A stretch of 64,000 nt of DNA, from positions 62,001-126,000 of the forward strand of contig CALMYG010000160.1 in assembly GCA_937873455.1 (NCBI GenBank). Reading direction: 5' to 3'. The DNA is from an uncultured Verrucomicrobiota bacterium. Its GTDB lineage: Bacteria; Verrucomicrobiota; Kiritimatiellia; CAIVKH01. Shown here piece after piece: positions 1 to 64,000 of the stretch. How positions within the stretch are numbered: position 1 is the first letter of the stretch; each line of letters begins with the position of its first letter. Position numbers and translations under genes: made by a program. The notes under the pieces were generated by a model. That model was not told the origin of the DNA. It ran no database searches and worked only from the letters and a program-made list of their open reading frames with translations.

Positions 1-462
1 CCCGGTGTCCATGCCTTCATCAACCAGATGCACGGTGCATCCGGATACCTTCACCCCATGGCGCAGGGCTTGCTCCCAGGCCCGCAACCCCGGGAAGGCG
101 GGAAGTAACGAGGGATGAATGTTGATGACGCGTCCGGGAAATGCGGCGAGCAGACCTGGTTTTACCATGCGCATGAAGCCGGCGAGGCAGACCACATCGA
201 CGCGGTGCTCGCGCAGCATATGAATGACCCGCTCTTCGGCCGGGCCATCCATTTTGGTTTTGAAGGGGGCCATGTCGACGGCGCAAGCGGAGTGGCCCCA
301 GGAGGCCGCCCGTTCCAGGATGAAGGCGTCGGGGACATCGGAAATGACCCACCCGATTCGCGCGGCAAGTGAACCGCCGGCAATCGCTTCGGCCAGGGCC
401 TGGTAATTGCTTCCGCCGCCGGAACCGAGAATCCCCAAGGTAATGACTGGTGGTGCGTTCAT
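1..462 (-). CDS. purN: Phosphoribosylglycinamide formyltransferase, C-terminus cut by window edge
   Basis: Third step of purine synthesis: transfers a formyl group from 10-formyl-THF to GAR in the cytoplasm. The readable 154 codons begin at ATG 462 and run off the left edge without a stop. The N-terminus has the phosphate-binding GSGGGSNYQAL stretch, and the family signature NIHPSLLPAFPG (Asn and His of the active site) lies around residues 110-121. The text ends at VDEGMDTG, matching the usual point about 40 residues before the end of PurN. The start follows a weak ribosome site. It is divergent from the tRNA gene. Family assignment is firm; completeness cannot be judged. Confidence 0.93.
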   Translation of the reverse strand, partial: MNAPPVITLGILGSGGGSNYQALAEAIAGGSLAARIGWVISDVPDAFILERAASWGHSACAVDMAPFKTKMDGPAEERVIHMLREHRVDVVCLAGFMRMVKPGLLAAFPGRVINIHPSLLPAFPGLRAWEQALRHGVKVSGCTVHLVDEGMDTG

Positions 463-511
463 CGCTTGACCTTGGAGTAAAACCGATTACTCTACCTCCG
501 CCAACTCAAAA

Positions 512-588
512 AGGCGGTTAGCTCAGTTGGTTAGAGCGTCACGTTTACACCGTGAATGTCGGGGGTTCGAGTCCCTCACCGCCTACCA
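512..588 (+). tRNA. tRNA-Val (anticodon UAC)
   Basis: A full cloverleaf can be folded by hand. The acceptor AGGCGGT pairs with ACCGCCT, the D stem is GCTC/GAGC, the anticodon stem TCACG/CGTGA encloses loop TTTACAC (anticodon TAC), the variable loop is ATGTC, and the T arm carries GGTTCGAGTCC. The 3' CCA is encoded at 586-588. TAC reads GUA and other valine codons by wobble. It stands alone between purN and the dGTPase gene. Confidence 0.95.
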
Positions 589-593
589 GTACG

Positions 594-1757
594 TTAATCA
601 ACCCGCAGGCCGAACTTCTGAAATTCTTCCAGGGCGTAGCGGTCGGTCATTCCGGAAACATAATCGCAGGCGGTTCGCCAGATGCCGTCCCGGGCCAAGC
701 GGGCTTGGGCTTTTCGGCCCATGACCCCGGGGTGGCCTACGTAATAAAGGAATAGTTTGCGCATCATGGCCACCGCCTCTTCGTTGGCGCGGTGTACCGA
801 AGGGTGCCAATAGACGTGTTCAAATAAAAACTTCCGGAGGGGAACAAGCTGGTTCCACAATGCGGGGGTGTAGGCGACCATCCGGGACGGGGCGTTCATG
901 ACCTCCCCGGGACTTTTGGGCCGACAGGCGGAAAGATTTTCTTCACTGTAGCGCAAGACATCCCGTACTTGGAGGTCGAGCAGGCAACGCACGGTCATGC
1001 CGAGGCGGTGACGTTCGCCGAGGCCGGGGTATTCCCGGGCCGCTTGTTCTCCAGCCATCCGCCAGATTTCCAGGCTTTCCAATTGCTCCGGCGTGAGCAG
1101 GCCGGCGTCGAGCCCGTCGTCAATGTCGTGGGCGTAGTAGGTCATGTCGTCGGCGACATCGGCGATTTGCGCTTCGAGAAATTGGAAGGGTCCGATTGGG
1201 TGATCATCGAGTCGTGCGCCCGGAACCTTTGACAGGTGTTTGCACAGCCCGGCCCGAACTTCCCAGGTGAGGTTGAGGCCGTCGAAGCCGGGATAACGCG
1301 GCTCCAGGATCTCCACCCAGCGGAGGCTCTGTGCGTTGTGATCAAAGCCGCCTTCGTCTTTCATCAGCTCATCGAGGGCCCGTTCGCCCATGTGGCCAAA
1401 GGGGCTATGGCCGATGTCATGGGCGAGGGCGATGGTTTCCGCGAGGTCTTCGTTGGCCCCGAGGGCGCGGGCGAGGGTGCGGCTGACCGCCGCGACTTCG
1501 ATGGTGTGGGTGAGCCGGGTACGGTAATGATCGGCGGTTCCGTTTACGAATACCTGGGTCTTGTATTCGAGGCGCCGGAAGCAGCGGCTATGCACGATGC
1601 GGTCGCGGTCGCGTTGAAATTCGGTCCGGATATCGTGGCGCGGTTCCGGATGAAGACGCCCGCGCGAGGCGCCGCCGGCCATCGCATACGGCGCGAGGTT
1701 CCGGCTTTCCCATTCCTCCTGTTGATCGCGGGTGCGCAGCATGTTCGGCTCAGGCAT
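594..1757 (-). CDS. Deoxyguanosinetriphosphate triphosphohydrolase-like HD protein
   Basis: Predicted cytoplasmic dNTP triphosphohydrolase (dNTP to deoxynucleoside plus triphosphate). The HD-domain metal ligands are visible: His in RLTHTIEVAA, the HD pair in ALAHDIGHSPFGH, and a later Asp in ADVADDMTYYAHD. About 387 residues, normal for the short bacterial dGTPase-like branch. The chosen ATG at 1757 overlaps the stop of the thioesterase gene (ATGCCTGA), implying coupling; an in-frame ATG at 1742 is the alternative. A longer open frame to 1889 exists, but its extra N-terminus lies inside the neighbouring gene and looks unlike the family. Last gene of the mrp-thioesterase-dgt run, ending just before the tRNA. 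Confidence 0.9.
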   Translation of the reverse strand: MPEPNMLRTRDQQEEWESRNLAPYAMAGGASRGRLHPEPRHDIRTEFQRDRDRIVHSRCFRRLEYKTQVFVNGTADHYRTRLTHTIEVAAVSRTLARALGANEDLAETIALAHDIGHSPFGHMGERALDELMKDEGGFDHNAQSLRWVEILEPRYPGFDGLNLTWEVRAGLCKHLSKVPGARLDDHPIGPFQFLEAQIADVADDMTYYAHDIDDGLDAGLLTPEQLESLEIWRMAGEQAAREYPGLGERHRLGMTVRCLLDLQVRDVLRYSEENLSACRPKSPGEVMNAPSRMVAYTPALWNQLVPLRKFLFEHVYWHPSVHRANEEAVAMMRKLFLYYVGHPGVMGRKAQARLARDGIWRTACDYVSGMTDRYALEEFQKFGLRVD

Positions 1758-2163
1758 CCGGGGTAATGCGCTCGAAGGCCTGACGCAAGGGAAGCGGAAG
1801 CGGCATTGCGCACCCATCGGCGCCGGATACCGCGACATGGGTGATCCCGACCGACACCGCAGTGGCGCCGTCCGCCCGGATGATGTCATGCCGGAAGGTT
1901 ACCGACTTTTCGCCGATTACGTCGGGGCGGGAGCGCACGGTGATCGCATCGCCGACGTTCAGGGGGAGGGGGAAATCCAGGTCGGCGTGCACGACCGGCA
2001 ACCCGTAGGCGCCATCGCGGATCATGGCGCCGATGGGAAACCCGAGGTCGGCCATGATCTTCTCAAAGGCCTCGTGGGCAATGCGCCCGGCCGAGGCGAA
2101 ATACAACCGTCCGGCGGCATCGGTATCGGCCAGGTGGATGACGGTGGCGTAAGGGGTGATCAT
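1750..2163 (-). CDS. Acyl-CoA thioesterase, hot-dog fold (YbgC/4HBT type)
   Basis: A 137-residue single-domain protein of the hot-dog thioesterase superfamily, expected to hydrolyse acyl-CoA or a related thioester in the cytoplasm. The N-terminus reads VIHLADTDAAGRLYF, the 4HBT pattern in which the Asp of DTDAAG is the catalytic residue and the following aromatic residue packs on the substrate. The start at 2163 has a strong GGAGG ribosome site seven bases upstream and overlaps the Mrp stop by the four bases ATGA. The natural substrate cannot be told from sequence. Some relatives act on 1,4-dihydroxy-2-naphthoyl-CoA, others on fatty acyl-CoA. Confidence 0.85.
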   Translation of the reverse strand: MITPYATVIHLADTDAAGRLYFASAGRIAHEAFEKIMADLGFPIGAMIRDGAYGLPVVHADLDFPLPLNVGDAITVRSRPDVIGEKSVTFRHDIIRADGATAVSVGITHVAVSGADGCAMPLPLPLRQAFERITPDA

Positions 2164-3527
2164 ACAGTTACCTCCGGTAATTGGAGCCCGGCGAGTTCGA
2201 GCAGCATGTCGTACGGATAAATGGACGAGGCGTGGCCGTCGCTCCATTGAATGGCCATGGCATAGTTGCCCATCGGCTGCATCCGCACCGGATAGACGTG
2301 ATCCGGCACCTCTTCCGGCTTGAGCAACGGCTTGCCGGAGAATTCCTCCACACAGTTCGCGCATCGGCATTTACGGCGCAAGGCGGCGGGATGGATCAGG
2401 CCCTGATGGCGGTCATCCAGGGTGACGCGAATGCCTTCGCCGGGAACGAAGGCGACCCGCGGACGAAGGGCGAGGCCGCGCTCCAAGCGATCAACTTCCT
2501 CATGCACCGCCGAGGCCAACGCGCTGAAAAGACGCGTTGTTTCCGATTTGGGCTGCATGAGGACGTACGGGATGCCGCCGTCGCCGCATTGGGAAAGATC
2601 CGGCTGGATCGGCAGTTCAAAGGTCCGGGCGATACCGTATTGATCGACAATCCGCTGCCGCGCACCCTGGCCGAACAGATGGTGCCGGGTGGAGCAGCCC
2701 GGGCATTCGAAGTAGCTCATGTTTTCGACCAACGCGATGGTCGGCACCTTGAGTTTGTCAAACATCTGAATGCCTTTGACCACGTCGACAAAACTCAATT
2801 GCTGCGGGGTGGTGACAATGACCGCGGCGGTGATGGGGATGAGTTGGGTGAGGGTTAGTTGGACATCGCCGGTTCCCGGAGGCAGATCGAGCACAAGGTA
2901 GTCCAGCGGTCCCCAGTTGGTGGTGGTGAGCAGTTGGTTGATGATTTGAGTGACCATGGGACCGCGCATGATGGCCGCCCCGCTGGCGGAAGGAATGAAC
3001 CCGAACGACATCAGTTTTACGCCGAGGTAGGCGAGGGGGATGATCATGTCGTTTTCCTGGTACAGTTGGGCGCCCTGAATCTGGACCATGGTGGGCAGGC
3101 TGGGGCCGTAGATATCGGCGTCGAACAAGCCGACTTTATGCCCGGCACCGGACAAGGCATAGGCCAGGTTAACCGCCACGGTCGATTTTCCGACGCCGCC
3201 TTTGCAGCTCGATACGGCAATGATCCGGCGGACCTGTCGGAGGCCGGGCGATTTCATGGCGAGAGGATTCTCCCGGACCGTGCGCGGCGGGGCCAGCATG
3301 ACCATGACATCGGTGACCCACGGGAGCGCGGTCAACGCCTCTTCCACCGCCGTTTTGAGTTTCTGGCGGACTTCTTCGGGTTGGGTCGCGGCATCGAGGG
3401 TAAAGGAGACCAAGCCGCCGTCATCCACGGAGAGGTTTTGGACCATACCGAGGGTGACAATGTCCTGTTGCTGGTGCGGCTCGGTAATCCGGGCCAGTTG
3501 CTGCAATACGTCGTCGGTTCGCGTCAT
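2160..3527 (-). CDS. Mrp/NBP35-type Fe-S carrier ATPase with C-terminal DUF971 (HCF101-like)
   Basis: P-loop ATPase that in characterised relatives binds and transfers a 4Fe-4S cluster to client proteins. Three parts can be seen in 455 residues. Residues about 1-90 are a MIP18/DUF59 domain. Residues about 100-345 are the MinD/Mrp ATPase with deviant Walker A SCKGGVGKST and the cluster-binding CPGC. Residues about 355-450 are a DUF971 domain with the pair CRCANC. This order matches the plant plastid protein HCF101 more than plain bacterial Mrp, which lacks DUF971. AAGGAA lies upstream of the ATG, and a promoter-like pair is found at 3555-3582. First gene of the minus-strand run with the thioesterase and dGTPase. 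Confidence 0.92.
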   Translation of the reverse strand: MTRTDDVLQQLARITEPHQQQDIVTLGMVQNLSVDDGGLVSFTLDAATQPEEVRQKLKTAVEEALTALPWVTDVMVMLAPPRTVRENPLAMKSPGLRQVRRIIAVSSCKGGVGKSTVAVNLAYALSGAGHKVGLFDADIYGPSLPTMVQIQGAQLYQENDMIIPLAYLGVKLMSFGFIPSASGAAIMRGPMVTQIINQLLTTTNWGPLDYLVLDLPPGTGDVQLTLTQLIPITAAVIVTTPQQLSFVDVVKGIQMFDKLKVPTIALVENMSYFECPGCSTRHHLFGQGARQRIVDQYGIARTFELPIQPDLSQCGDGGIPYVLMQPKSETTRLFSALASAVHEEVDRLERGLALRPRVAFVPGEGIRVTLDDRHQGLIHPAALRRKCRCANCVEEFSGKPLLKPEEVPDHVYPVRMQPMGNYAMAIQWSDGHASSIYPYDMLLELAGLQLPEVTV

Positions 3528-3554
3528 GAAAATTCCTTGTTCTTAGACCCGGAA

Positions 3555-3582
3555 AGCATAAAGCTTTTGGCTGGTCTTTCAA
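3555..3582 (-). promoter_or_regulatory. Putative sigma70 promoter of the mrp operon
   Basis: Read on the minus strand: -35 TTGAAA, a 16-base spacer, then -10 TATGCT, about 28 bases upstream of the Mrp start codon. It agrees with consensus at most key positions, but no experimental support exists. Confidence 0.45.
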
Positions 3583-3607
3583 GCTAACGCATCACGAGGT
3601 GACGAAT

Positions 3608-4030
3608 ATGGTCGAAATAAATGGAAGGTATGAGAGCGGGCTTCGCTGCCGGCTTACCCACGGTCCGTCTGGAACAACGATTGAAACCGACGCTCCCGCC
3701 GACAACTTCGGCAAGGCGGAGCGCTTTTCCCCCACCGATCTGATTGCCGCCGCGCTGGTTTCCTGCATGACGACCACGCTGGCGATCAAAACCCGGGATC
3801 GCGGGTGGGATTTTGACGGGAAGATGCGCATGCGGGTGCACAAGCAGATGAGCGCCGATGCGCCGCGCCGGATTGTCGCGCTGCCGGTAGAGGTGTGGGT
3901 GGATCTGGATCTCGATGCCGCCGCGCGTGCGGAGTGCGAGGCGATACTCGCCGGTTGCCCGGTGTACAAGAGCATCGCTCCGGAAATCGCCACGCCGCTG
4001 ACGGTGCATTGGGCGGCGACCGGAAAATAA
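3608..4030 (+). CDS. OsmC/Ohr family peroxidase-like protein
   Basis: A 140-residue OsmC-fold protein. Characterised members reduce organic hydroperoxides with two cysteines. Both expected cysteines are present, one in the helix segment ALVSCMTTTLA and one in AGCPVYKSI. The start ATG at 3608 is preceded by GAGGTGA five bases upstream, so the longer GTG start at 3599 is less likely. Divergent from mrp and convergent with the porin, so probably a single-gene unit. It resembles the YhfA-like branch (general OsmC) more than Ohr. The physiological substrate is unknown. Confidence 0.88.
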   Translation: MVEINGRYESGLRCRLTHGPSGTTIETDAPADNFGKAERFSPTDLIAAALVSCMTTTLAIKTRDRGWDFDGKMRMRVHKQMSADAPRRIVALPVEVWVDLDLDAAARAECEAILAGCPVYKSIAPEIATPLTVHWAATGK

Positions 4031-4058
4031 AAACGGGGCGCATGGTGTATGCGCCCCG
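4024..4058 (-). terminator. Rho-independent terminator of the porin gene
   Basis: A perfect 10-base-pair stem, CGGGGCGCAT and ATGCGCCCCG with a five-base loop, sits at 4034-4058. On the minus strand it is followed directly by TTTTTATTTT. It lies 26 bases past the porin stop and overlaps the stop codon of the convergent OsmC gene, for which the hairpin alone could also act. Confidence 0.85.
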
Positions 4059-4084
4059 CGGCTGCGGATTACCAAATTGCCGGA

Positions 4085-5374
4085 TTAGAAGTCGAATTGG
4101 AACCGCATCTGGTAAACATCGACATCGCCGATGTCTTTGACGTCGGCCATCACGTAGTTGAACATGACGCGGCTGTTCGGGTTCAGGTACCAGTTCAAAC
4201 CGAAGGTGACGGCTTCCATTTCCCCGCCCTCGACGTTTTTATCCATCAGGTCCACGGAATTGTAACGGGCGGCCAGCTCCCAAGCCCCTTTGCCCCATGA
4301 TTTGCCGGTAACATTTTGATTCGGGCGAATACCGAGGAAGGTGCCGTTTTTGCGGTTATACGGTTTGTGTTCTCCGGTGAGCCGGTAGGCGGCCATCACA
4401 TAATAGGCCGTGAATTCGGGTTGGGGTTGACCGACGCCGTCCTCGTCCTTGTGGCCGCTTAATCCGGCCATGCCCCATTCGCTTTGCAGGGTCAGCGGAC
4501 CGAGGTTCAACATCGCTTCAAGGGAGGCGAGGGTAACGGAATCGGCGGTGAGGTTTTTGGTGTCGGTGACATACGGGGCAACAAACGAGTCGGGGCGGGC
4601 GCGGGCGCGAAATCCTTCCTCGTTCAGGTTGCGGTAACTCATGTTGTAGCCGACATGCAGGTAGTTACGGTCTTCGTTCGCCAGATAGGGAAGTCCGGTG
4701 AGGCGGGCGGTGACCGCGAACTCTTCGTTGCTGACCGAATCGCCGAAGTTGCCGGTATCCTTGAATACACCAGCGGCCCAGGTCATGCGTTCTTCCAACT
4801 GGTGATTAAACACCATCAAGCCGCTGTTGCGAACGGGACTGAAAATAGTCGGTCCTCCGCGTTCCATGAGGGTCAGGTGGTTGTTGCTGCTGAATTCCTC
4901 AAGCCCAAACGGTTCGAGCAGATGCCCGGCGCGGACATTGCCGATGACCGGAATGTTTTTCACGCCCATATACAAGGTGCGGAACTGGGTTCCGCCCGCG
5001 AAATCGTATTCGGTGAGGAACTCGAAGTTGTCATACAGCGTGCCGCTTAAAAACAAGCGGGCGCGGCGGAATTTAATTCCGTCGTCGAACGGCCCCTTGG
5101 CTTCGTCCAACGCCTCGTCCGCGGAGAAAAAAGCGGTGTCCATCTGCATCCGACCTCCGACCCGGAGACGGAACGCCTTGTCCGGTTGTTCGAAGATAAA
5201 GCCATTACGCCAGGCCCCGCGCAGTGATTGCGCATCGTTTTGCTCCAGGCTGGCCACCTTGGCTTCGAGGTCGGCGAGGCGTTGCTGGAGTGCTTCGTCG
5301 CCATGACTGTTGAGGGAAAAAGCCAAACCGATGCCGGTAAGGCCGAGAAGGGTGCGGGTTATTGAACTATTCAT
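4085..5374 (-). CDS. Outer membrane porin, phosphate-selective OprO/OprP family
   Basis: About 429 residues. The N-terminus is a signal peptide (SSITRTLLGLTGIGLAFSL), followed by a short coiled coil (residues about 28-50: LQQRLADLEAKVASLEQ, probably the trimer stalk). A long stretch of alternating amphipathic strands ends in RFQFDF, with the terminal Phe needed for BAM recognition. Family-like text includes FEFLTEYDFAGG and LEPFGLEEFSS. The start at 5374 is favoured over the in-frame ATG at 5380 because AAGGA sits six bases before it. Predicted role is passive uptake of anions or polyphosphate, but selectivity cannot be proven from sequence. It ends in a strong terminator. Confidence 0.85.
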   Translation of the reverse strand: MNSSITRTLLGLTGIGLAFSLNSHGDEALQQRLADLEAKVASLEQNDAQSLRGAWRNGFIFEQPDKAFRLRVGGRMQMDTAFFSADEALDEAKGPFDDGIKFRRARLFLSGTLYDNFEFLTEYDFAGGTQFRTLYMGVKNIPVIGNVRAGHLLEPFGLEEFSSNNHLTLMERGGPTIFSPVRNSGLMVFNHQLEERMTWAAGVFKDTGNFGDSVSNEEFAVTARLTGLPYLANEDRNYLHVGYNMSYRNLNEEGFRARARPDSFVAPYVTDTKNLTADSVTLASLEAMLNLGPLTLQSEWGMAGLSGHKDEDGVGQPQPEFTAYYVMAAYRLTGEHKPYNRKNGTFLGIRPNQNVTGKSWGKGAWELAARYNSVDLMDKNVEGGEMEAVTFGLNWYLNPNSRVMFNYVMADVKDIGDVDVYQMRFQFDF

Positions 5375-5484
5375 GATCATTCCTTGTCATTGAGTTGCGT
5401 AGTTTCATAAAACGGCGAACACTCTGCCTTGTCGGTTGTCATCAGACAATCGGGGAATCCATGAGATCGGTTACGGGGCAACCA

Positions 5485-8394
5485 TCAGAGGACCGGGGTA
5501 ATTCGCGCATCCGCGAGGGCGGCGAGATTTTCCCGTGAACCCATGACCACCACATGGCCGTGTTCGTGGAGGGGTTGCAGCAACGCGCCGTACGCATGAA
5601 AATGCGGCAGTCCGGTGCGTAACACTTCATCCCGGATGCGTTGGCGGTTTGCGTCGCTATCCCCGACAAGATGTCGTCCGAGTGAAAGATAGCCCTTGGC
5701 ATCGGGAAGCAGGTAGGCGTCCAGGTCGCCGATGGCTCCGATGACCGCACGGGTGACTTCCTCATCGTCCAAATGAATGGCGGCGAGGTATTCGGCGGTG
5801 CGATCGTACACCTGGAGCGTTTTGATTAGATTCGGGTCCCGGTAAGAGCTGAAGACGCATTGTCCGGACCGGCTGTCGACCATGCTAAAGCCACCGTAAG
5901 CGCCGCCTTGTACACGGACCTGATCCCAGAGCCAGGCGGAACGCACATACCGGTTGACCACCAAGGCATGGCCGTCCACGCGCCGGTCGCCTTGATGCAG
6001 GTTGATACTTTTACCGACATAGTTGACTTGCGCGGGGATGATCAGGCCTTCCGCCGGTTCGTGCGGGGAGGGGATGAAGGCGCGAACGGCCCGATCGGCG
6101 GAGGCCGCCCCCGGCCAGGTGTTGAGAAACGCGGCAAGCGCCGGCTCGGTTGCGCTTCGTGTGGCGCGCTCGGCGGTTATGTTGATGAGCAGGTTGGACC
6201 GGGCGGTCAGCAAGCGGTGAAGGTCGCGCAACCGGTTACGGACGGCCTCCCAGTCACGGTCAATTTCCGTCAGAAGGGCGCGCAGGCTGAACAAGTAGGA
6301 TACTCCCGTGATGTGTTCGTGAACCCAATCCGCCTCCAGAAAGCGGGCGCGCAGGCGCTGAGCCACGAAGCGATGACCGGCGGGAATCATGTTGGATTCG
6401 ATTTCCGCTTTTTCCTCGGCCACGATTTGTCGGATGCGATCCCGGCGGTCGAGGCGGGCGCCGCCGATGACTTCGGTGAGAATGCGCAGCAAGTCCGGCA
6501 GGCGTTCGTCGACTGCTTTGCCCCGCAAGAAGAGCCAGTTGACCCCGCCGGGGCCATCGGCGCGCGCCGAGGTGAAATAGTCCGGCTCGATACCTCCGGT
6601 GAGCCGCCCGATCCGTTGGGACAACGCAACAAAATCTTCCCGATCCGTTCCGGTCTCCAGCAAGGCGCGAGCCCACACCGGCACAAGGCCAAGCCATGCG
6701 TCGGGCACGACTTCCAGGTTCAACCCCAGGTCAAGGTAAGTGATGCCTTGGGTGAAAAGATCATGAAACAGCACCGGCGTGCCGCTGACGGATGCGGCTT
6801 CAATCGGAATGGGTTGATGCCTGGGTTCCAGGTCCGCGCGGCTCAAGGAAGGTATGCACCGGAGGGCCTCGGGCGTATCGGGAGTGGCTTGGCGCGCTTT
6901 TAGCGCACGGGTGTGCGAGATCGCTTGTTGAAGTTGATCCCCGGTCCAGCGCGCCTTTACGTTGGCCAGTCGCGCGGCTTCCTCATCGTTCAGGCGGTTC
7001 TTTAACTCGGGATCCGGAACAAGCAGCAGTTGCGTCCGGTGGGGATTCTCGATCAGCCAAGCTTGAATCAGGTTTTCAAAATAACGCTCGCCCGCGGCCA
7101 GTCGCGCCCGGATGGCGGCTAGCGGGGCGCTATAGCGCAGCGGCGCCAGAGGGTCGCCGTCGTAGAGCCAGGTTTGCAGCGAGGCCACCATCAAGGAAAG
7201 CCCCCGGGGATACGAGCCGGTGTTTAATTCGCGGAAGTTAAATTCCTCGGTGTTGATCGCGGCTTCGATGGTTTTCGGGTCAATGCCGTTGGCGACAAGA
7301 TCGCGCAAGGTGGACTCGATCAGCGCGACGACACGATCTTCATCCCCGGCGCGGATGCCTTTCATCCCGGTGGAAAAGTAGAGTTCACGAATCTGCGTTT
7401 CCACACCGGCGCCGGCTAGATCCTCGCCCAGGCCGGATTCGATCAAGGCCTTCCGAAGCGGGGAAGCCGGCGAGTCGGTCAGAATGGTGTCGAGCAGGTA
7501 CAAGCCGAGCGTGCGCTCGGGGTCGTCGCCCTCCGGCAACCGCCAGTTCATGGTCAGGTGGAGCAACGGATCCTCCGATCCACCGCAGGGGTAGGGCAGG
7601 GTTACCCGGACCGGAAGCTTGGTGCTTGCCGGTTGAAGGGGAATGGAGGCGTCGATGATCTCGCGGTCGAACGCCCGGAAAGCCTCGTCGATCCGTCGCA
7701 ACCGCTCAACCGGGTCGTCATCGCCGTAAAAGTAAACGCGGGCGTTGGAGGGATGGTAGAATCTCCGGTGAAATGCCCGGAGTTGTTCCCAGGTTAAATC
7801 GGGAATGCAGCGGGGATCGCCGCCATAATCGAGACCGTAGGTGATATCAGGGTAGAGCACGCGTTGGCTGTGCTCGGCCAGTAAGCTGTCGGCCGATGCA
7901 TAGACGCCCTTCATTTCATTAAAGACAACGCCCTTATAGATCAACGGCGCATCCGGGTTTTCAATTTCATAGTGCCAGGCTTCCTGGTCAAAGGTGGCCG
8001 GTTCGAGCAGGGGATGAAGCGCGGCATCCACATAGATGTCGACCAGGTTGTAAAAGTCCTTCAGGTTTTGGCTGGCTACCGGGTAACACGTTTTGTCCGG
8101 ATAGGTAAAAGCATTGAGAAAGGTTTGCAGCGAACCTTTGAGCAGTTCAACAAACGGTTCCTTGACCGGGAACTTTTTGGAGCCGCACAGAACGGAATGC
8201 TCCAGGATGTGCGCGACGCCGGTTGAATCTCCAGGCGGGGTCCGGAAGGTGATGCCGAATACCTTGTTGGGATCATCGTTGATAATCGACAACAACTCCG
8301 CGCCGGTTTTTACATGGCGATACAACCGGGCCTGTAAACGATACTCCGCGACGAACTCATCGCGAATTAACTCAAAACCATGAAGTACGGGCAT
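5485..8394 (-). CDS. M16C metallopeptidase, presequence-protease (PreP/Cym1) type
   Basis: A 969-residue single-chain M16 protease. The inverted zinc motif HILEH is at residues 62-66, followed by the family text SVLCGSKKFPVKEPF. The remaining three domains, including the M16C-associated region, follow to full family length. PreP-type enzymes form a closed chamber and degrade unstructured peptides, such as cleaved signal or targeting peptides, in organelles and in some bacteria. Start ATG 8394 is preceded by AAAGG; the upstream in-frame TTG at 8400 is less likely. No signal peptide is seen, so it is probably cytoplasmic. Divergent from the TolQ-like operon. Confidence 0.92.
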   Translation of the reverse strand: MPVLHGFELIRDEFVAEYRLQARLYRHVKTGAELLSIINDDPNKVFGITFRTPPGDSTGVAHILEHSVLCGSKKFPVKEPFVELLKGSLQTFLNAFTYPDKTCYPVASQNLKDFYNLVDIYVDAALHPLLEPATFDQEAWHYEIENPDAPLIYKGVVFNEMKGVYASADSLLAEHSQRVLYPDITYGLDYGGDPRCIPDLTWEQLRAFHRRFYHPSNARVYFYGDDDPVERLRRIDEAFRAFDREIIDASIPLQPASTKLPVRVTLPYPCGGSEDPLLHLTMNWRLPEGDDPERTLGLYLLDTILTDSPASPLRKALIESGLGEDLAGAGVETQIRELYFSTGMKGIRAGDEDRVVALIESTLRDLVANGIDPKTIEAAINTEEFNFRELNTGSYPRGLSLMVASLQTWLYDGDPLAPLRYSAPLAAIRARLAAGERYFENLIQAWLIENPHRTQLLLVPDPELKNRLNDEEAARLANVKARWTGDQLQQAISHTRALKARQATPDTPEALRCIPSLSRADLEPRHQPIPIEAASVSGTPVLFHDLFTQGITYLDLGLNLEVVPDAWLGLVPVWARALLETGTDREDFVALSQRIGRLTGGIEPDYFTSARADGPGGVNWLFLRGKAVDERLPDLLRILTEVIGGARLDRRDRIRQIVAEEKAEIESNMIPAGHRFVAQRLRARFLEADWVHEHITGVSYLFSLRALLTEIDRDWEAVRNRLRDLHRLLTARSNLLINITAERATRSATEPALAAFLNTWPGAASADRAVRAFIPSPHEPAEGLIIPAQVNYVGKSINLHQGDRRVDGHALVVNRYVRSAWLWDQVRVQGGAYGGFSMVDSRSGQCVFSSYRDPNLIKTLQVYDRTAEYLAAIHLDDEEVTRAVIGAIGDLDAYLLPDAKGYLSLGRHLVGDSDANRQRIRDEVLRTGLPHFHAYGALLQPLHEHGHVVVMGSRENLAALADARITPVL

Positions 8395-8517
8395 GCTCAA
8401 CCTTTCGCGTAAAACGTTTTTGCGCTTTTATGTGCGGATTAAATCTAGCGGACGTTAGCGCAGGATGAGCGGTTTGTCGATAGCGTGAAAAACTCTCCGT
8501 GCATGCAACATAACACG

Positions 8518-8546
8518 TTGACGCAATGGCCCGTGACGGTTATCTA
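8518..8546 (+). promoter_or_regulatory. Putative sigma70 promoter of the TolQ-like three-gene module
   Basis: TTGACG (8518-8523), a 17-base spacer and TATCTA (8541-8546), 82 bases before the ATG at 8628. A TATAAA overlaps the -10. The region 8395-8627 is the only sizeable gap in this part and shows no other feature I can name. Confidence 0.5.
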
Positions 8547-8627
8547 TAAATGAAATCAGCTTTTCCATGATGGATATTAAACAGCAGCGCCGTCCTACGA
8601 GCGCAACGAAACCCGCAAGGAGTTCCT

Positions 8628-10139
8628 ATGTCAGACGAAGTCGAAGTTGATGATGCCGAGGCCGTAGTTGAAGTAGGTGAATTGGAGTCCATGCGTAGCG
8701 GGCGTCCCACCACCGACGCCAATGTTTTTTTCCAGTTGCTGTTTGGTTCCGTGGCGACCATCGCAACGGCCATAGGCACATCGGTGTTCAAAAATTCCGA
8801 GATCGGGGGCTTAAAATACCTTTACGATATTATCAACGAACGCGGATGGGTGCAGTACGGCGAATTGTTGATGGCGTTCATGGTGGTAGCCCTCATGATC
8901 CTGAAGTCACGCATCGTCAAGAACCAGCTTAAGGTTGTGGCGTCGAATCCCATCCCGTTGGATATCGACTTGAGCGACGACGAGCAATTGCACAATCTGC
9001 GGGATAGCCTCATCAAGCGCGACGAATTCAGTTGGAGCATCATCCTGAACCGCATCGACCGCGCCATCGCGCTCTGGTTGAGCACCAAGGACGTGGCCCG
9101 TGTGTCGGGGTGGGCGAGCGCCGAATCGGCGCGCGATTCATCGTCATCCGACTCATCCTATTCGCTCTGCCGTGTGCTGATTTGGGCCATTCCGATTCTA
9201 GGCTTTATCGGAACGGTTATGGGGTTGGCCGTTGCCGTGTCCGGTTTCGGCGTGCTCGGCGGTTCGGCGGAAATCGGCGCAATCAAGGAAGCCATCGGCC
9301 AGGTGACGTTGGGCTTGGGCGTGGCGTTTGACACCACCTTGCTCGCCTTGTTCCTTACCGTGCTCCTGATGTTCCCGCTGTCCTTCATTCAGCGAAACGA
9401 AGAAGGGTTGTTCGTGGAACTGGACAATTATCTGGATGATATGTTCCTGGCCCGTCTGCCGTCGCCGGAACAACAGCCGATTGTGATCGAAAACCTGGAG
9501 GACTCCATTGAGGCCGCCTTCCGCCGCTACATTCCCGATCCTGACCGTTATGACGAAGTCTTCACGCGTTCCATTGAAAAGGCTGCAGCCTCCATTGAGG
9601 AACGCTTCGGCAACCTGACCAAGAATTACGAAATTACCATGAAAGAAGTGACCGGCCAGCTTGCCGGCAATCTCGCCGGCGTCAGCGACAGCCTGCGCAA
9701 ATCAATTGTCGCCTCCATGGAAGACCTTCAGAAACAGGATGCGGTCATGCTCGACGCCCGCAAACAGTTGGTTGATGAAGAGAAGAAGCAGGTTGGCGCC
9801 ATGCTGGATGGCGTCGCGCAAACCGCCAAAGGCGTGGTCGGCGAATACCAGAAAACCGCCGAAGTGTTGCGGAGCGCCACCGATGCATCCATGTCCAAGT
9901 CCGTGCAGGCGGCGCAGCAACTGGCCGCAAAGATGGACGAAGTTTCCCAAATGGCCGCGAGCATCAAGGACCTGCTTAAAATCGAACAATCCATTGAGAA
10001 GAGCATGGCCGGGATTTCCGCTTCGGATGATTTCCGAAAGACCCTGGAGGATTTACGCAAGCATATCAACACCACCACGGACTTCTGCTCGCGGTTGAGC
10101 AAGCCGCGGGTGATCACGCTGCGCGAAGAAATCACCTGA
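8628..10139 (+). CDS. TolQ/ExbB/MotA-like proton channel subunit with long coiled-coil tail
   Basis: A 503-residue inner membrane protein. Hydrophobic segments lie near residues 33-52, 76-93, 181-205 and 228-252. The last two form the MotA/TolQ/ExbB core, with PILGFIGTVMGL and the polar-helix text LGVAFDTTLLALFLT. Residues about 290-495 are almost entirely heptad-like charged helix (a coiled coil reaching into the cytoplasm), unlike TolQ or ExbB (about 230 residues) and reminiscent of ZorA in layout only. The N-terminus is acidic. Start supported by AAGGAG. It is followed within 23 and 3 bases by two one-helix proteins that look like its ExbD/TolR-type partners. Predicted proton-driven motor; the cargo is unknown. 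Confidence 0.8.
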   Translation: MSDEVEVDDAEAVVEVGELESMRSGRPTTDANVFFQLLFGSVATIATAIGTSVFKNSEIGGLKYLYDIINERGWVQYGELLMAFMVVALMILKSRIVKNQLKVVASNPIPLDIDLSDDEQLHNLRDSLIKRDEFSWSIILNRIDRAIALWLSTKDVARVSGWASAESARDSSSSDSSYSLCRVLIWAIPILGFIGTVMGLAVAVSGFGVLGGSAEIGAIKEAIGQVTLGLGVAFDTTLLALFLTVLLMFPLSFIQRNEEGLFVELDNYLDDMFLARLPSPEQQPIVIENLEDSIEAAFRRYIPDPDRYDEVFTRSIEKAAASIEERFGNLTKNYEITMKEVTGQLAGNLAGVSDSLRKSIVASMEDLQKQDAVMLDARKQLVDEEKKQVGAMLDGVAQTAKGVVGEYQKTAEVLRSATDASMSKSVQAAQQLAAKMDEVSQMAASIKDLLKIEQSIEKSMAGISASDDFRKTLEDLRKHINTTTDFCSRLSKPRVITLREEIT

Positions 10140-10162
10140 TTCGCCGCATTTAAGGATACGTC

Positions 10163-10663
10163 ATGGGCAAACGCAACCGGGATTCCACCAAGACGGATTT
10201 TTCCTCCTTCATGTGCATCATTCTGATGCTCACCGGATGCTTGGTTACCATCATGGTCGCCAATATCATGATCATTTCGGCCAATCCGGATAACATCGTG
10301 ATCACCTCGGTGGTGGGCCTGACCGATTTTGCCGGCGGCAACGTGCAAAAAGACGCCAATTATATTGATGTCTACCGCGACCGGCTTGAAATCTACTTCG
10401 ATAAAGGCACCCGCCGGGAAGTCGTGACCATCGGGGATCTGGAGATGCGCGGCAATCTGCTCGAGCAATTCATCTCCGAGGTCTACGGCGTGAGGGATAC
10501 CGAGTACATCGTCATGCTGGTACGTCCGCATTCGGCGGAAATCAGCCGCCGCTTGCGCAATGCCATACGCAATCGCGGTATCGATCTGGGCATGGAATTG
10601 TTCGAGGCCGGCAAGGAAGTCATGTTCAAGGACGGCATGGTCGCGGAAAAGGCGGGACGGTAA
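10163..10663 (+). CDS. Small TolR/ExbD-like partner protein A, lacking the channel Asp
   Basis: A 166-residue protein: a basic cytoplasmic N-terminus, one membrane helix (residues about 13-38, SFMCIILMLTGCLVTIMVA) and a soluble domain, probably periplasmic. The layout is that of ExbD/TolR, but position 18, where ExbD has its proton-carrying Asp, is Cys when aligned with the sister protein at 10667. The C-terminal part (HSAEISRRLRNAIRNRGIDLGMELF) has the look of an ExbD-like alpha/beta fold. No peptidoglycan-binding OmpA motif is seen. Sits between the channel gene and its sister in one operon. I do not recognise a named family. Confidence 0.7.
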   Translation: MGKRNRDSTKTDFSSFMCIILMLTGCLVTIMVANIMIISANPDNIVITSVVGLTDFAGGNVQKDANYIDVYRDRLEIYFDKGTRREVVTIGDLEMRGNLLEQFISEVYGVRDTEYIVMLVRPHSAEISRRLRNAIRNRGIDLGMELFEAGKEVMFKDGMVAEKAGR

Positions 10664-10666
10664 CGA

Positions 10667-11281
10667 ATGGCCAAAAAACGCGATAACGGCGTCTCGCTCG
10701 ATTCCTTCCTGGACATCCTCACCTGCCTGCAGGGGGTGTTGATGCTCATCATCATTACCACCGGGATTGACGCCGCGCAAACCAAGGTCATGGTGGCCAC
10801 GCCCATTGAATTGGCCGGCAACGAGCGCCCCATCTATATTGAAGCGCGCAACAATCAATTGTTTACGGTCCCGCTGGAAGATGCCCGCCGGGCGGTGGCC
10901 GCCAAACAACTTGAAGTGGTCCGGGCCCGGCGCGCCGCCGGGGACGCCTCCGATGTCATGGAGGCCATCGGTTCCGCGGATATCGACCTCGGCACCTATG
11001 TGGTTGATTTCACCCGCTTTTTGAGCGGTCAAATCGCCCTTATGCCGAAAGATGACGTGATGGGGTATAGTTTTGAGGTCGCGGAGCGCGAAAATGAAAA
11101 CACCTGGTTCGGCCGCATCGTCGCCGAAATGGACCGGGAAAACGAACGCTTAAATTTCCTCGTCCGGGATGACAGCTTCGAAATCTTCAAACTGGCCCGG
11201 TTTGTGGCCTGGACGAAGAACATCAAAGTCACCTATTCCTTAATCCCCCGGAACGAGCCGCTGATCTTCTCCGCGAATTGA
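10667..11281 (+). CDS. Small TolR/ExbD-like partner protein B, with channel Asp
   Basis: A 204-residue protein with one membrane helix near residues 10-32. The start of this helix, SLDSFLDILTCLQG, lines up with the ExbD segment PFIDVMLVLL, so Asp16 would be the proton-carrying residue. The rest is a mixed alpha/beta soluble domain without OmpA-type peptidoglycan residues and without a recognised family. The start is only three bases after the previous stop, so translation is probably coupled. It is the third and last gene of the module; the next gene has its own promoter-like site. Function inferred only from topology and context. Confidence 0.7.
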   Translation: MAKKRDNGVSLDSFLDILTCLQGVLMLIIITTGIDAAQTKVMVATPIELAGNERPIYIEARNNQLFTVPLEDARRAVAAKQLEVVRARRAAGDASDVMEAIGSADIDLGTYVVDFTRFLSGQIALMPKDDVMGYSFEVAERENENTWFGRIVAEMDRENERLNFLVRDDSFEIFKLARFVAWTKNIKVTYSLIPRNEPLIFSAN

Positions 11282-11345
11282 CACGCGGATGCTGTAGGCC
11301 GGGACCTCTCCCGGGCGCCTGCCTAAGCTCGGAAATGAGCCTGAC

Positions 11346-11373
11346 TTGTCTCGACCAGCCTTTTTTTTATAGG
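11346..11373 (+). promoter_or_regulatory. Putative promoter of the fabZ-lpxA-gspDEF operon
   Basis: TTGTCT (11346-11351), a 16-base spacer ending in a T-tract, and TATAGG (11368-11373). The same -10 hexamer is found upstream of the OmpA gene. Upstream, 11297-11319 holds a small GC-rich inverted repeat (CCGGGA/TCCCGG) that may end transcription of the TolQ-like module. Confidence 0.4.
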
Positions 11374-11448
11374 CATGAGGTTCAGATTGCGGTAGTTTCT
11401 TCTCGTTTACCGGTCCGCCGAAGCGCGCGCCGGGTGAGGACGCAGATC

Positions 11449-11877
11449 ATGGACATAAATGCCATTCAAACTATCCTGCCGCATCGATATCCCCTCCAAA
11501 TGGTGGATCGGGTTGTCGAATACGATGTCGATCAACAGCGAATTGTCGCGATTAAATGCGTCTCCGCCAACGATCCTTACCTTCAGGGACATTTCCCCGA
11601 ATTCATGTGCATGCCGGGCGTCCTGCAACTGGAGGCCATGGCGCAGGCCGGCGGCGTGTTGATGAGTTCTATTTTCGGCATGAACGGCAAAATCGCCTAT
11701 TTCCTTTCGATCGATAAAGCGAAATTCCGCCGGGTGGTTCGTCCGGGCGATGTCATGCGCATTGAAGTTACCTTCCAGAAGGCCCGGTTACGCGTGTCGC
11801 GCATGAAGGGGGTCATTACCGTGGACGGGGAATTGGCCTCCGAGGCGGAAATGATGTTCACGTACCGCGAGGAATAA
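11449..11877 (+). CDS. fabZ: 3-hydroxyacyl-ACP dehydratase FabZ
   Basis: Dehydrates (3R)-hydroxyacyl-ACP to trans-2-enoyl-ACP in fatty acid synthesis, in competition with LpxA for the same substrate pool. The 142-residue chain has the catalytic His12 in ILPHRYP and the catalytic Glu in GVLQLEAMAQAGG, with the usual GHFP turn (here GHFPEFMCMPG). The start at 11449 is supported by GTGAGGA upstream; a longer open frame from 11278 lacks family similarity. It is a stand-alone FabZ, not fused to LpxC as in some related phyla. lpxA follows after six bases. Confidence 0.95.
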   Translation: MDINAIQTILPHRYPLQMVDRVVEYDVDQQRIVAIKCVSANDPYLQGHFPEFMCMPGVLQLEAMAQAGGVLMSSIFGMNGKIAYFLSIDKAKFRRVVRPGDVMRIEVTFQKARLRVSRMKGVITVDGELASEAEMMFTYREE

Positions 11878-11883
11878 ACGCTC

Positions 11884-12654
11884 ATGCCGGAAATCCATTC
11901 AACCGCGGTGGTGGACCCATCCGCGTCCATCGCGGAAGAAGCGATTATTGGTCCTTATTGCGTGGTCGGTCCGCGCGTCGTCCTGGGCCGCGGCGTCCGC
12001 CTGATCAGCCATGTCGTGGTGGACGGATTGACCACGGTGGGTGATGGCTGCACGTTGTACCCTTTTGTTTCCGTGGGCTTACAAACCCAGGACCTGAAGT
12101 TCAAGGGCGGTTCACCCGGGGTGGTCATTGGCAGCCACACCACCCTCCGTGAATCCGTCACCGTTCATGCCGCAACATACGACGGAGGCGTTACCACGGT
12201 CGGTGACCATTGCCATATCATGGCGTATGCGCATATCGCCCACGATTGCCATGTCGGCGACCGCGTGATCATGGCCAATGCCGCCACCCTGGCCGGCCAT
12301 GTTGTGGTGGAAGAGCAAAGCATCATCGGCGGGCTGTGCGGTGTACATCAGTTCGTGCGTATCGGACGCTTGAGTATAACCGGTGGATGTTCCAAGGTGG
12401 TCAAGGACGTGCCGCCGTTTATGATGGCGGACGGAAATCCATTATCCGTGCATACCATCAATAAAGTGGGACTGGAACGGGCCGGAGTCAGCGAATCCAC
12501 TCAACAAACATTGCGCGATGCGTTCAAATTGCTGTACCGGAAGAATCTGACCACACAGGCCGCGCTGGCGGAGATGGCGGAACTTCCGGCCGGTCCTGAA
12601 TTGGAGCAGCTTATGGCATTTGTTCGTGCCTCCGAGCGGGGAATTACCCGATGA
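11884..12654 (+). CDS. lpxA: UDP-N-acetylglucosamine acyltransferase LpxA
   Basis: First step of lipid A synthesis: moves a 3-hydroxyacyl chain from ACP to UDP-GlcNAc. The 256-residue protein shows the left-handed beta-helix hexapeptide repeats through the first two thirds. The catalytic region HIAHDCHVG holds His117 and His120, the latter matching E. coli His125. A helical C-terminal domain follows. The stop overlaps the secretin start by ATGA (12651-12654), so lipid A and secretion genes share one transcript. Confident assignment; acyl-chain length preference cannot be read here. Confidence 0.96.
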   Translation: MPEIHSTAVVDPSASIAEEAIIGPYCVVGPRVVLGRGVRLISHVVVDGLTTVGDGCTLYPFVSVGLQTQDLKFKGGSPGVVIGSHTTLRESVTVHAATYDGGVTTVGDHCHIMAYAHIAHDCHVGDRVIMANAATLAGHVVVEEQSIIGGLCGVHQFVRIGRLSITGGCSKVVKDVPPFMMADGNPLSVHTINKVGLERAGVSESTQQTLRDAFKLLYRKNLTTQAALAEMAELPAGPELEQLMAFVRASERGITR

Positions 12655-14585
12655 AAAAACCTCCTGTGTTTTTACCTGTTGTGTTGGCGCTGGCGCTGGC
12701 CATGCCCGGAACAATGCCCGCGGCCCGGGCCGCGGTGACCATGCCTGCCGAGCAGATGGTCAATTTCAGCTTTGATCAGGCCGATTTGCGGCTGATCATC
12801 AGAATCGTAGGGGAAATAACCGGGCGCCGGTTTGTGGTGGATGACCGGGTTTCCGGAACGATCACCGTGGTGACGCCTCAAAATATCAGCATCGACGAAG
12901 TTTATCCGCTTCTATTGTCCATTCTGGAATCTTCCGGTTATACCGTCGTCGAACGTCCCGAAGGGACGCACGTGGTGCCGCTGCCCGAGGGCGGCGCGGC
13001 CGGGCGAATCGTCGCCGATGCTGAGGAATCCGTCGAGGGGTTGATCACCAAACTGATTCGCGTGAATCACATTAGTGCCCTGGATCTGGCCAAGTTGCTG
13101 GAACCGTTGGTTCGCGGCGGGCGGACCGGTGCGGTTTCCGCCTTTGGCGCGACCAACCACCTGTTGATTACCGACACCGCCGAGGCGATTCGCCAACTTG
13201 AAAAGTTGATTCGCGACCTTGATATGCCCGGCGCATCCCGCACCATGGAGGTGATTCGGTTGCGCCATGCGAATGCCGAGGATCTCGCCGGTCAGCTTCT
13301 GTCCGCCATGCGCGGGACCGAAACCTCCGGGGATCACGTCAGCCGCCACCTCCAACGTGTCGGGTCCGGGCTTTCCGCCTTGCCGTCGGATATGATCGTC
13401 GTTCCGGTACCCAACGCCAACAGCGTGGTTATTGTTGGCACTCCGGTTCAACTGTCCCAAGTCCGCGACATGGTTGCCTTGATTGATATCGAAACCCCGG
13501 TTGAATTTGGCCGGTTGAACTCGATCTTCCTGAAGTACATGAGCGCGGAAGAAGCGGCGACCACCCTGAACGCCCTGCTGGCCAAGACCGCCGCGCGGGA
13601 CCAGCTCGCCCGGATTGCCATTGAGCATAACAACGCCAACAACGCTTTGATCGTGGAGGCTTCCCCGCAGGATTTTGAATTGGTCCGCAAGTTGGTGGAT
13701 GACCTGGACCGGATGCCCCAGCAGGTGATGGTCGAAGTTGTGATTGCCGAGGTCAGCATGGGCAAGGGCTTGGATTTGGGCGTGGAATGGAATACCATTG
13801 ATGCGCCGCGTGAAGGTTCGACCACCCTGGCCGGACGCAGCCGGCCCGGTGAGCAGGATGGTCTGGCCGGCATTTTGACCGAGGGCATTTTTCCGCAAGG
13901 TCTTTCCATCGGGGTGGCCCGGGGTACTTATGTGGATGCCGCGGGGCGGGTATTGCCCAGGATCCCGGTGATGGTGCAGGCGCTCGCACAGGATCGTGAG
14001 GTGAAAATCCTCTCCAACATTCCCTTGTGGGCGCAGAACAATACGGAAGCCAGCGTGAGCGTGGTGGAAAACATCCCCATCCTCAGTTCCCGGATTGAAG
14101 GCACCGGCGACAACCGTGACGTGATCCAAAATATTGAACGGGTGGATGTCGGCATCAAGTTGAAGCTCACGCCGCACATTAATATTGATAATGAAGTCAA
14201 ATTGCGCCTGAACCCGAGCATTGAGGCGATTATTGATTCCGGCCCGGCGGGAACCCAGTTCGCGCCTACCATCGCCAAGCGCGAAGTCGTAACCACCATT
14301 ACCATCCCCGACCGTTCCACGGTGGTGATCAGCGGATTGATTCGCGAAGATCGCATCAAGGAAGTTTCCAAGGTTCCCCTGCTCGGGGATATTCCATTGC
14401 TGGGCTGGTTGTTCCGTTCCACCAAGGACCGGATTCAGCGAACCAACCTGCTGATCTTCGTGACCCCCCACATCATCAAGGATCTTCAGGATGCCGGCGC
14501 CGTGAAAGACGCGTTGGAGTCCCGCGCGGCATTGAGCGTCACCTCGGCGATTCCGGTGAGCGTTACGTCAGGTTCGCAGCCATGA
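12651..14585 (+). CDS. gspD: Type II secretion system secretin
   Basis: Outer membrane channel of a type II secretion or type IV pilus-like machine, 644 residues. A signal peptide (VFLPVVLALALAMPGTMPAARA) is followed by an N0 domain (MVNFSFDQADLRLIIRIV) and N1-N3 KH-like repeats, for example MEVIRLRHANAEDLAGQL. The secretin core from about residue 440 holds VPLLGDIPLLGWLFR and LLIFVTPHII, the standard signature near the C-terminus. No pilotin-binding S-domain is obvious. Coupled by ATGA overlaps to lpxA upstream and gspE downstream. Confidence 0.95.
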   Translation: MKKPPVFLPVVLALALAMPGTMPAARAAVTMPAEQMVNFSFDQADLRLIIRIVGEITGRRFVVDDRVSGTITVVTPQNISIDEVYPLLLSILESSGYTVVERPEGTHVVPLPEGGAAGRIVADAEESVEGLITKLIRVNHISALDLAKLLEPLVRGGRTGAVSAFGATNHLLITDTAEAIRQLEKLIRDLDMPGASRTMEVIRLRHANAEDLAGQLLSAMRGTETSGDHVSRHLQRVGSGLSALPSDMIVVPVPNANSVVIVGTPVQLSQVRDMVALIDIETPVEFGRLNSIFLKYMSAEEAATTLNALLAKTAARDQLARIAIEHNNANNALIVEASPQDFELVRKLVDDLDRMPQQVMVEVVIAEVSMGKGLDLGVEWNTIDAPREGSTTLAGRSRPGEQDGLAGILTEGIFPQGLSIGVARGTYVDAAGRVLPRIPVMVQALAQDREVKILSNIPLWAQNNTEASVSVVENIPILSSRIEGTGDNRDVIQNIERVDVGIKLKLTPHINIDNEVKLRLNPSIEAIIDSGPAGTQFAPTIAKREVVTTITIPDRSTVVISGLIREDRIKEVSKVPLLGDIPLLGWLFRSTKDRIQRTNLLIFVTPHIIKDLQDAGAVKDALESRAALSVTSAIPVSVTSGSQP

Positions 14586-16279
14586 AAATCGGGGAAATCC
14601 TGGTGGAGGCCGGGAAACTCTCCGGCGATCAACTTGCCGGTTTGCTCGATCAGCAGGCGCGGGAAAATCCCGAACAGCGGTTTGGGGAATGGCTGGTGCG
14701 CGAGGGTTTGGTCACCGCGGATGATGTGCTGGCCGCGCTGGGCCGCCAATTTCATTTGCCCATCCTCTGGTCGATTGATGACGGGATGATTGATTCGGCG
14801 TTGATTGAGCGAATTCCCGTGGACTGGACGCGACAACACCTCATTTTTCCGATCCGGCAAGGCGGTGATGTCATCGCGGTAATGGCCGACCCGGCCTCGC
14901 TTCCGCGGCTGGAGGAGTTGTCGCTTTTGATGGGCGAGGAACTGCTGGGTATGCTCGCTCCGCCGGATGCGATTAAGCGGGCGATTGATCAGGCGTATTT
15001 CGAGCGAAAGCGCGATGTCGCAGCCTTGACCGATGTTCCGAACGATCATCGCGAAGCGGCAGCGGCGGTTCGCACCGATGATCTCCTTCGGGTTTCGGAT
15101 TCGGCGCCGGTAACCCAACTGGTCAACGGCGTTATTCTCGATGCCGTTCGCCGGAAGGCCTCCGATATCCATATTGAACCGTATGAAAACCATCTCCGCA
15201 TTCGATTTCGCGTCGATGGTTTTCTGTACGAGCAACCCGCGCCGCCCAAGCATCTCGAGCAGGCGCTGATTTCGCGTCTGAAGGTGATGAGTCGCCTGGA
15301 TATCGCGGAGCGGCGTTTGCCCCAAGACGGCATGGCCAAGGTTCGAGCCGGGGAACGGGAAATTGATATCCGTGTTTCCACCGTTCCGGTGGCCGAGGGT
15401 GAACGGGTGGTGTTGCGCTTGCTCAATCAATCCGCCACCTTGATGCCGCTGGAGGATTTGGGCCTGCCGGCGGCTTGGTTGCGCCGGTTCCGCGAAACCG
15501 CAACGGCTCCCAACGGGATCATTCTGGTCACCGGGCCGACCGGTAGCGGCAAGACCACAACGTTGTATGCCGCACTTCGGGAAATGGACACCACCCACCG
15601 GAACGTGATGACCATTGAGGACCCGATCGAATACCAAATGGCCAATATCGGCCAGATTCAGGTCAAACCCAAAATCGGCCTTACCTTCGCCTCCGGTTTG
15701 CGCCATATTCTCCGCCAGGATCCGGATGTCATTCTGGTGGGCGAAATCCGCGACCAGGAAACCGCGGAAATCGCCGTGCGGGCCGCGCTGACCGGCCACC
15801 TCGTCTTCAGCACCCTGCACACCAATGATGCCGTTTCCGCGGTGGTGCGACTTGCCGACATGGGAGTTGCGCCGTACCTCATCGCTTCTTCGGTTCGGGG
15901 AATCATGGCCCAACGGTTGGTGCGTCGGCTGTGCGCAACCTGCCGCCGCCCGGTGGTGTTGAAGGAAGAAGCCTTGGTCGGCCTGGATGGTGAAGCCCGA
16001 GCGGCCTTGGCGGGGAAAAACGTTTTTGAGCCTGTCGGTTGTGACAGCTGCATGTCCGGATTTCGCGGGCGTGTTGGTTTGTATGAGTGGTTTCAGGTCG
16101 GCCCGACCGAGCAGGAAGATATCCGGCGCAATCTGGAGTTGCCGGCCATGCGCGCACGGGCCGCTGCGCAAGGCACCACCATGGCACGCGACGCCGTGGA
16201 AAAAGTGCTCGCCGGGATTACCAGTCTCGAAGAAGTCCGCCGGGTGATGGAGCCTTCGGGGCAGGGCGCATCGGCATGA
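14582..16279 (+). CDS. gspE: Type II secretion/pilus assembly ATPase
   Basis: Hexameric cytoplasmic ATPase that powers pseudopilus assembly, 565 residues. An N-terminal GspE/PilB docking domain lies in residues about 1-150. The ATPase follows with Walker A GPTGSGKTTT, the Asp box with TIEDPIEYQ, Walker B ILVGEIRD and the His box TLHTNDA. A zinc-binding insert has cysteines in CATCRRP and CDSC. Both gene ends overlap neighbours by four bases. It could serve a type IV-like pilus as well as a T2SS. The neighbouring secretin and GspF do not decide this. Confidence 0.94.
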   Translation: MKIGEILVEAGKLSGDQLAGLLDQQARENPEQRFGEWLVREGLVTADDVLAALGRQFHLPILWSIDDGMIDSALIERIPVDWTRQHLIFPIRQGGDVIAVMADPASLPRLEELSLLMGEELLGMLAPPDAIKRAIDQAYFERKRDVAALTDVPNDHREAAAAVRTDDLLRVSDSAPVTQLVNGVILDAVRRKASDIHIEPYENHLRIRFRVDGFLYEQPAPPKHLEQALISRLKVMSRLDIAERRLPQDGMAKVRAGEREIDIRVSTVPVAEGERVVLRLLNQSATLMPLEDLGLPAAWLRRFRETATAPNGIILVTGPTGSGKTTTLYAALREMDTTHRNVMTIEDPIEYQMANIGQIQVKPKIGLTFASGLRHILRQDPDVILVGEIRDQETAEIAVRAALTGHLVFSTLHTNDAVSAVVRLADMGVAPYLIASSVRGIMAQRLVRRLCATCRRPVVLKEEALVGLDGEARAALAGKNVFEPVGCDSCMSGFRGRVGLYEWFQVGPTEQEDIRRNLELPAMRARAAAQGTTMARDAVEKVLAGITSLEEVRRVMEPSGQGASA

Positions 16280-17499
16280 AAACTTTTGTCTATCGCGGTT
16301 ACGATCGCGAAGGCCAACGCTGCAAAGGGGCCGTGGAGGCGCTTGATATCAAGGAGGCCCGCGAAAAGCTTTCCCGATCCGGTATATTTCCCGAATTTCT
16401 CGACGATTCCGCGAAAACCTCGCGGGGTGCATGGTTTCTGCCCGCACCGCCATCCCTTCGTCAAGCGACGGTGCGGGCGGAGTTTTTCCGGGCGTTGGCC
16501 GCCTTGTTGCGAGCCGGTCTACCCATGGCGGCGGCTTTTGAGATCGTGTTGGATCAGCCGGGGCAACAGGTGGCTCGCGCCGTGAATGAGATGGCCGGAA
16601 TCCGTGACCGAATCCGTGATGGCGGCGGTTTTGCCCAATCGTTCGTCGAGGTGGGTATTCCGTTAAGCCCTTTCGAGCTGGCGGTACTGGAATCGGGGGA
16701 GAAAACCGGAAGGCTTTCCGAGGTGCTGGATCAAGTGGCCGATTACCTGGATGATATCGGACGGTTGCGTCAAAGTTTGCTAAACGCCTGCATCTACCCC
16801 GCGGTTATTGTGATTTTGTCCTTGGTGGTCGGGTTTGGGGTACTCGGGTTTCTGGTTCCTCAGTTGGCCGAGATGTTCGCTGAATCCGGCATGCCCTTGC
16901 CGCTAATCACCCGGTTGGTAGTCGGCGCGGGTCATTGGTTTATCCCAGTCATTCTTCCGTTGGCCGTGGCGGGTGCGTTATTGGCCGCGCTGGGGGTTCG
17001 ACGCCTGCGTCGGCAACCCGCCCGGCGGGTCCGCTTGGAGCGTCGGCTCGCCCGTCTTCCGCTCGTGGCTTCCGGTTTTCAATATGTGGTCACCGCGCGC
17101 TTTGCACGTACCTGCGCCTTGTTGTTGCGTGGCGGAGTGTCCTTGGTCGATGCCGTGGGACTTGCCGGCCGGGCTACGGGAAGCGTATGGCTGGCCGACA
17201 TTCTAGCGGGAAAAGCGGAAGACCTCCGGCATGGAAAATCGTTCAGCCACGCACTGGCGGAGACTCCGGTGATCGGTCCGGCCCTCGGCGCCTGGGTGCG
17301 GGCTGGTGAAGCGGCCGGGGATTTGCCGGGGATGTTCCAACACGCCGCTGATCGTTTTCGACAACTCTGGAGTCACTACCTGCAACGGGCTACGACCCTG
17401 ATTGAGCCGTTGCTGATTGTGCTGGTCGCGGTGTTCGTCCTGGTGGTTGCGCTGGCGATTTTGCTGCCGATCTTGTCGCTCAACCAGCATCTGGGGTGA
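16276..17499 (+). CDS. gspF: Type II secretion inner membrane platform protein
   Basis: A 407-residue GspF/PilC family protein that anchors the ATPase at the inner membrane. The N-terminus MKTFVYRGYDREGQ is the classic GspF opening, followed by two repeated helical domains (about 65-190 and 270-395), each with a GF-type cytoplasmic bundle. Three membrane helices are near 165-190, 215-240 and 378-402. Start ATG 16276 overlaps the gspE stop. The 3' end overlaps the convergent gene at 17480 by 20 bases. No gspG or other pseudopilin genes follow, so the rest of the machine must be elsewhere. Confidence 0.93.
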   Translation: MKTFVYRGYDREGQRCKGAVEALDIKEAREKLSRSGIFPEFLDDSAKTSRGAWFLPAPPSLRQATVRAEFFRALAALLRAGLPMAAAFEIVLDQPGQQVARAVNEMAGIRDRIRDGGGFAQSFVEVGIPLSPFELAVLESGEKTGRLSEVLDQVADYLDDIGRLRQSLLNACIYPAVIVILSLVVGFGVLGFLVPQLAEMFAESGMPLPLITRLVVGAGHWFIPVILPLAVAGALLAALGVRRLRRQPARRVRLERRLARLPLVASGFQYVVTARFARTCALLLRGGVSLVDAVGLAGRATGSVWLADILAGKAEDLRHGKSFSHALAETPVIGPALGAWVRAGEAAGDLPGMFQHAADRFRQLWSHYLQRATTLIEPLLIVLVAVFVLVVALAILLPILSLNQHLG

Positions 17500-19240
17500 C
17501 GGTTACCGTACCCACCATGTTTTTGGCGCTAGGAAATGCGGCGTGTAATTCGTGGTGCTCCAGCACGGCTTCGCCGGGACGAAAGATCAAGCGGCACTCT
17601 AGATCCGGAAAGCGCGCGGTCAGTATCGTGAGCAGCAGGATCGCTTTTTCCGCTCCGTCCCCGCGCCGGTAATTCCATACCTCGTCCGGCTGCGCCATGC
17701 GGCCCTCGTCGTAGATCGAATCGCCGGTCCAGCTGGAAACTGTAGCCACGACATGATCCAGCGACCAATCCCGCGATCCGGCCAGACAAACCGGATTGCG
17801 CTGAAGGGCGGCGATCAGGAACGGCCGCCAGTCGGTGGCATGAAAATCGCGCTGCGCGTAAAAGGCGAGGTCGGCTACCGGATGCCGGTCGCGCAAATCG
17901 TTGAGCGTATCCATCATGTCCCGCCGGCTCATGTCCGGCGTGAGCGGGATGGCCGGACCGGCGGAATAGTGCTTGGTTACCCCGTGATCCGGGAAACGTG
18001 GATGCAACCGGGCAAAGGCAATCAGACGTTCAACCACCGAGCAGGCGCCCGTGCATTCCGTGTTCAAAGCCGCTTTCAGTTTGTCGACATCCGCGGGTTT
18101 GGCGATATCGATCTTGTTTTCCCGGAAAAATTCATCGAGTACGTTGATGCAGATGCGACCCGGCAATTTCTCGGTGTAGAACAAATCCATGTCGATTTCA
18201 TCGAGCAGTTTATCGCGCGTTTTATCGCTGGCCTTGTAGGGGCCGGTATGTTCGTAGGCGTACACTTTTTCCGCCTCGATCCACTGCGATCTCCCGTGGC
18301 AGTCCCGGCAAAATTGAAAGCAGGTTTGCAGGTCGCTGTGTTGCCTCAGGAAGTTGGCGAGGATTTCCAAATCCACCGGGGTGGTCAAATAGGCCGACAG
18401 GTGTGACTTGAAGGCGTCATAGGCCCGGGGTTCAATGGTGGCATCCGGATAGACGCAATGAATATGCCCGGTGTGATGACTCACGATGGTGACTTGCTCG
18501 TGACGCAGCGCCCGCTGGGCCTTCACGGTTTGTTCGGTTCCGTTAAACCACATGTTCTTGGTCATGATCCGCCGGTTGTTGGTGATGATACCGTCGTTCA
18601 GCATGACATAGTTTTGCGAGTGGAGCGGAGTGGCCATCAGGTAGATGGCGTCGAGCGGGATGCCGCACACCACGAACAGCGCCGCCGCGTAGAGCGTCGA
18701 TAACGATACGCATTCGCCGGCTCCCAGCCGGTAACCTGGACGCAACCGGAAGGCGTCCATGGCCTCCAGCGTCTCGGTTTTCCAATACGGGATGTCGTCG
18801 GTGTTGTATTTGTCGAGGCCGAAGTGCCGCCGGATATCGAGATCAAAATAATATTTATCCCCTTCGTATCCAAACAGCGCATTGCTTCGACTGATCGTCG
18901 CTTCATCCATCCAGGGGCGAAAGCGTTGAATCTCTTTTTGCTTGGTGGTCAGGCCCCAGGTATCCAGATCAAGGTTGAATTCGTAATGATCGATGATGAA
19001 TTGTTTCAGCCGCAATACCCGCCGGTAGGGTTTTAAGGCGTGGATATCCTTGAACCAGTCGTCCTCCCGCCAGGCCCAAAGCCGGGGGGACAGAGCATTG
19101 GCCAGCACCAAGCTGTACAAAAGTTCGGGAAATACGAAGATTTCCATATCCGAAAGCGTGATCGCCGATGAGTACTTCTCCAGCGCGCTGTCGGGAAGCG
19201 TCCGGGCGGCCGAGGACGGAGCGTCTACGTGAATGTTCAT
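17480..19240 (-). CDS. Unknown protein with transglutaminase-like Cys-His core
   Basis: A 586-residue protein without signal peptide or membrane helix. I do not recognise a named family. The middle part carries GAGECVSLSTLYAAALF (Cys177), then PLHSQNYVMLNDG (His207, Asp216). This spacing and the helix after the Cys resemble the papain/transglutaminase core, so a peptidase or amidase-like role is possible. A Cys-rich segment near residue 310 (CFQFCRDCHG) contains a CxxCH-like motif but no export signal. Start ATG 19240 has no clear ribosome site. Divergent from the RG-rich protein gene; overlaps gspF at the 3' end. Confidence 0.6.
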   Translation of the reverse strand: MNIHVDAPSSAARTLPDSALEKYSSAITLSDMEIFVFPELLYSLVLANALSPRLWAWREDDWFKDIHALKPYRRVLRLKQFIIDHYEFNLDLDTWGLTTKQKEIQRFRPWMDEATISRSNALFGYEGDKYYFDLDIRRHFGLDKYNTDDIPYWKTETLEAMDAFRLRPGYRLGAGECVSLSTLYAAALFVVCGIPLDAIYLMATPLHSQNYVMLNDGIITNNRRIMTKNMWFNGTEQTVKAQRALRHEQVTIVSHHTGHIHCVYPDATIEPRAYDAFKSHLSAYLTTPVDLEILANFLRQHSDLQTCFQFCRDCHGRSQWIEAEKVYAYEHTGPYKASDKTRDKLLDEIDMDLFYTEKLPGRICINVLDEFFRENKIDIAKPADVDKLKAALNTECTGACSVVERLIAFARLHPRFPDHGVTKHYSAGPAIPLTPDMSRRDMMDTLNDLRDRHPVADLAFYAQRDFHATDWRPFLIAALQRNPVCLAGSRDWSLDHVVATVSSWTGDSIYDEGRMAQPDEVWNYRRGDGAEKAILLLTILTARFPDLECRLIFRPGEAVLEHHELHAAFPSAKNMVGTVTVTPDAG

Positions 19241-19286
19241 AAGCCGAAGTATACGCCACCTTGGCCTGGCTACAAATATCCTTTTC

Positions 19287-19318
19287 TCTGCGGGCGGTTA
19301 TGTTACGGTGCCCGCAGA
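19287..19318 (+). promoter_or_regulatory. Hairpin in the 5' leader of the RG-rich protein gene
   Basis: A perfect nine-base-pair stem, TCTGCGGGC with GCCCGCAGA, encloses a 14-base loop and ends 20 bases before the ATG at 19339. There is no T-tract, so it is not a standard terminator. Given that the encoded protein looks RNA-binding, it may be a translational operator; that link is inference. Confidence 0.5.
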
Positions 19319-19338
19319 AACCTAAACACCGTGATCAC

Positions 19339-20826
19339 ATGACCGATTCCCCGGAACAACCCAATCAAGACGTCAGCGCCCCGGAAGCTTCTGAATCCGT
19401 GAATTTGCAGGACTTGGTCCTTAATTTGAACTTCGTCCCCACGTGGGCCCGCAAGCCTTCCTCCACGCCGCATCCGTATGGTGGCGGCGGGACGGAATCG
19501 GAATTCGAGCGCGAGGACCGGGGGCGGCGCGGTGATCGGGGCATGGAGCGCCGTCGTGACGGCCGTGATGCACGCGGCGGTCGCGATGACCGTAGCCGGG
19601 GTGGTAACCGCCGGCGTGACGAGCGCGGACGGGGACGTGATGAACGACCTCGAAACGATCAGGGTCCCGGTGAGCGCCGGGGACCGCGCGGACCGGATGA
19701 TCGGCGTCGGCCAATGCGTGAACCCAGGGTTTTTCTCCCCGTGGATGTCGCCTTTATTCCCGACCGCGATCGTCTCAGCGCGGTGGTGCGCCAATTGCAT
19801 GCGGTCAAACGGGCCTTTCCTTTGCCGTACCTGGCCGGTTTTTTCCTGGCCAAACCGGAATACCACATGATCAAGCTGGAGGTCCGCGCCTCGGCCAGCG
19901 GCGATTCGTTGAAGTTCTACCAGTGCAAGGAGACCCGCGTGGTCTTTTTGTCACAAGGCGAGCTTAATGATTATCTGGTCAGCACCCATCTCGATCGCCA
20001 CTTCGACCGGGTTGAACAAACCGTAGAACCCCCTTCGGGCAATTTCGTATGCGTTGGTCAATGCGCCCGTACCGGAGTTCTGCTCGGACCGCCGAACTAT
20101 CACGGGTTTAACGAGCGTCTATTGGAGTTGCAGCGTTCGCATTTTCCCCAGCAATCGTTGGACGCTGTTCGTCAGCAGATCACGATGGTGCGCGACCCTG
20201 AGGTGATTGAACGGTGGAAAGAGGGGTGCCGTGTTCAGGTGCGTTTTCGTCCCAAAGAGACGCCGGAGGCGGAGGCAACGCTGACCCTTGCCCAGGCGGA
20301 GAGCCAGTTTTTAGAGAAACATGCAGCGGGATATGCCCAAACGGCAACCAAGGTCATCGTGCCGGCACGGGTCATGGATCGAATGACCGATCCCCGGTTG
20401 CGCGCCGTTATTCAAGCGGCATGGACCCGGGAAGACCGGTTTCCGTTTTCCCTTATGCTCGCGTTGCGCCCGGCTTTTCGCCGGATGCGTCTGCACTTGT
20501 TCAAGACGGGCAAGGACGAGACTTTCGTCACCGCAATTCCACCGAAACCGTTTGATGCCGAACACGCGATTCCGGAAATCAAGGGGATGGTCGAGTTGAT
20601 TGCCGCCCATCCCGGTTGGAACCGGCAGCAGTTGGTGGAAAAGCTTTATCCGGGAAAATCCGTGGACGATCCGGAAGTGACGGAAAAGATGAACCCGCTG
20701 ATCTGGTTGGTGGATAAGGGCCACGTCATCGAATTTTTTAACGGCACGTATGCCGTTCCGGGTCACCTTAAAGCAGTGACTTCACCCACGCCACCTGAGC
20801 CGCCAAGCCCTCCCGCACCGGCGTAA
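19339..20826 (+). CDS. RG/RD-rich putative RNA-binding protein
   Basis: About 495 residues. Residues about 1-50 are acidic. Residues about 55-135 are a low-complexity tract of Arg, Gly and Asp with RGG-like units (GRRGDRG, RRDGRDARGGRDDR), typical of nucleic-acid-binding disordered tails. The remainder is folded, with no recognised domain. It includes VDVAFIPDRDRLSAVVRQL, a Cys pair in CVGQCARTG, and a C-terminal winged-helix-like segment (IPEIKGMVELIAAHPGWNRQQLVEKLYPG). Similar proteins of unknown role seem typical of PVC bacteria. A hairpin precedes the start. The last 19 codons overlap the convergent epimerase gene and encode a Pro-rich tail. Confidence 0.65.
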   Translation: MTDSPEQPNQDVSAPEASESVNLQDLVLNLNFVPTWARKPSSTPHPYGGGGTESEFEREDRGRRGDRGMERRRDGRDARGGRDDRSRGGNRRRDERGRGRDERPRNDQGPGERRGPRGPDDRRRPMREPRVFLPVDVAFIPDRDRLSAVVRQLHAVKRAFPLPYLAGFFLAKPEYHMIKLEVRASASGDSLKFYQCKETRVVFLSQGELNDYLVSTHLDRHFDRVEQTVEPPSGNFVCVGQCARTGVLLGPPNYHGFNERLLELQRSHFPQQSLDAVRQQITMVRDPEVIERWKEGCRVQVRFRPKETPEAEATLTLAQAESQFLEKHAAGYAQTATKVIVPARVMDRMTDPRLRAVIQAAWTREDRFPFSLMLALRPAFRRMRLHLFKTGKDETFVTAIPPKPFDAEHAIPEIKGMVELIAAHPGWNRQQLVEKLYPGKSVDDPEVTEKMNPLIWLVDKGHVIEFFNGTYAVPGHLKAVTSPTPPEPPSPPAPA

Positions 20827-21706
20827 CCGGCGCGTAACCGAGCAGCTCCTTCGCTTTGGTGATATCCGCCGCCGTGTGTTTCTGGTCGCCTGGACGGCCC
20901 GGCTTGCGTTCGATGACCGCTTTTTTCCCGGTTAGTGTTTCCAGCATTCCGATTACCGTGTTGAGCGACACAATTTCGCCCCCGCCGATATTGAAGGCCT
21001 GACCCAATGCGCGGTCGCGATGGCGTGCCGCCAGGCAGGTGGCTTCCACGCAATCCGCCACGAAGGTGTTGCTGCGTGTTTGTTCGCCATCCCCGAACAT
21101 CGGAAACGACCGGCCCTCCAAGAGCGCCCGGATCAGAATGTGATACGCCATATCCGGGCGTTGCCGCGGTCCATAAACGGAGAAGTATCGCAAAATAGTC
21201 ACCGGGGTGCCGAAGTTCGCCTCGTAAGCCCGGCAAAGATTCTCCGCCGCCAATTTGGTGATGCCGTAGGGGGAAAATGGTTGCGTCGGGCTGGTTTCCG
21301 GCTGGGTGGCTTCTCTTCCATACACACTGGAGGTCGAGATGTGAATGAAATGCGGCAGGGAGGTTTTTCGCGCCGCTTCAAGCAGCCGTTGGGTGGCCAG
21401 GATGTTGCAGGAGCTGTAGAGGGGGAGGTCGTCCCAGCTCTTCATCAAGCCGGGCATCGCCGCCAGATGAAACACCGCTTCGCATCCGGTCATGACATCC
21501 GCGACATCTTCGGTGCGCAGATCGCGCTCCAGAAACCGGAATTGCGGATGATTCCGGAGGTCTTGCAGGTTGTTTTCCTTGATCGACCGGTCGTAATAAG
21601 GAATGAAGCAATCCACCCCGACGACCCGGTGGCCTTCACCCAGCAGGCGCTCACACAATTGCGAACCTATGAAGCCGGCGGCGCCGGTGACCAGATACGT
21701 ACTCAT
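20768..21706 (-). CDS. NAD-dependent nucleotide-sugar epimerase (UDP-glucuronate 4-epimerase-like)
   Basis: Extended short-chain dehydrogenase of 312 residues. The Rossmann motif GAAGFIGSQL is at the N-terminus, Asp for NAD ribose lies in VGVDCF, and the catalytic triad is Ser in STSSVYG, with Tyr and Lys in YGITK. The text PYYDRSIKENNL and SVYGPRQRPDMA fits the UDP-glucuronate 4-epimerase branch, which makes UDP-galacturonate for surface glycans. Start ATG 21706 is preferred; an ATG four codons upstream also fits. The 3' end overlaps the RG-rich protein gene by 59 bases. Confidence 0.85.
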   Translation of the reverse strand: MSTYLVTGAAGFIGSQLCERLLGEGHRVVGVDCFIPYYDRSIKENNLQDLRNHPQFRFLERDLRTEDVADVMTGCEAVFHLAAMPGLMKSWDDLPLYSSCNILATQRLLEAARKTSLPHFIHISTSSVYGREATQPETSPTQPFSPYGITKLAAENLCRAYEANFGTPVTILRYFSVYGPRQRPDMAYHILIRALLEGRSFPMFGDGEQTRSNTFVADCVEATCLAARHRDRALGQAFNIGGGEIVSLNTVIGMLETLTGKKAVIERKPGRPGDQKHTAADITKAKELLGYAPVTPVREGLAAQVAWVKSLL

Positions 21707-21835
21707 AATACAAAACAAACAAAACGGACGGATATTTTTCTTACGAACTGTCGCGTACCATGCTACGGTTGGAATAATAATCCAAGCCCAAACATGTGGT
21801 CGGTGGCAGGCTTCAAAAAACGGTTACTCCTCAAT

Positions 21836-22873
21836 ATGAATAAAACGTTGTTGGTCGGAATCGTGGCGATGGCGGGCCTTGGCCTTTCCATTAACGCCTG
21901 GTCAAAGACGAAGCCGTTTACGCCGTATCCCTACCACGGCGAACCCCTTGTGGAAGAGGCCGTGCTCGCTTTTCGCCATGCGTCGGCGGCCGCAGGACCG
22001 ACCAACCGGCTCCGGGTGGCCTTCTACAACATCGAAATGTTTTTCGATGGTATTCGGGACGGCAAGCATCGCGATGAGGCGGTCGCGCGTAATCAAGCCC
22101 GGGGCGCCGGGGAGCTGATTGATGAGATAGGCGCGGATATCCTGTTGATCGCCGAGATTGAAAACGAGCGCGCTCTCGGCTACCTCAACGAGGCGTTGGA
22201 AAACCCCTATCCCAAAGGATACATCGTCCAATTTGGCACCGGCGGATCACGCCGGGAAAAAATGAACATTGCGTTGTTGACCCGGTACCGCCCGGAATCG
22301 GTTCATGAAATCGATTTCGGCCCGCTGACCGGTGAGGGCCGACCCACCCGGGGTATTTTCCGTGCGGTTTTCGATCTCGGTGACGGCCACGCCCTCCTGG
22401 TATATGCCAGTCATCTGAAATCAAACTGGGGTAAAAAAATGCGGAATTACTCCCAACGCTACCACGCCATGCATTTGTTGCGCGATGATGCCGCCCGGAT
22501 GGTCGCCGCGCAGCCCGAACGCCAGTGGGAGATGGTGCTGTTGAGCGATGTCAATACCGACCCCTTATTGCCGGAATTTGCGGATGATCCAACCTTGCGG
22601 GTGTTGTCGGATTGGCACGATCTTTGGCTGGAGCATCCGGACAGCGCGACCATCATCACCGTTCCAACCCGATACGGCGACCCGGCCAAGGAATTTCCGC
22701 CCGCACTTTTTGATCGCGTCCTGGTAAATCCAGGTTTGCGAGAGGCGCCATGGACCGTCTCCTTGCCCGGTTTAATTCCCCATGGCGTCGAGACCGGAAA
22801 CGTCCAGGTGCTTCCTGGTCATGGCGCGCACATTTCCGATCATTACCCTGTTTTTATTGATATTGAGCGTTAA
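21836..22873 (+). CDS. Exported endonuclease/exonuclease/phosphatase family protein
   Basis: A 345-residue EEP-fold protein with a signal peptide (MNKTLLVGIVAMAGLGLSINAWS). Metal and catalytic residues are visible: Asn in VAFYNIEMFFDG, Glu in LLIAEIEN, His in VYASHLKSN, Asp and Asn in VLLSDVNTDP, and His in HISDHYPVFIDI. Members cleave phosphodiesters in DNA, RNA or small molecules. With export, an extracellular or periplasmic nuclease or phosphodiesterase is likely. The start at 21836 gives a clean signal peptide; ATG 21794 in the same frame would add 14 residues. Divergent from the epimerase. Confidence 0.85.
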   Translation: MNKTLLVGIVAMAGLGLSINAWSKTKPFTPYPYHGEPLVEEAVLAFRHASAAAGPTNRLRVAFYNIEMFFDGIRDGKHRDEAVARNQARGAGELIDEIGADILLIAEIENERALGYLNEALENPYPKGYIVQFGTGGSRREKMNIALLTRYRPESVHEIDFGPLTGEGRPTRGIFRAVFDLGDGHALLVYASHLKSNWGKKMRNYSQRYHAMHLLRDDAARMVAAQPERQWEMVLLSDVNTDPLLPEFADDPTLRVLSDWHDLWLEHPDSATIITVPTRYGDPAKEFPPALFDRVLVNPGLREAPWTVSLPGLIPHGVETGNVQVLPGHGAHISDHYPVFIDIER

Positions 22874-22918
22874 CCGGTCGATCTCGGTAGACGACCGCCA
22901 AATCTCGTGTAAAATACG

Positions 22919-22947
22919 TTGATTAAATTGCTCAATCCGTCTATAGG
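22919..22947 (+). promoter_or_regulatory. Putative promoter of the OmpA-family gene
   Basis: TTGATT (22919-22924), a 17-base spacer and TATAGG (22942-22947), 26 bases before the ATG at 22973. GGAG follows as the ribosome site. Confidence 0.5.
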
Positions 22948-22972
22948 GTGAAGCTGATTTACGGAGACCATC

Positions 22973-24286
22973 ATGAGACTATTAAAATTGTTGTGTATCG
23001 GTGCTTGCAGCGTGGCTTTGACCGGTTGGTCAAGCGTCCAAGCGGCGGAACGTGACTTGTTCGAAGACGCCCCTTGGTACATCGGGTTGGGGGTCGGGCA
23101 TTTTAATTTTGAGGGCGACGCCGTCGTTCAGGACGATTTTTTCGTCGGATTACGGCTTGGCTATGACCTCAATAAATTTTTCGGCTTGGAATTTGGCGTC
23201 GATTACGCTCCCTCGCTCGATAACACCGTTTTCCCCGACCAGCGCTACAGCATCGACGATGATGCGTCGCTGATTCGTCTTTCGTTTGATGTCTTGCTCC
23301 ATTTGCGCAATACCCAAAATCTCCGCTGGGATCCTTACCTCGCCCTTGGCGCCGGTTACATGCGGTTCAGCGAGGCCGTCAACAAAGACGGTGATAAAGG
23401 AATCTTCGGCCTGCACGGCGGCGCGGGTTTGTTTTACCACTTCAGTGATGCTTGGGCGGTGCGCGGTGATTTCCGCACCACAATTGCCAGCGAAAACACC
23501 GAATTCGCCGCCATCGTTTTTGTCGGCGTGAATTACCGTTGGGGTACCGCCATTGCTCCGAAGTACACCCTTTCCGGCGGCGATCTGGACAGCGACGGCG
23601 ACGGCCTGACCGATGCCTATGAAATGCAGATCGGCACCAACCCCTTTGATCCTGATACCGACAAGGATGGGTTGTCCGACGGCGAGGAAGTGTTGGTTTA
23701 TAAGACCGATCCGTTAAATCCGGATACGGATTGGGACGGACTTACCGATGGCGCTGAAGTGCTGGTTTACAAGACCGACCCGCTCAATCCCGATACCGAC
23801 GGCGGCGGCGTGCGCGACGGCCACGAAGTGATCGAGGACGGTACCGACCCGCTGGATCCCTCCGATGACCTCCAGCTTTTTACGTTGAATATTGAATTTG
23901 ATTACGACAAGCATTTCCTGCGCCCGCAATACCATGCGGATCTCGATGTTGTCGTGAAGGTATTGCAACGCGATCCCGGCGCCACGGCGCGTATTGAAGG
24001 GCATGCCGACCGTCGCCGTACGTCGAAACACGACTACAACATGCGTTTGTCCGAGCGCCGGGCCAATTCCGTGCTGAGCTACATCGCCGATGTCGGCGGA
24101 ATCTCGCGCTCTCGCCTGACTGCGGTGGGCTATGGCTTCACCCGTCCGGTGGCGCCGAACGATACCGAAGTCAACATGCAGAAGAATCGCCGCACCGAGA
24201 TCTATATCCGTAAGGGCAACCAACAGGAGATATCTCCGACCGGTCAAGTGATCGACCTCAAAACCGACGCACCGGTTGCACCGTAA
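22973..24286 (+). CDS. OmpA-family outer membrane protein with calcium-type repeats
   Basis: A 437-residue protein in three parts after the signal peptide. Residues about 30-200 form an OmpA-type eight-strand barrel (WYIGLGVGHFNFEG onward). Residues 204-300 are thrombospondin type-3-like DxDxDG calcium repeats (DLDSDGDGLTDAYE, DTDKDGLSDGEE). Residues about 305-420 are an OmpA peptidoglycan-binding domain with IEGHADRR, LSERRANSVL and QKNRRTEIYI. Predicted to tie the outer membrane to the wall. Two neighbouring 23-residue repeats are nearly identical. It has its own promoter and a strong terminator, so it is probably monocistronic and abundant. Confidence 0.92.
   Translation: MRLLKLLCIGACSVALTGWSSVQAAERDLFEDAPWYIGLGVGHFNFEGDAVVQDDFFVGLRLGYDLNKFFGLEFGVDYAPSLDNTVFPDQRYSIDDDASLIRLSFDVLLHLRNTQNLRWDPYLALGAGYMRFSEAVNKDGDKGIFGLHGGAGLFYHFSDAWAVRGDFRTTIASENTEFAAIVFVGVNYRWGTAIAPKYTLSGGDLDSDGDGLTDAYEMQIGTNPFDPDTDKDGLSDGEEVLVYKTDPLNPDTDWDGLTDGAEVLVYKTDPLNPDTDGGGVRDGHEVIEDGTDPLDPSDDLQLFTLNIEFDYDKHFLRPQYHADLDVVVKVLQRDPGATARIEGHADRRRTSKHDYNMRLSERRANSVLSYIADVGGISRSRLTAVGYGFTRPVAPNDTEVNMQKNRRTEIYIRKGNQQEISPTGQVIDLKTDAPVAP
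23687..23824 (+). repeat. Two tandem 69-bp units inside the OmpA-family gene
   Basis: Units 23687-23755 and 23756-23824 each encode EVLVYKTDPLNPDTD followed by a calcium-loop remainder. The first 15 residues are identical while the codons differ at several third positions, so the duplication is not recent or has been under protein-level selection. Confidence 0.8.
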
Positions 24287-24310
24287 ATCAAGGCGCAGAT
24301 GCAGGCATGG

Positions 24311-24340
24311 CGAGGCCGGGGGTTCCCGGCCTCGTTTTTT
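24311..24340 (+). terminator. Rho-independent terminator of the OmpA-family gene
   Basis: CGAGGCCGGG and CCCGGCCTCG form a perfect 10-base-pair stem with a four-base loop (24311-24334), followed by six Ts. It lies 25 bases after the stop codon. Confidence 0.95.
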
Positions 24341-24342
24341 AT

Positions 24343-25347
24343 TCAGTCGACGACGACATCGCGCCAGGGCAGGTGGGTTCCGGCAAGGAAGGGAATCACT
24401 CCGCCCACCTCATCGGGTACACGCCACGGTTCAGGGCGAAGTTCGACCCGCTTGACCGGGGGGGTAATGCCATAAATTGCCTGGGCGTGATCGGAAACAA
24501 AACCCTGCATGAGTCGGGATAACCCCTGGGAATGGAAAAACCCGCCCAAGCGGCTCAACGCCACCGGAGCGGAAAACACGCCAGCCGCGCAGCCGCAGCA
24601 TTCTTTTTTATGCCGAGGGTGGGGGGCTGAATCGCTGCCAAACATGATCTTGGGATGCCCGGCCAAAACCGCTTCCTGTAGCGCATCCCGGTCAGCGGGT
24701 GTTTTCAGCAGCGGTTTGCAGAACAAATGCGGATTCAGCAGGCCGCCAGCCATGTCGTCGAGCGTCAGCAACAAGTGGTGCAAGGTCACGGTCGCATGCA
24801 GGCGGGGGTGACGGTCCAGCAATTTTACCGCCTCGACCGTGGTGATATGCTCCATGATGATGGTCAAGTTGGGGTAGCGGCGGGCCAAATCATCATAGAT
24901 TTTGGTGAATTCCCGTTCGCGATCCATGACAAAACCGTGAGTTTCACCGTGAACCAATAACGGGATTTCGAGTTGCTCCATGGCGTCGAATACCGCATGG
25001 GCTTCACGCAGGTCCCGCACCCCGTCTTCGCTGTTGGTGGTGACGCCTTCCGGGTAGAGTTTAATGCCGATGATATGGGGTTTTGCCCGTTCCAATTCCG
25101 CGGCCGTATAGTTGCGGAAAAACAAGGTCATGTAGGGCGTGAATACGTCTTGGCCGATGGCTCGTTGGATTGCCTCGCGGTAGGCGAACAGGGCTTCGAG
25201 GTTGTCCACGGGGGGGACCAGGTTGGGCATGATCACCGCTCCGGCGAAGCCGCGTGAGCTGGCCGGCGCGATGGCTCGCAGCATCTCGTCTTGCCGAAGA
25301 TGCAGGTGCATGTCGAGCGGCGAATGGATGATCCAAGGGGGGCTCAT
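24343..25347 (-). CDS. pyrC: Dihydroorotase, class II-type
   Basis: Closes carbamoyl-aspartate to dihydroorotate in pyrimidine synthesis (cytoplasm). The 334-residue chain has all metal ligands: DMHLHLR, the lysine to be carboxylated in GIKLYPEG, His in VHGETHG, His in MEHITT, and Asp in GSDSAPH. This matches the E. coli PyrC (class II) type. Start ATG 25347 lies four bases after the stop of the TatD-like gene with GTGGAG upstream; an in-frame TTG at 25368 is unlikely. The 3' end abuts the OmpA terminator. Confidence 0.94.
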   Translation of the reverse strand: MSPPWIIHSPLDMHLHLRQDEMLRAIAPASSRGFAGAVIMPNLVPPVDNLEALFAYREAIQRAIGQDVFTPYMTLFFRNYTAAELERAKPHIIGIKLYPEGVTTNSEDGVRDLREAHAVFDAMEQLEIPLLVHGETHGFVMDREREFTKIYDDLARRYPNLTIIMEHITTVEAVKLLDRHPRLHATVTLHHLLLTLDDMAGGLLNPHLFCKPLLKTPADRDALQEAVLAGHPKIMFGSDSAPHPRHKKECCGCAAGVFSAPVALSRLGGFFHSQGLSRLMQGFVSDHAQAIYGITPPVKRVELRPEPWRVPDEVGGVIPFLAGTHLPWRDVVVD

Positions 25348-25351
25348 GGCG

Positions 25352-26158
25352 TCAGGACTCCACGGCAAATTTAGGTGATTGGCTAAGGAATTGACAGGGA
25401 TTATCCCACGCCATCCGGGTGATGACTTCCGGAGGGAATCCGCGGCGCCTCATTTCCTGAAGGGCGCGCGGAACCGCCAGCGGATCACTGACGCCCCAGT
25501 CGCAGGCGCTGTTCATCCAGAGGCGATCCATGCCACAGGTCTCCATCATGTCGACGGCACGCGCCGCTGAGCACTTCGAGTGCGGATACAAAGTCATCCC
25601 GGCCCAGCATCCCGCGTCCAACACAAGGCGGATGGTGTGCTCCTCGACATGGTCGACAATCACCCGTTCCGGACGAATTCCCGGGTGCTCGCGCAAGGCG
25701 TCCAGGGTTAATCGGGTGCCTTTGAGTTTGTCTTCCAGATGCGGCGTATGGATCAAGATCATCTGGTCCTTTTTTTCCGCGAGTTCAAGGTGCGCGTGGA
25801 GTATGGCCAGTTCATTGCGGCTGTTTTTATTTAATCCGATTTCCCCTACGCCGAGCACATTGGGTTTTGCGAGGAACTCAGGTAGTAGCTCCAACACCTC
25901 GCGCGCCAGTCCGGTGTCTTCCGCCTCTTTGGGATTGATGCACATCCAGGCGAAATGACGGATGCCGAAGCGGGCTGCCCGGGCCGGTTCAAAACCGGTC
26001 AATTGCCGGAAATAGTCGTAAAACCCCTGAGCTGAGGAACGGTCAAAACCCGCCCAGAAAGCCGGTTCGCAAATAACCTGGCAACCGGCGAGCGCCATCC
26101 GTTCGTAATCGTCCGTGGTCCGGCTGACCATGTGGGCATGCGGTTCAATGTAGCGCAT
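25352..26158 (-). CDS. TatD-like metal-dependent hydrolase
   Basis: A 268-residue TIM-barrel amidohydrolase-like protein. Metal ligands fit the TatD pattern: IEPHAHM near the N-terminus, Glu in GVGEIGLNK, His in [10 protein letters not shown], His in VDHVEEHT and Asp in NSACDWG. TatD relatives are 3' exonucleases or small-molecule hydrolases; this branch differs enough that the substrate is open. Start ATG 26158 has GGCGGGGTGA upstream and lies one base after the stop of a 92-codon gene. Both appear to be in one operon with pyrC. Confidence 0.8.
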
Positions 26159-26159
26159 G

Positions 26160-26438
26160 TCACCCCGCCTTTCCGTTAAAACCCGGCCAGGCGCCGGAAG
26201 CGCCTTTGCCCGGCGCGGCATCCACCGGTTCGTTGGTCGGGTCGCTGAAACATTCCAAAATACGCCGGGTTTTCTCCGGTTGATCGTCGTTCAAGAGGTT
26301 GAGGGCGGACGCTAGCGATGCCATGCGGTAATCGGAGGCACCCTCCGCTCTGGACAGCCGGTCCAAAAACGATGCCACCTCCAGTAATTTTGAGCGTGAA
26401 TCGATGAAATACTCGTCTAATATCTCGCGCTTGTTCAT
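26160..26438 (-). CDS. Small helical hypothetical protein
   Basis: A 92-residue, mostly helical, charged protein ([34 protein letters not shown]), with a disordered Gly/Pro-rich tail. No family recognised; no signal or membrane helix. Start ATG 26438 has GGAGA upstream. It is first in the run with the TatD-like hydrolase and pyrC, one base apart, so it may act with the hydrolase. The tight spacing is the only evidence. Confidence 0.6.
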
Positions 26439-26525
26439 GAACGTTCTCCATGCGAAGAAGTCGCCAGTATGGTACTATATCAACAGGCGCCGGGAAGTCG
26501 AACCTGGAACCAAGGACATGGGAAT

Positions 26526-27251
26526 TTGAGATTTTTATTGTACAACATACGTTATGCCACCGGCTCTAAAAAGCCGAGGATGCCGTGGAGCGGTTATTTG
26601 AACCGCACCTCCGGGCATTTGGATGAAATCATCCAGTTCATCAAGCCATTGCAACCGGACATCATCGGCCTGGTCGAAGTGGACGGAGGGTCGTACCGTG
26701 CCCGTAAAAAAAACCAGGCGGAAACCATCGCCTTGGAGCTGGGGCATTACCACGCGTACCGGGAAAAGTACAGCGAGCGCGGGCGCATCAGTCGCAACCT
26801 TCCGGTCATGAACAAGCAAGGGAATGCGTTCGTTACCCGGGATACCATCACCGATGCCCGTTATCATTATTTTCAAAAGGGTTTCAAGCGGTTGGTTATT
26901 GAGCTTGAGATGGAAAATCTGGTTATTTTTTTGGTCCATCTTTCGCTGTCCTTCCGGATTCGGCATCATCAGCTCGCCATGCTGTATCAGATGGTCAAGG
27001 GAACGCAAAAACCGCATATTGTCGCGGGAGATTTCAACGCCTTGTGGGGGGAAAACGAAATCGACCTGTTTCTGGCCGCGACCGGCCTGCGGAATGTTAA
27101 CCGGGAGGGGTTGCCGTCTTTCCCCAGTTGGGCGCCCAAACGGCATCTGGACTTCATCTTGTGCAGCCCGGAGATCAAGGAGGAGCGTTTTTGGATGCCG
27201 GATGTCACATTGTCCGACCACCTGCCTCTGGTGTTTGATTTCAATGTTTAA
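26526..27251 (+). CDS. Endonuclease/exonuclease/phosphatase family protein, cytoplasmic
   Basis: About 241 residues of EEP fold without signal peptide. Key residues: Asn in LLYNIRYATG, Glu in GLVEVDGG, Asp/Asn in VAGDFNALWG, and His in LSDHLPLVFDF. I prefer the TTG start at 26526, nine bases after AAGGA, because homologues begin at the RFLLYN strand. An ATG at 26469 would add 19 unlike residues and has no ribosome site. Nucleic-acid, lipid or inositol phosphate substrates are all possible for this fold. Divergent from the 92-residue gene. Confidence 0.8.
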   Translation: MRFLLYNIRYATGSKKPRMPWSGYLNRTSGHLDEIIQFIKPLQPDIIGLVEVDGGSYRARKKNQAETIALELGHYHAYREKYSERGRISRNLPVMNKQGNAFVTRDTITDARYHYFQKGFKRLVIELEMENLVIFLVHLSLSFRIRHHQLAMLYQMVKGTQKPHIVAGDFNALWGENEIDLFLAATGLRNVNREGLPSFPSWAPKRHLDFILCSPEIKEERFWMPDVTLSDHLPLVFDFNV

Positions 27252-27295
27252 CGGTCGTTTCCAATGACGTGCAAAGCCGTAATGAAGGAGTCAAC

Positions 27296-27880
27296 ATGAG
27301 TCTTATGCGCTTGAGTGCGATGTTCTGCGTCGGAATGGCATGTCATTTCGCGGCGGCGGATACCGCGGACCCGTTTAACCAGTCGCGTCTGGCGGCGAAT
27401 GAATTGGGTGCCGCCTTGAAGTCGCGGCTGATCGCTGCGGTTCAGGAGGGGGGAATGATCGGGGCCATCGCCGTTTGTCAGGAAGAAGCGCCCCGGTTGG
27501 CTCGTGAAATCTCCGAATCTCGCGGCGTGACCGTGCGCCGGGTGTCGGATCGAACGCGGAACCCGGTTAATCGTCCCTCCGATCGCGAAGCCATCGGGCT
27601 CGCCCGGTTGGAGGCTCAACTGGGCGAGGGCGCCGATCCTTCCACGTTGGAATGGGCGGAAGTGGGAGAAGCCGGGCACGGTGAAACCGAATTGCGTTTC
27701 CTGAAGCCAATTATCGTGGATGCGCTTTGCCTGGCGTGTCATGGACGGGATATCGACCCGTCACTTCAAGCCGTGCTGGCCGAGCGTTATCCCGGGGATC
27801 TCGCCACCGGCTATGAGCTGGGACAACTTCGCGGCGCCTTCTCGGTGACCATACGCTCGCTGGCCGATGCCGCTCCCTGA
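27296..27880 (+). CDS. Exported heme-binding DUF3365/Tll0287-like protein
   Basis: A 194-residue protein with signal peptide (LSAMFCVGMACHFAAA). The body matches the DUF3365 (Tll0287-like) pattern, a PAS-like heme sensor domain, and carries a c-type heme motif CLACH at residues 145-149 within the text ALCLACHG. Other DUF3365 text includes AIAVCQEEAPRLAREISE and VRRVSDRTRNPVNRP. Expected in the periplasm with covalent heme c. Start ATG 27296 has a perfect AAGGAG. It lies immediately upstream of heme O synthase, a sensible setting for a heme sensor or electron carrier. Confidence 0.82.
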   Translation: MSLMRLSAMFCVGMACHFAAADTADPFNQSRLAANELGAALKSRLIAAVQEGGMIGAIAVCQEEAPRLAREISESRGVTVRRVSDRTRNPVNRPSDREAIGLARLEAQLGEGADPSTLEWAEVGEAGHGETELRFLKPIIVDALCLACHGRDIDPSLQAVLAERYPGDLATGYELGQLRGAFSVTIRSLADAAP

Positions 27881-27949
27881 TCCTTTTTGCGCTCACGCGC
27901 GGCTCGCAACCGATTGCCATTTGATGCGTATGATGGTAATTTCCCCGCA

Positions 27950-28840
27950 ATGAACCTTGTTCAGTCACATACCGAGCTTTCCACGATGGAGGCCGTTCGC
28001 GAATTGGTGAAACCACGTATTGTCGCCATGGTCTTGGTCACCACGGCCATCGGTTTTTTTCTTGGTGGTCGAGGTTTCAGCGAATGGTTGCTGTTGGCGC
28101 TTACCCTTTTGGGAACCGGCATGGCCGCGGGTGGCGCCGCCGCCCTGAATAATTACCTGGAACGCGATACCGATGCCCGTATGCCGCGCACCCGCAACCG
28201 GGTTTTGCCCTCGGGTAAAATTGATCCCATGATGGCGCTATCCCTCGGGATTGTACTGGTATTGGCGGGCGTATCCCTGCTGGCGTGGTTGGTGAACCTT
28301 CTGGCCGCCTTTTTGGTTTTGTTGACGGCGTTTCTCTATGTGTTGGTCTATACGCCTTTAAAGCGTCTTACCTGGTGGAACACACCTGTCGGAGCTATCC
28401 CCGGGGCTTTGCCCCCCATGGTGGGGTGGGCGGCTGCGGCAAATGAATTAACCGCCGGAGCATGGATCCTTTTCGCCATCCTCTTCATTTGGCAACACCC
28501 TCATTTTTATGCCATCGCCTGGATGTACCGCGAAGATTACCGCATGGCCGGGTTTAAAATGTTGTCGGTGGTCGATCCGACGGGGCGGCGCGTATTCCGG
28601 CAAGCCGTTTGTTATTCCTTTGCACTTATTCCCGTCTCCATGTTGTTGACGGGCTTGGGCGTTACCGGTTCCTTCTACATGGTTGGCGCAATATTTGCCG
28701 GGGCTGGTCTGATGGTCGCCGCAGTGATGTTTTGGAATTTAGGGACGATCGGCGCGGCACGGCGTGTGTTGCTGGCTTCGGTACTTTACTTGCCGGTACT
28801 GCTTGCCTTGATTGTTGCGGATGCCGGGGCCGCGCAATAA
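27950..28840 (+). CDS. ctaB: Protoheme IX farnesyltransferase (heme O synthase)
   Basis: UbiA-type prenyltransferase that adds farnesyl to heme B, giving heme O for terminal oxidases. A 296-residue protein with about nine membrane helices. The first Asp-rich motif, NYLERDTDARMPRTRNR, and the text WQHPHFYAIAWMYREDYRMAG are diagnostic for CyoE/CtaB. Start ATG 27950 chosen to match the family N-terminus; an upstream frame from 27887 looks non-coding. Followed 36 bases later by a DUF420 protein often linked to cytochrome oxidase. No oxidase subunits are in the window. Confidence 0.93.
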   Translation: MNLVQSHTELSTMEAVRELVKPRIVAMVLVTTAIGFFLGGRGFSEWLLLALTLLGTGMAAGGAAALNNYLERDTDARMPRTRNRVLPSGKIDPMMALSLGIVLVLAGVSLLAWLVNLLAAFLVLLTAFLYVLVYTPLKRLTWWNTPVGAIPGALPPMVGWAAAANELTAGAWILFAILFIWQHPHFYAIAWMYREDYRMAGFKMLSVVDPTGRRVFRQAVCYSFALIPVSMLLTGLGVTGSFYMVGAIFAGAGLMVAAVMFWNLGTIGAARRVLLASVLYLPVLLALIVADAGAAQ

Positions 28841-28876
28841 CCAACGGAAACCCAGGACCTTTAGACGAGAAGCCGA

Positions 28877-29419
28877 ATGGAAACGACTATGCTACGGAAA
28901 GAAAAATATGCGCTAACCGTGATCTACGTTGTCAGTGCGTTGGTGTTCGCGGCGGTCGTGGTGTTGTCCCAGCTTCCCCGGGCTGAATTCATGCCGGAAT
29001 GGGTGAGCTTTCTGCCCGGCTTCAATGCCACCATCAATTCGATCTGCACGGTTTTGCTCATTGCCTCCTGGTTTGCCATCAAACGCGGGAAAATGGTGTG
29101 GCATAAGCGCCTCAACCTTGCCGCGTTTGCTCTATCCGCGGTGTTTTTAGTTTCCTATGTGGTATTTCATGCCTTCGGGGTGGAAACGCGTTATCCCGCG
29201 GATCACCCGTGGCGGCCTTTTTATTTAACCATTTTAGTATCCCATATCGTGTTGGCCGCGGTGGTGCTTCCCTTGGTGTTGATTTCGTTTTATTGGGCGC
29301 TGATTGGTCAGTTTGACCGCCATCGTAAATTGGTGAAATACAGTTTCCCGATCTGGCTCTATGTCACTACAACCGGCGTTGCGGTATATCTGATGATATC
29401 ACCGTATTATGCCTTCTGA
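28877..29419 (+). CDS. DUF420 membrane protein
   Basis: A 180-residue protein with five hydrophobic helices and conserved His residues at their edges (KMVWHKRLNLAAFA, VSYVVFHAFG, TILVSHIVLAA, RHRKLVKYSFPIWLYV). These fit the DUF420/CtaM family, linked to assembly of heme-copper oxidases. It follows ctaB in the same direction. The start at 28877 is chosen over an ATG four codons later; neither has a strong ribosome site. A role in heme or copper delivery to an oxidase is inferred from context. Confidence 0.82.
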   Translation: METTMLRKEKYALTVIYVVSALVFAAVVVLSQLPRAEFMPEWVSFLPGFNATINSICTVLLIASWFAIKRGKMVWHKRLNLAAFALSAVFLVSYVVFHAFGVETRYPADHPWRPFYLTILVSHIVLAAVVLPLVLISFYWALIGQFDRHRKLVKYSFPIWLYVTTTGVAVYLMISPYYAF

Positions 29420-29424
29420 GCGAA

Positions 29425-30780
29425 TCAACGTTTCACGCGCCGCTCATCGCTTTTGGCCCATGCGCCGGCTTGTTGTCGCTTGGCTTCCTGCTCCAATTGG
29501 CGCAATACGGATTGCTTGCGCTCCCCCAGGCTGGTTTTTACCGGCATGCCGAAACGCCGCACCAAGCCTTCCTTGACCAAAAGTTCGTCCAGATCGCCCA
29601 AGGAGGTTACCACCATGGCGTAGTGTCGCGGCAGGCGGCTGTTGCCGCGCGCATCTTCCCATTGGGTTACGACGGTAAACGGACCGGAAGCCAGCAGCGA
29701 GGTTGCAAATTTTGATGCGGCTTCCCCCAACTTCAGGGTGTCCGAGGTGTTCAGTCCGAAATACTGTTCCTGATCACGAACGCGTTGGGGAAACGATAGG
29801 CTGGTTTCCGCCGCATCGACGAAATACAGGCGGAAAATGTATTCTTTTCCATCATGGCGAACATGAAACGAATCACCATCGTTTCCGCCGCGTTTTAATA
29901 ACCGGCAATTTTCCAGCACCGTCCAGCCCTTGTCTCGACCAATACGCAAGGCCAGGGAGTCGGATGCCTTCGGCGTAATGGTGACGCGCTCGCGGGCACG
30001 CGCCAGGGCATGGGGGTCCAAGCCGGACAATTGGCGAATGGTCGTTTGGTCGGCTGGAATCAGCCGGTTTAATGCGATCCGGAACAGCTCGCCATCGCGA
30101 TTCTGCAAGATGACGGTATCGAACACGCTCTGGATAAATGCCGCCTCCATTCGGTCTCCGGAGAGGCTCGTCCATGATCGAAAATCCGTGGAAAGCAACA
30201 GGGCGGGAGGGATGGTCTCGGTAGTGGCTTCAGGCGGCGGCAACTCGCCCCGGGTCAGCGCGAGATAGACGGCGCGAATTTCCTGGAGATAAGCCGCGGT
30301 TTCCAAGTGTCCTCGCAAGATCGCGTGATCGTAGGCCGACAATCCTTCAGCATCGACTGCGGTCACATCGGCGCCGGCATCCAGTAGCAGACGGGTCAGT
30401 TCCGCGTTTCCATGCGCGGCGGCGCGGTGGAGGAGGGCGCCCCCGTCCGGAAGCGGCTGGTGAACATCCGCGCCCCGGTCCAGTAGGTCCGCTGCCATCG
30501 CGATTTGCCCGTAACGCACGGCGAGGGCCAGCGGAGTGTAGCCTTGAGCATCGGGCGCATGGGGCGTTTCCGCCTGGCTGAGCCAAAGGTGAAATGCGTT
30601 CGTGTCGCCGTTTCGTATGATCTCTTGAAGGTTGCCGGTGTGTGCCGCCGGTTGTGCCGGTGGATGGGGCTGAGACGGCCGATCGCATCCGGAGGTGCCG
30701 GCGGAAACGATCAAAACCAGCAGGCCCATGAGCCGGCGAATCCGCGGGGAACGTAGGAGCTGCATCCTGTTTCGGTTCAT
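29425..30780 (-). CDS. Lipoprotein with ankyrin repeats, SHD1 domain and nuclease (SNase-like) domain
   Basis: A 451-residue protein in four parts. A signal with a lipobox-like end lies before Cys32 (VSAGTSGC). Residues about 48-175 are ankyrin repeats (GYTPLALAVRYGQIAMAADLL, HRAAAHGNAELTRLLLDAG). Residues about 197-255 are an SHD1/SLA1-homology domain (FRSWTSLSGDRMEAAF). Residues about 300-445 are a staphylococcal-nuclease-like domain. The nuclease keeps DGDSF, the Arg and Glu of RLYFVDAAET, and an Arg (PRHYAM) matching SNase Arg87, so it may be active. SHD1 is common in PVC bacteria. The combination in one envelope lipoprotein is unusual. Confidence 0.85.
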   Translation of the reverse strand: MNRNRMQLLRSPRIRRLMGLLVLIVSAGTSGCDRPSQPHPPAQPAAHTGNLQEIIRNGDTNAFHLWLSQAETPHAPDAQGYTPLALAVRYGQIAMAADLLDRGADVHQPLPDGGALLHRAAAHGNAELTRLLLDAGADVTAVDAEGLSAYDHAILRGHLETAAYLQEIRAVYLALTRGELPPPEATTETIPPALLLSTDFRSWTSLSGDRMEAAFIQSVFDTVILQNRDGELFRIALNRLIPADQTTIRQLSGLDPHALARARERVTITPKASDSLALRIGRDKGWTVLENCRLLKRGGNDGDSFHVRHDGKEYIFRLYFVDAAETSLSFPQRVRDQEQYFGLNTSDTLKLGEAASKFATSLLASGPFTVVTQWEDARGNSRLPRHYAMVVTSLGDLDELLVKEGLVRRFGMPVKTSLGERKQSVLRQLEQEAKRQQAGAWAKSDERRVKR

Positions 30781-30897
30781 GAAGATAGCATAACCTACTC
30801 CCGCAACTGGGTTAAAGGGTAATCGTCACCCTGCCGCCCGGTTTTTATGCGAGAAAATCCCTTGCGAACTCGTACCGCTGAAACTAGCATCCGCGGC

Positions 30898-31848
30898 ATG
30901 AAGAATTCGGACTTGCGTTGTTTGGTGACCGGTGGCGCCGGGTTTATTGGCAGCCATCTGGTTGATCGGTTGTTGCAAAACGGGAACGCGGTCCAGGTTT
31001 TCGACAATTTATCCACCGGAATGCTTGCCAACCTTCGTGATGCGCAGCAGCATGACCGCTTTCGTTTTATCCAGGGTGATTTGCTGGATGAGGCCGCGAT
31101 TCGCCGGGCTGCGGAAGGTGTGGATGTCATCTTTCATCTTGCCGCCAATGCCGACGTGCGTTTCGGCACCGAACATCCCAGGCGTGATCTCGAGCAAAAC
31201 ACCATTGTTACCTATAATGTTTTAGAGGCGGCGCGCCTGAATGGAGTGGGTAAATTTGTGTTTTCGTCCACAGGTTCGGTGTATGGCGAAGCGCCGGTCA
31301 TACCGACGCCGGAAGACGCGCCCTTTCCCGTGCAAACCTCCCTGTATGGGGCGTCCAAGGTGGCCGGCGAATGCTTGATCCAGGCGTACGCCGAAGGCTT
31401 CGGCATGCGCGGCTATATCTTCCGCTTCGTCTCGATTCTCGGTGAGCGCTACTCGCACGGGCACGTGATCGACTTCTACAGAAAACTGATGGCCGATCCG
31501 ACCCGGCTACCGGTACTGGGGAATGGTCATCAGAAGAAGTCGTATTTGTATGTTCACGATTGCATCGATGCCATTTTCACGGCGCTGGATAAAGCGGAGG
31601 ACAAGGTTAACATCTTCAACCTTGGCACCGACGAATATTGCGAAGTGAACGACTCAATCGGGTGGATTTGCGGTCACATGGGCATCAGCCCGAAGCTGGA
31701 GTACGCCGGTGGCGACCGGGGATGGATCGGGGACAACCCCTTCATTCTGCTCGATTGCGCGCGCATGCGGTCACTGGGGTGGGCGCCGAGGCTCACCATC
31801 CGGGAAAGCATCATTAAAACCTTGCGGTATCTTCAGGAGCAGGCATGA
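30898..31848 (+). CDS. NAD-dependent sugar-nucleotide epimerase/dehydratase
   Basis: A 316-residue extended SDR. Rossmann GGAGFIGSHL, NAD-ribose Asp in VFDNLSTG, and the catalytic Ser and Tyr/Lys in SSTGSVYG and YGASKVAGE. Closest in look to UDP-glucose 4-epimerase-like enzymes of surface-sugar clusters. Start ATG 30898 fits the family; an upstream ATG at 30847 lacks homology. The stop overlaps the GT2 gene by ATGA. It opens the plus-strand polysaccharide region. Confidence 0.85.
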   Translation: MKNSDLRCLVTGGAGFIGSHLVDRLLQNGNAVQVFDNLSTGMLANLRDAQQHDRFRFIQGDLLDEAAIRRAAEGVDVIFHLAANADVRFGTEHPRRDLEQNTIVTYNVLEAARLNGVGKFVFSSTGSVYGEAPVIPTPEDAPFPVQTSLYGASKVAGECLIQAYAEGFGMRGYIFRFVSILGERYSHGHVIDFYRKLMADPTRLPVLGNGHQKKSYLYVHDCIDAIFTALDKAEDKVNIFNLGTDEYCEVNDSIGWICGHMGISPKLEYAGGDRGWIGDNPFILLDCARMRSLGWAPRLTIRESIIKTLRYLQEQA

Positions 31849-32783
31849 CCGAATTGTCCATCATTGTTCCGGTCTATCAGGAGGAGCAAAATATCGCGCC
31901 CTTTTTGGCCCGCCTGGAGCCGATACTCGAAGGCATCACGCCGGATTATGAAATCATCTTCTGTCTGGATCCCTGCCGGGATCGCACCGAGTCGGTTATT
32001 GGCGAGCATATTCAACGCAATCCGCGCATCCGCCTTGCGGTGTTCACCCGGCGATGGGGTCAACCCGCCGCCACCATGGCCGGCATCGAACTTGCGCGTG
32101 GGCAATGTTCCGTGGTGATCGACGTTGATTTACAGGACCCTCCCGAACTGATCCGGGACCTTCATGCCAAATGGAAAGAAGGCTACGAGGTCGTCTATGC
32201 CCAGCGGATCAGTCGCAAGGGGGAGACCTTGCCCAAGCGCATCGTTTCGTATGTCGGCTACTGGATCATCAACCGCATTTCCGAGGTGCCGATTCCCCGT
32301 AATACCGGTGACTTTCGTCTGTTGGACCGCCGGGTCATGGACGCCCTTTGTTCGCTTAAGGAAACGCATGGTTTTCTGCGCGGGTTGGTGGCGTTTGTCG
32401 GCTACAAACAAACCGCTGTTCCTTACGAGCGCGACGCCCGGGCGGCGGGCGCCTCGAAGTATAGTCAAATAACCGGGTCGCTGCGGATTGGATTGAACGG
32501 GGTGGTCGCCTTCTCCAGCAAGCCGTTATCCCTGGCGACGGCCATGGGCTTCGGGGCGGCCGGATTGAGTCTATTCGCAACCTTTTTGTATATTGGAATC
32601 AAGCTCATTACCGGACAGGGCATGATCACCGGCATGGCTCCCGTCATCTTGATTGTCACCTTCATGGGCGGGGTGCAATTGATATCACTCGGCATCATGG
32701 GCGAATATATTGGTCGCATCTACGAAGAAGTTCGCGGGCGTCCCAAGTACATGATTGATCGAAAGGTGAACTTCCCGGAATGA
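31845..32783 (+). CDS. GT2 glycosyltransferase with two C-terminal membrane helices (GtrB/DPM-like)
   Basis: A 312-residue membrane-bound family 2 glycosyltransferase. The N-terminus SIIVPVYQEEQNI begins the GT-A fold, DVDLQDPPELI holds the metal-binding DxD-like site, and VPYERDARAAGASKYS is the conserved loop of dolichyl/undecaprenyl-phosphate sugar transferases. Two helices near residues 235-262 and 267-290 match GtrB. It probably loads a sugar onto undecaprenyl phosphate for transfer by a GT-C protein such as the one at 41204. ATGA overlaps on both ends. Confidence 0.88.
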   Translation: MTELSIIVPVYQEEQNIAPFLARLEPILEGITPDYEIIFCLDPCRDRTESVIGEHIQRNPRIRLAVFTRRWGQPAATMAGIELARGQCSVVIDVDLQDPPELIRDLHAKWKEGYEVVYAQRISRKGETLPKRIVSYVGYWIINRISEVPIPRNTGDFRLLDRRVMDALCSLKETHGFLRGLVAFVGYKQTAVPYERDARAAGASKYSQITGSLRIGLNGVVAFSSKPLSLATAMGFGAAGLSLFATFLYIGIKLITGQGMITGMAPVILIVTFMGGVQLISLGIMGEYIGRIYEEVRGRPKYMIDRKVNFPE

Positions 32784-34078
32784 ATATCGCGGTCGCCGGA
32801 TTATGGCATTTGGGATGCGTGATTTCCGCTGGGCTGGCAAAAGCGGGTCACCGCGTTCTCGGCTATGATCCGAATGAGCAGGTGGTCGAGGCGCTGCGTC
32901 GCGGTCAGGCGCCCATCATGGAGCCGGGCCTGGACGACGCGATTCAAGAGGGCTTGCAAGCCGGGAATCTTGGTTTTACGACGCAACCCGCTCAAGCGAT
33001 TCCTGACGCTGACGTGCTTTGGGTCGCCTTTGATACGCCGGTGGACGATCATGATCGCGCCGATACGGCATCGGTCGAGCGGGAAATCATCCATTTGTTG
33101 CGGGAGGCTCGTTCCGGCTTGATGGTGCTGGTTTCCTCACAGCTTCCCGTCGGTACCATCAAGCGCATGGAGCAACAGGTTCGGGACTTGTATCCTGAAC
33201 GGCAGTTCCGTTTTGCCTGCAGTCCGGAAAATCTCCGTCTTGGTCAGGCTCTGGAATACTTTCTCAAACCCGATCGCGTCGTTGTCGGGATTCGCAGTGA
33301 AATTGACCGGGCGTTTTTGGAGCGTATGTTTCAGCCGATTGCCCCGCCGATGGAGTGGATGTCCGTGGAGTCGGCGGAAATGGCGAAGCATGCCATCAAT
33401 GCATTCCTGGCGCTTTCCGTGACCTTCGCCAACGAGTTGGCCGTGTTATGTGAAAAGACCGGCGCGGATGCCCGCGAGGTGGAGCGTGCCCTGAAAAGCG
33501 AGAGCCGTATCGGTCCCAAGGCCTATGTCCGGCCGGGAAGCGCGTTTGCCGGCGGAACGCTGGCCCGTGACGTGGTTTTTTTGACGGAGTTGGCGCGACA
33601 AGAATCATCGCCCATTTCGTTAATACCGGCGATCCAGGTCAGCAACGACACGCATAAGCAGTGGCTTTACCGCACCGTAACCGAAGTGGTTGAAGGATGT
33701 CCGGGAGCTACAATCGCCGTTCTTGGTCTTACCTACAAGCCGGGCACCGACACCCTGCGCCGCTCGACCTCGGTGGAGTTTTGCCGCTGGGCTTCAAAAG
33801 CCGGTTTCACGGTCAAAGCCCACGACCCGGCCGTAAAGCAACTTCCCGATGATCTTGCCGCCGAAATTGAACTGGCGTCCACGGCTGCTGATGCTTGCCG
33901 AAATGCGGCGGTTATCGTCATCGGAACGCCATGGCCCGAGTACAAAGAGTTGCGTGGACCGGATATCGCCGCATGGGCGCCCGGCGCCATCATCGTGGAC
34001 GCCAACCGCTTCCTGATCGATGCCTGGCCTCGAACCCTGGGTCTCGGTTTCCGGGCCGTGGGTCTTGCCCCGGAATAG
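32780..34078 (+). CDS. UDP-glucose/GDP-mannose dehydrogenase-like protein lacking the catalytic Cys
   Basis: A 432-residue three-domain nucleotide-sugar dehydrogenase homologue: NAD domain (GLWHLGCVISAGLAKAGH), middle dimerisation domain with the conserved Lys204 and Asn (AEMAKHAINAFLA), and C-terminal UDP-binding domain (VLGLTYKPGTDTLRRS). The active-site segment, normally GGxCLxKD, reads SAFAGGTLARDV, so Thr260 replaces the Cys that forms the thioester intermediate. A normal two-step oxidation to the uronic acid is therefore doubtful. Coupled by ATGA to the GT2 gene. It ends the first part of the sugar operon, followed by a GC hairpin. Confidence 0.85.
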   Translation: MNIAVAGLWHLGCVISAGLAKAGHRVLGYDPNEQVVEALRRGQAPIMEPGLDDAIQEGLQAGNLGFTTQPAQAIPDADVLWVAFDTPVDDHDRADTASVEREIIHLLREARSGLMVLVSSQLPVGTIKRMEQQVRDLYPERQFRFACSPENLRLGQALEYFLKPDRVVVGIRSEIDRAFLERMFQPIAPPMEWMSVESAEMAKHAINAFLALSVTFANELAVLCEKTGADAREVERALKSESRIGPKAYVRPGSAFAGGTLARDVVFLTELARQESSPISLIPAIQVSNDTHKQWLYRTVTEVVEGCPGATIAVLGLTYKPGTDTLRRSTSVEFCRWASKAGFTVKAHDPAVKQLPDDLAAEIELASTAADACRNAAVIVIGTPWPEYKELRGPDIAAWAPGAIIVDANRFLIDAWPRTLGLGFRAVGLAPE

Positions 34079-34115
34079 CAACCGGTGGCTATTATCCGCC
34101 CGGGCAACGACATTG

Positions 34116-34136
34116 ACCCGGATTTGAAATCCGGGT
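34116..34136 (+). terminator. Palindromic hairpin after the UGDH-like gene
   Basis: ACCCGGATT and AATCCGGGT form a nine-base-pair stem around a three-base loop, 37 bases after the stop codon. No T-tract follows, so intrinsic termination is uncertain; it may be a transcript-stabilising or Rho-linked hairpin. Confidence 0.5.
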
Positions 34137-34163
34137 AACGTGCGGTCATGAAAGAGGTCATCC

Positions 34164-34180
34164 TATCACGAAGTGTGATA
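34164..34180. promoter_or_regulatory. Possible operator palindrome upstream of the SDR gene
   Basis: TATCAC and GTGATA arms with a five-base centre, about 80 bases before the SDR start. Such spaced dyads are typical of dimeric repressors. The whole gap 34079-34259 is otherwise without features. Confidence 0.35.
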
Positions 34181-34259
34181 AGTGTTTGCCGGTAATGACG
34201 ATGCACACCGGCTATCACGTGAAAAGAAGCAGCAGAATCCAGCCGCCGGGAACGCGAAT

Positions 34260-35141
34260 GTGAATCAACGACTTGCCAATAAATCGGCCATCATCACCGG
34301 CGCCGGACAAGGATTGGGTCGCGCCATCGCCGAGTCGTACGTGCGGGAGGGCGCCCGCGTGGTCATTTGTGCCCGAACCAGCGCCCATGTGGAGGAAGTC
34401 GTGGCCGAACTTCAGGAGCTGGCCGGTGATCCTTCGCGTGCGTGCGGTATGCCGGTAGATGTCTCCCGTGAAGATCAGGTTGCCGAATTGGTGGCGATGA
34501 CCGTGAAACGCTATGGCGGCGTGGATATTCTGGTCAACAATGCCGGCGTGTATGGCCCCATGGGCGTAATTGAAGATGTCAATTGGGCGGATTGGGTGTC
34601 GGCCATGAACATCAACATAATGGGATCGGTGCTGATGTGCCGGGCGGTATTGCCTCACATGAAGCAAGCCAATCGCGGCAAAATTATCCAATTATCCGGC
34701 GGCGGCGCGACCAACCCGCTCCCCAACATCAGTGCGTATGCCGCATCCAAGGCGGCGATCGTGCGGTTTGCCGAAACCCTGGCCGGGGAAGTGCGGGATT
34801 ATCATATCGACGTCAATTGCATCGCCCCCGGTCCGTTGAACACCCGATTGCTGGATCAGGTACTGGAAGCGGGACCGGAAAAAGTCGGTGACGCATTTTA
34901 CAGAAAGTCTATGGAGCAACGGGAAAAAGGAGGAGCGCCTCTGGAAAAAGGCGCGGACTTGGCGGTCTACCTCGCTTCGTCCGAAAGCGATGGCGTAACC
35001 GGCAAGTTGATTAGCGCGCTTTGGGATCCCTGGCCAAAATTTCAGGAGCACATGGAGGATGTCGCCGGGACCGACGTGTATACCTTGCGGCGCATTGTGC
35101 CGAAAGACCGGGGCATGACGTGGGATGAGGAACAGCGATGA
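34260..35141 (+). CDS. Short-chain dehydrogenase/reductase
   Basis: A 293-residue classical SDR: NAD(P) motif TGAGQGLGRA, NNAG, catalytic Ser in LSGGGATN, and Tyr and Lys in YAASKAA. GTG 34260 is the likely start because the family text begins QRLANKSAIITG; the earlier GTG at 34182 has no similarity. Coupled by ATGA to a Gfo/Idh/MocA oxidoreductase, so the pair may oxidise and reduce neighbouring carbons of the same sugar. The substrate is unknown. Confidence 0.85.
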   Translation: MNQRLANKSAIITGAGQGLGRAIAESYVREGARVVICARTSAHVEEVVAELQELAGDPSRACGMPVDVSREDQVAELVAMTVKRYGGVDILVNNAGVYGPMGVIEDVNWADWVSAMNINIMGSVLMCRAVLPHMKQANRGKIIQLSGGGATNPLPNISAYAASKAAIVRFAETLAGEVRDYHIDVNCIAPGPLNTRLLDQVLEAGPEKVGDAFYRKSMEQREKGGAPLEKGADLAVYLASSESDGVTGKLISALWDPWPKFQEHMEDVAGTDVYTLRRIVPKDRGMTWDEEQR

Positions 35142-36148
35142 ATGCACCAGGCGTCGGAATCATCGGATGCGGACTGATTGGCGGCAAGCGGGCGGCGGTG
35201 TTGGGCGCGGCCAGGCTGGTGGCCTGCGCGGACCCCGTCATGGATCGCGCGCAGGCGTTGGCGAAACGGCATCCAGGGTGCCAGGCTTATTCCGATCCGG
35301 GTGAACTGATCAAACACCCGGACGTTTCGGTCGTGATCATCGCCACGCCCAACAACCTGCTCGCGCCCTTGACCCGGCAAGCGATCGAGTCGGGCAAGCA
35401 TGTGCTGGTGGAAAAGCCGGCGGCTCTGAATTCGGAGGAGCTGGCGCCGCTGATTCCGCTGGCTGCGGCAAACCGCGTTCAGGTTCGCGTGGGCTTCAAC
35501 CATCGTTATCATCCATCCTTCCGGAAGGCCCGCGAATTGCTGAACCAGAACGCCTTGGGTCCTTTGATGTTCTTGCGCGCCCGCTACGGACACGGCGGGC
35601 GCGTGGGCTATGACCGCGAATGGCGGGCGGACCCGAAACTGTCCGGTGGTGGTGAGCTGATCGATCAAGGGATTCATCTCATTGACTTGTCGCGCTGGTT
35701 GTTGGGCGAGCTGGAACTATACAGCGGTTTTGCCGCCACCTATTTCTGGGATATGCCGGTGGACGACAATGCGTTCATGATGCTCAAGGGCAGGGATCAA
35801 CGCATGGCCTTTTTACACGTCAGTTGCACCGAATGGAAAAATCTGTTTTCACTCGAACTCTACGGAAAAACCGGAAAGCTTCATATTGAAGGCTTGGGTG
35901 GAAGTTATGGCGTGGAGCGCATCAACTATTACCGTATGCTGCCCGAAATGGGGCCCCCGGAAACCACGACGTGGGAATTTCCGCGCGGCGACGACTCCTG
36001 GGCGGTGGAATGGGCGGAATTTATGGATGATATTCAGTTGGGACGCGAACCATCGGCAGGCTTGCCGGATGCGTTGGCGGCGCTCGGGGTAGTCAGAGAC
36101 GTCTATGAGCGGAGGGCACCGGAGCTTGCGCCGAGGCGCACACCTTGA
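35138..36148 (+). CDS. Gfo/Idh/MocA family oxidoreductase
   Basis: A 336-residue NAD(P)-dependent sugar oxidoreductase. N-terminal Rossmann VGIIGCGLIGGKRA, the conserved Lys in HVLVEKPAALN, and a C-terminal alpha/beta domain with GGGELIDQGIHLIDLSRW, whose DQGIH supplies the catalytic Asp/His. Enzymes of this type act at C3 of nucleotide sugars or on inositols. Its position in a glycan cluster, coupled to the SDR, favours a nucleotide-sugar role. It is the last gene before the VapBC insertion. Confidence 0.88.
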   Translation: MNAPGVGIIGCGLIGGKRAAVLGAARLVACADPVMDRAQALAKRHPGCQAYSDPGELIKHPDVSVVIIATPNNLLAPLTRQAIESGKHVLVEKPAALNSEELAPLIPLAAANRVQVRVGFNHRYHPSFRKARELLNQNALGPLMFLRARYGHGGRVGYDREWRADPKLSGGGELIDQGIHLIDLSRWLLGELELYSGFAATYFWDMPVDDNAFMMLKGRDQRMAFLHVSCTEWKNLFSLELYGKTGKLHIEGLGGSYGVERINYYRMLPEMGPPETTTWEFPRGDDSWAVEWAEFMDDIQLGREPSAGLPDALAALGVVRDVYERRAPELAPRRTP

Positions 36149-36338
36149 CACGTACGCATCATATACTTATTGACCGTATAATTGTAGCCCAGGCGGTGGT
36201 CAGAAATGCTCAACTATTGACCAAGGACAAGAGCATACGAAGACATTATCACCAAGCGGTATGGTAATGAGGTGGAGCTTGATGGAGCGGGATTTAATCG
36301 ACCGTACAGGGCACTTTTCGGTTGTAATGATCCAAGGC

Positions 36339-36367
36339 TTGTGGTGATATCGCTGATATGATATACA
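36339..36367 (+). promoter_or_regulatory. Putative promoter/operator of the vapBC-like pair
   Basis: TTGTGG (36339-36344), a 17-base spacer rich in GATAT units, and TATACA (36362-36367), 31 bases before the antitoxin start. Repeated GATAT steps could be the RHH antitoxin operator. The rest of 36149-36398 is more AT-rich than its neighbours and holds nothing I can name. Confidence 0.4.
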
Positions 36368-36398
36368 TCTGGGTGTTGACTCCAATTCGGGGGTTTTT

Positions 36399-36647
36399 AT
36401 GGTGCGTATGATTGTAACTTTACCGGAGCGAGACAAGCAGTGGATCATGCAAGCAGGACGGCGAAAGGGTTGCTCATCGGCCGAAATTATCCGGCAAGCT
36501 GTCACCCGTCTACGCGAAAGCGAGCGGGATGATCCATCAGATTTGAGTCGGGCTATTGCCTCATGTGCCGGCCGGTGGAAAACGGTGGAGGCGGACGGAC
36601 AAAAACTCGTCGATTCGTGGCGTAAAGAATGGGAAGACACGCCTTGA
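36399..36647 (+). CDS. Ribbon-helix-helix antitoxin (CopG-type)
   Basis: An 82-residue protein. The first 45 residues have the RHH pattern (MIVTLPERDKQWIMQAG followed by SSAEIIRQAVTRLRES): a beta strand and two helices. The C-terminal half is charged and would wrap the toxin. The gene overlaps the PIN-domain toxin by four bases (TTGA at 36644-36647). Expected to repress its own promoter and neutralise the toxin. ATG 36408 is an alternative start. Confidence 0.78.
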   Translation: MVRMIVTLPERDKQWIMQAGRRKGCSSAEIIRQAVTRLRESERDDPSDLSRAIASCAGRWKTVEADGQKLVDSWRKEWEDTP

Positions 36648-37042
36648 AGCACGTTTACCTGCTTGATTCGGTTATTCTTATTGATGTGCTTCGTGGCATT
36701 CCTGGCGCGGTCTCGTGGGCCAAGAAACTTCACCCTGGAGAAGCGGCCATCTCCGTGATTACAAGAGCGGAAGTTTTATCCGGCGGTCCGGACGAGGAAC
36801 AGGACGCTGCCCAGACACTTTGCGACCAATTTGACTGCCTGCCACTTGATGCGGATGCGGCCGATCAGGCCGCGCGCTTGCGGCTCGCCAGGCGCTGGAA
36901 ACTACCCGATGCCATCCAGGCCGCCTTGGCCCAACGCAACGGGTTGCGTCTCGCGACCCGTAATACAAAGGATTTTGATCCATCCCGGGATGCCTTCGTC
37001 TTCATACCGTATCGTGTAGCGTTAACTCAAGCAGAGGAATAA
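36644..37042 (+). CDS. PIN-domain toxin (VapC-like ribonuclease)
   Basis: About 132 residues of PIN fold. Acidic metal-binding residues are in place: Asp in YLLDSVILIDVLRG, Glu in TRAEVLSG, Asp in KLPDAIQAALA and Asp in RNTKDFD. I place the start at TTG 36644, overlapping the antitoxin stop, because homologues begin at KHVYLLD; ATG 36629 would add five residues. Likely an mRNA- or tRNA-cleaving toxin. The pair sits inside a polysaccharide cluster, a common place for addiction modules that hinder loss of the locus. Confidence 0.82.
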   Translation: MKHVYLLDSVILIDVLRGIPGAVSWAKKLHPGEAAISVITRAEVLSGGPDEEQDAAQTLCDQFDCLPLDADAADQAARLRLARRWKLPDAIQAALAQRNGLRLATRNTKDFDPSRDAFVFIPYRVALTQAEE

Positions 37043-37046
37043 TTTT

Positions 37047-37652
37047 ATGGAACAGAATTTTATTGAACGGCATCTCCGGGAAACGGCGGACATTGTGGCG
37101 GGTTTGGACCGAAAAACCCTCCGGGGTATGGTCGATGTCTTGCTGAAGGTTCGGGCCAACGGCGGGCGCTTGTTTTTTCTGGGGGTCGGGGGAAGCGCCG
37201 CCAATGCTTCTCATGCGGTGAACGATTTTCGTAAACTGGCGGGTTTTGAGTCGTATTGCCCGACCGACAATGTGTCGGAGTTGACCGCCCGCACCAACGA
37301 CGAAGGATGGGCGACGGTGTTTGCCGCCTGGCTGAAAGTAAGCCGCCTTAACGCGAGCGACGCCTTGTTCATCATGTCGGTGGGCGGCGGCGACGAGAAG
37401 AACAATGTCAGCCCGAATCTCGTCGAGGCCATCCGATACGCCAAGCACGTTGGTGCATCCATCGTCGGGATCGTCGGGCGCGATGGGGGCTACACCGCGC
37501 GCGAGGCGGATGCCTGCGTGATCATCCCGACCGTAAATGCCGAGTCCATCACCCCGCATACGGAAGCGTTTCATGCCGTGGTCTGGCATTTGCTGATTAC
37601 TCACCCGGAAATAAAAATAAACGCCACCAAATGGGAGTCGCTGGTTAAATGA
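37047..37652 (+). CDS. gmhA: SIS-domain sugar isomerase, GmhA-like
   Basis: Predicted sedoheptulose-7-phosphate isomerase, first step of heptose synthesis. The 201-residue chain has the SIS sugar-phosphate loop GVGGSAANASHA, the Ser-rich loop IMSVGGGDEKN and a C-terminal His in AVVWHLLIT. Where GmhA has a catalytic Glu after the HxxxE helix, this protein has Asp (HAVNDFRK), so it is a divergent member. Context (transaldolase, HddA-like, HddC-like and GmhB-like genes follow) makes heptose the likely product. Coupled by ATGA to the transaldolase gene. Confidence 0.82.
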   Translation: MEQNFIERHLRETADIVAGLDRKTLRGMVDVLLKVRANGGRLFFLGVGGSAANASHAVNDFRKLAGFESYCPTDNVSELTARTNDEGWATVFAAWLKVSRLNASDALFIMSVGGGDEKNNVSPNLVEAIRYAKHVGASIVGIVGRDGGYTAREADACVIIPTVNAESITPHTEAFHAVVWHLLITHPEIKINATKWESLVK

Positions 37653-38401
37653 GTTATCAATCTGAACGTTTCGAATCCAACGCGGTTCCTTCGCTCAAGG
37701 ATCTCAAGGTTAAAATCTTTTCCGATGGCGCCGACCTCGACTCCATCACCGAGGCGTACCAGAAAGGGATCGTCAAGGGATTCACCACCAACCCCACGTT
37801 GATGGCCAAGGCCGGGGTGATCAACTACCTGACGTTCGCCCGTGAATTCCTCCGTATTGTCCCGGATTTGCCCGTATCGTTTGAAGTATTCAGCGATGAT
37901 CTCGAAGGCATGAAGCGGCAGGCGTTGGTACTCAACGATCTTGCCGAAAATGTTTACGTTAAGATTCCCATTACCAACACCCAGGGGGTTTCCTGCGCAC
38001 CGCTGATTCACGAGCTGTCGGCCAAGGGCCTTAAGCTGAATATTACCGCCATGATGACTACGCGCCAGGTGCAGGAAGTCATCGATGCGCTGGTGCCGGA
38101 CTCGTTGTCCTTCATCTCTGTGTTTGCCGGTCGTATCGCTGATTCCGGGCGCGACCCGCTACCCGTCATGATCCAGTCGCTGGAAATCATCAAAGCCCGT
38201 CCCGGGGCGGAATTGATCTGGGCGAGTCCGCGAGAGAGTTTCAATATTATCCAGGCCGACCAGATCGGATGCCATATCATTACCGTCACCCCGGCTCTGC
38301 TCGACAAGGCCCCCAGTTTCGGAAAAAACCTCGATGAGTTTTCACTGGATACGGTGAAAATGTTTTACAATGACGCCACCAAGAGCGGATTTCATATTTA
38401 A
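37649..38401 (+). CDS. Transaldolase family protein
   Basis: A 250-residue class I aldolase of the transaldolase/fructose-6-phosphate aldolase family. The Schiff-base Lys105 is in NVYVKIPIT. Other family marks are SDGADLDSI, GFTTNPTLM, LNITAMMT and WASPRES. A true transaldolase would make sedoheptulose 7-phosphate, the substrate of the coupled GmhA-like gene upstream. Overlap by ATGA supports that partnership. It is shorter than TalB (about 316 residues) and slightly longer than FSA (220). Confidence 0.88.
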   Translation: MSYQSERFESNAVPSLKDLKVKIFSDGADLDSITEAYQKGIVKGFTTNPTLMAKAGVINYLTFAREFLRIVPDLPVSFEVFSDDLEGMKRQALVLNDLAENVYVKIPITNTQGVSCAPLIHELSAKGLKLNITAMMTTRQVQEVIDALVPDSLSFISVFAGRIADSGRDPLPVMIQSLEIIKARPGAELIWASPRESFNIIQADQIGCHIITVTPALLDKAPSFGKNLDEFSLDTVKMFYNDATKSGFHI

Positions 38402-38413
38402 GCGGAGCCGATC

Positions 38414-39442
38414 ATGATTATTTCACAAACTCCTTTTCGCATCACCCTGGGCGGCGGCGGCACGGACTTGCCTTCGTTTTACCACGATCACGGCGGTTTC
38501 ATATTCGCCATGACCATCAACAAGTACATGTACCTGATGCTGCACAAGCTGCCGGTGACCGAACGCAAGTCGATCATCCGTTACAGCCAGGTCGAAGCGG
38601 TCAGTTCGATCGATGAAATCAAGCATCCGCTGGCCCGCGAGGCGCTGCGCATGCTGAATGTGGACGATTATATTGAATTGACCAGCATGGCCGACCTGCC
38701 GGCCAAGACCGGTTTGGGGTCTTCGGGAGCGTATCTCGTGGGGTTGCTGACCGCGATCCACGCCTTTAAGCGCGATCCGGTCCCATTGGCCCAAATCGCC
38801 GAGGAGGCGTGCCGAATTGAAATGGACATTCTCAAGGAACCGGTGGGCAAACAGGATCAATACATGGCGGCGTTTGGTGGATTTCGCACCTTGGAGATCG
38901 ACCGCGAGGGAAAGGTCAAGGTTGGCTCGGTCGCCGTGGATAGTTTTGCCGCCGATGAACTGGTGAACAAGGCGCGCATTTACTACACCGGTATTCAACG
39001 CTCGGCTACCATGGTGTTGAAGACGCAGAATACGGCGGCGGCCAGCAAGACCGCCAAGGATCATGGACGGGTGGTGGATGCCTTGCTGAAGATCAAGGAT
39101 ATTGGCTATCAGATCCGCGATGCTTTCGTGAACCAGGATCTTGACCGGTTTGCCCGCCTGATGGATGAGCACTGGATGCACAAACGCAGTATGAGCGCCG
39201 CGATCAGCCTGACCTCCATTGATGACATGTACGACCATGTGAAAAAAGAGTACGGCGTGCTGGGCGGCAAGATCATCGGCGCCGGCGGCGGCGGTTTTGT
39301 CATGTTGTACTGTCCGGAAAAAGGTCGTGAACTCGATGCTTTTATGGCCGGGCACGACATGCCGCGGATTGGGTACTACCCGTCGTCTCATGGCAGTCGG
39401 ATTACCGCGGATTTGTCGGATTATGACGACTTTAATGGTTGA
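38414..39442 (+). CDS. hddA: GHMP kinase, D-glycero-D-manno-heptose 7-phosphate kinase-like
   Basis: A 342-residue GHMP-family kinase. The N-terminus ISQTPFRITLGGGGTDLPSFY is the HddA/HddA-fucokinase opening. The ATP loop is PAKTGLGSSGAYLVG, motif 3 is KIIGAGGGGFVML, and EEACRIEMDI and GKQDQYMAAFGG follow the heptokinase pattern. It would phosphorylate C1 of D-glycero-alpha-D-manno-heptose 7-phosphate. Between the transaldolase and the guanylyltransferase in the same operon. Confidence 0.88.
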   Translation: MIISQTPFRITLGGGGTDLPSFYHDHGGFIFAMTINKYMYLMLHKLPVTERKSIIRYSQVEAVSSIDEIKHPLAREALRMLNVDDYIELTSMADLPAKTGLGSSGAYLVGLLTAIHAFKRDPVPLAQIAEEACRIEMDILKEPVGKQDQYMAAFGGFRTLEIDREGKVKVGSVAVDSFAADELVNKARIYYTGIQRSATMVLKTQNTAAASKTAKDHGRVVDALLKIKDIGYQIRDAFVNQDLDRFARLMDEHWMHKRSMSAAISLTSIDDMYDHVKKEYGVLGGKIIGAGGGGFVMLYCPEKGRELDAFMAGHDMPRIGYYPSSHGSRITADLSDYDDFNG

Positions 39443-39445
39443 CCC

Positions 39446-40150
39446 ATGCAAACGGTGATCCTTGCCGGCGGTAAGGGAACGCGCATCGCATCGGTCGCCG
39501 GCGACCTCCCGAAAATCCTGGTGCCGGTGGCGGGCAAGCCGTTTGTTGAGCATCAATTTGATTTGTTGCGGGCTTGCGGTTATTCCGAGGTGCTGTTGTC
39601 GATCGGTTATCGGGGCGATGTGATACGCGGCTATGTTGGAAATGGTTCGCGCTTCGGGATGAAGGTGGCGTATGTCGAGGAGTCCCCGGACGCACTCAAG
39701 GGTACGGGCGGGGCGCTGGTGCATGCCCTCGATGCCCTCCAAACGGAATTCATGTTGTTGTACGGCGACTCCTACCTGCCCATTGATTACCGGCCGGTCG
39801 TGGCGTCGTTTTATCGCAGCGGTTTGCCTGCCCTGATGACGGTGCACAAAAATCTCGGCCAATGGGATGCCAGCAATGCCCGCATCGCGGGCGATCGGGT
39901 GATCTTCTATTCAAAGAAATGCAAACCGGGGGAAGCCGACTACATTGATTACGGACTGGGCATCATCCGCCGGGACATTATTGAAACCTATCGAAAGGCG
40001 CCGGTACCCCTGGATTTGGCGGTGATCTACGGTGATTTGGTCCATGCGGGTAAGCTCGCCGCGTTCGACGTGCCGGAGCGGTTTTACGAGATCGGCAAGC
40101 CGGAAGGGGTGGCGGAGTTGGAGGCGTATATAGCTACGAGGAAAAGATGA
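39446..40150 (+). CDS. hddC: Nucleotidyltransferase, heptose-1-phosphate guanylyltransferase-like
   Basis: A 234-residue sugar nucleotidyltransferase. Signature loop LAGGKGTRIASVAGDLPKIL (short form of GGxGTRL...PK), metal Asp in LYGDSYLP, and a substrate Glu/Lys region YEIGKPEGVAELEAYI. The length and last motif fit HddC, which makes GDP-D-glycero-alpha-D-manno-heptose, rather than longer GlmU or RfbA enzymes. Three bases after the kinase. Its stop overlaps the start of an ORF6N fragment. Confidence 0.85.
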   Translation: MQTVILAGGKGTRIASVAGDLPKILVPVAGKPFVEHQFDLLRACGYSEVLLSIGYRGDVIRGYVGNGSRFGMKVAYVEESPDALKGTGGALVHALDALQTEFMLLYGDSYLPIDYRPVVASFYRSGLPALMTVHKNLGQWDASNARIAGDRVIFYSKKCKPGEADYIDYGLGIIRRDIIETYRKAPVPLDLAVIYGDLVHAGKLAAFDVPERFYEIGKPEGVAELEAYIATRKR

Positions 40151-40584
40151 TGAATTCAGGAATGGATCATTCGATTACACTCTCGTCAAAAATATTTACG
40201 ATTCGCGAGCAAGCTATGCGGTCACAAATTGTGACCGCATCAAAAAAAAGAAATGTGCGGCATCCACCCTTTGCCTTCACCGAGCACGGCGCCATCATGG
40301 CGGCAAGCGTACTTAACAGCGACCAGGCCATCGAAATGAGCGTTTTTGTCGTGCGCGCCTTCATCAAGATGCGAGAGCAATTGTCTCAACGTGTAGAACT
40401 GGGAGCCCGGCTGGCCAGCATCGAGAAATCGCTCATGGGTCATGATTCAGCACTCCGCGACTTGTACCAGAAGCTCCGTCCACTGTTGTTGCCGCCACCC
40501 GATCCTCCGAAAAAGCCCATCGGTTTCCACGCCAAGGAAGCACGGGCGCGTTACCGCATCGGACGAGGAATCAAGACGAAATGA
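40147..40584 (+). pseudogene. Truncated ORF6N/KilA-N-type protein fragment
   Basis: An open frame of 145 codons whose residues 24-100 match the second half of ORF6N-domain proteins: MRSQIVTASKK, then PPFAFTEHGAIMAASVL and FVVRAFIKMREQL, followed by a helical tail. The N-terminal DNA-binding half (the segment with LYGVETRALNQAVKRN in intact family members) is missing and replaced by about 23 unrelated residues. It still forms ATGA overlaps with both neighbours, so it may be translated. Probably a phage- or plasmid-derived remnant landed between hddC and gmhB. Confidence 0.7.
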
Positions 40585-41207
40585 CAACACACCTCGGCAA
40601 AGCTATTTTCCTCGACCGCGACGGGGTGCTGAACGCGATGGTCTATGATGAGGACCATGGCCTGCTGGATTCCCCGCGACGTCCCGCCGATGTTCGGATG
40701 ATTCCGGGGGCAGGTACATTTTTGGCCTCGATTCGACGTGCGGGCTGGCTGGCCGTGGTGGTCAGCAATCAGCCGGGAATCGCCAAGGAGTACTTTACCG
40801 TTTCGGAGTTGGAGGCGGTCAATCAAGCGCTGCTCGAACAATGCCGGGCCGAGGGCGGGCCGGAGGCGTTGTGGGACGATTTATTGTACTGTCCGTATCA
40901 TCCGACTGGGCGGGAAGGTCGATCCAATCCCTATGTGACCCAGAGTCCGCTGCGCAAGCCGGAGCCGGGGATGTTACTCGAAGCGGCGAAGCGGCATCAC
41001 CTCAACCTCGCCGCGAGCTGGATGGTTGGCGATGGCCTGGTGGATGTTCAAGCCGGACGACGAGCCGGATGCCGAACCCTGTTGGTCGCCGGTTCCTTGA
41101 AGTTGGAAGTCATCGAGAGGTTTCTTTCCATGAAAGATGCGTATCCAGACCGCGTGGCGGGTGATTTAACCGAGGCGCTCCATATCATAAAGGCGAGTCC
41201 GGCATGA
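40581..41207 (+). CDS. gmhB: HAD phosphatase, D-glycero-D-manno-heptose 1,7-bisphosphate phosphatase
   Basis: Removes the C7 phosphate of heptose 1,7-bisphosphate. The 208-residue HAD protein has the nucleophile motif FLDRDGVLN, motif II in VVVSNQPGIA, the zinc-like loop YCPYHPTG (two fewer Cys/His than the E. coli enzyme can be judged by eye) and motif IV in WMVGDGLVDVQAG. Its place next to GmhA, HddA and HddC-like genes supports the heptose assignment. ATGA overlaps on both sides. Confidence 0.88.
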   Translation: MTTHLGKAIFLDRDGVLNAMVYDEDHGLLDSPRRPADVRMIPGAGTFLASIRRAGWLAVVVSNQPGIAKEYFTVSELEAVNQALLEQCRAEGGPEALWDDLLYCPYHPTGREGRSNPYVTQSPLRKPEPGMLLEAAKRHHLNLAASWMVGDGLVDVQAGRRAGCRTLLVAGSLKLEVIERFLSMKDAYPDRVAGDLTEALHIIKASPA

Positions 41208-43246
41208 AAAAGTCGAAAACGCAACAGCCTGCAGTCGCTTCGCTTCCGGTCAAGGCGGCCAATTGGCCGGAAATGACGGGGGAGCATTGGCGTGTTTTGG
41301 TTTTTCTACTGGCCTTGGGCGCCGGTTTGCGCCTTTTATTTTTAGGTCGTTGCCGGCTTTGGCAGGATGAAATGGGTTTCATATCGTTGGCCAATCCGCA
41401 GGCGGGCCTGGGTGATTTGGCTCGACAATCCTGGGACTGGATTTTATCGATCGGTCAGCAGCCCCTGGGATTCATGCTTCAAAACATCTATATGCGCATG
41501 ATTGCCGGTTGGGTGCCCGATGTCATGTACAACCCGTTCTGGGCCCGCATGCATTGGCTCTTCTGGGGTGTAGCGGCCATCGCCGGTGTTTATGTCTTGG
41601 TCCGGACATTAAGCCAGGAGAACACGGCTCGTTGTTCGGCGTTTCTTTTTGCGATCAGTTTCTATCCGATATTTTATTCGCGCGAGGTGTATCCGTACGC
41701 CGGTGTCATGGCCGCGGCGGCATTCAGTATGGCTTTCGCTTACCGGCATGTGTTTTATTCCACCCGGCCCTGGAGGTGGGCGGCGGCCGGCGGTGGCGCG
41801 GCGTTGGTCATGGTGTATTTACACCTCAACGGTGTGCTGTTTTACGTGGTGATGTCGGTTGTATTGGGTATCTCCTGGTTATACGGCATGATGCGCAACC
41901 GGATGGGAGCGCGCCCGCCATGGGTGAGGCAGGCCACTACCCTGGTGTTGAGCTTGGTGCTGGTGGGGTTGGCCGTGTCGCCTTATGTCCTTCGTTTCGT
42001 TTTCCTGAATGAAGCGCATACCCAAGGTTCCACCCACAGCCTTTGGATTATTCTTCAAGATCCGGTGGCAAAGTTTTTTCTGGGTGAATCCATGCCCTTG
42101 ATCCTGATCGGCTGGAGTATACTGCTGGCGGGTATGATCGCCGTGATGCTGCGGAAATCAGAGGAGGCATTTCCGGCACGCCTTGCCTTGGTGACCGCTC
42201 TACTGGCTTGGTTGCTGATCGGTTTGTCGACCTCGCGATCGCAGTACCTCTCCGCGCGGTATTTCGCGCCGCTGGCGCCTTTATTTTTCTGGATGTTTGC
42301 CGAGGGACTTTTCGCCGCGGGCCGTATGTTCAAGCGGCCGGGCCTGGCCAGAGGATTTACCATATGGTTGGTCGGCCTCTATGCGATGCTCCATCTGGGA
42401 TTCTACCTACCGGGTCTTTACCGGCTTGATGACAAGGATGTCGGTTTCGGAAAAATTGCCGACTGGCTCAACCAAAACCTTGCGCCCGGAACGCCGTATC
42501 TCATGGAGAGCGCCTATGAATTGCGTTGGGTGGGGGGCTATCATCCCACGCCGGGGCTCGTGGGCGCGGCGCCGTACGTTCATGGTTCCGGCCCGGGAGA
42601 AGTTGCCCGGCTCCATCAACGCCAAATCCAATTCATGCAGCGCTTCCCGGAGGCCCCCTTTATAGAATCCGCCCACCACAATTGGGATGCGCCGGATGGG
42701 ATCTGGTCCTGGCCCAGGGAGTTTCATGATCGGCATATTCAATTGCGCAATGATCCACTGCGGTCGCTGGTGGCAAAAGGAATTTTTCCGATCGAGCCCT
42801 TTGAGCGGGTACGGGATCACTCCTTTGTGACGGATATTTACTACAGCACGTGGGATGATATTGCGGGCAGGGCGGTTCAACAGGGACAACCGATTGTGTT
42901 TGAGTTTCCGGGCTGGACGGTAGTGCCTATTGCCCAAGGCGAGTACCGCCGTGTTTTTCCCGGCAACACCGGAACGATCGAGTTGCGTCGTATGATCACG
43001 CTTGATCGTCCGTTTCGCGTCATCATCACCGGCGTCATAGCGGGTGCATCGCCGGGCGATGCGGCCGTAACCGTTAGCCTGGATGATCAACCGCCCGTCA
43101 GGGCTGGTACGCGGATTGGAGAACGATTTAACCTGGCACTTGCGGTGAGCCCCTACGCGGAGGAGCGCAAAGCCATGCGGATAACCGTGGCCAGCTCGAC
43201 GCCCGTGCAAGGATTTATTCTGGAGCAGCTTGCCGTAGAGGACTGA
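41204..43246 (+). CDS. GT39/ArnT-like polytopic glycosyltransferase
   Basis: A 680-residue GT-C membrane protein. About eleven hydrophobic helices occupy residues 25-420. The first periplasmic loop has RLWQDEMGF, whose Asp/Glu pair is the GT39/PMT-type catalytic site. The last 250 residues are soluble and periplasmic, with no family recognised. It would transfer a sugar from undecaprenyl phosphate to a surface acceptor, a natural partner of the GT2 at 31845. Last gene of the operon; it ends 11 bases before the convergent transporter. Confidence 0.82.
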   Translation: MKKSKTQQPAVASLPVKAANWPEMTGEHWRVLVFLLALGAGLRLLFLGRCRLWQDEMGFISLANPQAGLGDLARQSWDWILSIGQQPLGFMLQNIYMRMIAGWVPDVMYNPFWARMHWLFWGVAAIAGVYVLVRTLSQENTARCSAFLFAISFYPIFYSREVYPYAGVMAAAAFSMAFAYRHVFYSTRPWRWAAAGGGAALVMVYLHLNGVLFYVVMSVVLGISWLYGMMRNRMGARPPWVRQATTLVLSLVLVGLAVSPYVLRFVFLNEAHTQGSTHSLWIILQDPVAKFFLGESMPLILIGWSILLAGMIAVMLRKSEEAFPARLALVTALLAWLLIGLSTSRSQYLSARYFAPLAPLFFWMFAEGLFAAGRMFKRPGLARGFTIWLVGLYAMLHLGFYLPGLYRLDDKDVGFGKIADWLNQNLAPGTPYLMESAYELRWVGGYHPTPGLVGAAPYVHGSGPGEVARLHQRQIQFMQRFPEAPFIESAHHNWDAPDGIWSWPREFHDRHIQLRNDPLRSLVAKGIFPIEPFERVRDHSFVTDIYYSTWDDIAGRAVQQGQPIVFEFPGWTVVPIAQGEYRRVFPGNTGTIELRRMITLDRPFRVIITGVIAGASPGDAAVTVSLDDQPPVRAGTRIGERFNLALAVSPYAEERKAMRITVASSTPVQGFILEQLAVED

Positions 43247-43257
43247 TCGGGGTGGTA

Positions 43258-44232
43258 CTACAGGCCGCCCCAAAGGAGGCCGACCAGGTAGGTGTACAGC
43301 GGAATCCCAATAGCGATGTTAAAGGGAAACGTGATGGCCAAGGCCATGGAGACATAGAGTCCAGGATTGGCGTCGGGTATGGCGTGGCGCATGGCGGCGG
43401 GAACCGCAATGTAGGAGGCGCTGCCGGCAAGTATACAAAAAAGAATGGCGTCGCCTTGATTCATGTTTAATGCGCGCGCGAGCAGCAGCCCAAGCAAGCC
43501 GTTGATTAGTGGCAAGGCGACGGCGGCAATTCCCAGTGGCAAGCCGGCTCGTCGGATTTCCTCCAGTTGACGTGCGGATCGAATGCCCATTTCCAGGAGA
43601 AAGAAACACAGCATGCCCTGAAACAGGTTGTCGGTGAAAGGCTCCATGGCTTCCCATCCCCGCGACCCGCTCAGGACACCGATCAGCATACTGCCGAGCA
43701 GTAGAAAAACCGATGAGTTGGTGAGCGATTCGCGCACCAATTCCCGTTTACGCATCGCGGGGTCGGCTTCAGCGCCGAAGCGGCGGTAAAGCATGACGCC
43801 GATGATGATCGCGGGAGATTCCATCAAGGCGACCACTGCCACCATGTAGCCGCCAAATGCGACATCCTGACGGATCAGAAAGGTCATGGCGGTTAAAAAC
43901 GTGACGGCGCTGATCGATCCGTAAGCGGCGGCAATGGCCGCCGCATTGGGAGTGGAAACCATGCGGCGAAAGATGAAGAACGTATATACCGGGACAATCG
44001 CCGACATCGCCAGCCCGGCGGCGACAGCCTTCACCGCATCCATGCTCAACCCGCTCTCCGCCAATTTCACGCCGCCCTTGAAGCCGATGGACAAGAGCAG
44101 GTAGAGGGAAAACAGGCGGGCAAGCGCGTCCGGTATCGCCAGGTCGGAACGAACCGCAACCGCCAGCATCCCCAACGCGAAGAAGAGGATGGGCGGTTGC
44201 AGCAAGTTGTCGAAGATCAGGTGCGGATCCAC
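43258..44232 (-). CDS. SbtA-family sodium-dependent bicarbonate transporter
   Basis: A 324-residue protein with about ten membrane helices. The opening NLLQPPILFFALGMLAV, then SDLAIPDALARLFSLYLLLSIGFKGGVKL, is characteristic of SbtA (PF05982). GTG 44232 is the start, six bases after the stop of the DUF4914 gene, so the two are translated together. No SbtB-type regulator gene is adjacent. Predicted to import bicarbonate with sodium; the pairing with a PEPCK-like protein suggests a carboxylation/decarboxylation link. Confidence 0.85.
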   Translation of the reverse strand: MDPHLIFDNLLQPPILFFALGMLAVAVRSDLAIPDALARLFSLYLLLSIGFKGGVKLAESGLSMDAVKAVAAGLAMSAIVPVYTFFIFRRMVSTPNAAAIAAAYGSISAVTFLTAMTFLIRQDVAFGGYMVAVVALMESPAIIIGVMLYRRFGAEADPAMRKRELVRESLTNSSVFLLLGSMLIGVLSGSRGWEAMEPFTDNLFQGMLCFFLLEMGIRSARQLEEIRRAGLPLGIAAVALPLINGLLGLLLARALNMNQGDAILFCILAGSASYIAVPAAMRHAIPDANPGLYVSMALAITFPFNIAIGIPLYTYLVGLLWGGL

Positions 44233-44238
44233 GACGAA

Positions 44239-46146
44239 TTAACCGTCGATCAATTCCTCTTCACGCTCAATAAGCGGATGTGGAATCAATTGTTCGTATT
44301 CGGCCACCGAGGCGCCCCGGAGGCAGGCATCGATGATCTTGTGACCGAGCGGATCCAGATCCTTGACGCGGTATTGCTCAAGTTCTTGATGGAAGAACTC
44401 GCCCAATTTTACCGCGCCGAGGTCGTAGGCGTCCGGGCCTACTTCCTTTTGTGTTTCCACGCGCAACATAATGCTGGGAATGGTTTGTCCCTCGATCGTG
44501 ATTCCGTTTAGCGCGTATCCGAGCAGCGGACAGCGTGCGGGCACCACTTGCTCCTCCGAGAATTTTGCTCCGCCACGACGGGCGAGGTATTCGCGGGCGA
44601 TCCATTGCGGCATGAAGCTGGTTTTCCAGACGCCGACATGTTGATTCGGGCACAAGATGTAACGTACTTTCGGGGTGTCCACGATTTGCTGAAGCAACAG
44701 ATTGGCATGATCGACCATGCGCCCGGTGGCGAACGGCCAGTACGAACCGACGCCTTCCGAGCTCATTCCCTCGGTTTGAACAATGCTTGGGTTGGCATGG
44801 CCGCGGGGCGCCACCAGGCGCCACAACCAGGCCAGAGCCGGGGGCAACAAGTGGAACAAGCCGAGAATTCCGTAGGTTGGTAGTTCTTTTGAGCAGGGCG
44901 GGGTGCGAACACCGAAGCTGCGTACATCAACCGATACTGCACCGGAAACAATGCCGGGAACCGCCTTGCGGGGAACGATGACCCGCGGGTTGGGGCAGGG
45001 TTTACCGGGCTCGTCTTGAATATGTTCCCAAATCAGGGCGGTGCTGCCCGGGTGCGCATCGATATTCAGGAAAAGAAGCGGCTCGGTCGGATGAATCGTC
45101 ATTTCCTCGAGGTGCGGATCCACGCCATAGCGCGTGATATGATTTACCCGGACAAACCAACCCTGTTCGGCATCCATGAGGGCAAGGCGTCCGTCACGAC
45201 GGGCCAGCGAGGGATGGCAGAGGGCCATGTCGTCGGTTACCGGACGCAGATCGCAGTTTCTGGGCATGACGATGGTGCGGCGCTCGCCGGTTTGGATGTT
45301 GACGCCAAGCAACAAGCTGCCGTCTTTCTCGCGATGGACCTGCTCCAGCATTTCGCTTTTGCCGCCGCCGCTTGCGCCTTCGTGCATGATGGTGATTTTG
45401 TTGGCGTAGGGCGTGATCACTTGGACCGTTGAACAGTGAGCGGTCACCCATTTTTCCCGTTCACCCAGGGATAGCAGCACGCCATAAATACCCTTTTTGG
45501 CGCTGGGGCCGGGGTACAGGTTGTAGCTGAACAATTCGTGGCGTTTTTCCCGGCGGTTGTGCACGACCATCTGTTTGCCGTCAAAGTGCGTATGCCGGAA
45601 GACCGGGGCGACATAAATTACGGCTTTCGGGTCGAAATTTTCGGGAACTTGATCCGAATCCAGAATGCCTTGCAACAGCGCCAGACCCAGAGCGAAGAAC
45701 CCGGCGTTGGAAGGTCCCACGACCAGGGCGTGGGTTCCTTTACCCGGCGCTCCGGCAAAAAACGGGAAAAGCGCCAGTTCCTGGGTTTTCAGCCATTCGA
45801 AGGTTTCCTGGCGGAGCTCGGAAAATTCCTTGCCGTAGAGATCCTTGTATCGCGGTTTGTCGGTGGGAAGATCGTCGGCGATCACCATACAATCCGGATC
45901 CCGGCGTCGCATATACGATTCGGTGTAGTTGGCGGAAATGCCGTTTTTCACCTGGCAGACGTTGACCTCAACAACCCGTCCTTTGCCCGGTACATCATAG
46001 GCTACTTCGTGCACGCCGTTTACGGCATCCCGAATGGCGAGGTTGAACAAATCGGTTTTGTTATGCGCAACAATATAACCCGGACAAACCTTTAGGACTT
46101 CCTTCAGGTCATTCGGTATTTCGAAATCAATTTGATCCAGCTTCAT
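44239..46146 (-). CDS. DUF4914 family, PEP carboxykinase-like P-loop protein
   Basis: A 635-residue cytoplasmic protein. The P-loop GASGGGKS (257-264) stands inside HEGASGGGKSEMLEQ, resembling the kinase-1 loop of PEP carboxykinase. A substrate-like Arg/Gly region is less clear. Blocks such as FFAGAPGKGTHALVVGP and YWPFATGRMVDHANLLLQ are typical of DUF4914. The reaction is not established; PEPCK-like phosphoryl transfer is a structural inference. Start ATG 46146 has AAGGA eight bases upstream. A 190-base leader with several hairpins precedes it; a bicarbonate transporter follows. Confidence 0.8.
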   Translation of the reverse strand: MKLDQIDFEIPNDLKEVLKVCPGYIVAHNKTDLFNLAIRDAVNGVHEVAYDVPGKGRVVEVNVCQVKNGISANYTESYMRRRDPDCMVIADDLPTDKPRYKDLYGKEFSELRQETFEWLKTQELALFPFFAGAPGKGTHALVVGPSNAGFFALGLALLQGILDSDQVPENFDPKAVIYVAPVFRHTHFDGKQMVVHNRREKRHELFSYNLYPGPSAKKGIYGVLLSLGEREKWVTAHCSTVQVITPYANKITIMHEGASGGGKSEMLEQVHREKDGSLLLGVNIQTGERRTIVMPRNCDLRPVTDDMALCHPSLARRDGRLALMDAEQGWFVRVNHITRYGVDPHLEEMTIHPTEPLLFLNIDAHPGSTALIWEHIQDEPGKPCPNPRVIVPRKAVPGIVSGAVSVDVRSFGVRTPPCSKELPTYGILGLFHLLPPALAWLWRLVAPRGHANPSIVQTEGMSSEGVGSYWPFATGRMVDHANLLLQQIVDTPKVRYILCPNQHVGVWKTSFMPQWIAREYLARRGGAKFSEEQVVPARCPLLGYALNGITIEGQTIPSIMLRVETQKEVGPDAYDLGAVKLGEFFHQELEQYRVKDLDPLGHKIIDACLRGASVAEYEQLIPHPLIEREEELIDG

Positions 46147-46336
46147 CGTACTATCCTTTCCTATACGGGTTGAATTTTTGCAAAAAAATAGCCGAAAACA
46201 TATTTATGTTTTCAGCTTCACTTTCCGCTCGCTCCTTGTAGGGCTCGATTGGAACTTGCCTTGCTTAGTTCCTGTTGTTTGCCTTGCCGTTACTCGGATC
46301 GCAAGTAACAACCTTTCAATCAACGTGCGTGAAACT
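46147..46336 (-). promoter_or_regulatory. Structured leader upstream of the DUF4914 gene
   Basis: Three hairpins can be drawn. GTTACT/AGTAAC (46289-46309) and GGAACT/AGTTCC (46251-46272) are perfect six-base-pair stems. GAAAACAT/ATGTTTTC (46194-46213) is a perfect eight-base-pair AT-rich stem; in the direction of transcription it is followed five bases later by seven Ts. The motif GCAAGGCAA occurs twice between the first two stems. The last hairpin could act as an attenuator. No known riboswitch consensus was recognised. Confidence 0.45.
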
Positions 46337-46364
46337 AAAAAAACGTTTCGCCGCTGTCAAGCGG
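46337..46364 (-). terminator. Putative terminator of the DUF2294 gene
   Basis: On the minus strand CCGCT and AGCGG flank a four-base loop that includes the stop codon; a run of seven Ts follows seven bases later. The stem is short, so termination strength is uncertain. Confidence 0.5.
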
Positions 46365-46728
46365 TTTCGAAAATTTTCCGCTCAAGGGTAAAGAGGATGA
46401 TACGTTCGCTGGCCTTGACGCTGATGTCGGTATGCAGGCTGATGACCTTGGTTTCCGTTTCCTTTTCGATTAGCCCGACCAGGAGCGCCTTGGCTTTTTC
46501 CACCAATTCGGTTCGGCTTTGCTTGACCAGATCGCGCCCGCGACCGGTGGGGTCAGCGGAGGCCAGATGATGTTCCGCCCGGGTAATGATGCCCTTCATC
46601 CGAACCAAGACCATGTCCTCGATGACATAGGTGCGGGCTTCGGTCGGACCGCGGCCCATAAATTCGCGCTCAAATTTAACCATGGCCTCGGTTATATGAG
46701 CTTCCAGTTCGCCACGACGCATGTTCAT
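46357..46728 (-). CDS. DUF2294 domain protein
   Basis: A 123-residue protein matching DUF2294: GELEAHITEAMVKFEREFMGRGPTEARTYVIEDMVLVRMKG... is the family opening (Na-translocating decarboxylase-associated small proteins also carry it). No signal peptide or membrane helix. Function unknown in the family. Start ATG 46728; a second ATG two codons later is possible. It lies upstream of the DUF4914 gene on the same strand but is separated by a likely terminator. Confidence 0.8.
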   Translation of the reverse strand: MNMRRGELEAHITEAMVKFEREFMGRGPTEARTYVIEDMVLVRMKGIITRAEHHLASADPTGRGRDLVKQSRTELVEKAKALLVGLIEKETETKVISLHTDISVKASERIILFTLERKIFETA

Positions 46729-46908
46729 GGTCCAAGCATAAGAATTCCGTTATCGCTATGGCAATGCGAAACGTTGCCAGGCGGCCGGGACGGGATGAAA
46801 TTTCTCGTAAAATTTTATTGTACTGTGGGTCCCTTGCCGTATTCTCCGCCCACATACCGCGCCGAGGGTATTCTGGTCAGGAAACCATGGCTCGGGGAGG
46901 AGTGATCA

Positions 46909-48831
46909 GTGAACATGAAACCACAGGCTTTATCGCGTTGGACGGCGGACCAAACCGCCGAGCTTTACGGCATTCGTAATTGGGGTTCCGGCTATTTTGA
47001 CGTATCCGAACGTGGCGATCTTCTGGTGCGCCCGCAAGGGGCGGGTTCAACGGACGTCATCAGCATGATGGACGTCGTCGAGGGCCTGAAGGCTCGGGGC
47101 ATCGGTATGCCGGTTCTACTTCGTTTCGGGGATATACTGGCCTCCCGGATCGCCGCCATAAATAACAGTTTTTCCCGCGCCATGACCGAGGCCGGTTACC
47201 AAGGCCGCTTCCGGGGCGTTTACCCGATCAAAGTGAATCAGCAGCAACAAGTGATTGAGGACGTCGTTGCATTTGGGCGTCCGTTTCATCATGGCTTGGA
47301 GGCGGGCAGCAAAGCCGAGTTGATTACCGCGCTGGCCTATTGCAACAACCCGGAATCGTTGATTGTATGCAATGGCTACAAGGACGAAGAGTTTATTGAT
47401 TTGGCCCTGTACGCCCTGAAGATGGGGATGCAAACGGTCATGGTTATTGAAATGCCCAGCGAATTGCCCATGATATTGGACCGGGCCGGCAAGATCGGCG
47501 TGAAGCCGCGCATTGGTGTCCGGGCCAAATTGGCCGCCAAGGGTGGTGGACATTGGAATGAATCCGGCGGCGATCGAAGCCAGTTCGGTTTGAATGCCGC
47601 GCAGATCATTGATCTGGTCGATTACCTTCGCGGCCGGAATGCCCTGGATTGCCTGGAAATGTTGCATTACCACCTCGGTTCCCAAATTCCCAACATACGA
47701 AATGTCCGGTCCGGGGCCATCGAAGCGGGACGCATGTATGTAAACCTCGTGAAGGAGGGGGCGCGCATGGGTTTGATGAACGTCGGCGGCGGACTGGCCG
47801 TCGATTACGACGGATCCCATTCCAATTTTGCCAGCAGCGCCAATTACAAAATCGATGAATATGCCGCGGACATCGTGGAAACGCTGCAGCAAATTGCTGA
47901 TCAGGCCGGCGTGCCGCATCCCGATATCGTCAGCGAGTCCGGGCGAGCAACGGTGGCGCATCACTCGGTTTTGTTGTTTGATATTTTTGACGTCAGTCGG
48001 ATGAATATTGAAAAAGACGAGCCGTTGTCGCTTCCGGAGGATGCCGGGGAGCATCTCAAGGCGCTCAAGGAGGTCTTATCCTCGCTGAATGCCAAGAACG
48101 TGCAAGAATGTTATCACGATGCGGTATTTCACCGCGATGAAGTTCGGTCCCTGTTTAATCAGGGGCAAGTCACGCTTCGCGAACGGGCGCTTGCGGAAAA
48201 AATATTTTGGCAAATTATCATGAAAATTGCCGAAGAACTGCAGGATCGCAAGTACATCCCGGATGAGCTGCAGGATCTGGAAACCGTGCTGGCGGATGTA
48301 TATTTTGGCAACTTCAGCGTGTTTCAGTCCTTGCCGGATTCCTGGGCCATCGAGCAGTTGTTTCCGATTATTCCGATTCACCGCATGAATGAAATGCCGA
48401 CCCGCAAGGCGGTTCTGGCGGATATTACCTGCGATTGCGACGGCAAAATTGATCGGTTTATTGACCTGCATGATGTCCGGCGCACCCTTCCGCTGCACGA
48501 AATGAACGGGAAAGACTACATTCTCGGCGTATTTCTGGTTGGCGCTTACCAGGAGACGCTGGGCGATCTACACAACTTGCTCGGAGATACCAACGTGGTT
48601 AGCGTACGGCTGGGCAGCAACGGACAGCCGGAATACGTCAGGGAAATCGCCGGTGATACCGTGGCCGACGTTCTATCCTATGTGGAATACGACCCGGGGG
48701 ACATGATTCATCAGATGCGCCAAACCGCTGAACAAGCGGTGCGCAATGGCCGTATCACACCGCAAGAACGGCGCGAAATCATGATGGCGTATGAAACAGG
48801 CTTGCGCGGTTACACCTATTTCGAAAAATAA
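46909..48831 (+). CDS. speA: Biosynthetic arginine decarboxylase
   Basis: PLP enzyme converting arginine to agmatine for polyamine synthesis. The 640-residue length matches bacterial SpeA. PLP Lys is in RGVYPIKVNQQQQVIEDV, the Gly-rich phosphate site is MNVGGGLAVDYDGSHS, and substrate-site text DITCDCDGKIDRFI is typical. GTG 46909 is placed at six to seven bases after GGGAGGAG; an ATG two codons later is the alternative. It is alone on the plus strand between two minus-strand groups; no speB is nearby. Confidence 0.94.
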   Translation: MNMKPQALSRWTADQTAELYGIRNWGSGYFDVSERGDLLVRPQGAGSTDVISMMDVVEGLKARGIGMPVLLRFGDILASRIAAINNSFSRAMTEAGYQGRFRGVYPIKVNQQQQVIEDVVAFGRPFHHGLEAGSKAELITALAYCNNPESLIVCNGYKDEEFIDLALYALKMGMQTVMVIEMPSELPMILDRAGKIGVKPRIGVRAKLAAKGGGHWNESGGDRSQFGLNAAQIIDLVDYLRGRNALDCLEMLHYHLGSQIPNIRNVRSGAIEAGRMYVNLVKEGARMGLMNVGGGLAVDYDGSHSNFASSANYKIDEYAADIVETLQQIADQAGVPHPDIVSESGRATVAHHSVLLFDIFDVSRMNIEKDEPLSLPEDAGEHLKALKEVLSSLNAKNVQECYHDAVFHRDEVRSLFNQGQVTLRERALAEKIFWQIIMKIAEELQDRKYIPDELQDLETVLADVYFGNFSVFQSLPDSWAIEQLFPIIPIHRMNEMPTRKAVLADITCDCDGKIDRFIDLHDVRRTLPLHEMNGKDYILGVFLVGAYQETLGDLHNLLGDTNVVSVRLGSNGQPEYVREIAGDTVADVLSYVEYDPGDMIHQMRQTAEQAVRNGRITPQERREIMMAYETGLRGYTYFEK

Positions 48832-48841
48832 CCCGCCGGGC

Positions 48842-49687
48842 TTATTGGGCTCGAACGTGTACGGCTACTTCCATGTTGGATTGGACGTCCGATCCCCAGA
48901 ACGCGCCCGTGATGCTGGCCGCGCTGCCGGGATATAGGCCCGCGGCAACCGACACATGATGATCGGCTGCGGCCAACCCGACTGTGGGGTCGTAACCGCG
49001 CCAGCCGCTTTGCGGAAAATACACCTCAGCCCAAGCATGCAGGTATTGCTTGCCGTCCGGGGCATACCCATTCCAGTACCCGCTGGTAAAGCGGGCGGCA
49101 ATGCCTTGCGTACGACATGCCTCAACGAACAACACGGCCACGTCACGACCCGCTCCCTGTTCTGACTTCAGCGTCTGTTCGGCGCTTTGCGGTTCTCCGG
49201 AGGGGCGCACGACGATTTCCATGCGATCGTACAAGTCGTGGCTGAGCGCGGTAAGAAATCGCAGGGTGTCTCCGCCCATACCGGCGGCGAGCTCCTCGGC
49301 ATACCAGGCTACGGGACCATCTCGATGCAGCGGCTGGCAATACGCAGTCAAATTATTGCGGGCGGATTCCGGATAGCGGACCGGAAGCGTCATCATGCCC
49401 GGCTCGGATAGCACGTAATCGAAGGGATTCTCGCGCAAGGTTTCGACCTCGGTCATGATGCTGATACGAAGCGATTGCGTCATGTCGGCAAACCAGACCT
49501 GGGAGGCGGCGTTGCCTTCCAGGTCGGTGAATTCCGTCAAGCCCGCGGGAGAGGGAAAGATATCCAGGGCAAAATGCTTGAGAATTTGGCTTCCGTCATG
49601 CCGGGGCCGCAAGCGAAGGGTATGGGGGTCAAGCGCCACCGGCCGGCTGTAGTTGTAGGTGGTGGTGTGATTGATGTGAAACAGCAT
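48842..49687 (-). CDS. Transglutaminase-like protein with catalytic Cys replaced by Gly
   Basis: A 281-residue protein of the bacterial transglutaminase-like family: N-terminal beta domain (MLFHINHTTTYNYSRPV) and core domain. The His (YLHAWAEVYFP, His217) and Asp (GYDPTVG, Asp233) of the triad are present, but the Cys position in the normal G-x-C-R-D motif reads GAGRDVA, with Gly180. The usual peptidase activity is therefore unlikely. It is the third gene after the circularly permuted ATP-grasp and alpha-E genes, one base from the latter's stop. Confidence 0.88.
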   Translation of the reverse strand: MLFHINHTTTYNYSRPVALDPHTLRLRPRHDGSQILKHFALDIFPSPAGLTEFTDLEGNAASQVWFADMTQSLRISIMTEVETLRENPFDYVLSEPGMMTLPVRYPESARNNLTAYCQPLHRDGPVAWYAEELAAGMGGDTLRFLTALSHDLYDRMEIVVRPSGEPQSAEQTLKSEQGAGRDVAVLFVEACRTQGIAARFTSGYWNGYAPDGKQYLHAWAEVYFPQSGWRGYDPTVGLAAADHHVSVAAGLYPGSAASITGAFWGSDVQSNMEVAVHVRAQ

Positions 49688-49688
49688 G

Positions 49689-50654
49689 TCAGGATCCCGG
49701 AACGCTCAATTCGAAAAAGGTCTTGTAGATCGCGGCATCCACGTTGTTCAGGTTGTCCTGAAAATCGTCGATAAATTCATGAATGCCTTTTCGAATAATG
49801 TCCTTGGTGCTGGTGAACGCCAATTCGGAGCGCAGGCTGCCAAGTTTCTGCTCGGCGTAGTTGGCGTAGGCGCCCATTGGCGTGCCGGTAATGTCATGCA
49901 GTGATTCTTCGCTCTTGGTAATACAATACAGCATGGCGCGCGGAAATTCGCCATCGAGCATGAGAAATTGAACGACTTTTTCCGGGGTGATCCGGCCGTG
50001 TCGTTTGCGGTACATCTCATAAGCGCTGGCGGAGCGTAACAGAGCGGACCATTGCAATTCATCATACGGGGTTCCGACATCGGCTAACGAAGGCAACAGG
50101 ATGAAGTATTTCACGTCCAGCATCCGCGATGTTTTATCGGCGCGTTCCAGCAGGCGCCCCAAGCGGCAGAAATGCCAGCCTTCATTGTGGGTAAGCGTAT
50201 TGTCGGTGATCCCGTCAAAAAGATTGCCGGCGAGTCGGATTTCCGTAAAAAACTGATGGGCGTCGGTGGTCAGCACTTCCCGTTTGTGGTTGGCGCGATC
50301 CCGGACCTTCAGATAGAGGCGATTCAGGTACTCCCACATTTCCGATGATATTGCCTCGCGAATGGTTCGGGCATTTTCCCGCGCCGAGCGAACACAGGAA
50401 AAAATCGAATTGGGGTATTCCTTGTCGAAGGTGAGAAATTCAATGACATTGTCGCCGGTGGCCTGACCGTACTTGGCCTTGAACATTTCGTAATCGCCGG
50501 TGATGCGCACGAGCGGCTCCCATTGTTCATGTCCTTCCAACTGTTGATCCAGAATCAGGCTGAGATTGACGTTGATGAAGCGGGAGATATTCTCCGCCCG
50601 CTCAACATAACGGCTCATCCAGTAAATGGAATCGGCGACGCGGCTGAGCATCAT
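49689..50654 (-). CDS. Alpha-E domain protein
   Basis: A 321-residue, all-helical protein of the alpha-E family ([25 protein letters not shown] is the diagnostic opening). It always occurs with circularly permuted ATP-grasp enzymes in predicted peptide-tagging or peptide-synthesis operons. Helical bundles with conserved Arg and Trp near residues 10-25 and 160-175 ([21 protein letters not shown]). No catalytic motif is known. Overlaps the ATP-grasp stop by four bases (ATGA). Confidence 0.92.
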
Positions 50655-52132
50655 GGCGATAGTCCTCCCCCGTGATTCGGCCCGGAATTTCTGCCGCCGT
50701 TTCCGGAGAGCACCCAGGTGTCCTTGCTGCCGCCTCCCTGGGACGAGTTGACCACCAATGACCCTTTTTTCAACGCTACGCGGGTGAGCCCGCCGGGTAG
50801 AACATAGATATCTTTGCCGTACAGGATATAGGGCCGTAAATCCACATGGCGGCCTTCTATGGTGTCGCCGGCGATGACCGGCACCCGCGAAAGTCCCAAG
50901 GTCGGTTGCGCGATATAATTTCTTGGCGACGCTTTAATTAAGGCGGCAAATTTTTCCCGCTCGGCTTCGCTGGCGTGAGGGCCGACCAGCATGCCGTAGC
51001 CGCCGGACTCGTTGGCGGCTTTGACGACCAGTTTATCCAGGTTGTCCAGGACATGGCGGCGATCGTTTTCCTGCCAACACAAGTAGGTCGGAACGTTCGG
51101 AAGGATCGCGTCTTCCCCGAGATAATAACGAATCATTTTGGGAACATACGCATAAACCACCTTGTCATCCGCAACGCCCGTTCCCGGGGCGTTGGCCAAC
51201 GCCACTCGACCGGCTCGGTAAACCTCCATGAGGCCGGGAACTCCGAGGGCGGAGTCGGGTCGAAACGCTTGAGGGTCCAGGAAATCATCGTCGATGCGAC
51301 GGTAAATGACATCTACGCGTTGCAAGCCTCTGGTGGTGCGCATGTGCACGAAGCCGTCCTGGACGATCAGGTCGCGACCCTCCACCAGCTCCACGCCCAT
51401 TTGTTGAGCCAGAAAGGAATGCTCAAAATAAGCCGAGTTATAAATGCCGGGAGTGAGAACGACTACTTCGGGGTTTGCAATGTGAGCCGGGGCGAGTTGT
51501 TGCAATATATCCAGCAGTTTGCCCGGGTAGTCGGAAACGGATCGCACATGGGTATCCGCAAAAACACCGGGGAACGTGTTTTTCATGACCCGCCGGTTTT
51601 CCAGGACATACGACACACCGGAAGGGCAGCGCAGGTTGTCCTCCAGCACATATATTTGTCCGTCACGGTCGCGCACCAGATCCGTTCCGGTCACATGGCA
51701 CCAGATTCCTCCGGGAGGTTTGAGGCCCTCACAAATGGACCGGTAGGTTTTCGCCGACCGAATGACATCCTCGGGAATGACGCCATCCTTGACGATGCGC
51801 GCCTGATCGTAAATATCCTGAAGAAAGAGATTCAGCGCATGAATGCGTTGCCGTAAGCCGCTCTCGATGACGCGCCACTCGTCGGCCGGTACAATGCGAG
51901 GGATGATATCAAAAGGAAAAATTTTCTCCGTGCCTTCGTTGTCGGAATAGACCTGGAAGGTGATGCCCAAATTCAACAGTGCGCGTTCCGCGGCCTGCTG
52001 ATAACGAAGCAATTCACCTTCGGACAAGGAGCGGAGACGCTGGTAAAGCACCAAGGCGCCCGAACGGGGGGTCCCGTCCGGATTAAACATCTCATCGTAA
52101 AACCCGTCCAATTGATACTGCTCAAACCGCAT
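50651..52132 (-). CDS. Circularly permuted type 2 ATP-grasp protein
   Basis: A 493-residue predicted carboxylate-amine ligase. The opening [19 protein letters not shown] and motifs [27 protein letters not shown] (split here), [12 protein letters not shown] and [19 protein letters not shown] are typical of the permuted ATP-grasp family that is linked to alpha-E proteins. It would join amino acids to a peptide or other acceptor using ATP. First gene of the minus-strand trio; a long palindromic region lies 47-120 bases upstream. Confidence 0.92.
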
Positions 52133-52178
52133 ACAAATTCAACTTTCTGGAAATGTAAAAGCAATATTCATGCCAAGG

Positions 52179-52252
52179 CACAAACAAGCTGCTTCCGCTC
52201 GGGAATCACCCGCAATCGCGATTGATTCGTGGGATTGGGCGGAAGCTTTGTG
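52179..52252. repeat. Long quasi-palindrome between the ATP-grasp and nadD genes
   Basis: A perfect 12-base palindrome, CAATCGCGATTG (52213-52224), is flanked symmetrically at 14 bases by GCTTCCGC and GCGGAAGC. Beyond these lie CACAAA and TTTGTG, offset by six bases. No T-tract follows on either strand. The rest of the 314-base gap 52133-52446 is AT-rich, with a short repeat GTTTA/TAAAC at 52275-52291, and has no gene. Confidence 0.75.
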
Positions 52253-52446
52253 AATTCAATTTAAACAATAATGTGTTTAACGCAAGTAAACAATACATAA
52301 TTGTTCGTGATATGAACTGTCATCTTTACGTCAGGTGAATTATCGTTGGCGCATGGATCAGCGATTTCGATATGGATGTTCCGGGTTGGCGATGAGGCCG
52401 GATGGGGTGCCGACCCCGTCGCTATTGGCAAACAAGGAAGCCCATC

Positions 52447-53064
52447 GTGAGGCGTAAAAAATTTGCAATTTTTGGCGGAAGTTTTAATCCCATCCACCTC
52501 GGGCATTTGATTATGGCGCAGGACGCAGCAGGCGCCTACGGATTGGATCGAATCTATTTCGTGCCAGCCGCTTGCCCGCCCCATAAACCATCCGGCTCGC
52601 TGATTACCCCCCAGCACCGGTTGGAAATGGTTGGCCTGGCGTTGGCGGGTCGGACGGATTGGCTGGTTTCCGACGTGGAAATCCGTCGGGGCGGGATTTC
52701 CTATTCCATTGATACCGTGCGTTATTTTTCGGATTTACACCCTGATGCCGAGTGGTATTTCATCATCGGTGGCGATACGTTGCCGGAACTTCATACGTGG
52801 AAGGAAATCAATTCCCTGTTGCGCGAATGCCGCTTTATTACCGTGGTTCGTCCAGGGTTTGAGTCGGAAGGCTTGAGCGCGCAGGCGCTTCGTTTACCAG
52901 CCGAGCTGGTGAATGATGTGATGTCCCGCCTGGTAGTCGGGCACGCCATTGGCATATCATCAACGGATATTCGTATGAGGATTGCGAATCGGGAGCCTAT
53001 CCGTTATCTTGTTGCCGAATCCGTGGAGGCCTACATCCACGAGCACAGCATTTACCCATTATGA
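52447..53064 (+). CDS. nadD: Nicotinate-nucleotide adenylyltransferase
   Basis: Adenylates nicotinic acid mononucleotide in NAD synthesis. The 205-residue protein has the nucleotidyltransferase motif GGSFNPIHLGHL, the NadD text VPAACPPHK and the C-terminal ISSTDIRMRI. GTG 52447 is the start, about eight bases after AAGGA; an earlier in-frame ATG at 52402 gives an unlike N-terminus. The stop overlaps rsfS by ATGA, an order seen in many bacteria. Confidence 0.95.
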   Translation: MRRKKFAIFGGSFNPIHLGHLIMAQDAAGAYGLDRIYFVPAACPPHKPSGSLITPQHRLEMVGLALAGRTDWLVSDVEIRRGGISYSIDTVRYFSDLHPDAEWYFIIGGDTLPELHTWKEINSLLRECRFITVVRPGFESEGLSAQALRLPAELVNDVMSRLVVGHAIGISSTDIRMRIANREPIRYLVAESVEAYIHEHSIYPL

Positions 53065-53411
53065 GCAAAAAGAAAAATAAAACCTTACTCGCGATCCAAG
53101 AAGCCAAGGCAATTTTGGATGATAAAAAAGCCGAAAATATTGTCGTGCTCGACGTACGAAACCTTTCCACGGTTACCGATTACTACCTGGTATGCACCGG
53201 CAACAATTCTCGACACCTCAAAGCGCTGGCCGATGCTTGTGTCGATGCCTTGATCCCGCAGGATCTAAAACCCTATCGGCAATCCGGCACGCCCGAAAGC
53301 GCATGGTTGGTTTTGGACTATCTGGATTTTGTCGTACACGTCTTTGACCAGCGTGCGCGGGAACACTATGCGTTGGAAACCTTATGGAAAGACGCGCCGC
53401 GCGTATCCTGA
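53061..53411 (+). CDS. rsfS: Ribosome silencing factor
   Basis: A 116-residue RsfS/Iojap protein that binds L14 on the large subunit and blocks subunit joining in stationary phase. Marks: VLDVRNLSTVTDYYLVCTGNNSRH (VxDYFVIxTG pattern) and WLVLDYLDFVVHVF with REHYALETLW. Coupled to nadD by a four-base overlap. The 147-base gap after it shows no clear terminator. Confidence 0.94.
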   Translation: MSKKKNKTLLAIQEAKAILDDKKAENIVVLDVRNLSTVTDYYLVCTGNNSRHLKALADACVDALIPQDLKPYRQSGTPESAWLVLDYLDFVVHVFDQRAREHYALETLWKDAPRVS

Positions 53412-53558
53412 TGCATGGCGCTTTTGCTCGCGTCATCGTGACGTCCCGTCCCGGCAACAACCAGTCCCTGGCGGCAACGCAGCGGGAGCGTGATCCGGGG
53501 TTGTCAGCAGGATGAGGCTGTACTAAAATTACTTTCTTAATCAGGAGGTTGTAGCGCA

Positions 53559-54353
53559 ATGAGCAAAAAAAATGCCCAAATTATTTCCGGACTTGGCGAC
53601 GGCGATGTCGCCCCCTATGTCTTTTTGCCGGGTGACCCTGGGCGGGTGCCCAAAATTTCCGCTCATTGGGATTCTTTTGAAGAGGTTATCCGGGTCCGCG
53701 AGTATGTCGTGCATGTCGGTGAAAAAGATGGGGTGCCGATGACCGCCGCCTCCACCGGTATCGGTGCGCCTTCCACCGCGATTATCATGGAGGAATTGGC
53801 CAATATCGGAGCGCATACCTTCATCCGGGTCGGCAACAGCGGGGCCATCGCCGATCATGTTCAACTTGGCGACTACGTGATCTCGACCGGTGCGGTGCGC
53901 GACGAGGGAACGTCGAAAAGTTATGTCGCCCCGGAATATCCGGCCGTCGCCCATTACGAGGTGGTTAACGCGCTGGTCGCTTCGGCCAAGGCCCGCGATG
54001 TCACCTTCCATACCGGCATCGTCGTTTCCGTCGACGGTTTCTACTCGCGAAATAAAGTCTATGGTCCCGATGGACAAAGCCTTCTGACCATGGCTCATGG
54101 CGGTTATGAGCAGTCCCGGATGAATCACTATGTCCGGGATTGGAAGCGCGCCCGGGTGCTGAATGTAGAAATGGAATCCGGAGTCGTATTCACCCTTGCC
54201 AATCTGTTTGGCTTGCGGGCCGGGACCATTTGCACGGTGTCCGATCGTACACCATGGTCATCGCCGGGCCAGGATGCCTTGTCCTTGGATCAGAATATCC
54301 ATGGCGCCATTGATGTGGCGATTGATGCAGTGATTCGATTGGCTCGCGGGTAG
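53559..54353 (+). CDS. udp: Uridine phosphorylase (nucleoside phosphorylase family)
   Basis: Splits uridine into uracil and ribose 1-phosphate in pyrimidine salvage. The 264-residue chain has phosphate-site text LPGDPGRVPKIS, substrate loop STGIGAPSTAIIMEEL, RVGNSGAI, and the nucleoside site Glu/Met/Glu in NVEMESGVVFTLANL. Strong AGGAGG precedes the ATG. A monocistronic setting with its own ribosome site; convergent with gnd. Confidence 0.92.
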   Translation: MSKKNAQIISGLGDGDVAPYVFLPGDPGRVPKISAHWDSFEEVIRVREYVVHVGEKDGVPMTAASTGIGAPSTAIIMEELANIGAHTFIRVGNSGAIADHVQLGDYVISTGAVRDEGTSKSYVAPEYPAVAHYEVVNALVASAKARDVTFHTGIVVSVDGFYSRNKVYGPDGQSLLTMAHGGYEQSRMNHYVRDWKRARVLNVEMESGVVFTLANLFGLRAGTICTVSDRTPWSSPGQDALSLDQNIHGAIDVAIDAVIRLARG

Positions 54354-54376
54354 TTTTATCCGGTCGGCCTCGCCAC

Positions 54377-55837
54377 TCAGCAACTATAGGCAGTCGAGGC
54401 CGTGGTTCCGCCACGCCCGGTCCAGTTGGTGTGGAAATACGTGCCGCGCGACCGGTCGACCCGCTCGTAGGTGTGCGCCCCGAAATAATCCCTTTGGGCC
54501 TGCAAGAGGTTGGCGGGAAGCCGAGCGGTGCGATACCCATCGTAATAGGCGAGGGCGCTGCTGATCGCCGGGGCGGGAATGCCGGTGCTCGCCGACAGCG
54601 CGACGACCTTGCGCCACGAGGTTTGGGCCTTGCGCATGGCTCGGGTGAAAAACGGGTCGAGCAACAGGTTGGTGAGTTCGGGATTCTTGTCGAATGCCTT
54701 TTTGATATTGCCAAGAAAGGCGGAGCGGATGATGCATCCTCCGCGCCACATCAGGGCAATGGCTCCGTAGTTGAGATTCCACGCATACTGGTTGGAAACC
54801 GCCCGCATGAGCTGATAACCCTGGGCGTAGGACGCGATCTTGGAGGCGTAGAGCGCTTGCATGAGGTGTTTGATCATCGTGGCACGGTTGCCTTTGAAGG
54901 GCTTGGCCGCAGGACCGGGCAGGACTTTGGAAGCGGCGTCGCGCTCGTCCTTGAGCGCGGATAAGCACCGCGCGAATACGGCCTCGCCGATGAGGGTCAG
55001 CGGCTGGCCGCTGTCCAGCGCGGCGAGTACGGTCCATTTCCCGGTGCCTTTCTGGCCGGCGGCATCGAGAATCAAGTCGACCACTTCGCGGCCCTCCTCG
55101 TCGCGGTAGCCGAGGATGTCGCGCGTAATTTCGATGAGATAGGAGTCGAGCACGCCCTCGTTCCATTCCTTGAACACGGCGGCCATTTCTTCGTTGCTCA
55201 TGCCGAGGCCCTGTTTCATCAACTGGTACACCTCGCAGATCATCTGCATGTCGCCATACTCGATGCCGTTGTGGACCATTTTGACAAAATGTCCGGCCCC
55301 GCCGCCGCCGACCCACTCGCAGCAGGGTTCGCCCTTGTCGGTTTTTGCGGCGATGGCCTGGAAGATGCTTTTTATATGCGGCCAGGCTTCCTTCGAGCCG
55401 CCGGGCATGATGCTTGGACCGAGTAGGGCGCCTTCTTCGCCCCCGCTGACCCCGGTGCCGATGTAAAGCAACCCACTGGCTTCCAGCTTTTTCACCCGCC
55501 GCTCCGAGTCGGGGTAGTGTGAATTGCCGCCATCGATGATGATGTCGCCGGGCTCGAGCAGGGGAACAAGCTGTTCAATCACCGCATCCACCGGCGATCC
55601 GGCCTTCACCATGATCATCACCCGGCGCGGGCGTTTGAGGGTGGCGACCAGTTCCGGCAAGGAGTAAGTCCCGATGATGGTTTTGCCGGCGGCCCGACCC
55701 TTGATGAATTCGTCCACCTTGGCGGTGGTCCGGTTGTAGGCAGTCACGGTGAATCCGTGGTTGGCCATATTAAGGATGAGGTTTTCGCCCATGACGGCGA
55801 GGCCGATGACGGCGATGTCGGATGGTGGATGGTTCAT
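54377..55837 (-). CDS. gnd: 6-phosphogluconate dehydrogenase, decarboxylating
   Basis: Oxidises 6-phosphogluconate to ribulose 5-phosphate, CO2 and NAD(P)H. 486 residues, normal for the long (E. coli-type) enzyme. Rossmann IAVIGLAVMGENLILNMA, substrate loop VSGGEEGALLGPSIMPGG, and the Lys in GHFVKMVHNGIEYGDMQ are all present, with the C-terminal FGAHTYERVDRSRGTYFHTNW. Start ATG 55837 has AGGAA upstream; a longer frame to 56005 lies over a repeat. It is the last gene of the hexuronate/gluconate group and would use the product of the gluconokinase at 57397. Confidence 0.95.
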   Translation of the reverse strand: MNHPPSDIAVIGLAVMGENLILNMANHGFTVTAYNRTTAKVDEFIKGRAAGKTIIGTYSLPELVATLKRPRRVMIMVKAGSPVDAVIEQLVPLLEPGDIIIDGGNSHYPDSERRVKKLEASGLLYIGTGVSGGEEGALLGPSIMPGGSKEAWPHIKSIFQAIAAKTDKGEPCCEWVGGGGAGHFVKMVHNGIEYGDMQMICEVYQLMKQGLGMSNEEMAAVFKEWNEGVLDSYLIEITRDILGYRDEEGREVVDLILDAAGQKGTGKWTVLAALDSGQPLTLIGEAVFARCLSALKDERDAASKVLPGPAAKPFKGNRATMIKHLMQALYASKIASYAQGYQLMRAVSNQYAWNLNYGAIALMWRGGCIIRSAFLGNIKKAFDKNPELTNLLLDPFFTRAMRKAQTSWRKVVALSASTGIPAPAISSALAYYDGYRTARLPANLLQAQRDYFGAHTYERVDRSRGTYFHTNWTGRGGTTASTAYSC

Positions 55838-55857
55838 GAGTGTATTCCTGGGTTGAC

Positions 55858-55965
55858 GTTCTGGCGCCCCTTCAGGGTGCGGGGATTTGAGGCGCCGGGC
55901 GATAATCCCCGGGCGTTGCCAGAGGCTGGGGTCTGGCAGGCCTTCAGCCTGCGGGAATGGTATAG
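55858..55965. repeat. REP-like GC-rich palindromic element
   Basis: Three adjacent imperfect or perfect hairpins: GCGCCCC/GGGTGCG near 55862-55882, CCCCGG...TGGGG across 55906-55931, and GCAGGC/GCCTGC at 55936-55952 with loop CTTCA. The ...CCCTTCAGGG... and ...GGGCGTTGCC... text resembles interspersed intergenic palindromes known from several phyla. Only one copy was noticed. It lies between uxaC and gnd. Confidence 0.6.
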
Positions 55966-55973
55966 ACGACCCT

Positions 55974-57404
55974 TCATGACCGAACCCCACAATAGGTTTT
56001 TGCATTCCGGTAACAAATCGCTTCGACGATCGAACCTATATGCTTGAGGTCATGGGGGACCTGGCCATGCTTCATCGCGCGGCCAAACAGATCGCACACA
56101 ATACGCCGGAAATATTCGTGGCGGCTGTAGGATAAAAAGGACCGCGAGTCGGTGATCATGCCGATGAACCGGCTGATCAGACCCATGTTGGCAAGGGCGT
56201 TCATCTGGCGTTCCATACCGTCTTTTTGATCAAGGAACCACCAGGCGCTTCCATACTGGATTTTTCCGGGAATCCCACCGCCTTGAAAATTACCAGCCAT
56301 GGCCGCGAATACTTCATTATCCGCCGGGTTGAGATTGTAGAGAATCGTTTTAGGCAGATGGTCCTCCCGATCCAACCGGTCGAGGATACAAGCAAGGCCA
56401 CGCGCTACCGGACGATCGCCTATGGTGTCGCATCCGGCATCGGACCCGAATCGTTTGGCCATCCGGGTAGTGACGTTGCGCAGCGCGCCGATATGAAACT
56501 GCTGAATCCAACCACGCGCGGCGTAACTTTTTCCCAGATGATACAACATTCCGGCCCGGAAAGTTCCGGACTGCCCGGCGGAGAGCGGTTTGCCCGATAC
56601 CAGTGTTCGGAAGCATCGACGCAGGTCCGCCCCGGTGAAGTCCTCCTCCGGTGGCGCCTCGAGGGCATGGTCGGACATCCGGCATCCAAGCGCGGCGAAG
56701 GCATCCATGCGTGTTTCGTGGGCGGAAACAAAATCATCGTATGAGCGGATCGTCAGGTTGGCTGCCGCACCCAGAGCGTCCACGTAACTACGGAACGATG
56801 CGGGATCACCGGGGTTGATTCCGCGATCCGGCCGGAAGGTGGGAATCACCTCGGCCGGGCAGTCGCCTTGGTCCTTGATGTGCCGGTGATGGAGCAGGTC
56901 ATCCGCCGGATCGTCGGTGGTGCCGACCAGTTCCACCTTCCAGCTTTTCAGAATGCCATGAGCGGAAAGGGCGGGGGTCTGAAGTTTTTTCCCCATGCGC
57001 GTCCAGATGGCGGCGGCGGATGCCGGGGTAAGCCATTGTTGGATGCCGAAAGGGCGTTTGAGTTCCAGATGCGTCCAGTGGAACAGCGGATTGAGCACCG
57101 TCTGCGGAACCGTCTCCGCCCATTTCATGAATTTATCGCGCGGCGAAGCGTCGCCGGTGATGTACCTTTCATCCACGCCGTTTGCCCGCATGGCCCGCCA
57201 TTTATAATGATCGCCCTCCAGCCAGATTTCCGTCGGGTGGGCGAAGGTCCGGTTGGTGGCCAGATCGCGCGGGGGAAGGTGGCAGTGGTAGTCGATGATC
57301 GGCAATTGCTTGGCGACATCGTGATAGAGGCGGCACGATTGCCGGGTGGTCAGGAGAAAGTCCTCGTCGAAGATGCCGGGCGCGGCGGATGCTGTTTCAG
57401 GCAT
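55974..57404 (-). CDS. uxaC: Glucuronate isomerase
   Basis: Isomerises glucuronate to fructuronate and galacturonate to tagaturonate. 476 residues, full family length. Marks: IDYHCHLPPRDLATNRTF (metal His pair), RFIGMITDSRSFLSYSRHEYFRRI (C-terminal signature) and WAETVPQTVLNPLFHWTHLEL. Its start codon overlaps the gluconokinase stop by eight bases. Followed by a REP-like element and gnd. The partner mannonate dehydratase is not in the window. Confidence 0.95.
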   Translation of the reverse strand: MPETASAAPGIFDEDFLLTTRQSCRLYHDVAKQLPIIDYHCHLPPRDLATNRTFAHPTEIWLEGDHYKWRAMRANGVDERYITGDASPRDKFMKWAETVPQTVLNPLFHWTHLELKRPFGIQQWLTPASAAAIWTRMGKKLQTPALSAHGILKSWKVELVGTTDDPADDLLHHRHIKDQGDCPAEVIPTFRPDRGINPGDPASFRSYVDALGAAANLTIRSYDDFVSAHETRMDAFAALGCRMSDHALEAPPEEDFTGADLRRCFRTLVSGKPLSAGQSGTFRAGMLYHLGKSYAARGWIQQFHIGALRNVTTRMAKRFGSDAGCDTIGDRPVARGLACILDRLDREDHLPKTILYNLNPADNEVFAAMAGNFQGGGIPGKIQYGSAWWFLDQKDGMERQMNALANMGLISRFIGMITDSRSFLSYSRHEYFRRIVCDLFGRAMKHGQVPHDLKHIGSIVEAICYRNAKTYCGVRS

Positions 57405-57900
57405 GGCGGTTGATCCTTTCCGCCGCTTCAGCGGCGATGGCGTCGATTAGTCCCTCGCAGGGCAGGATGATGGCGTCGGCCGGTTCCTCAAGGGTGATGA
57501 GCTGGCTATCGAGCATGCCCGCTTTCATGAAATGCCCGATTCGTTTATTCATATTGCGCAACAGCGCCTCACGTTCGCCCTTCAGATATACGAATCGCGC
57601 ATGGGAAAGCCCCCGGGTCAGTCGATCTCGGTACACCTGGCGGAGAGCCGAGCAGGAGAGCACCACCGACTCGCCGCGTTCCGCCGCGTCCTTCAACCGG
57701 GTGTGCAACACATCGAGCCAGGGCCAGCGATCCTCGTCGGTGAGCGGAATACCGGCGCTCATTTTGTCGATGTTCGCTTTCGGATGAAAATCATCGCCCT
57801 CGATGTAGCGCCATCCAAGCCGTGTGGCAAGCGCGCGGCCAACCGACGACTTCCCGCATCCGCTGACGCCCATGACGACAATCTGTTGGGGATGGATCAT
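57397..57900 (-). CDS. gntK: Gluconokinase, GntK/IdnK type
   Basis: Phosphorylates gluconate to 6-phosphogluconate. A 167-residue P-loop kinase with Walker A GVSGCGKSSVG, the substrate text IEGDDFHPKANIDKMSAGIPLTDEDRWPWL (here cited in part) and the Arg-rich VLSCSALRQVYRDRL. ATG 57900 is chosen over an upstream frame. Its product feeds Gnd at 54377. Between the SDR and uxaC genes on the same strand. Confidence 0.94.
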   Translation of the reverse strand: MIHPQQIVVMGVSGCGKSSVGRALATRLGWRYIEGDDFHPKANIDKMSAGIPLTDEDRWPWLDVLHTRLKDAAERGESVVLSCSALRQVYRDRLTRGLSHARFVYLKGEREALLRNMNKRIGHFMKAGMLDSQLITLEEPADAIILPCEGLIDAIAAEAAERINRHA

Positions 57901-57938
57901 AGCTTCCCGTTTTGCTGACTCGTCGCCCTGCGCCGGCG

Positions 57939-58760
57939 TTAAACGCCCGCGTAGGCGGAGCATCCCCCGTCGACCGCGATGACGGTTCCCGTGACAAACT
58001 TGGCCGCGGGAGACAGCAACCAGATCGCCGCGCCGAATAGGTCCTCCGGCGTACCAAAGCGGCGCATCGGGGTGTGGTCGATGATACGTTCGCCGCGCTC
58101 GGTGAGCGATTGGTCCTCCGGCTTGGTTAATAAAAATCTATTTTGCTCCGTGAGGAAAAAACCCGGGGCGAGGGCGTTTACGCGAATGCGAGGCGAATGC
58201 TTTTGCGCCATCTCTACCGCCAGCCACTGGGTAAAGTTATTCAGGGCGGCCTTCGCGGCGGAATATCCCACGATCCGGGTCAGCGGGCGCAGGGCGCTCA
58301 GGGAGGATATGTTTACGATCACGCCCTCGCCTTGAGCGGCGAAGATGCGTCCGGCGGCCTGGCTGGGCAGTAGGCTTCCCATGAGATTAAGATCGACCAC
58401 CGCACGCAGGGCTTCCGGAGGAAGATCAAAGAACGACCGGGTTTCATGGGTGGTGGCATCGGTTTGATTGCCGCCGGCGCCATTGATTAAAAAGTCGATG
58501 CGGCCATAGGCGGCCACGGCGGCATCCATGGCGCGCTGAACGCCGTTCGGATCGGTTACATCGGCGGCGACGGCCAGAGCGTGGCCGCCGGCGTTTCGAA
58601 TCGAATCCGCCGTGGCTTCCACCCGCGAAGCGGTGCGGCCGACGGCAATCACCCGCACACCACGGCGTGCCAATTCGCACGCTAATGCACCCATCAGCAC
58701 GCCGCCGGCGCCGGTGATCAAGCCAACCTGGTCATGGAGGGTGAACAATGGGTCCGTCAT
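57939..58760 (-). CDS. SDR oxidoreductase, likely fructuronate reductase (SDR-type UxuB)
   Basis: A 273-residue classical SDR with TGAGGVLMGALA for NAD(P), NGAGGN, catalytic Ser in NISSLSALRPL, and Tyr and Lys in YSAAKAA. The insert PLTRIVGYSAAKAALNNFTQWLA and the glucuronate isomerase context point to mannonate oxidoreductase (fructuronate to mannonate) as in the SDR-type UxuB of Bacillus. Gluconate 5-dehydrogenase is another possibility beside a gluconokinase. Start ATG 58760 preferred, with GAGG 11 bases upstream; ATG 58769 also in frame. Divergent from the LarA-like gene. Confidence 0.8.
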   Translation of the reverse strand: MTDPLFTLHDQVGLITGAGGVLMGALACELARRGVRVIAVGRTASRVEATADSIRNAGGHALAVAADVTDPNGVQRAMDAAVAAYGRIDFLINGAGGNQTDATTHETRSFFDLPPEALRAVVDLNLMGSLLPSQAAGRIFAAQGEGVIVNISSLSALRPLTRIVGYSAAKAALNNFTQWLAVEMAQKHSPRIRVNALAPGFFLTEQNRFLLTKPEDQSLTERGERIIDHTPMRRFGTPEDLFGAAIWLLSPAAKFVTGTVIAVDGGCSAYAGV

Positions 58761-58857
58761 GATTTTCATAACCTCGTGGGATGGTGAACAACAAGTAGCC
58801 AATGGTTCATCGGCAAAACGTATTGCATATCCAGCTTATTCTGGCAAGGATCGCAAC

Positions 58858-60084
58858 GTGCGAGATGTCCTTCTAACACCGTGTGCTGAAACGATGGGGA
58901 CTTGGCCCGTCGAAGGTCGCCGGATCCTGCTGGTGGTGCCCGATCGCACCCGGACCTGCCCGTTGCCCGAGGTGTTTCATGCTGCGCATGCGGCGCTGGC
59001 CCCGCGGGCGGCCTGCGTGGACGTCATGATTGCTCTGGGCACGCATGCGCCGCTGCCGGAGGCGGTCATCCTGCAGCATCTCGGCATTACGCCGGAGGAG
59101 CGGGCGGGGCCGATGCGGGAGGTGAAGTTGCTGAACCATGCCTGGGATGATCCTTGCCAGTTGACCTCGTTGGGGGTCATTCCGGCGGCGGATATCGCCG
59201 CGTTGTCGAACGATTTGTTCAGCAAGGATGTTGAGGTACGGGTCAACAAGGTGGTGCACGACTACGATCTGCTGGTGGTGCTGGGGCCGGTGTTTCCGCA
59301 TGAGGTTGCCGGTTTTAGCGGCGGCAATAAATATTTCTTTCCCGGCATCAGCGGGCCGGAAGTGCTGAATTTCTTTCACTGGCTGGGCGCGGTGATCACC
59401 AACCCGGCCATCATCGGCTATCCGTATACTCCCGTGCGGGCGGTCATCGACCGTGCGGCATCGATGATTCCGGCGGAACGCAAGGCGCTGTGCATGGTGG
59501 TGGATGGCAAGAAATTGGCCGGACTGTATGCGGGTGAGGTGGAGGATGCATGGTCGCAGGCGGCCGATCATTCCGCCCGTTTGCATATCCGCGAAGTCGA
59601 CCAACCCTTCCACACGGTGTTTGCGGTCTGTCCCCCGATGTACGACGAATTGTGGACGGCGGGCAAGTGCATGTATAAATCCGAACCGGCGGTAGCCGGC
59701 GGAGGCCGGGTGATTATTTACGCACCGCATTTGCGCGAGGTATGCCAAGCCCATGGAGAAACTATTTTCCGGATCGGGTACCACACGCGCGATTATTTCA
59801 TTAAACAATGGGACCGCTTCAAAGACGAGCCTTGGGGCGTGTTGGCTCACTCCACGCATGTGAAGGGAATTGGCTCGTATGAGCACGGCATTGAGCGCCC
59901 GCGCGTAGAGGTGATCCTGGCCTCCCGGATCAGCGAGGCCGATTGCCGCCGCTTGAATCTGGGCTACCGGGATCCCGATACGATCAACCCAAACGATTTT
60001 AGGGACAGCGGGGATGAAGGTGTCTTGTTTATTCCACGGGCTGGTGAGATTCTGTACCGGGTGAAAACCGGAAAGGAATCATAA
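58858..60084 (+). CDS. LarA-like nickel-pincer racemase/epimerase (DUF2088)
   Basis: A 408-residue LarA-family protein. The N-terminal domain has VVPDRTRTCPLPE, ALGTHAPLPE; the pincer-cofactor site is PHEVAGFSGGNKYFFPGISG, whose Lys would bind the nickel-pincer nucleotide. LarA itself racemises lactate; relatives epimerise other hydroxy acids. GTG 58858 is the start, seven bases after AAGGA. No larB, larC or larE genes for cofactor synthesis are in the window. Its place with uxaC, gntK and gnd suggests a sugar-acid substrate (inference). Confidence 0.85.
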   Translation: MRDVLLTPCAETMGTWPVEGRRILLVVPDRTRTCPLPEVFHAAHAALAPRAACVDVMIALGTHAPLPEAVILQHLGITPEERAGPMREVKLLNHAWDDPCQLTSLGVIPAADIAALSNDLFSKDVEVRVNKVVHDYDLLVVLGPVFPHEVAGFSGGNKYFFPGISGPEVLNFFHWLGAVITNPAIIGYPYTPVRAVIDRAASMIPAERKALCMVVDGKKLAGLYAGEVEDAWSQAADHSARLHIREVDQPFHTVFAVCPPMYDELWTAGKCMYKSEPAVAGGGRVIIYAPHLREVCQAHGETIFRIGYHTRDYFIKQWDRFKDEPWGVLAHSTHVKGIGSYEHGIERPRVEVILASRISEADCRRLNLGYRDPDTINPNDFRDSGDEGVLFIPRAGEILYRVKTGKES

Positions 60085-60085
60085 C

Positions 60086-60976
60086 GTGATGCATCGCGTC
60101 GGCATGGATTTGGGCGGAACCAAAATTGAGGGCGTCGTTCTTGATCCCGAAGGCAACACGCTGGTCCGAAAACGTGTGCCGACCCGGCAGGAAGAAGGGT
60201 ACGAGGCCATTCTCGACCGCATGGCGGGGTTGTACCGGGATGTTCTCGCCGAGGCTGGAAACCCCGCGCACACCTTCGGGATTGGCACCCCCGGCGCGAT
60301 TTCACCACGCACCGGCCTGCTGAAAAATTCCAACACCCTTTGCCTCAATAGCAAGCCGATCCATCGCGATCTGGAGGCGAGGGTCGGCCATGCCGTGCGG
60401 ATCGAAAACGATGCCAATTGTTTTGCTCTGGCCGAAGCCCTGCAGGGGGCGGGCCGGGCGGGACGTATGGTGTTCGGGGTGATCATGGGTACGGGTTGCG
60501 GGGGCGGGTTGGTGATCGATGGTCATGTCTGGACCGGCGCTCAGGCCATTGGCGGTGAGTGGGGGCATATGTCCATTGACCCGGCCGGCGCACCCTGTTA
60601 CTGCGGGCGACGTGGCTGTGTCGAGACATTCATCAGCGGCAGCGGTTTGCAACGTCAATGGCGGGAGCGCCATGGCCAGGCCCGGCTGCTCGCCGATATA
60701 GTCGCCGGCTACCGGGCCGGGGAGGCGGATGCGGCGGCGTTTATGGCGGAGTTTTTCGAGCATTTCGGCCGTGCGCTCGGCAATCTGATCAACATGCTTG
60801 ATCCCGACGTGGTGGTATTGGGCGGAGGCGTATCCAACATCGACGAGTTGTACACCGAAGGAGTGGCGGCGGTGGGAAGGCATATTTTCAGCGACAGCAT
60901 GAACACCCCGATCGTGCGGCATCAGCTTGGCGATTCCGCCGGCGTGATCGGTTCGGCCTTGCTCGGGGTGGACTAG
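60086..60976 (+). CDS. ROK-family sugar kinase
   Basis: A 296-residue ROK kinase (glucokinase/fructokinase type). ATP motif GMDLGGTKIEGVV, the substrate helix EWGHMSIDP, and the zinc site CYCGRRGCVE are complete. GTG 60086 lies eight bases after AAGGA, but the next codon, ATG 60089, is also possible. It follows the LarA-like gene after one base and precedes a mannose-6-phosphate isomerase. Fructose or mannose is a likely substrate in that company. Confidence 0.88.
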   Translation: MMHRVGMDLGGTKIEGVVLDPEGNTLVRKRVPTRQEEGYEAILDRMAGLYRDVLAEAGNPAHTFGIGTPGAISPRTGLLKNSNTLCLNSKPIHRDLEARVGHAVRIENDANCFALAEALQGAGRAGRMVFGVIMGTGCGGGLVIDGHVWTGAQAIGGEWGHMSIDPAGAPCYCGRRGCVETFISGSGLQRQWRERHGQARLLADIVAGYRAGEADAAAFMAEFFEHFGRALGNLINMLDPDVVVLGGGVSNIDELYTEGVAAVGRHIFSDSMNTPIVRHQLGDSAGVIGSALLGVD

Positions 60977-61026
60977 ATTGATTTGGTTATGGCCGGAATA
61001 AGGTTAATATTTGGAAAGAGAGCAAG

Positions 61027-62004
61027 ATGATGAACATGTATCCTGTAAAATTATCGCCGGTTTACAAAGACTACCTGTGGGGTGGCGACCGCATTCCCCG
61101 GGTCTTCAAGCGCGAGCATGCGCCGGGTGGCTTGATTGCCGAATCGTGGGAGGTATCCGATCGATCCGACGGCATGGGGGTGGTGACCAACGGTGCGCTG
61201 GCGGGAAAATCCTTCGCGGACCTGATACAACTCTGGGGGCGCAACCTGCTGGGAGCGCGGGTGGCGGGCGACCGTTTTCCGCTTCTGATCAAGCTGATTG
61301 ACGCCCGTGAGCGATTGAGCGTGCAGGTGCATCCCAACGACGAAACGGCGGCGAAGTATGGCGGCGAAGCCAAGACCGAATGCTGGTACATCCTCGAGGC
61401 GGATTCCGGGGCCGGCGTGTATGCCGGGTTCAAGCCGGGTGTTGATGCCGCGGCCTACGCAGCGGCGGTTGCGCAGGGCGCCACGGGAAATCTGCTCAAC
61501 CACATACCGGTTCAAGCGGGCGACGCCGTATTTATTCCCGGCGGACTCGTTCACGCCATTGATGCCGGTTGTCTGATTCTGGAAGTGCAGCAAAATTCCA
61601 ATACCACCTATCGCATTGATGACTGGGGCAGGGTGGGGGCGGATGGCCAGCCGCGTGCATTGCATGTTCAACAGGCCGCTCAAGTTATTCGCTGGGACAT
61701 CACCGGCGATCCCCGGGTCACGCCGCGCGCATTGTCCGATGGTTCGGGCAATCTCCGGCATCGCCTGGTCGAGTCGCCGTTCTTTCTTCTCGATAGAATC
61801 GACCTTCAGCGACCACAACAGATCGATGGTCGGGACGAAAGTTTTATCGCGTTGTTTATTGCTTCCGGTACGGCATGTCTGGAATGGCCGGGCGGCCATG
61901 AAATATTGGTCTCCGGATCATCCTGCCTGGTTCCGGCGGCCCTGCGCGGTGCGCTGGTAACGTCATCAGATCGAGCGGTGATGCTGCACGTGACCGTTCC
62001 GTGA
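61027..62004 (+). CDS. Class I mannose-6-phosphate isomerase-like protein
   Basis: A 325-residue cupin-type zinc isomerase. The opening PVYKDYLWGGDRIPR, zinc ligands in VQVHPND and KTECWYIL, the His of LVHAIDAG and the Arg text NSNTTYRIDDWGR all match ManA of the short bacterial type. Would interconvert mannose and fructose 6-phosphates after the ROK kinase. Ribosome site GGAAAGAGAG. Convergent with the partial DUF2961 gene. Confidence 0.9.
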   Translation: MMNMYPVKLSPVYKDYLWGGDRIPRVFKREHAPGGLIAESWEVSDRSDGMGVVTNGALAGKSFADLIQLWGRNLLGARVAGDRFPLLIKLIDARERLSVQVHPNDETAAKYGGEAKTECWYILEADSGAGVYAGFKPGVDAAAYAAAVAQGATGNLLNHIPVQAGDAVFIPGGLVHAIDAGCLILEVQQNSNTTYRIDDWGRVGADGQPRALHVQQAAQVIRWDITGDPRVTPRALSDGSGNLRHRLVESPFFLLDRIDLQRPQQIDGRDESFIALFIASGTACLEWPGGHEILVSGSSCLVPAALRGALVTSSDRAVMLHVTVP

Positions 62005-62036
62005 CGTACATCCTGCTTCGAGCGGAGCACCTGCTT

Positions 62037-64000
62037 TTACCGCAGCAATCCGGTCATGATTCTCGAAAATGCCGGCCATCCGATTAATGGGAAGTCGAAG
62101 TCCTGGCGGTAATAATAGGTGCCTTGGTAATACCCCCAGTCAAGACCGCGTACCGGATACGATTTGGATTGCACCAGAATGAACGCATTGGGAATGCCGC
62201 CGATGTAAGGGGCATCGGGTACGCCGCGCGGAACGTCTCGCAGGCCGATCGCCTGCCAATTGGGTGGTCCGGCTGGCGCGGTCCGCCAACCCCCGTCCAC
62301 CGTTCGGCTGCACCAGGTTCCGGGGCCGGTGCCCGCGAGTCCCTCATGGGTGCGCACACCTGCTTGCACCCACGGTTCGCCGCGCACCATCTCAACCTGA
62401 GCGGCCAATTGTTGTAATCCGTTGGTTAACTCCAGCCCGGCCGCGAACAGGTTGTAAGGATGATCACCGGACAATACCAATTGGTTGTTCAGCCATAGCC
62501 GTCCGCGTCCGTTTACGTTAAGCCCGACAATCGCCCGGTTTGGTTCTTCGTAAAACCATTCCAGCAGGCGGGCCTGCTCGCGAGCCGTCTCCCCGTGATG
62601 CCCGTCACGGTATGGTTGGTAGTGCGCGTTTCCTATCGACTCGCCCCCCAGGCGCCGGTATTCGAGATGCCGCAGTTGCCACACTCCGTTTTCTTCCGCG
62701 TCGGGATAACGCTCCTGGTATTCTTCCACCAGGCGCATCGCGCCATGAAAATCATTGGCCCTTTCCAGCTCGATGAGCTGGAGGAGGGTGGTCGGCCGAT
62801 TGTGAGGATGCTCGACCGCGCGGCGAGCGGCTCGATCCGATCCGACCGGGGTAACGCCGGTCGGCCGTTCGAGGTAGAAGTAGGCTACGCTTTGGAACCA
62901 TCCATTCACCGGCAGCCCGGTGTGTTCGTCGTTCATGCGCTCAAAGTCCATTTGGAAGAAGCTGTTGAAAGACACCGGGTCGGGGTGCTGATGACGGAAT
63001 TGCGCAACGCGGAAGGGGGCCCGGTCAAAACTCGCGTTCAACGCCCCGAAGACCGATCCGCGATAATACCAACCGCCATTAAAATAATCCTCCAGCCCGG
63101 TGCCCAGCCAAACCGGGTTCGGATTGCCGTCCACCCACATCCGTTCATCGCCTTCGAGTATCCACCAGGATTGATCGGTTCCGGTGATTCCGAGAAAACA
63201 TCCCAGGAATTTGCCGCGGCCGTTCACGCGGGTGATGAGATGCGGTTGTCCGCCGCCCGGGCCGGAGCGCCGGAATTCGCCATGCAGATAGCCTGCTCCA
63301 GGCAATCGTTCGTCAACATGTTCGGAATGAAATCGCACGGTGATCGCTCGATCCGCGGCATTCTCGACTTCGATGCGAATCGAATCGGCGAAGGGCATCG
63401 GCAGTCGGCTGGAAAAGCCGCCTTCTCCGCTGGTGAACCACCAGGAGCCGTAGGCGCGTTTTCGCCAGCCGTTGGCAAAGAAGTCACCGAGCGGAGCCTC
63501 AATGCTTGGCGCAGTCTGCCCGTCATAATAAACCCGCAACACCGTGTCCTGAAGAAGGAATTCCTGGTCGAGGCGCGTCCACGCCTCCGCGTTGGCCGGC
63601 TCCACGAGCAGGTTCCATGCGGTGACGGTACCAACACCCGATTTCGAAAAAACATCGGCGCGCTGACCGGGGTCGATGACCGCGCTTACCGCCTCCGGCG
63701 GCAGGATAACCTCATGGGATTCAATCGCCTCGGTCCAAGCCTTGCCAACTTCGCCGGCCGCCGTAAGTTGTTCCGGCGTCAGTACGCGCGGATAACTTTC
63801 CACCTCGGCGCCGGAAGGAAACGTTTCGGCGGCGATTTGGAAGAATATGCGGCGGGGTCCCCAGAAGGGATGAACATTGGGCTCCCGGGTTTCAATCCGG
63901 ATCGAACGCTGGTAGGTGATCGGTATATAGCTGTAATAACACATGTTGACGTATTGGGCCAACGGCGGAACCCAGGGTTGTTTTTCACCGAACAAGGTGT
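62037..64000 (-). CDS. DUF2961/GH172-type protein, N-terminus beyond window edge
   Basis: At least 654 codons, open to the right edge. DUF2961 proteins are now placed in glycoside hydrolase family GH172 (fructofuranosidase/arabinofuranosidase type). Visible family text: PFADSIRIEVENAADR, GKFLGCFLGITGTDQSWWILEGDE, TGLEDYFNGGWYYRG, with Glu/Asp candidates in ILEGDERMWVDGNPNP. A C-terminal extension of about 250 residues follows, with a beta-rich carbohydrate-binding-like part (LNVNGRGRLWLNNQLVLSG). A TTG at 63995 opens the frame, but the missing normal N-terminus and signal peptide mean the true start is outside. Confidence 0.8.
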   Translation of the reverse strand, partial: TLFGEKQPWVPPLAQYVNMCYYSYIPITYQRSIRIETREPNVHPFWGPRRIFFQIAAETFPSGAEVESYPRVLTPEQLTAAGEVGKAWTEAIESHEVILPPEAVSAVIDPGQRADVFSKSGVGTVTAWNLLVEPANAEAWTRLDQEFLLQDTVLRVYYDGQTAPSIEAPLGDFFANGWRKRAYGSWWFTSGEGGFSSRLPMPFADSIRIEVENAADRAITVRFHSEHVDERLPGAGYLHGEFRRSGPGGGQPHLITRVNGRGKFLGCFLGITGTDQSWWILEGDERMWVDGNPNPVWLGTGLEDYFNGGWYYRGSVFGALNASFDRAPFRVAQFRHQHPDPVSFNSFFQMDFERMNDEHTGLPVNGWFQSVAYFYLERPTGVTPVGSDRAARRAVEHPHNRPTTLLQLIELERANDFHGAMRLVEEYQERYPDAEENGVWQLRHLEYRRLGGESIGNAHYQPYRDGHHGETAREQARLLEWFYEEPNRAIVGLNVNGRGRLWLNNQLVLSGDHPYNLFAAGLELTNGLQQLAAQVEMVRGEPWVQAGVRTHEGLAGTGPGTWCSRTVDGGWRTAPAGPPNWQAIGLRDVPRGVPDAPYIGGIPNAFILVQSKSYPVRGLDWGYYQGTYYYRQDFDFPLIGWPAFSRIMTGLLR

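Follow-up and report, generated by a model that had tools for sequence, protein, structure and literature searches.

What kind of machine is encoded by three adjoining genes of which the first resembles the channel of ion-driven ring motors and the two others encode small proteins with a single membrane helix each? Such a trio lies in the window, that is, the whole stretch of 64,000 nucleotides analysed here. Its genes, referred to as channel, partner A and partner B, and the genes around them are the following.

8628-10139, + strand: channel subunit, 503 aa; open reading frame (ORF) with PF01618 core, four membrane-type helices and a helical tail
10163-10663, + strand: partner A, 166 aa; ORF with N-terminal membrane helix, then periplasmic head
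10667-11281, + strand: partner B, 204 aa; ORF with N-terminal membrane helix, then periplasmic head
5485-8400, - strand: context, M16-type metallopeptidase gene; divergent ORF, named by sequence likeness
11449-12654, + strand: context, fabZ-like and lpxA-like genes; ORFs, neighbour clusters 13, 9 and 8, named by sequence likeness
from 12651, + strand: context, GspD-like gene; ORF, named by sequence likeness

The ORF calls leave 23 bases between channel and A and 3 bases between A and B, exactly the layout and spacing described in an earlier sequence-only reading of this DNA. This reading had also given the channel gene a promoter-like site of its own, but scanning for the consensus ahead of position 8628 gave no such site, and the promoter and terminator totals of the scan are at shuffle level.

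Is the first gene product indeed the channel of a TolQ/MotA-like motor, as had been proposed? It passes the PF01618 cut-off of 22.9 bits narrowly, with 25.0 bits over residues 167-259 (27.9 bits in the profile search of the genome), and Foldseek comparison of its AlphaFold model with the PDB gives ZorA, ExbB, TolQ and MotA as best matches, mostly with probability 1.0 albeit with E values of only about 0.01. The model, in which the core scores above the tail (mean pLDDT 73), has membrane-type helices at about residues 33-56, 74-97, 183-207 and 226-252 and, after the core, about 200 helical residues (287-491), so that both the PF01618-type core and the long tail of the earlier description stand. 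The protein carries the motifs LGFIGTVxGL and AFDTTLLAL, a collar, IENLEDSIEAAFRRYIPDPDRY, at residues 287-308, and a conserved C-terminal end, LSKPRVITLREE. GFIGTV, AFDTT, most of the collar, the terminal KPRVITL and D235 in the last membrane helix are invariant across its relatives. The tail had been thought to act as a cytoplasmic lever, for which no support was obtained. The tail module is also borne by a separate one-helix protein, and it occurs in 46 genomes of the class, namely the 44 with the trio and two incomplete ones. The tail with its end may form a cytoplasmic docking arm whose partner would be common to the one-helix tail protein, and suggests that such a docking partner exists in the cytoplasm. 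On contig C38 of the window genome (L135 / L022) the one-helix tail protein is encoded divergently from an FGE-sulfatase-type gene, a pair that is kept in relatives.

With its four-helix channel topology, its long cytoplasmic helical tail and its best fold match the trio resembles ZorA-ZorB, and it could be imagined that it constitutes a Zorya-like anti-phage system in which the channel tail signals into the cytoplasm. Weak ZorA matches are found as well (25.6 bits in PADLOC and 29.6 of 100 bits in NCBIfam), stemming partly from the coiled coil. However, this score is far under the curated level, A and B do not match any Pfam family in the profile search and therefore lack an OmpA-type anchor such as that of ZorB, no effectors (ZorC, ZorD or ZorE) were found beside the trio, and its neighbours are envelope genes. 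Moreover, the trio is inherited across whole families, whereas defence islands are patchy. Zorya was rejected on these grounds and is, in our view, very improbable, and the suggestion of defence work is left unsupported; the ZorA score and the missing anchor also bear out the statement that the trio is not a ZorAB, MotAB or TolQR-Pal system. With MotA-MotB the trio shares the channel fold and a one-helix partner with an aspartate, but it has no peptidoglycan anchor, no flagellar context and two unlike partners. With ExbB-ExbD and TolQ-TolR it has in common the PF01618 core, a one-helix partner, an SFLD/PFID-type aspartate in B and a periplasmic head; unlike these systems it has four membrane helices, the tail of about 200 residues, partners that are undetectable as ExbD, one of them devoid of the aspartate, and an operon without a TonB or TolA gene. 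A canonical TolQRAB-like set is found on contig C27 of the window genome, apart from the trio.

What are the two partners? Each starts with one hydrophobic membrane helix, as had been noted before; that of B contains an aspartate (D16, in SFLDILTCL), and that of A has no aspartate (SSFMCIILML) and C18 at the site. Comparison of their profiles shows A and B to be homologous over helix and head (hhalign 98.2%, E 5e-14) and aligns C18 of A with D16 of B. By its motif, SFLDI, D16 corresponds to the PFIDV-type aspartate of ExbD, which is invariant in the ordinary ExbD proteins of the window genome (8/8). A plain ExbD identity was nonetheless rejected for both partners: PF02472 does not match A or B at any listed score, the eight PF02472 matches in the window genome do not include them, hhalign detects nothing between them and the ExbD proteins of the same genome, and no useful PDB sequence match was found. 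The only bridge to ExbD/TolR is the B protein of a sister trio, which reaches 18.9 bits with PF02472, below the cut-off of 25.4. As the profile comparison with the genome's ExbD was negative and only this sister B touches PF02472, the term ExbD-like describes the anatomy of A and B, and membership in ExbD is not claimed. The sequence-only reading was therefore right in setting the pair apart from ordinary ExbD and in calling it mixed. B is modelled with a mean pLDDT of 87.6; its best PDB fold match (E 0.28) is not credible, and the trio points to a head fold that has no counterpart in the PDB.

Conservation shows that the trio is far beyond chance, since 35 further loci encode a channel with 38-80% identity to that of the window, and the order channel, A, B is kept in all 36 of the 37 named loci that extend far enough to show the three genes. 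These named relatives are metagenome-assembled genomes labelled Kiritimatiellae/Kiritimatiellia, other Verrucomicrobiota or Lentisphaerae, which makes Kiritimatiellia (Verrucomicrobiota) the most likely class of the window. Within the order, the channel is present in 8/8 genomes; partner B occurs in 44 of the 288 genomes of the class, distributed over ten families, and many genomes of the class are without the trio altogether. The small genes are thus constant neighbours of the channel throughout the class, as the earlier reading had expected of a true module, and the trio appears as a widespread envelope machine in Kiritimatiellia to which no function has been assigned so far. A description of the trio in Kiritimatiellia or planctomycetes was not found in the open-licence literature, an absence that carries little weight.

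Do the neighbouring genes reveal its task? The order fabZ-like, lpxA-like, GspD-like after the trio recurs in several relatives, in which the upstream side of the trio can bear a divergent gene for a SurA/PpiC-like lipoprotein. The claim that the next operon is separate has in its favour the stretch of over 150 bp ahead of the fabZ-like gene but is weakened by the many relatives in which fabZ, lpxA, gspD, gspE and gspF follow on the same strand. These genes would be consistent with the trio being an energiser for them that supports type II secretion or the building of the outer membrane. However, in the rumen/f26 lineage the trio adjoins different genes, a glycosyltransferase gene and a YkgJ-like gene, and its absence from so many genomes of the class argues against such a role too, to which we give little credence. 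A further neighbour is the gene for a secreted protein, about 660 aa long, whose N-terminal part is an NHL-type beta-propeller; it lies between channel and A in about half of the loci, within the operon in many families and unlinked elsewhere. The propeller is found in 35 genomes of the class, all of them among the 44 with B (hypergeometric P about 5e-37, with shared ancestry not corrected for). In the window genome its only relative lies on contig C2 (L096 / L144), convergent with a second, very similar B gene.

The most conspicuous feature of the trio, overlooked in the sequence-only reading, is the aspartate missing from A and kept in B. Among 88 trios of the phylum, the aspartate is lost from A and kept in B in 47, kept in both in 39, kept in A and lost from B in one (L129) and lost from both in one. 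Most of the 47 were scored by pattern search and the remainder read directly; the 39 leave out L184 and L186, which are of a distant kind, and L081 was scored as having the aspartate in A based on a TDIMT motif read beside L077. The residue in place of the aspartate of A is C, A, S, P or N, and the swap is found even between near-related partner types (MIPFLDILC versus SLFPFLSILAC). On the tree of the channel core (87 channels) at least five changes of aspartate state are needed, four of which are forced by well-supported branches. The trio without either aspartate (L094:9923-11400) is probably decaying or misassembled, as its channel ORF is split. The asymmetry, A losing and B keeping its aspartate, is itself the finding; a rule of at least one aspartate per pair would be weak statistics, because B almost never loses it. 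Could another acid take over? A has an acidic residue, D12, which precedes the lost site by six positions; this residue or D235 of the channel could carry ions instead. The idea that an acid in the last membrane helix of the channel makes up for the missing aspartate of A was rejected, as D or E is found there in nearly all trios whether A lost or kept its aspartate.

The closest precedent for two partners is AglRQS of Myxococcus gliding, which like the trio combines one MotA/TolQ-type channel with two different ExbD/TolR-type partners. In AglRQS both AglQ and AglS have the aspartate, and whether they form a heterodimer is stated to be unknown (PMC9389320). The trio has two different partner genes beside the channel in all 36 usable loci, but only B carries the aspartate, and it also differs in its partner heads, which are unlike and without Pfam match, and in the long tail of its channel. 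The earlier assertion that such systems usually have one partner type does not hold generally: AglRQS has two (PMC9389320), the ordinary ExbB sets on contigs C71 and C121 of the window genome have two ExbD genes, and sets of one channel and two unlike partners are common throughout the phylum.

Do A and B act as a pair? Five ORFs encode helix-free, mostly secreted proteins in which A-type and B-type heads are joined, in both orders.

L222:5726-6547: A-B head fusion, family f26
L212:4802-6022: A-B head fusion, family f26
L208:5307-8099: A-B-A-B head fusion
L209:162-2063: A-B-A-B head fusion, with gaps
L213:4933-6021: B-A head fusion, family f17

Proteins that are found fused in either order are usually partners, and the fused heads argue that A and B would pair in the trio as well. 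Alternatively, the trio may be an ordinary divergent ExbBD/TolQR-type set without a hetero-axle, in which B homodimers work inside the ring while A, as an accessory outside it, takes the position of TonB or TolA. These two are one-helix proteins that attach to the outside of the ring (PMC12905483). An accessory could do without the aspartate, as A does, and additional unlinked copies of B exist in genomes of the class. However, A is homologous to B over helix and head, whereas TonB and TolA are not ExbD-like; A keeps the aspartate in sister trios; and the head fusions speak against an accessory role. We therefore regard this arrangement as unlikely. Heads of the B type occur in further secreted settings: one stands alone in the window genome (L207), and two follow a GH53 domain (glycosyl hydrolase family 53).

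L211:4993-6591: GH53 with C-terminal B-type head, by Pfam and head profile
L210:5714-7342: GH53 with C-terminal B-type head, by likeness

In addition, the fusion gene of L212 adjoins a GH66 gene, and together the GH53 and GH66 associations may hint at glycans.

How could such a motor work? We think it reasonably likely that the trio is a motor of the 5:2 family, of the ExbBD/TolQR/MotAB/ZorAB kind, with a hetero-axle of A and B, one ion site and a task in the envelope, possibly linked to glycans. The ring would consist of five channel subunits and the axle of one A and one B, and as only B carries a protonatable aspartate, the axle would have one ion site instead of two. As expected by family membership, ions would pass the axle aspartate within the ring, the A/B pair would shift against the ring, and the periplasmic A/B head would be driven. 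It would most likely act on partners that are secreted or belong to the envelope, the beta-propeller protein being the first candidate. The output of the motor is thus probably periplasmic, via the heads; the 5:1:1 stoichiometry, the type of ion, the force output, the target and the function are all features that we infer. According to the published model, the two axle aspartates of 5:2 motors exchange protons alternately, and each ion accounts for 36 degrees (PMC9389320). With a single ion site this alternating cycle cannot run as drawn. A bolder version of the hetero-axle reading, possible but tentative, is a naturally asymmetric motor with an obligate A/B axle, a single ion site and no two-site turnstile cycle; that its heads also occur in free secreted A-B fusions and, for B, on a secreted GH53 enzyme would hint at a coupling of the motor to glycan handling at the envelope. 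If true, another motion would be needed, such as a pulling stroke or a turn driven by five ions. An A protein that lost its aspartate several times beside a B protein that keeps it provides a natural test of the number of ion sites that a motor needs, and the trio can thereby test how ring motors turn ion flow into movement. It is a well-conserved variant with an unusual, testable axle and no new kind of machine.

Other trios of Verrucomicrobiota (SLFSFQDII + SLELLLDTMCN and SLFPFLSIL + SLDSLMDALTN types) likewise have one channel and two unlike partners, and in the latter type A is without the aspartate, as in the trio described here; they differ in their heads, which have long coiled coils, and in having other channel tails or none. 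A phylum-wide range of one channel with two unlike partners, most of them without family name, is represented by L115-L134 and L147-L186. At L183, L184 and L186 a more distant channel type is followed by partner pairs with the motif FSLAFLDCICCGFGA and the aspartate in both.
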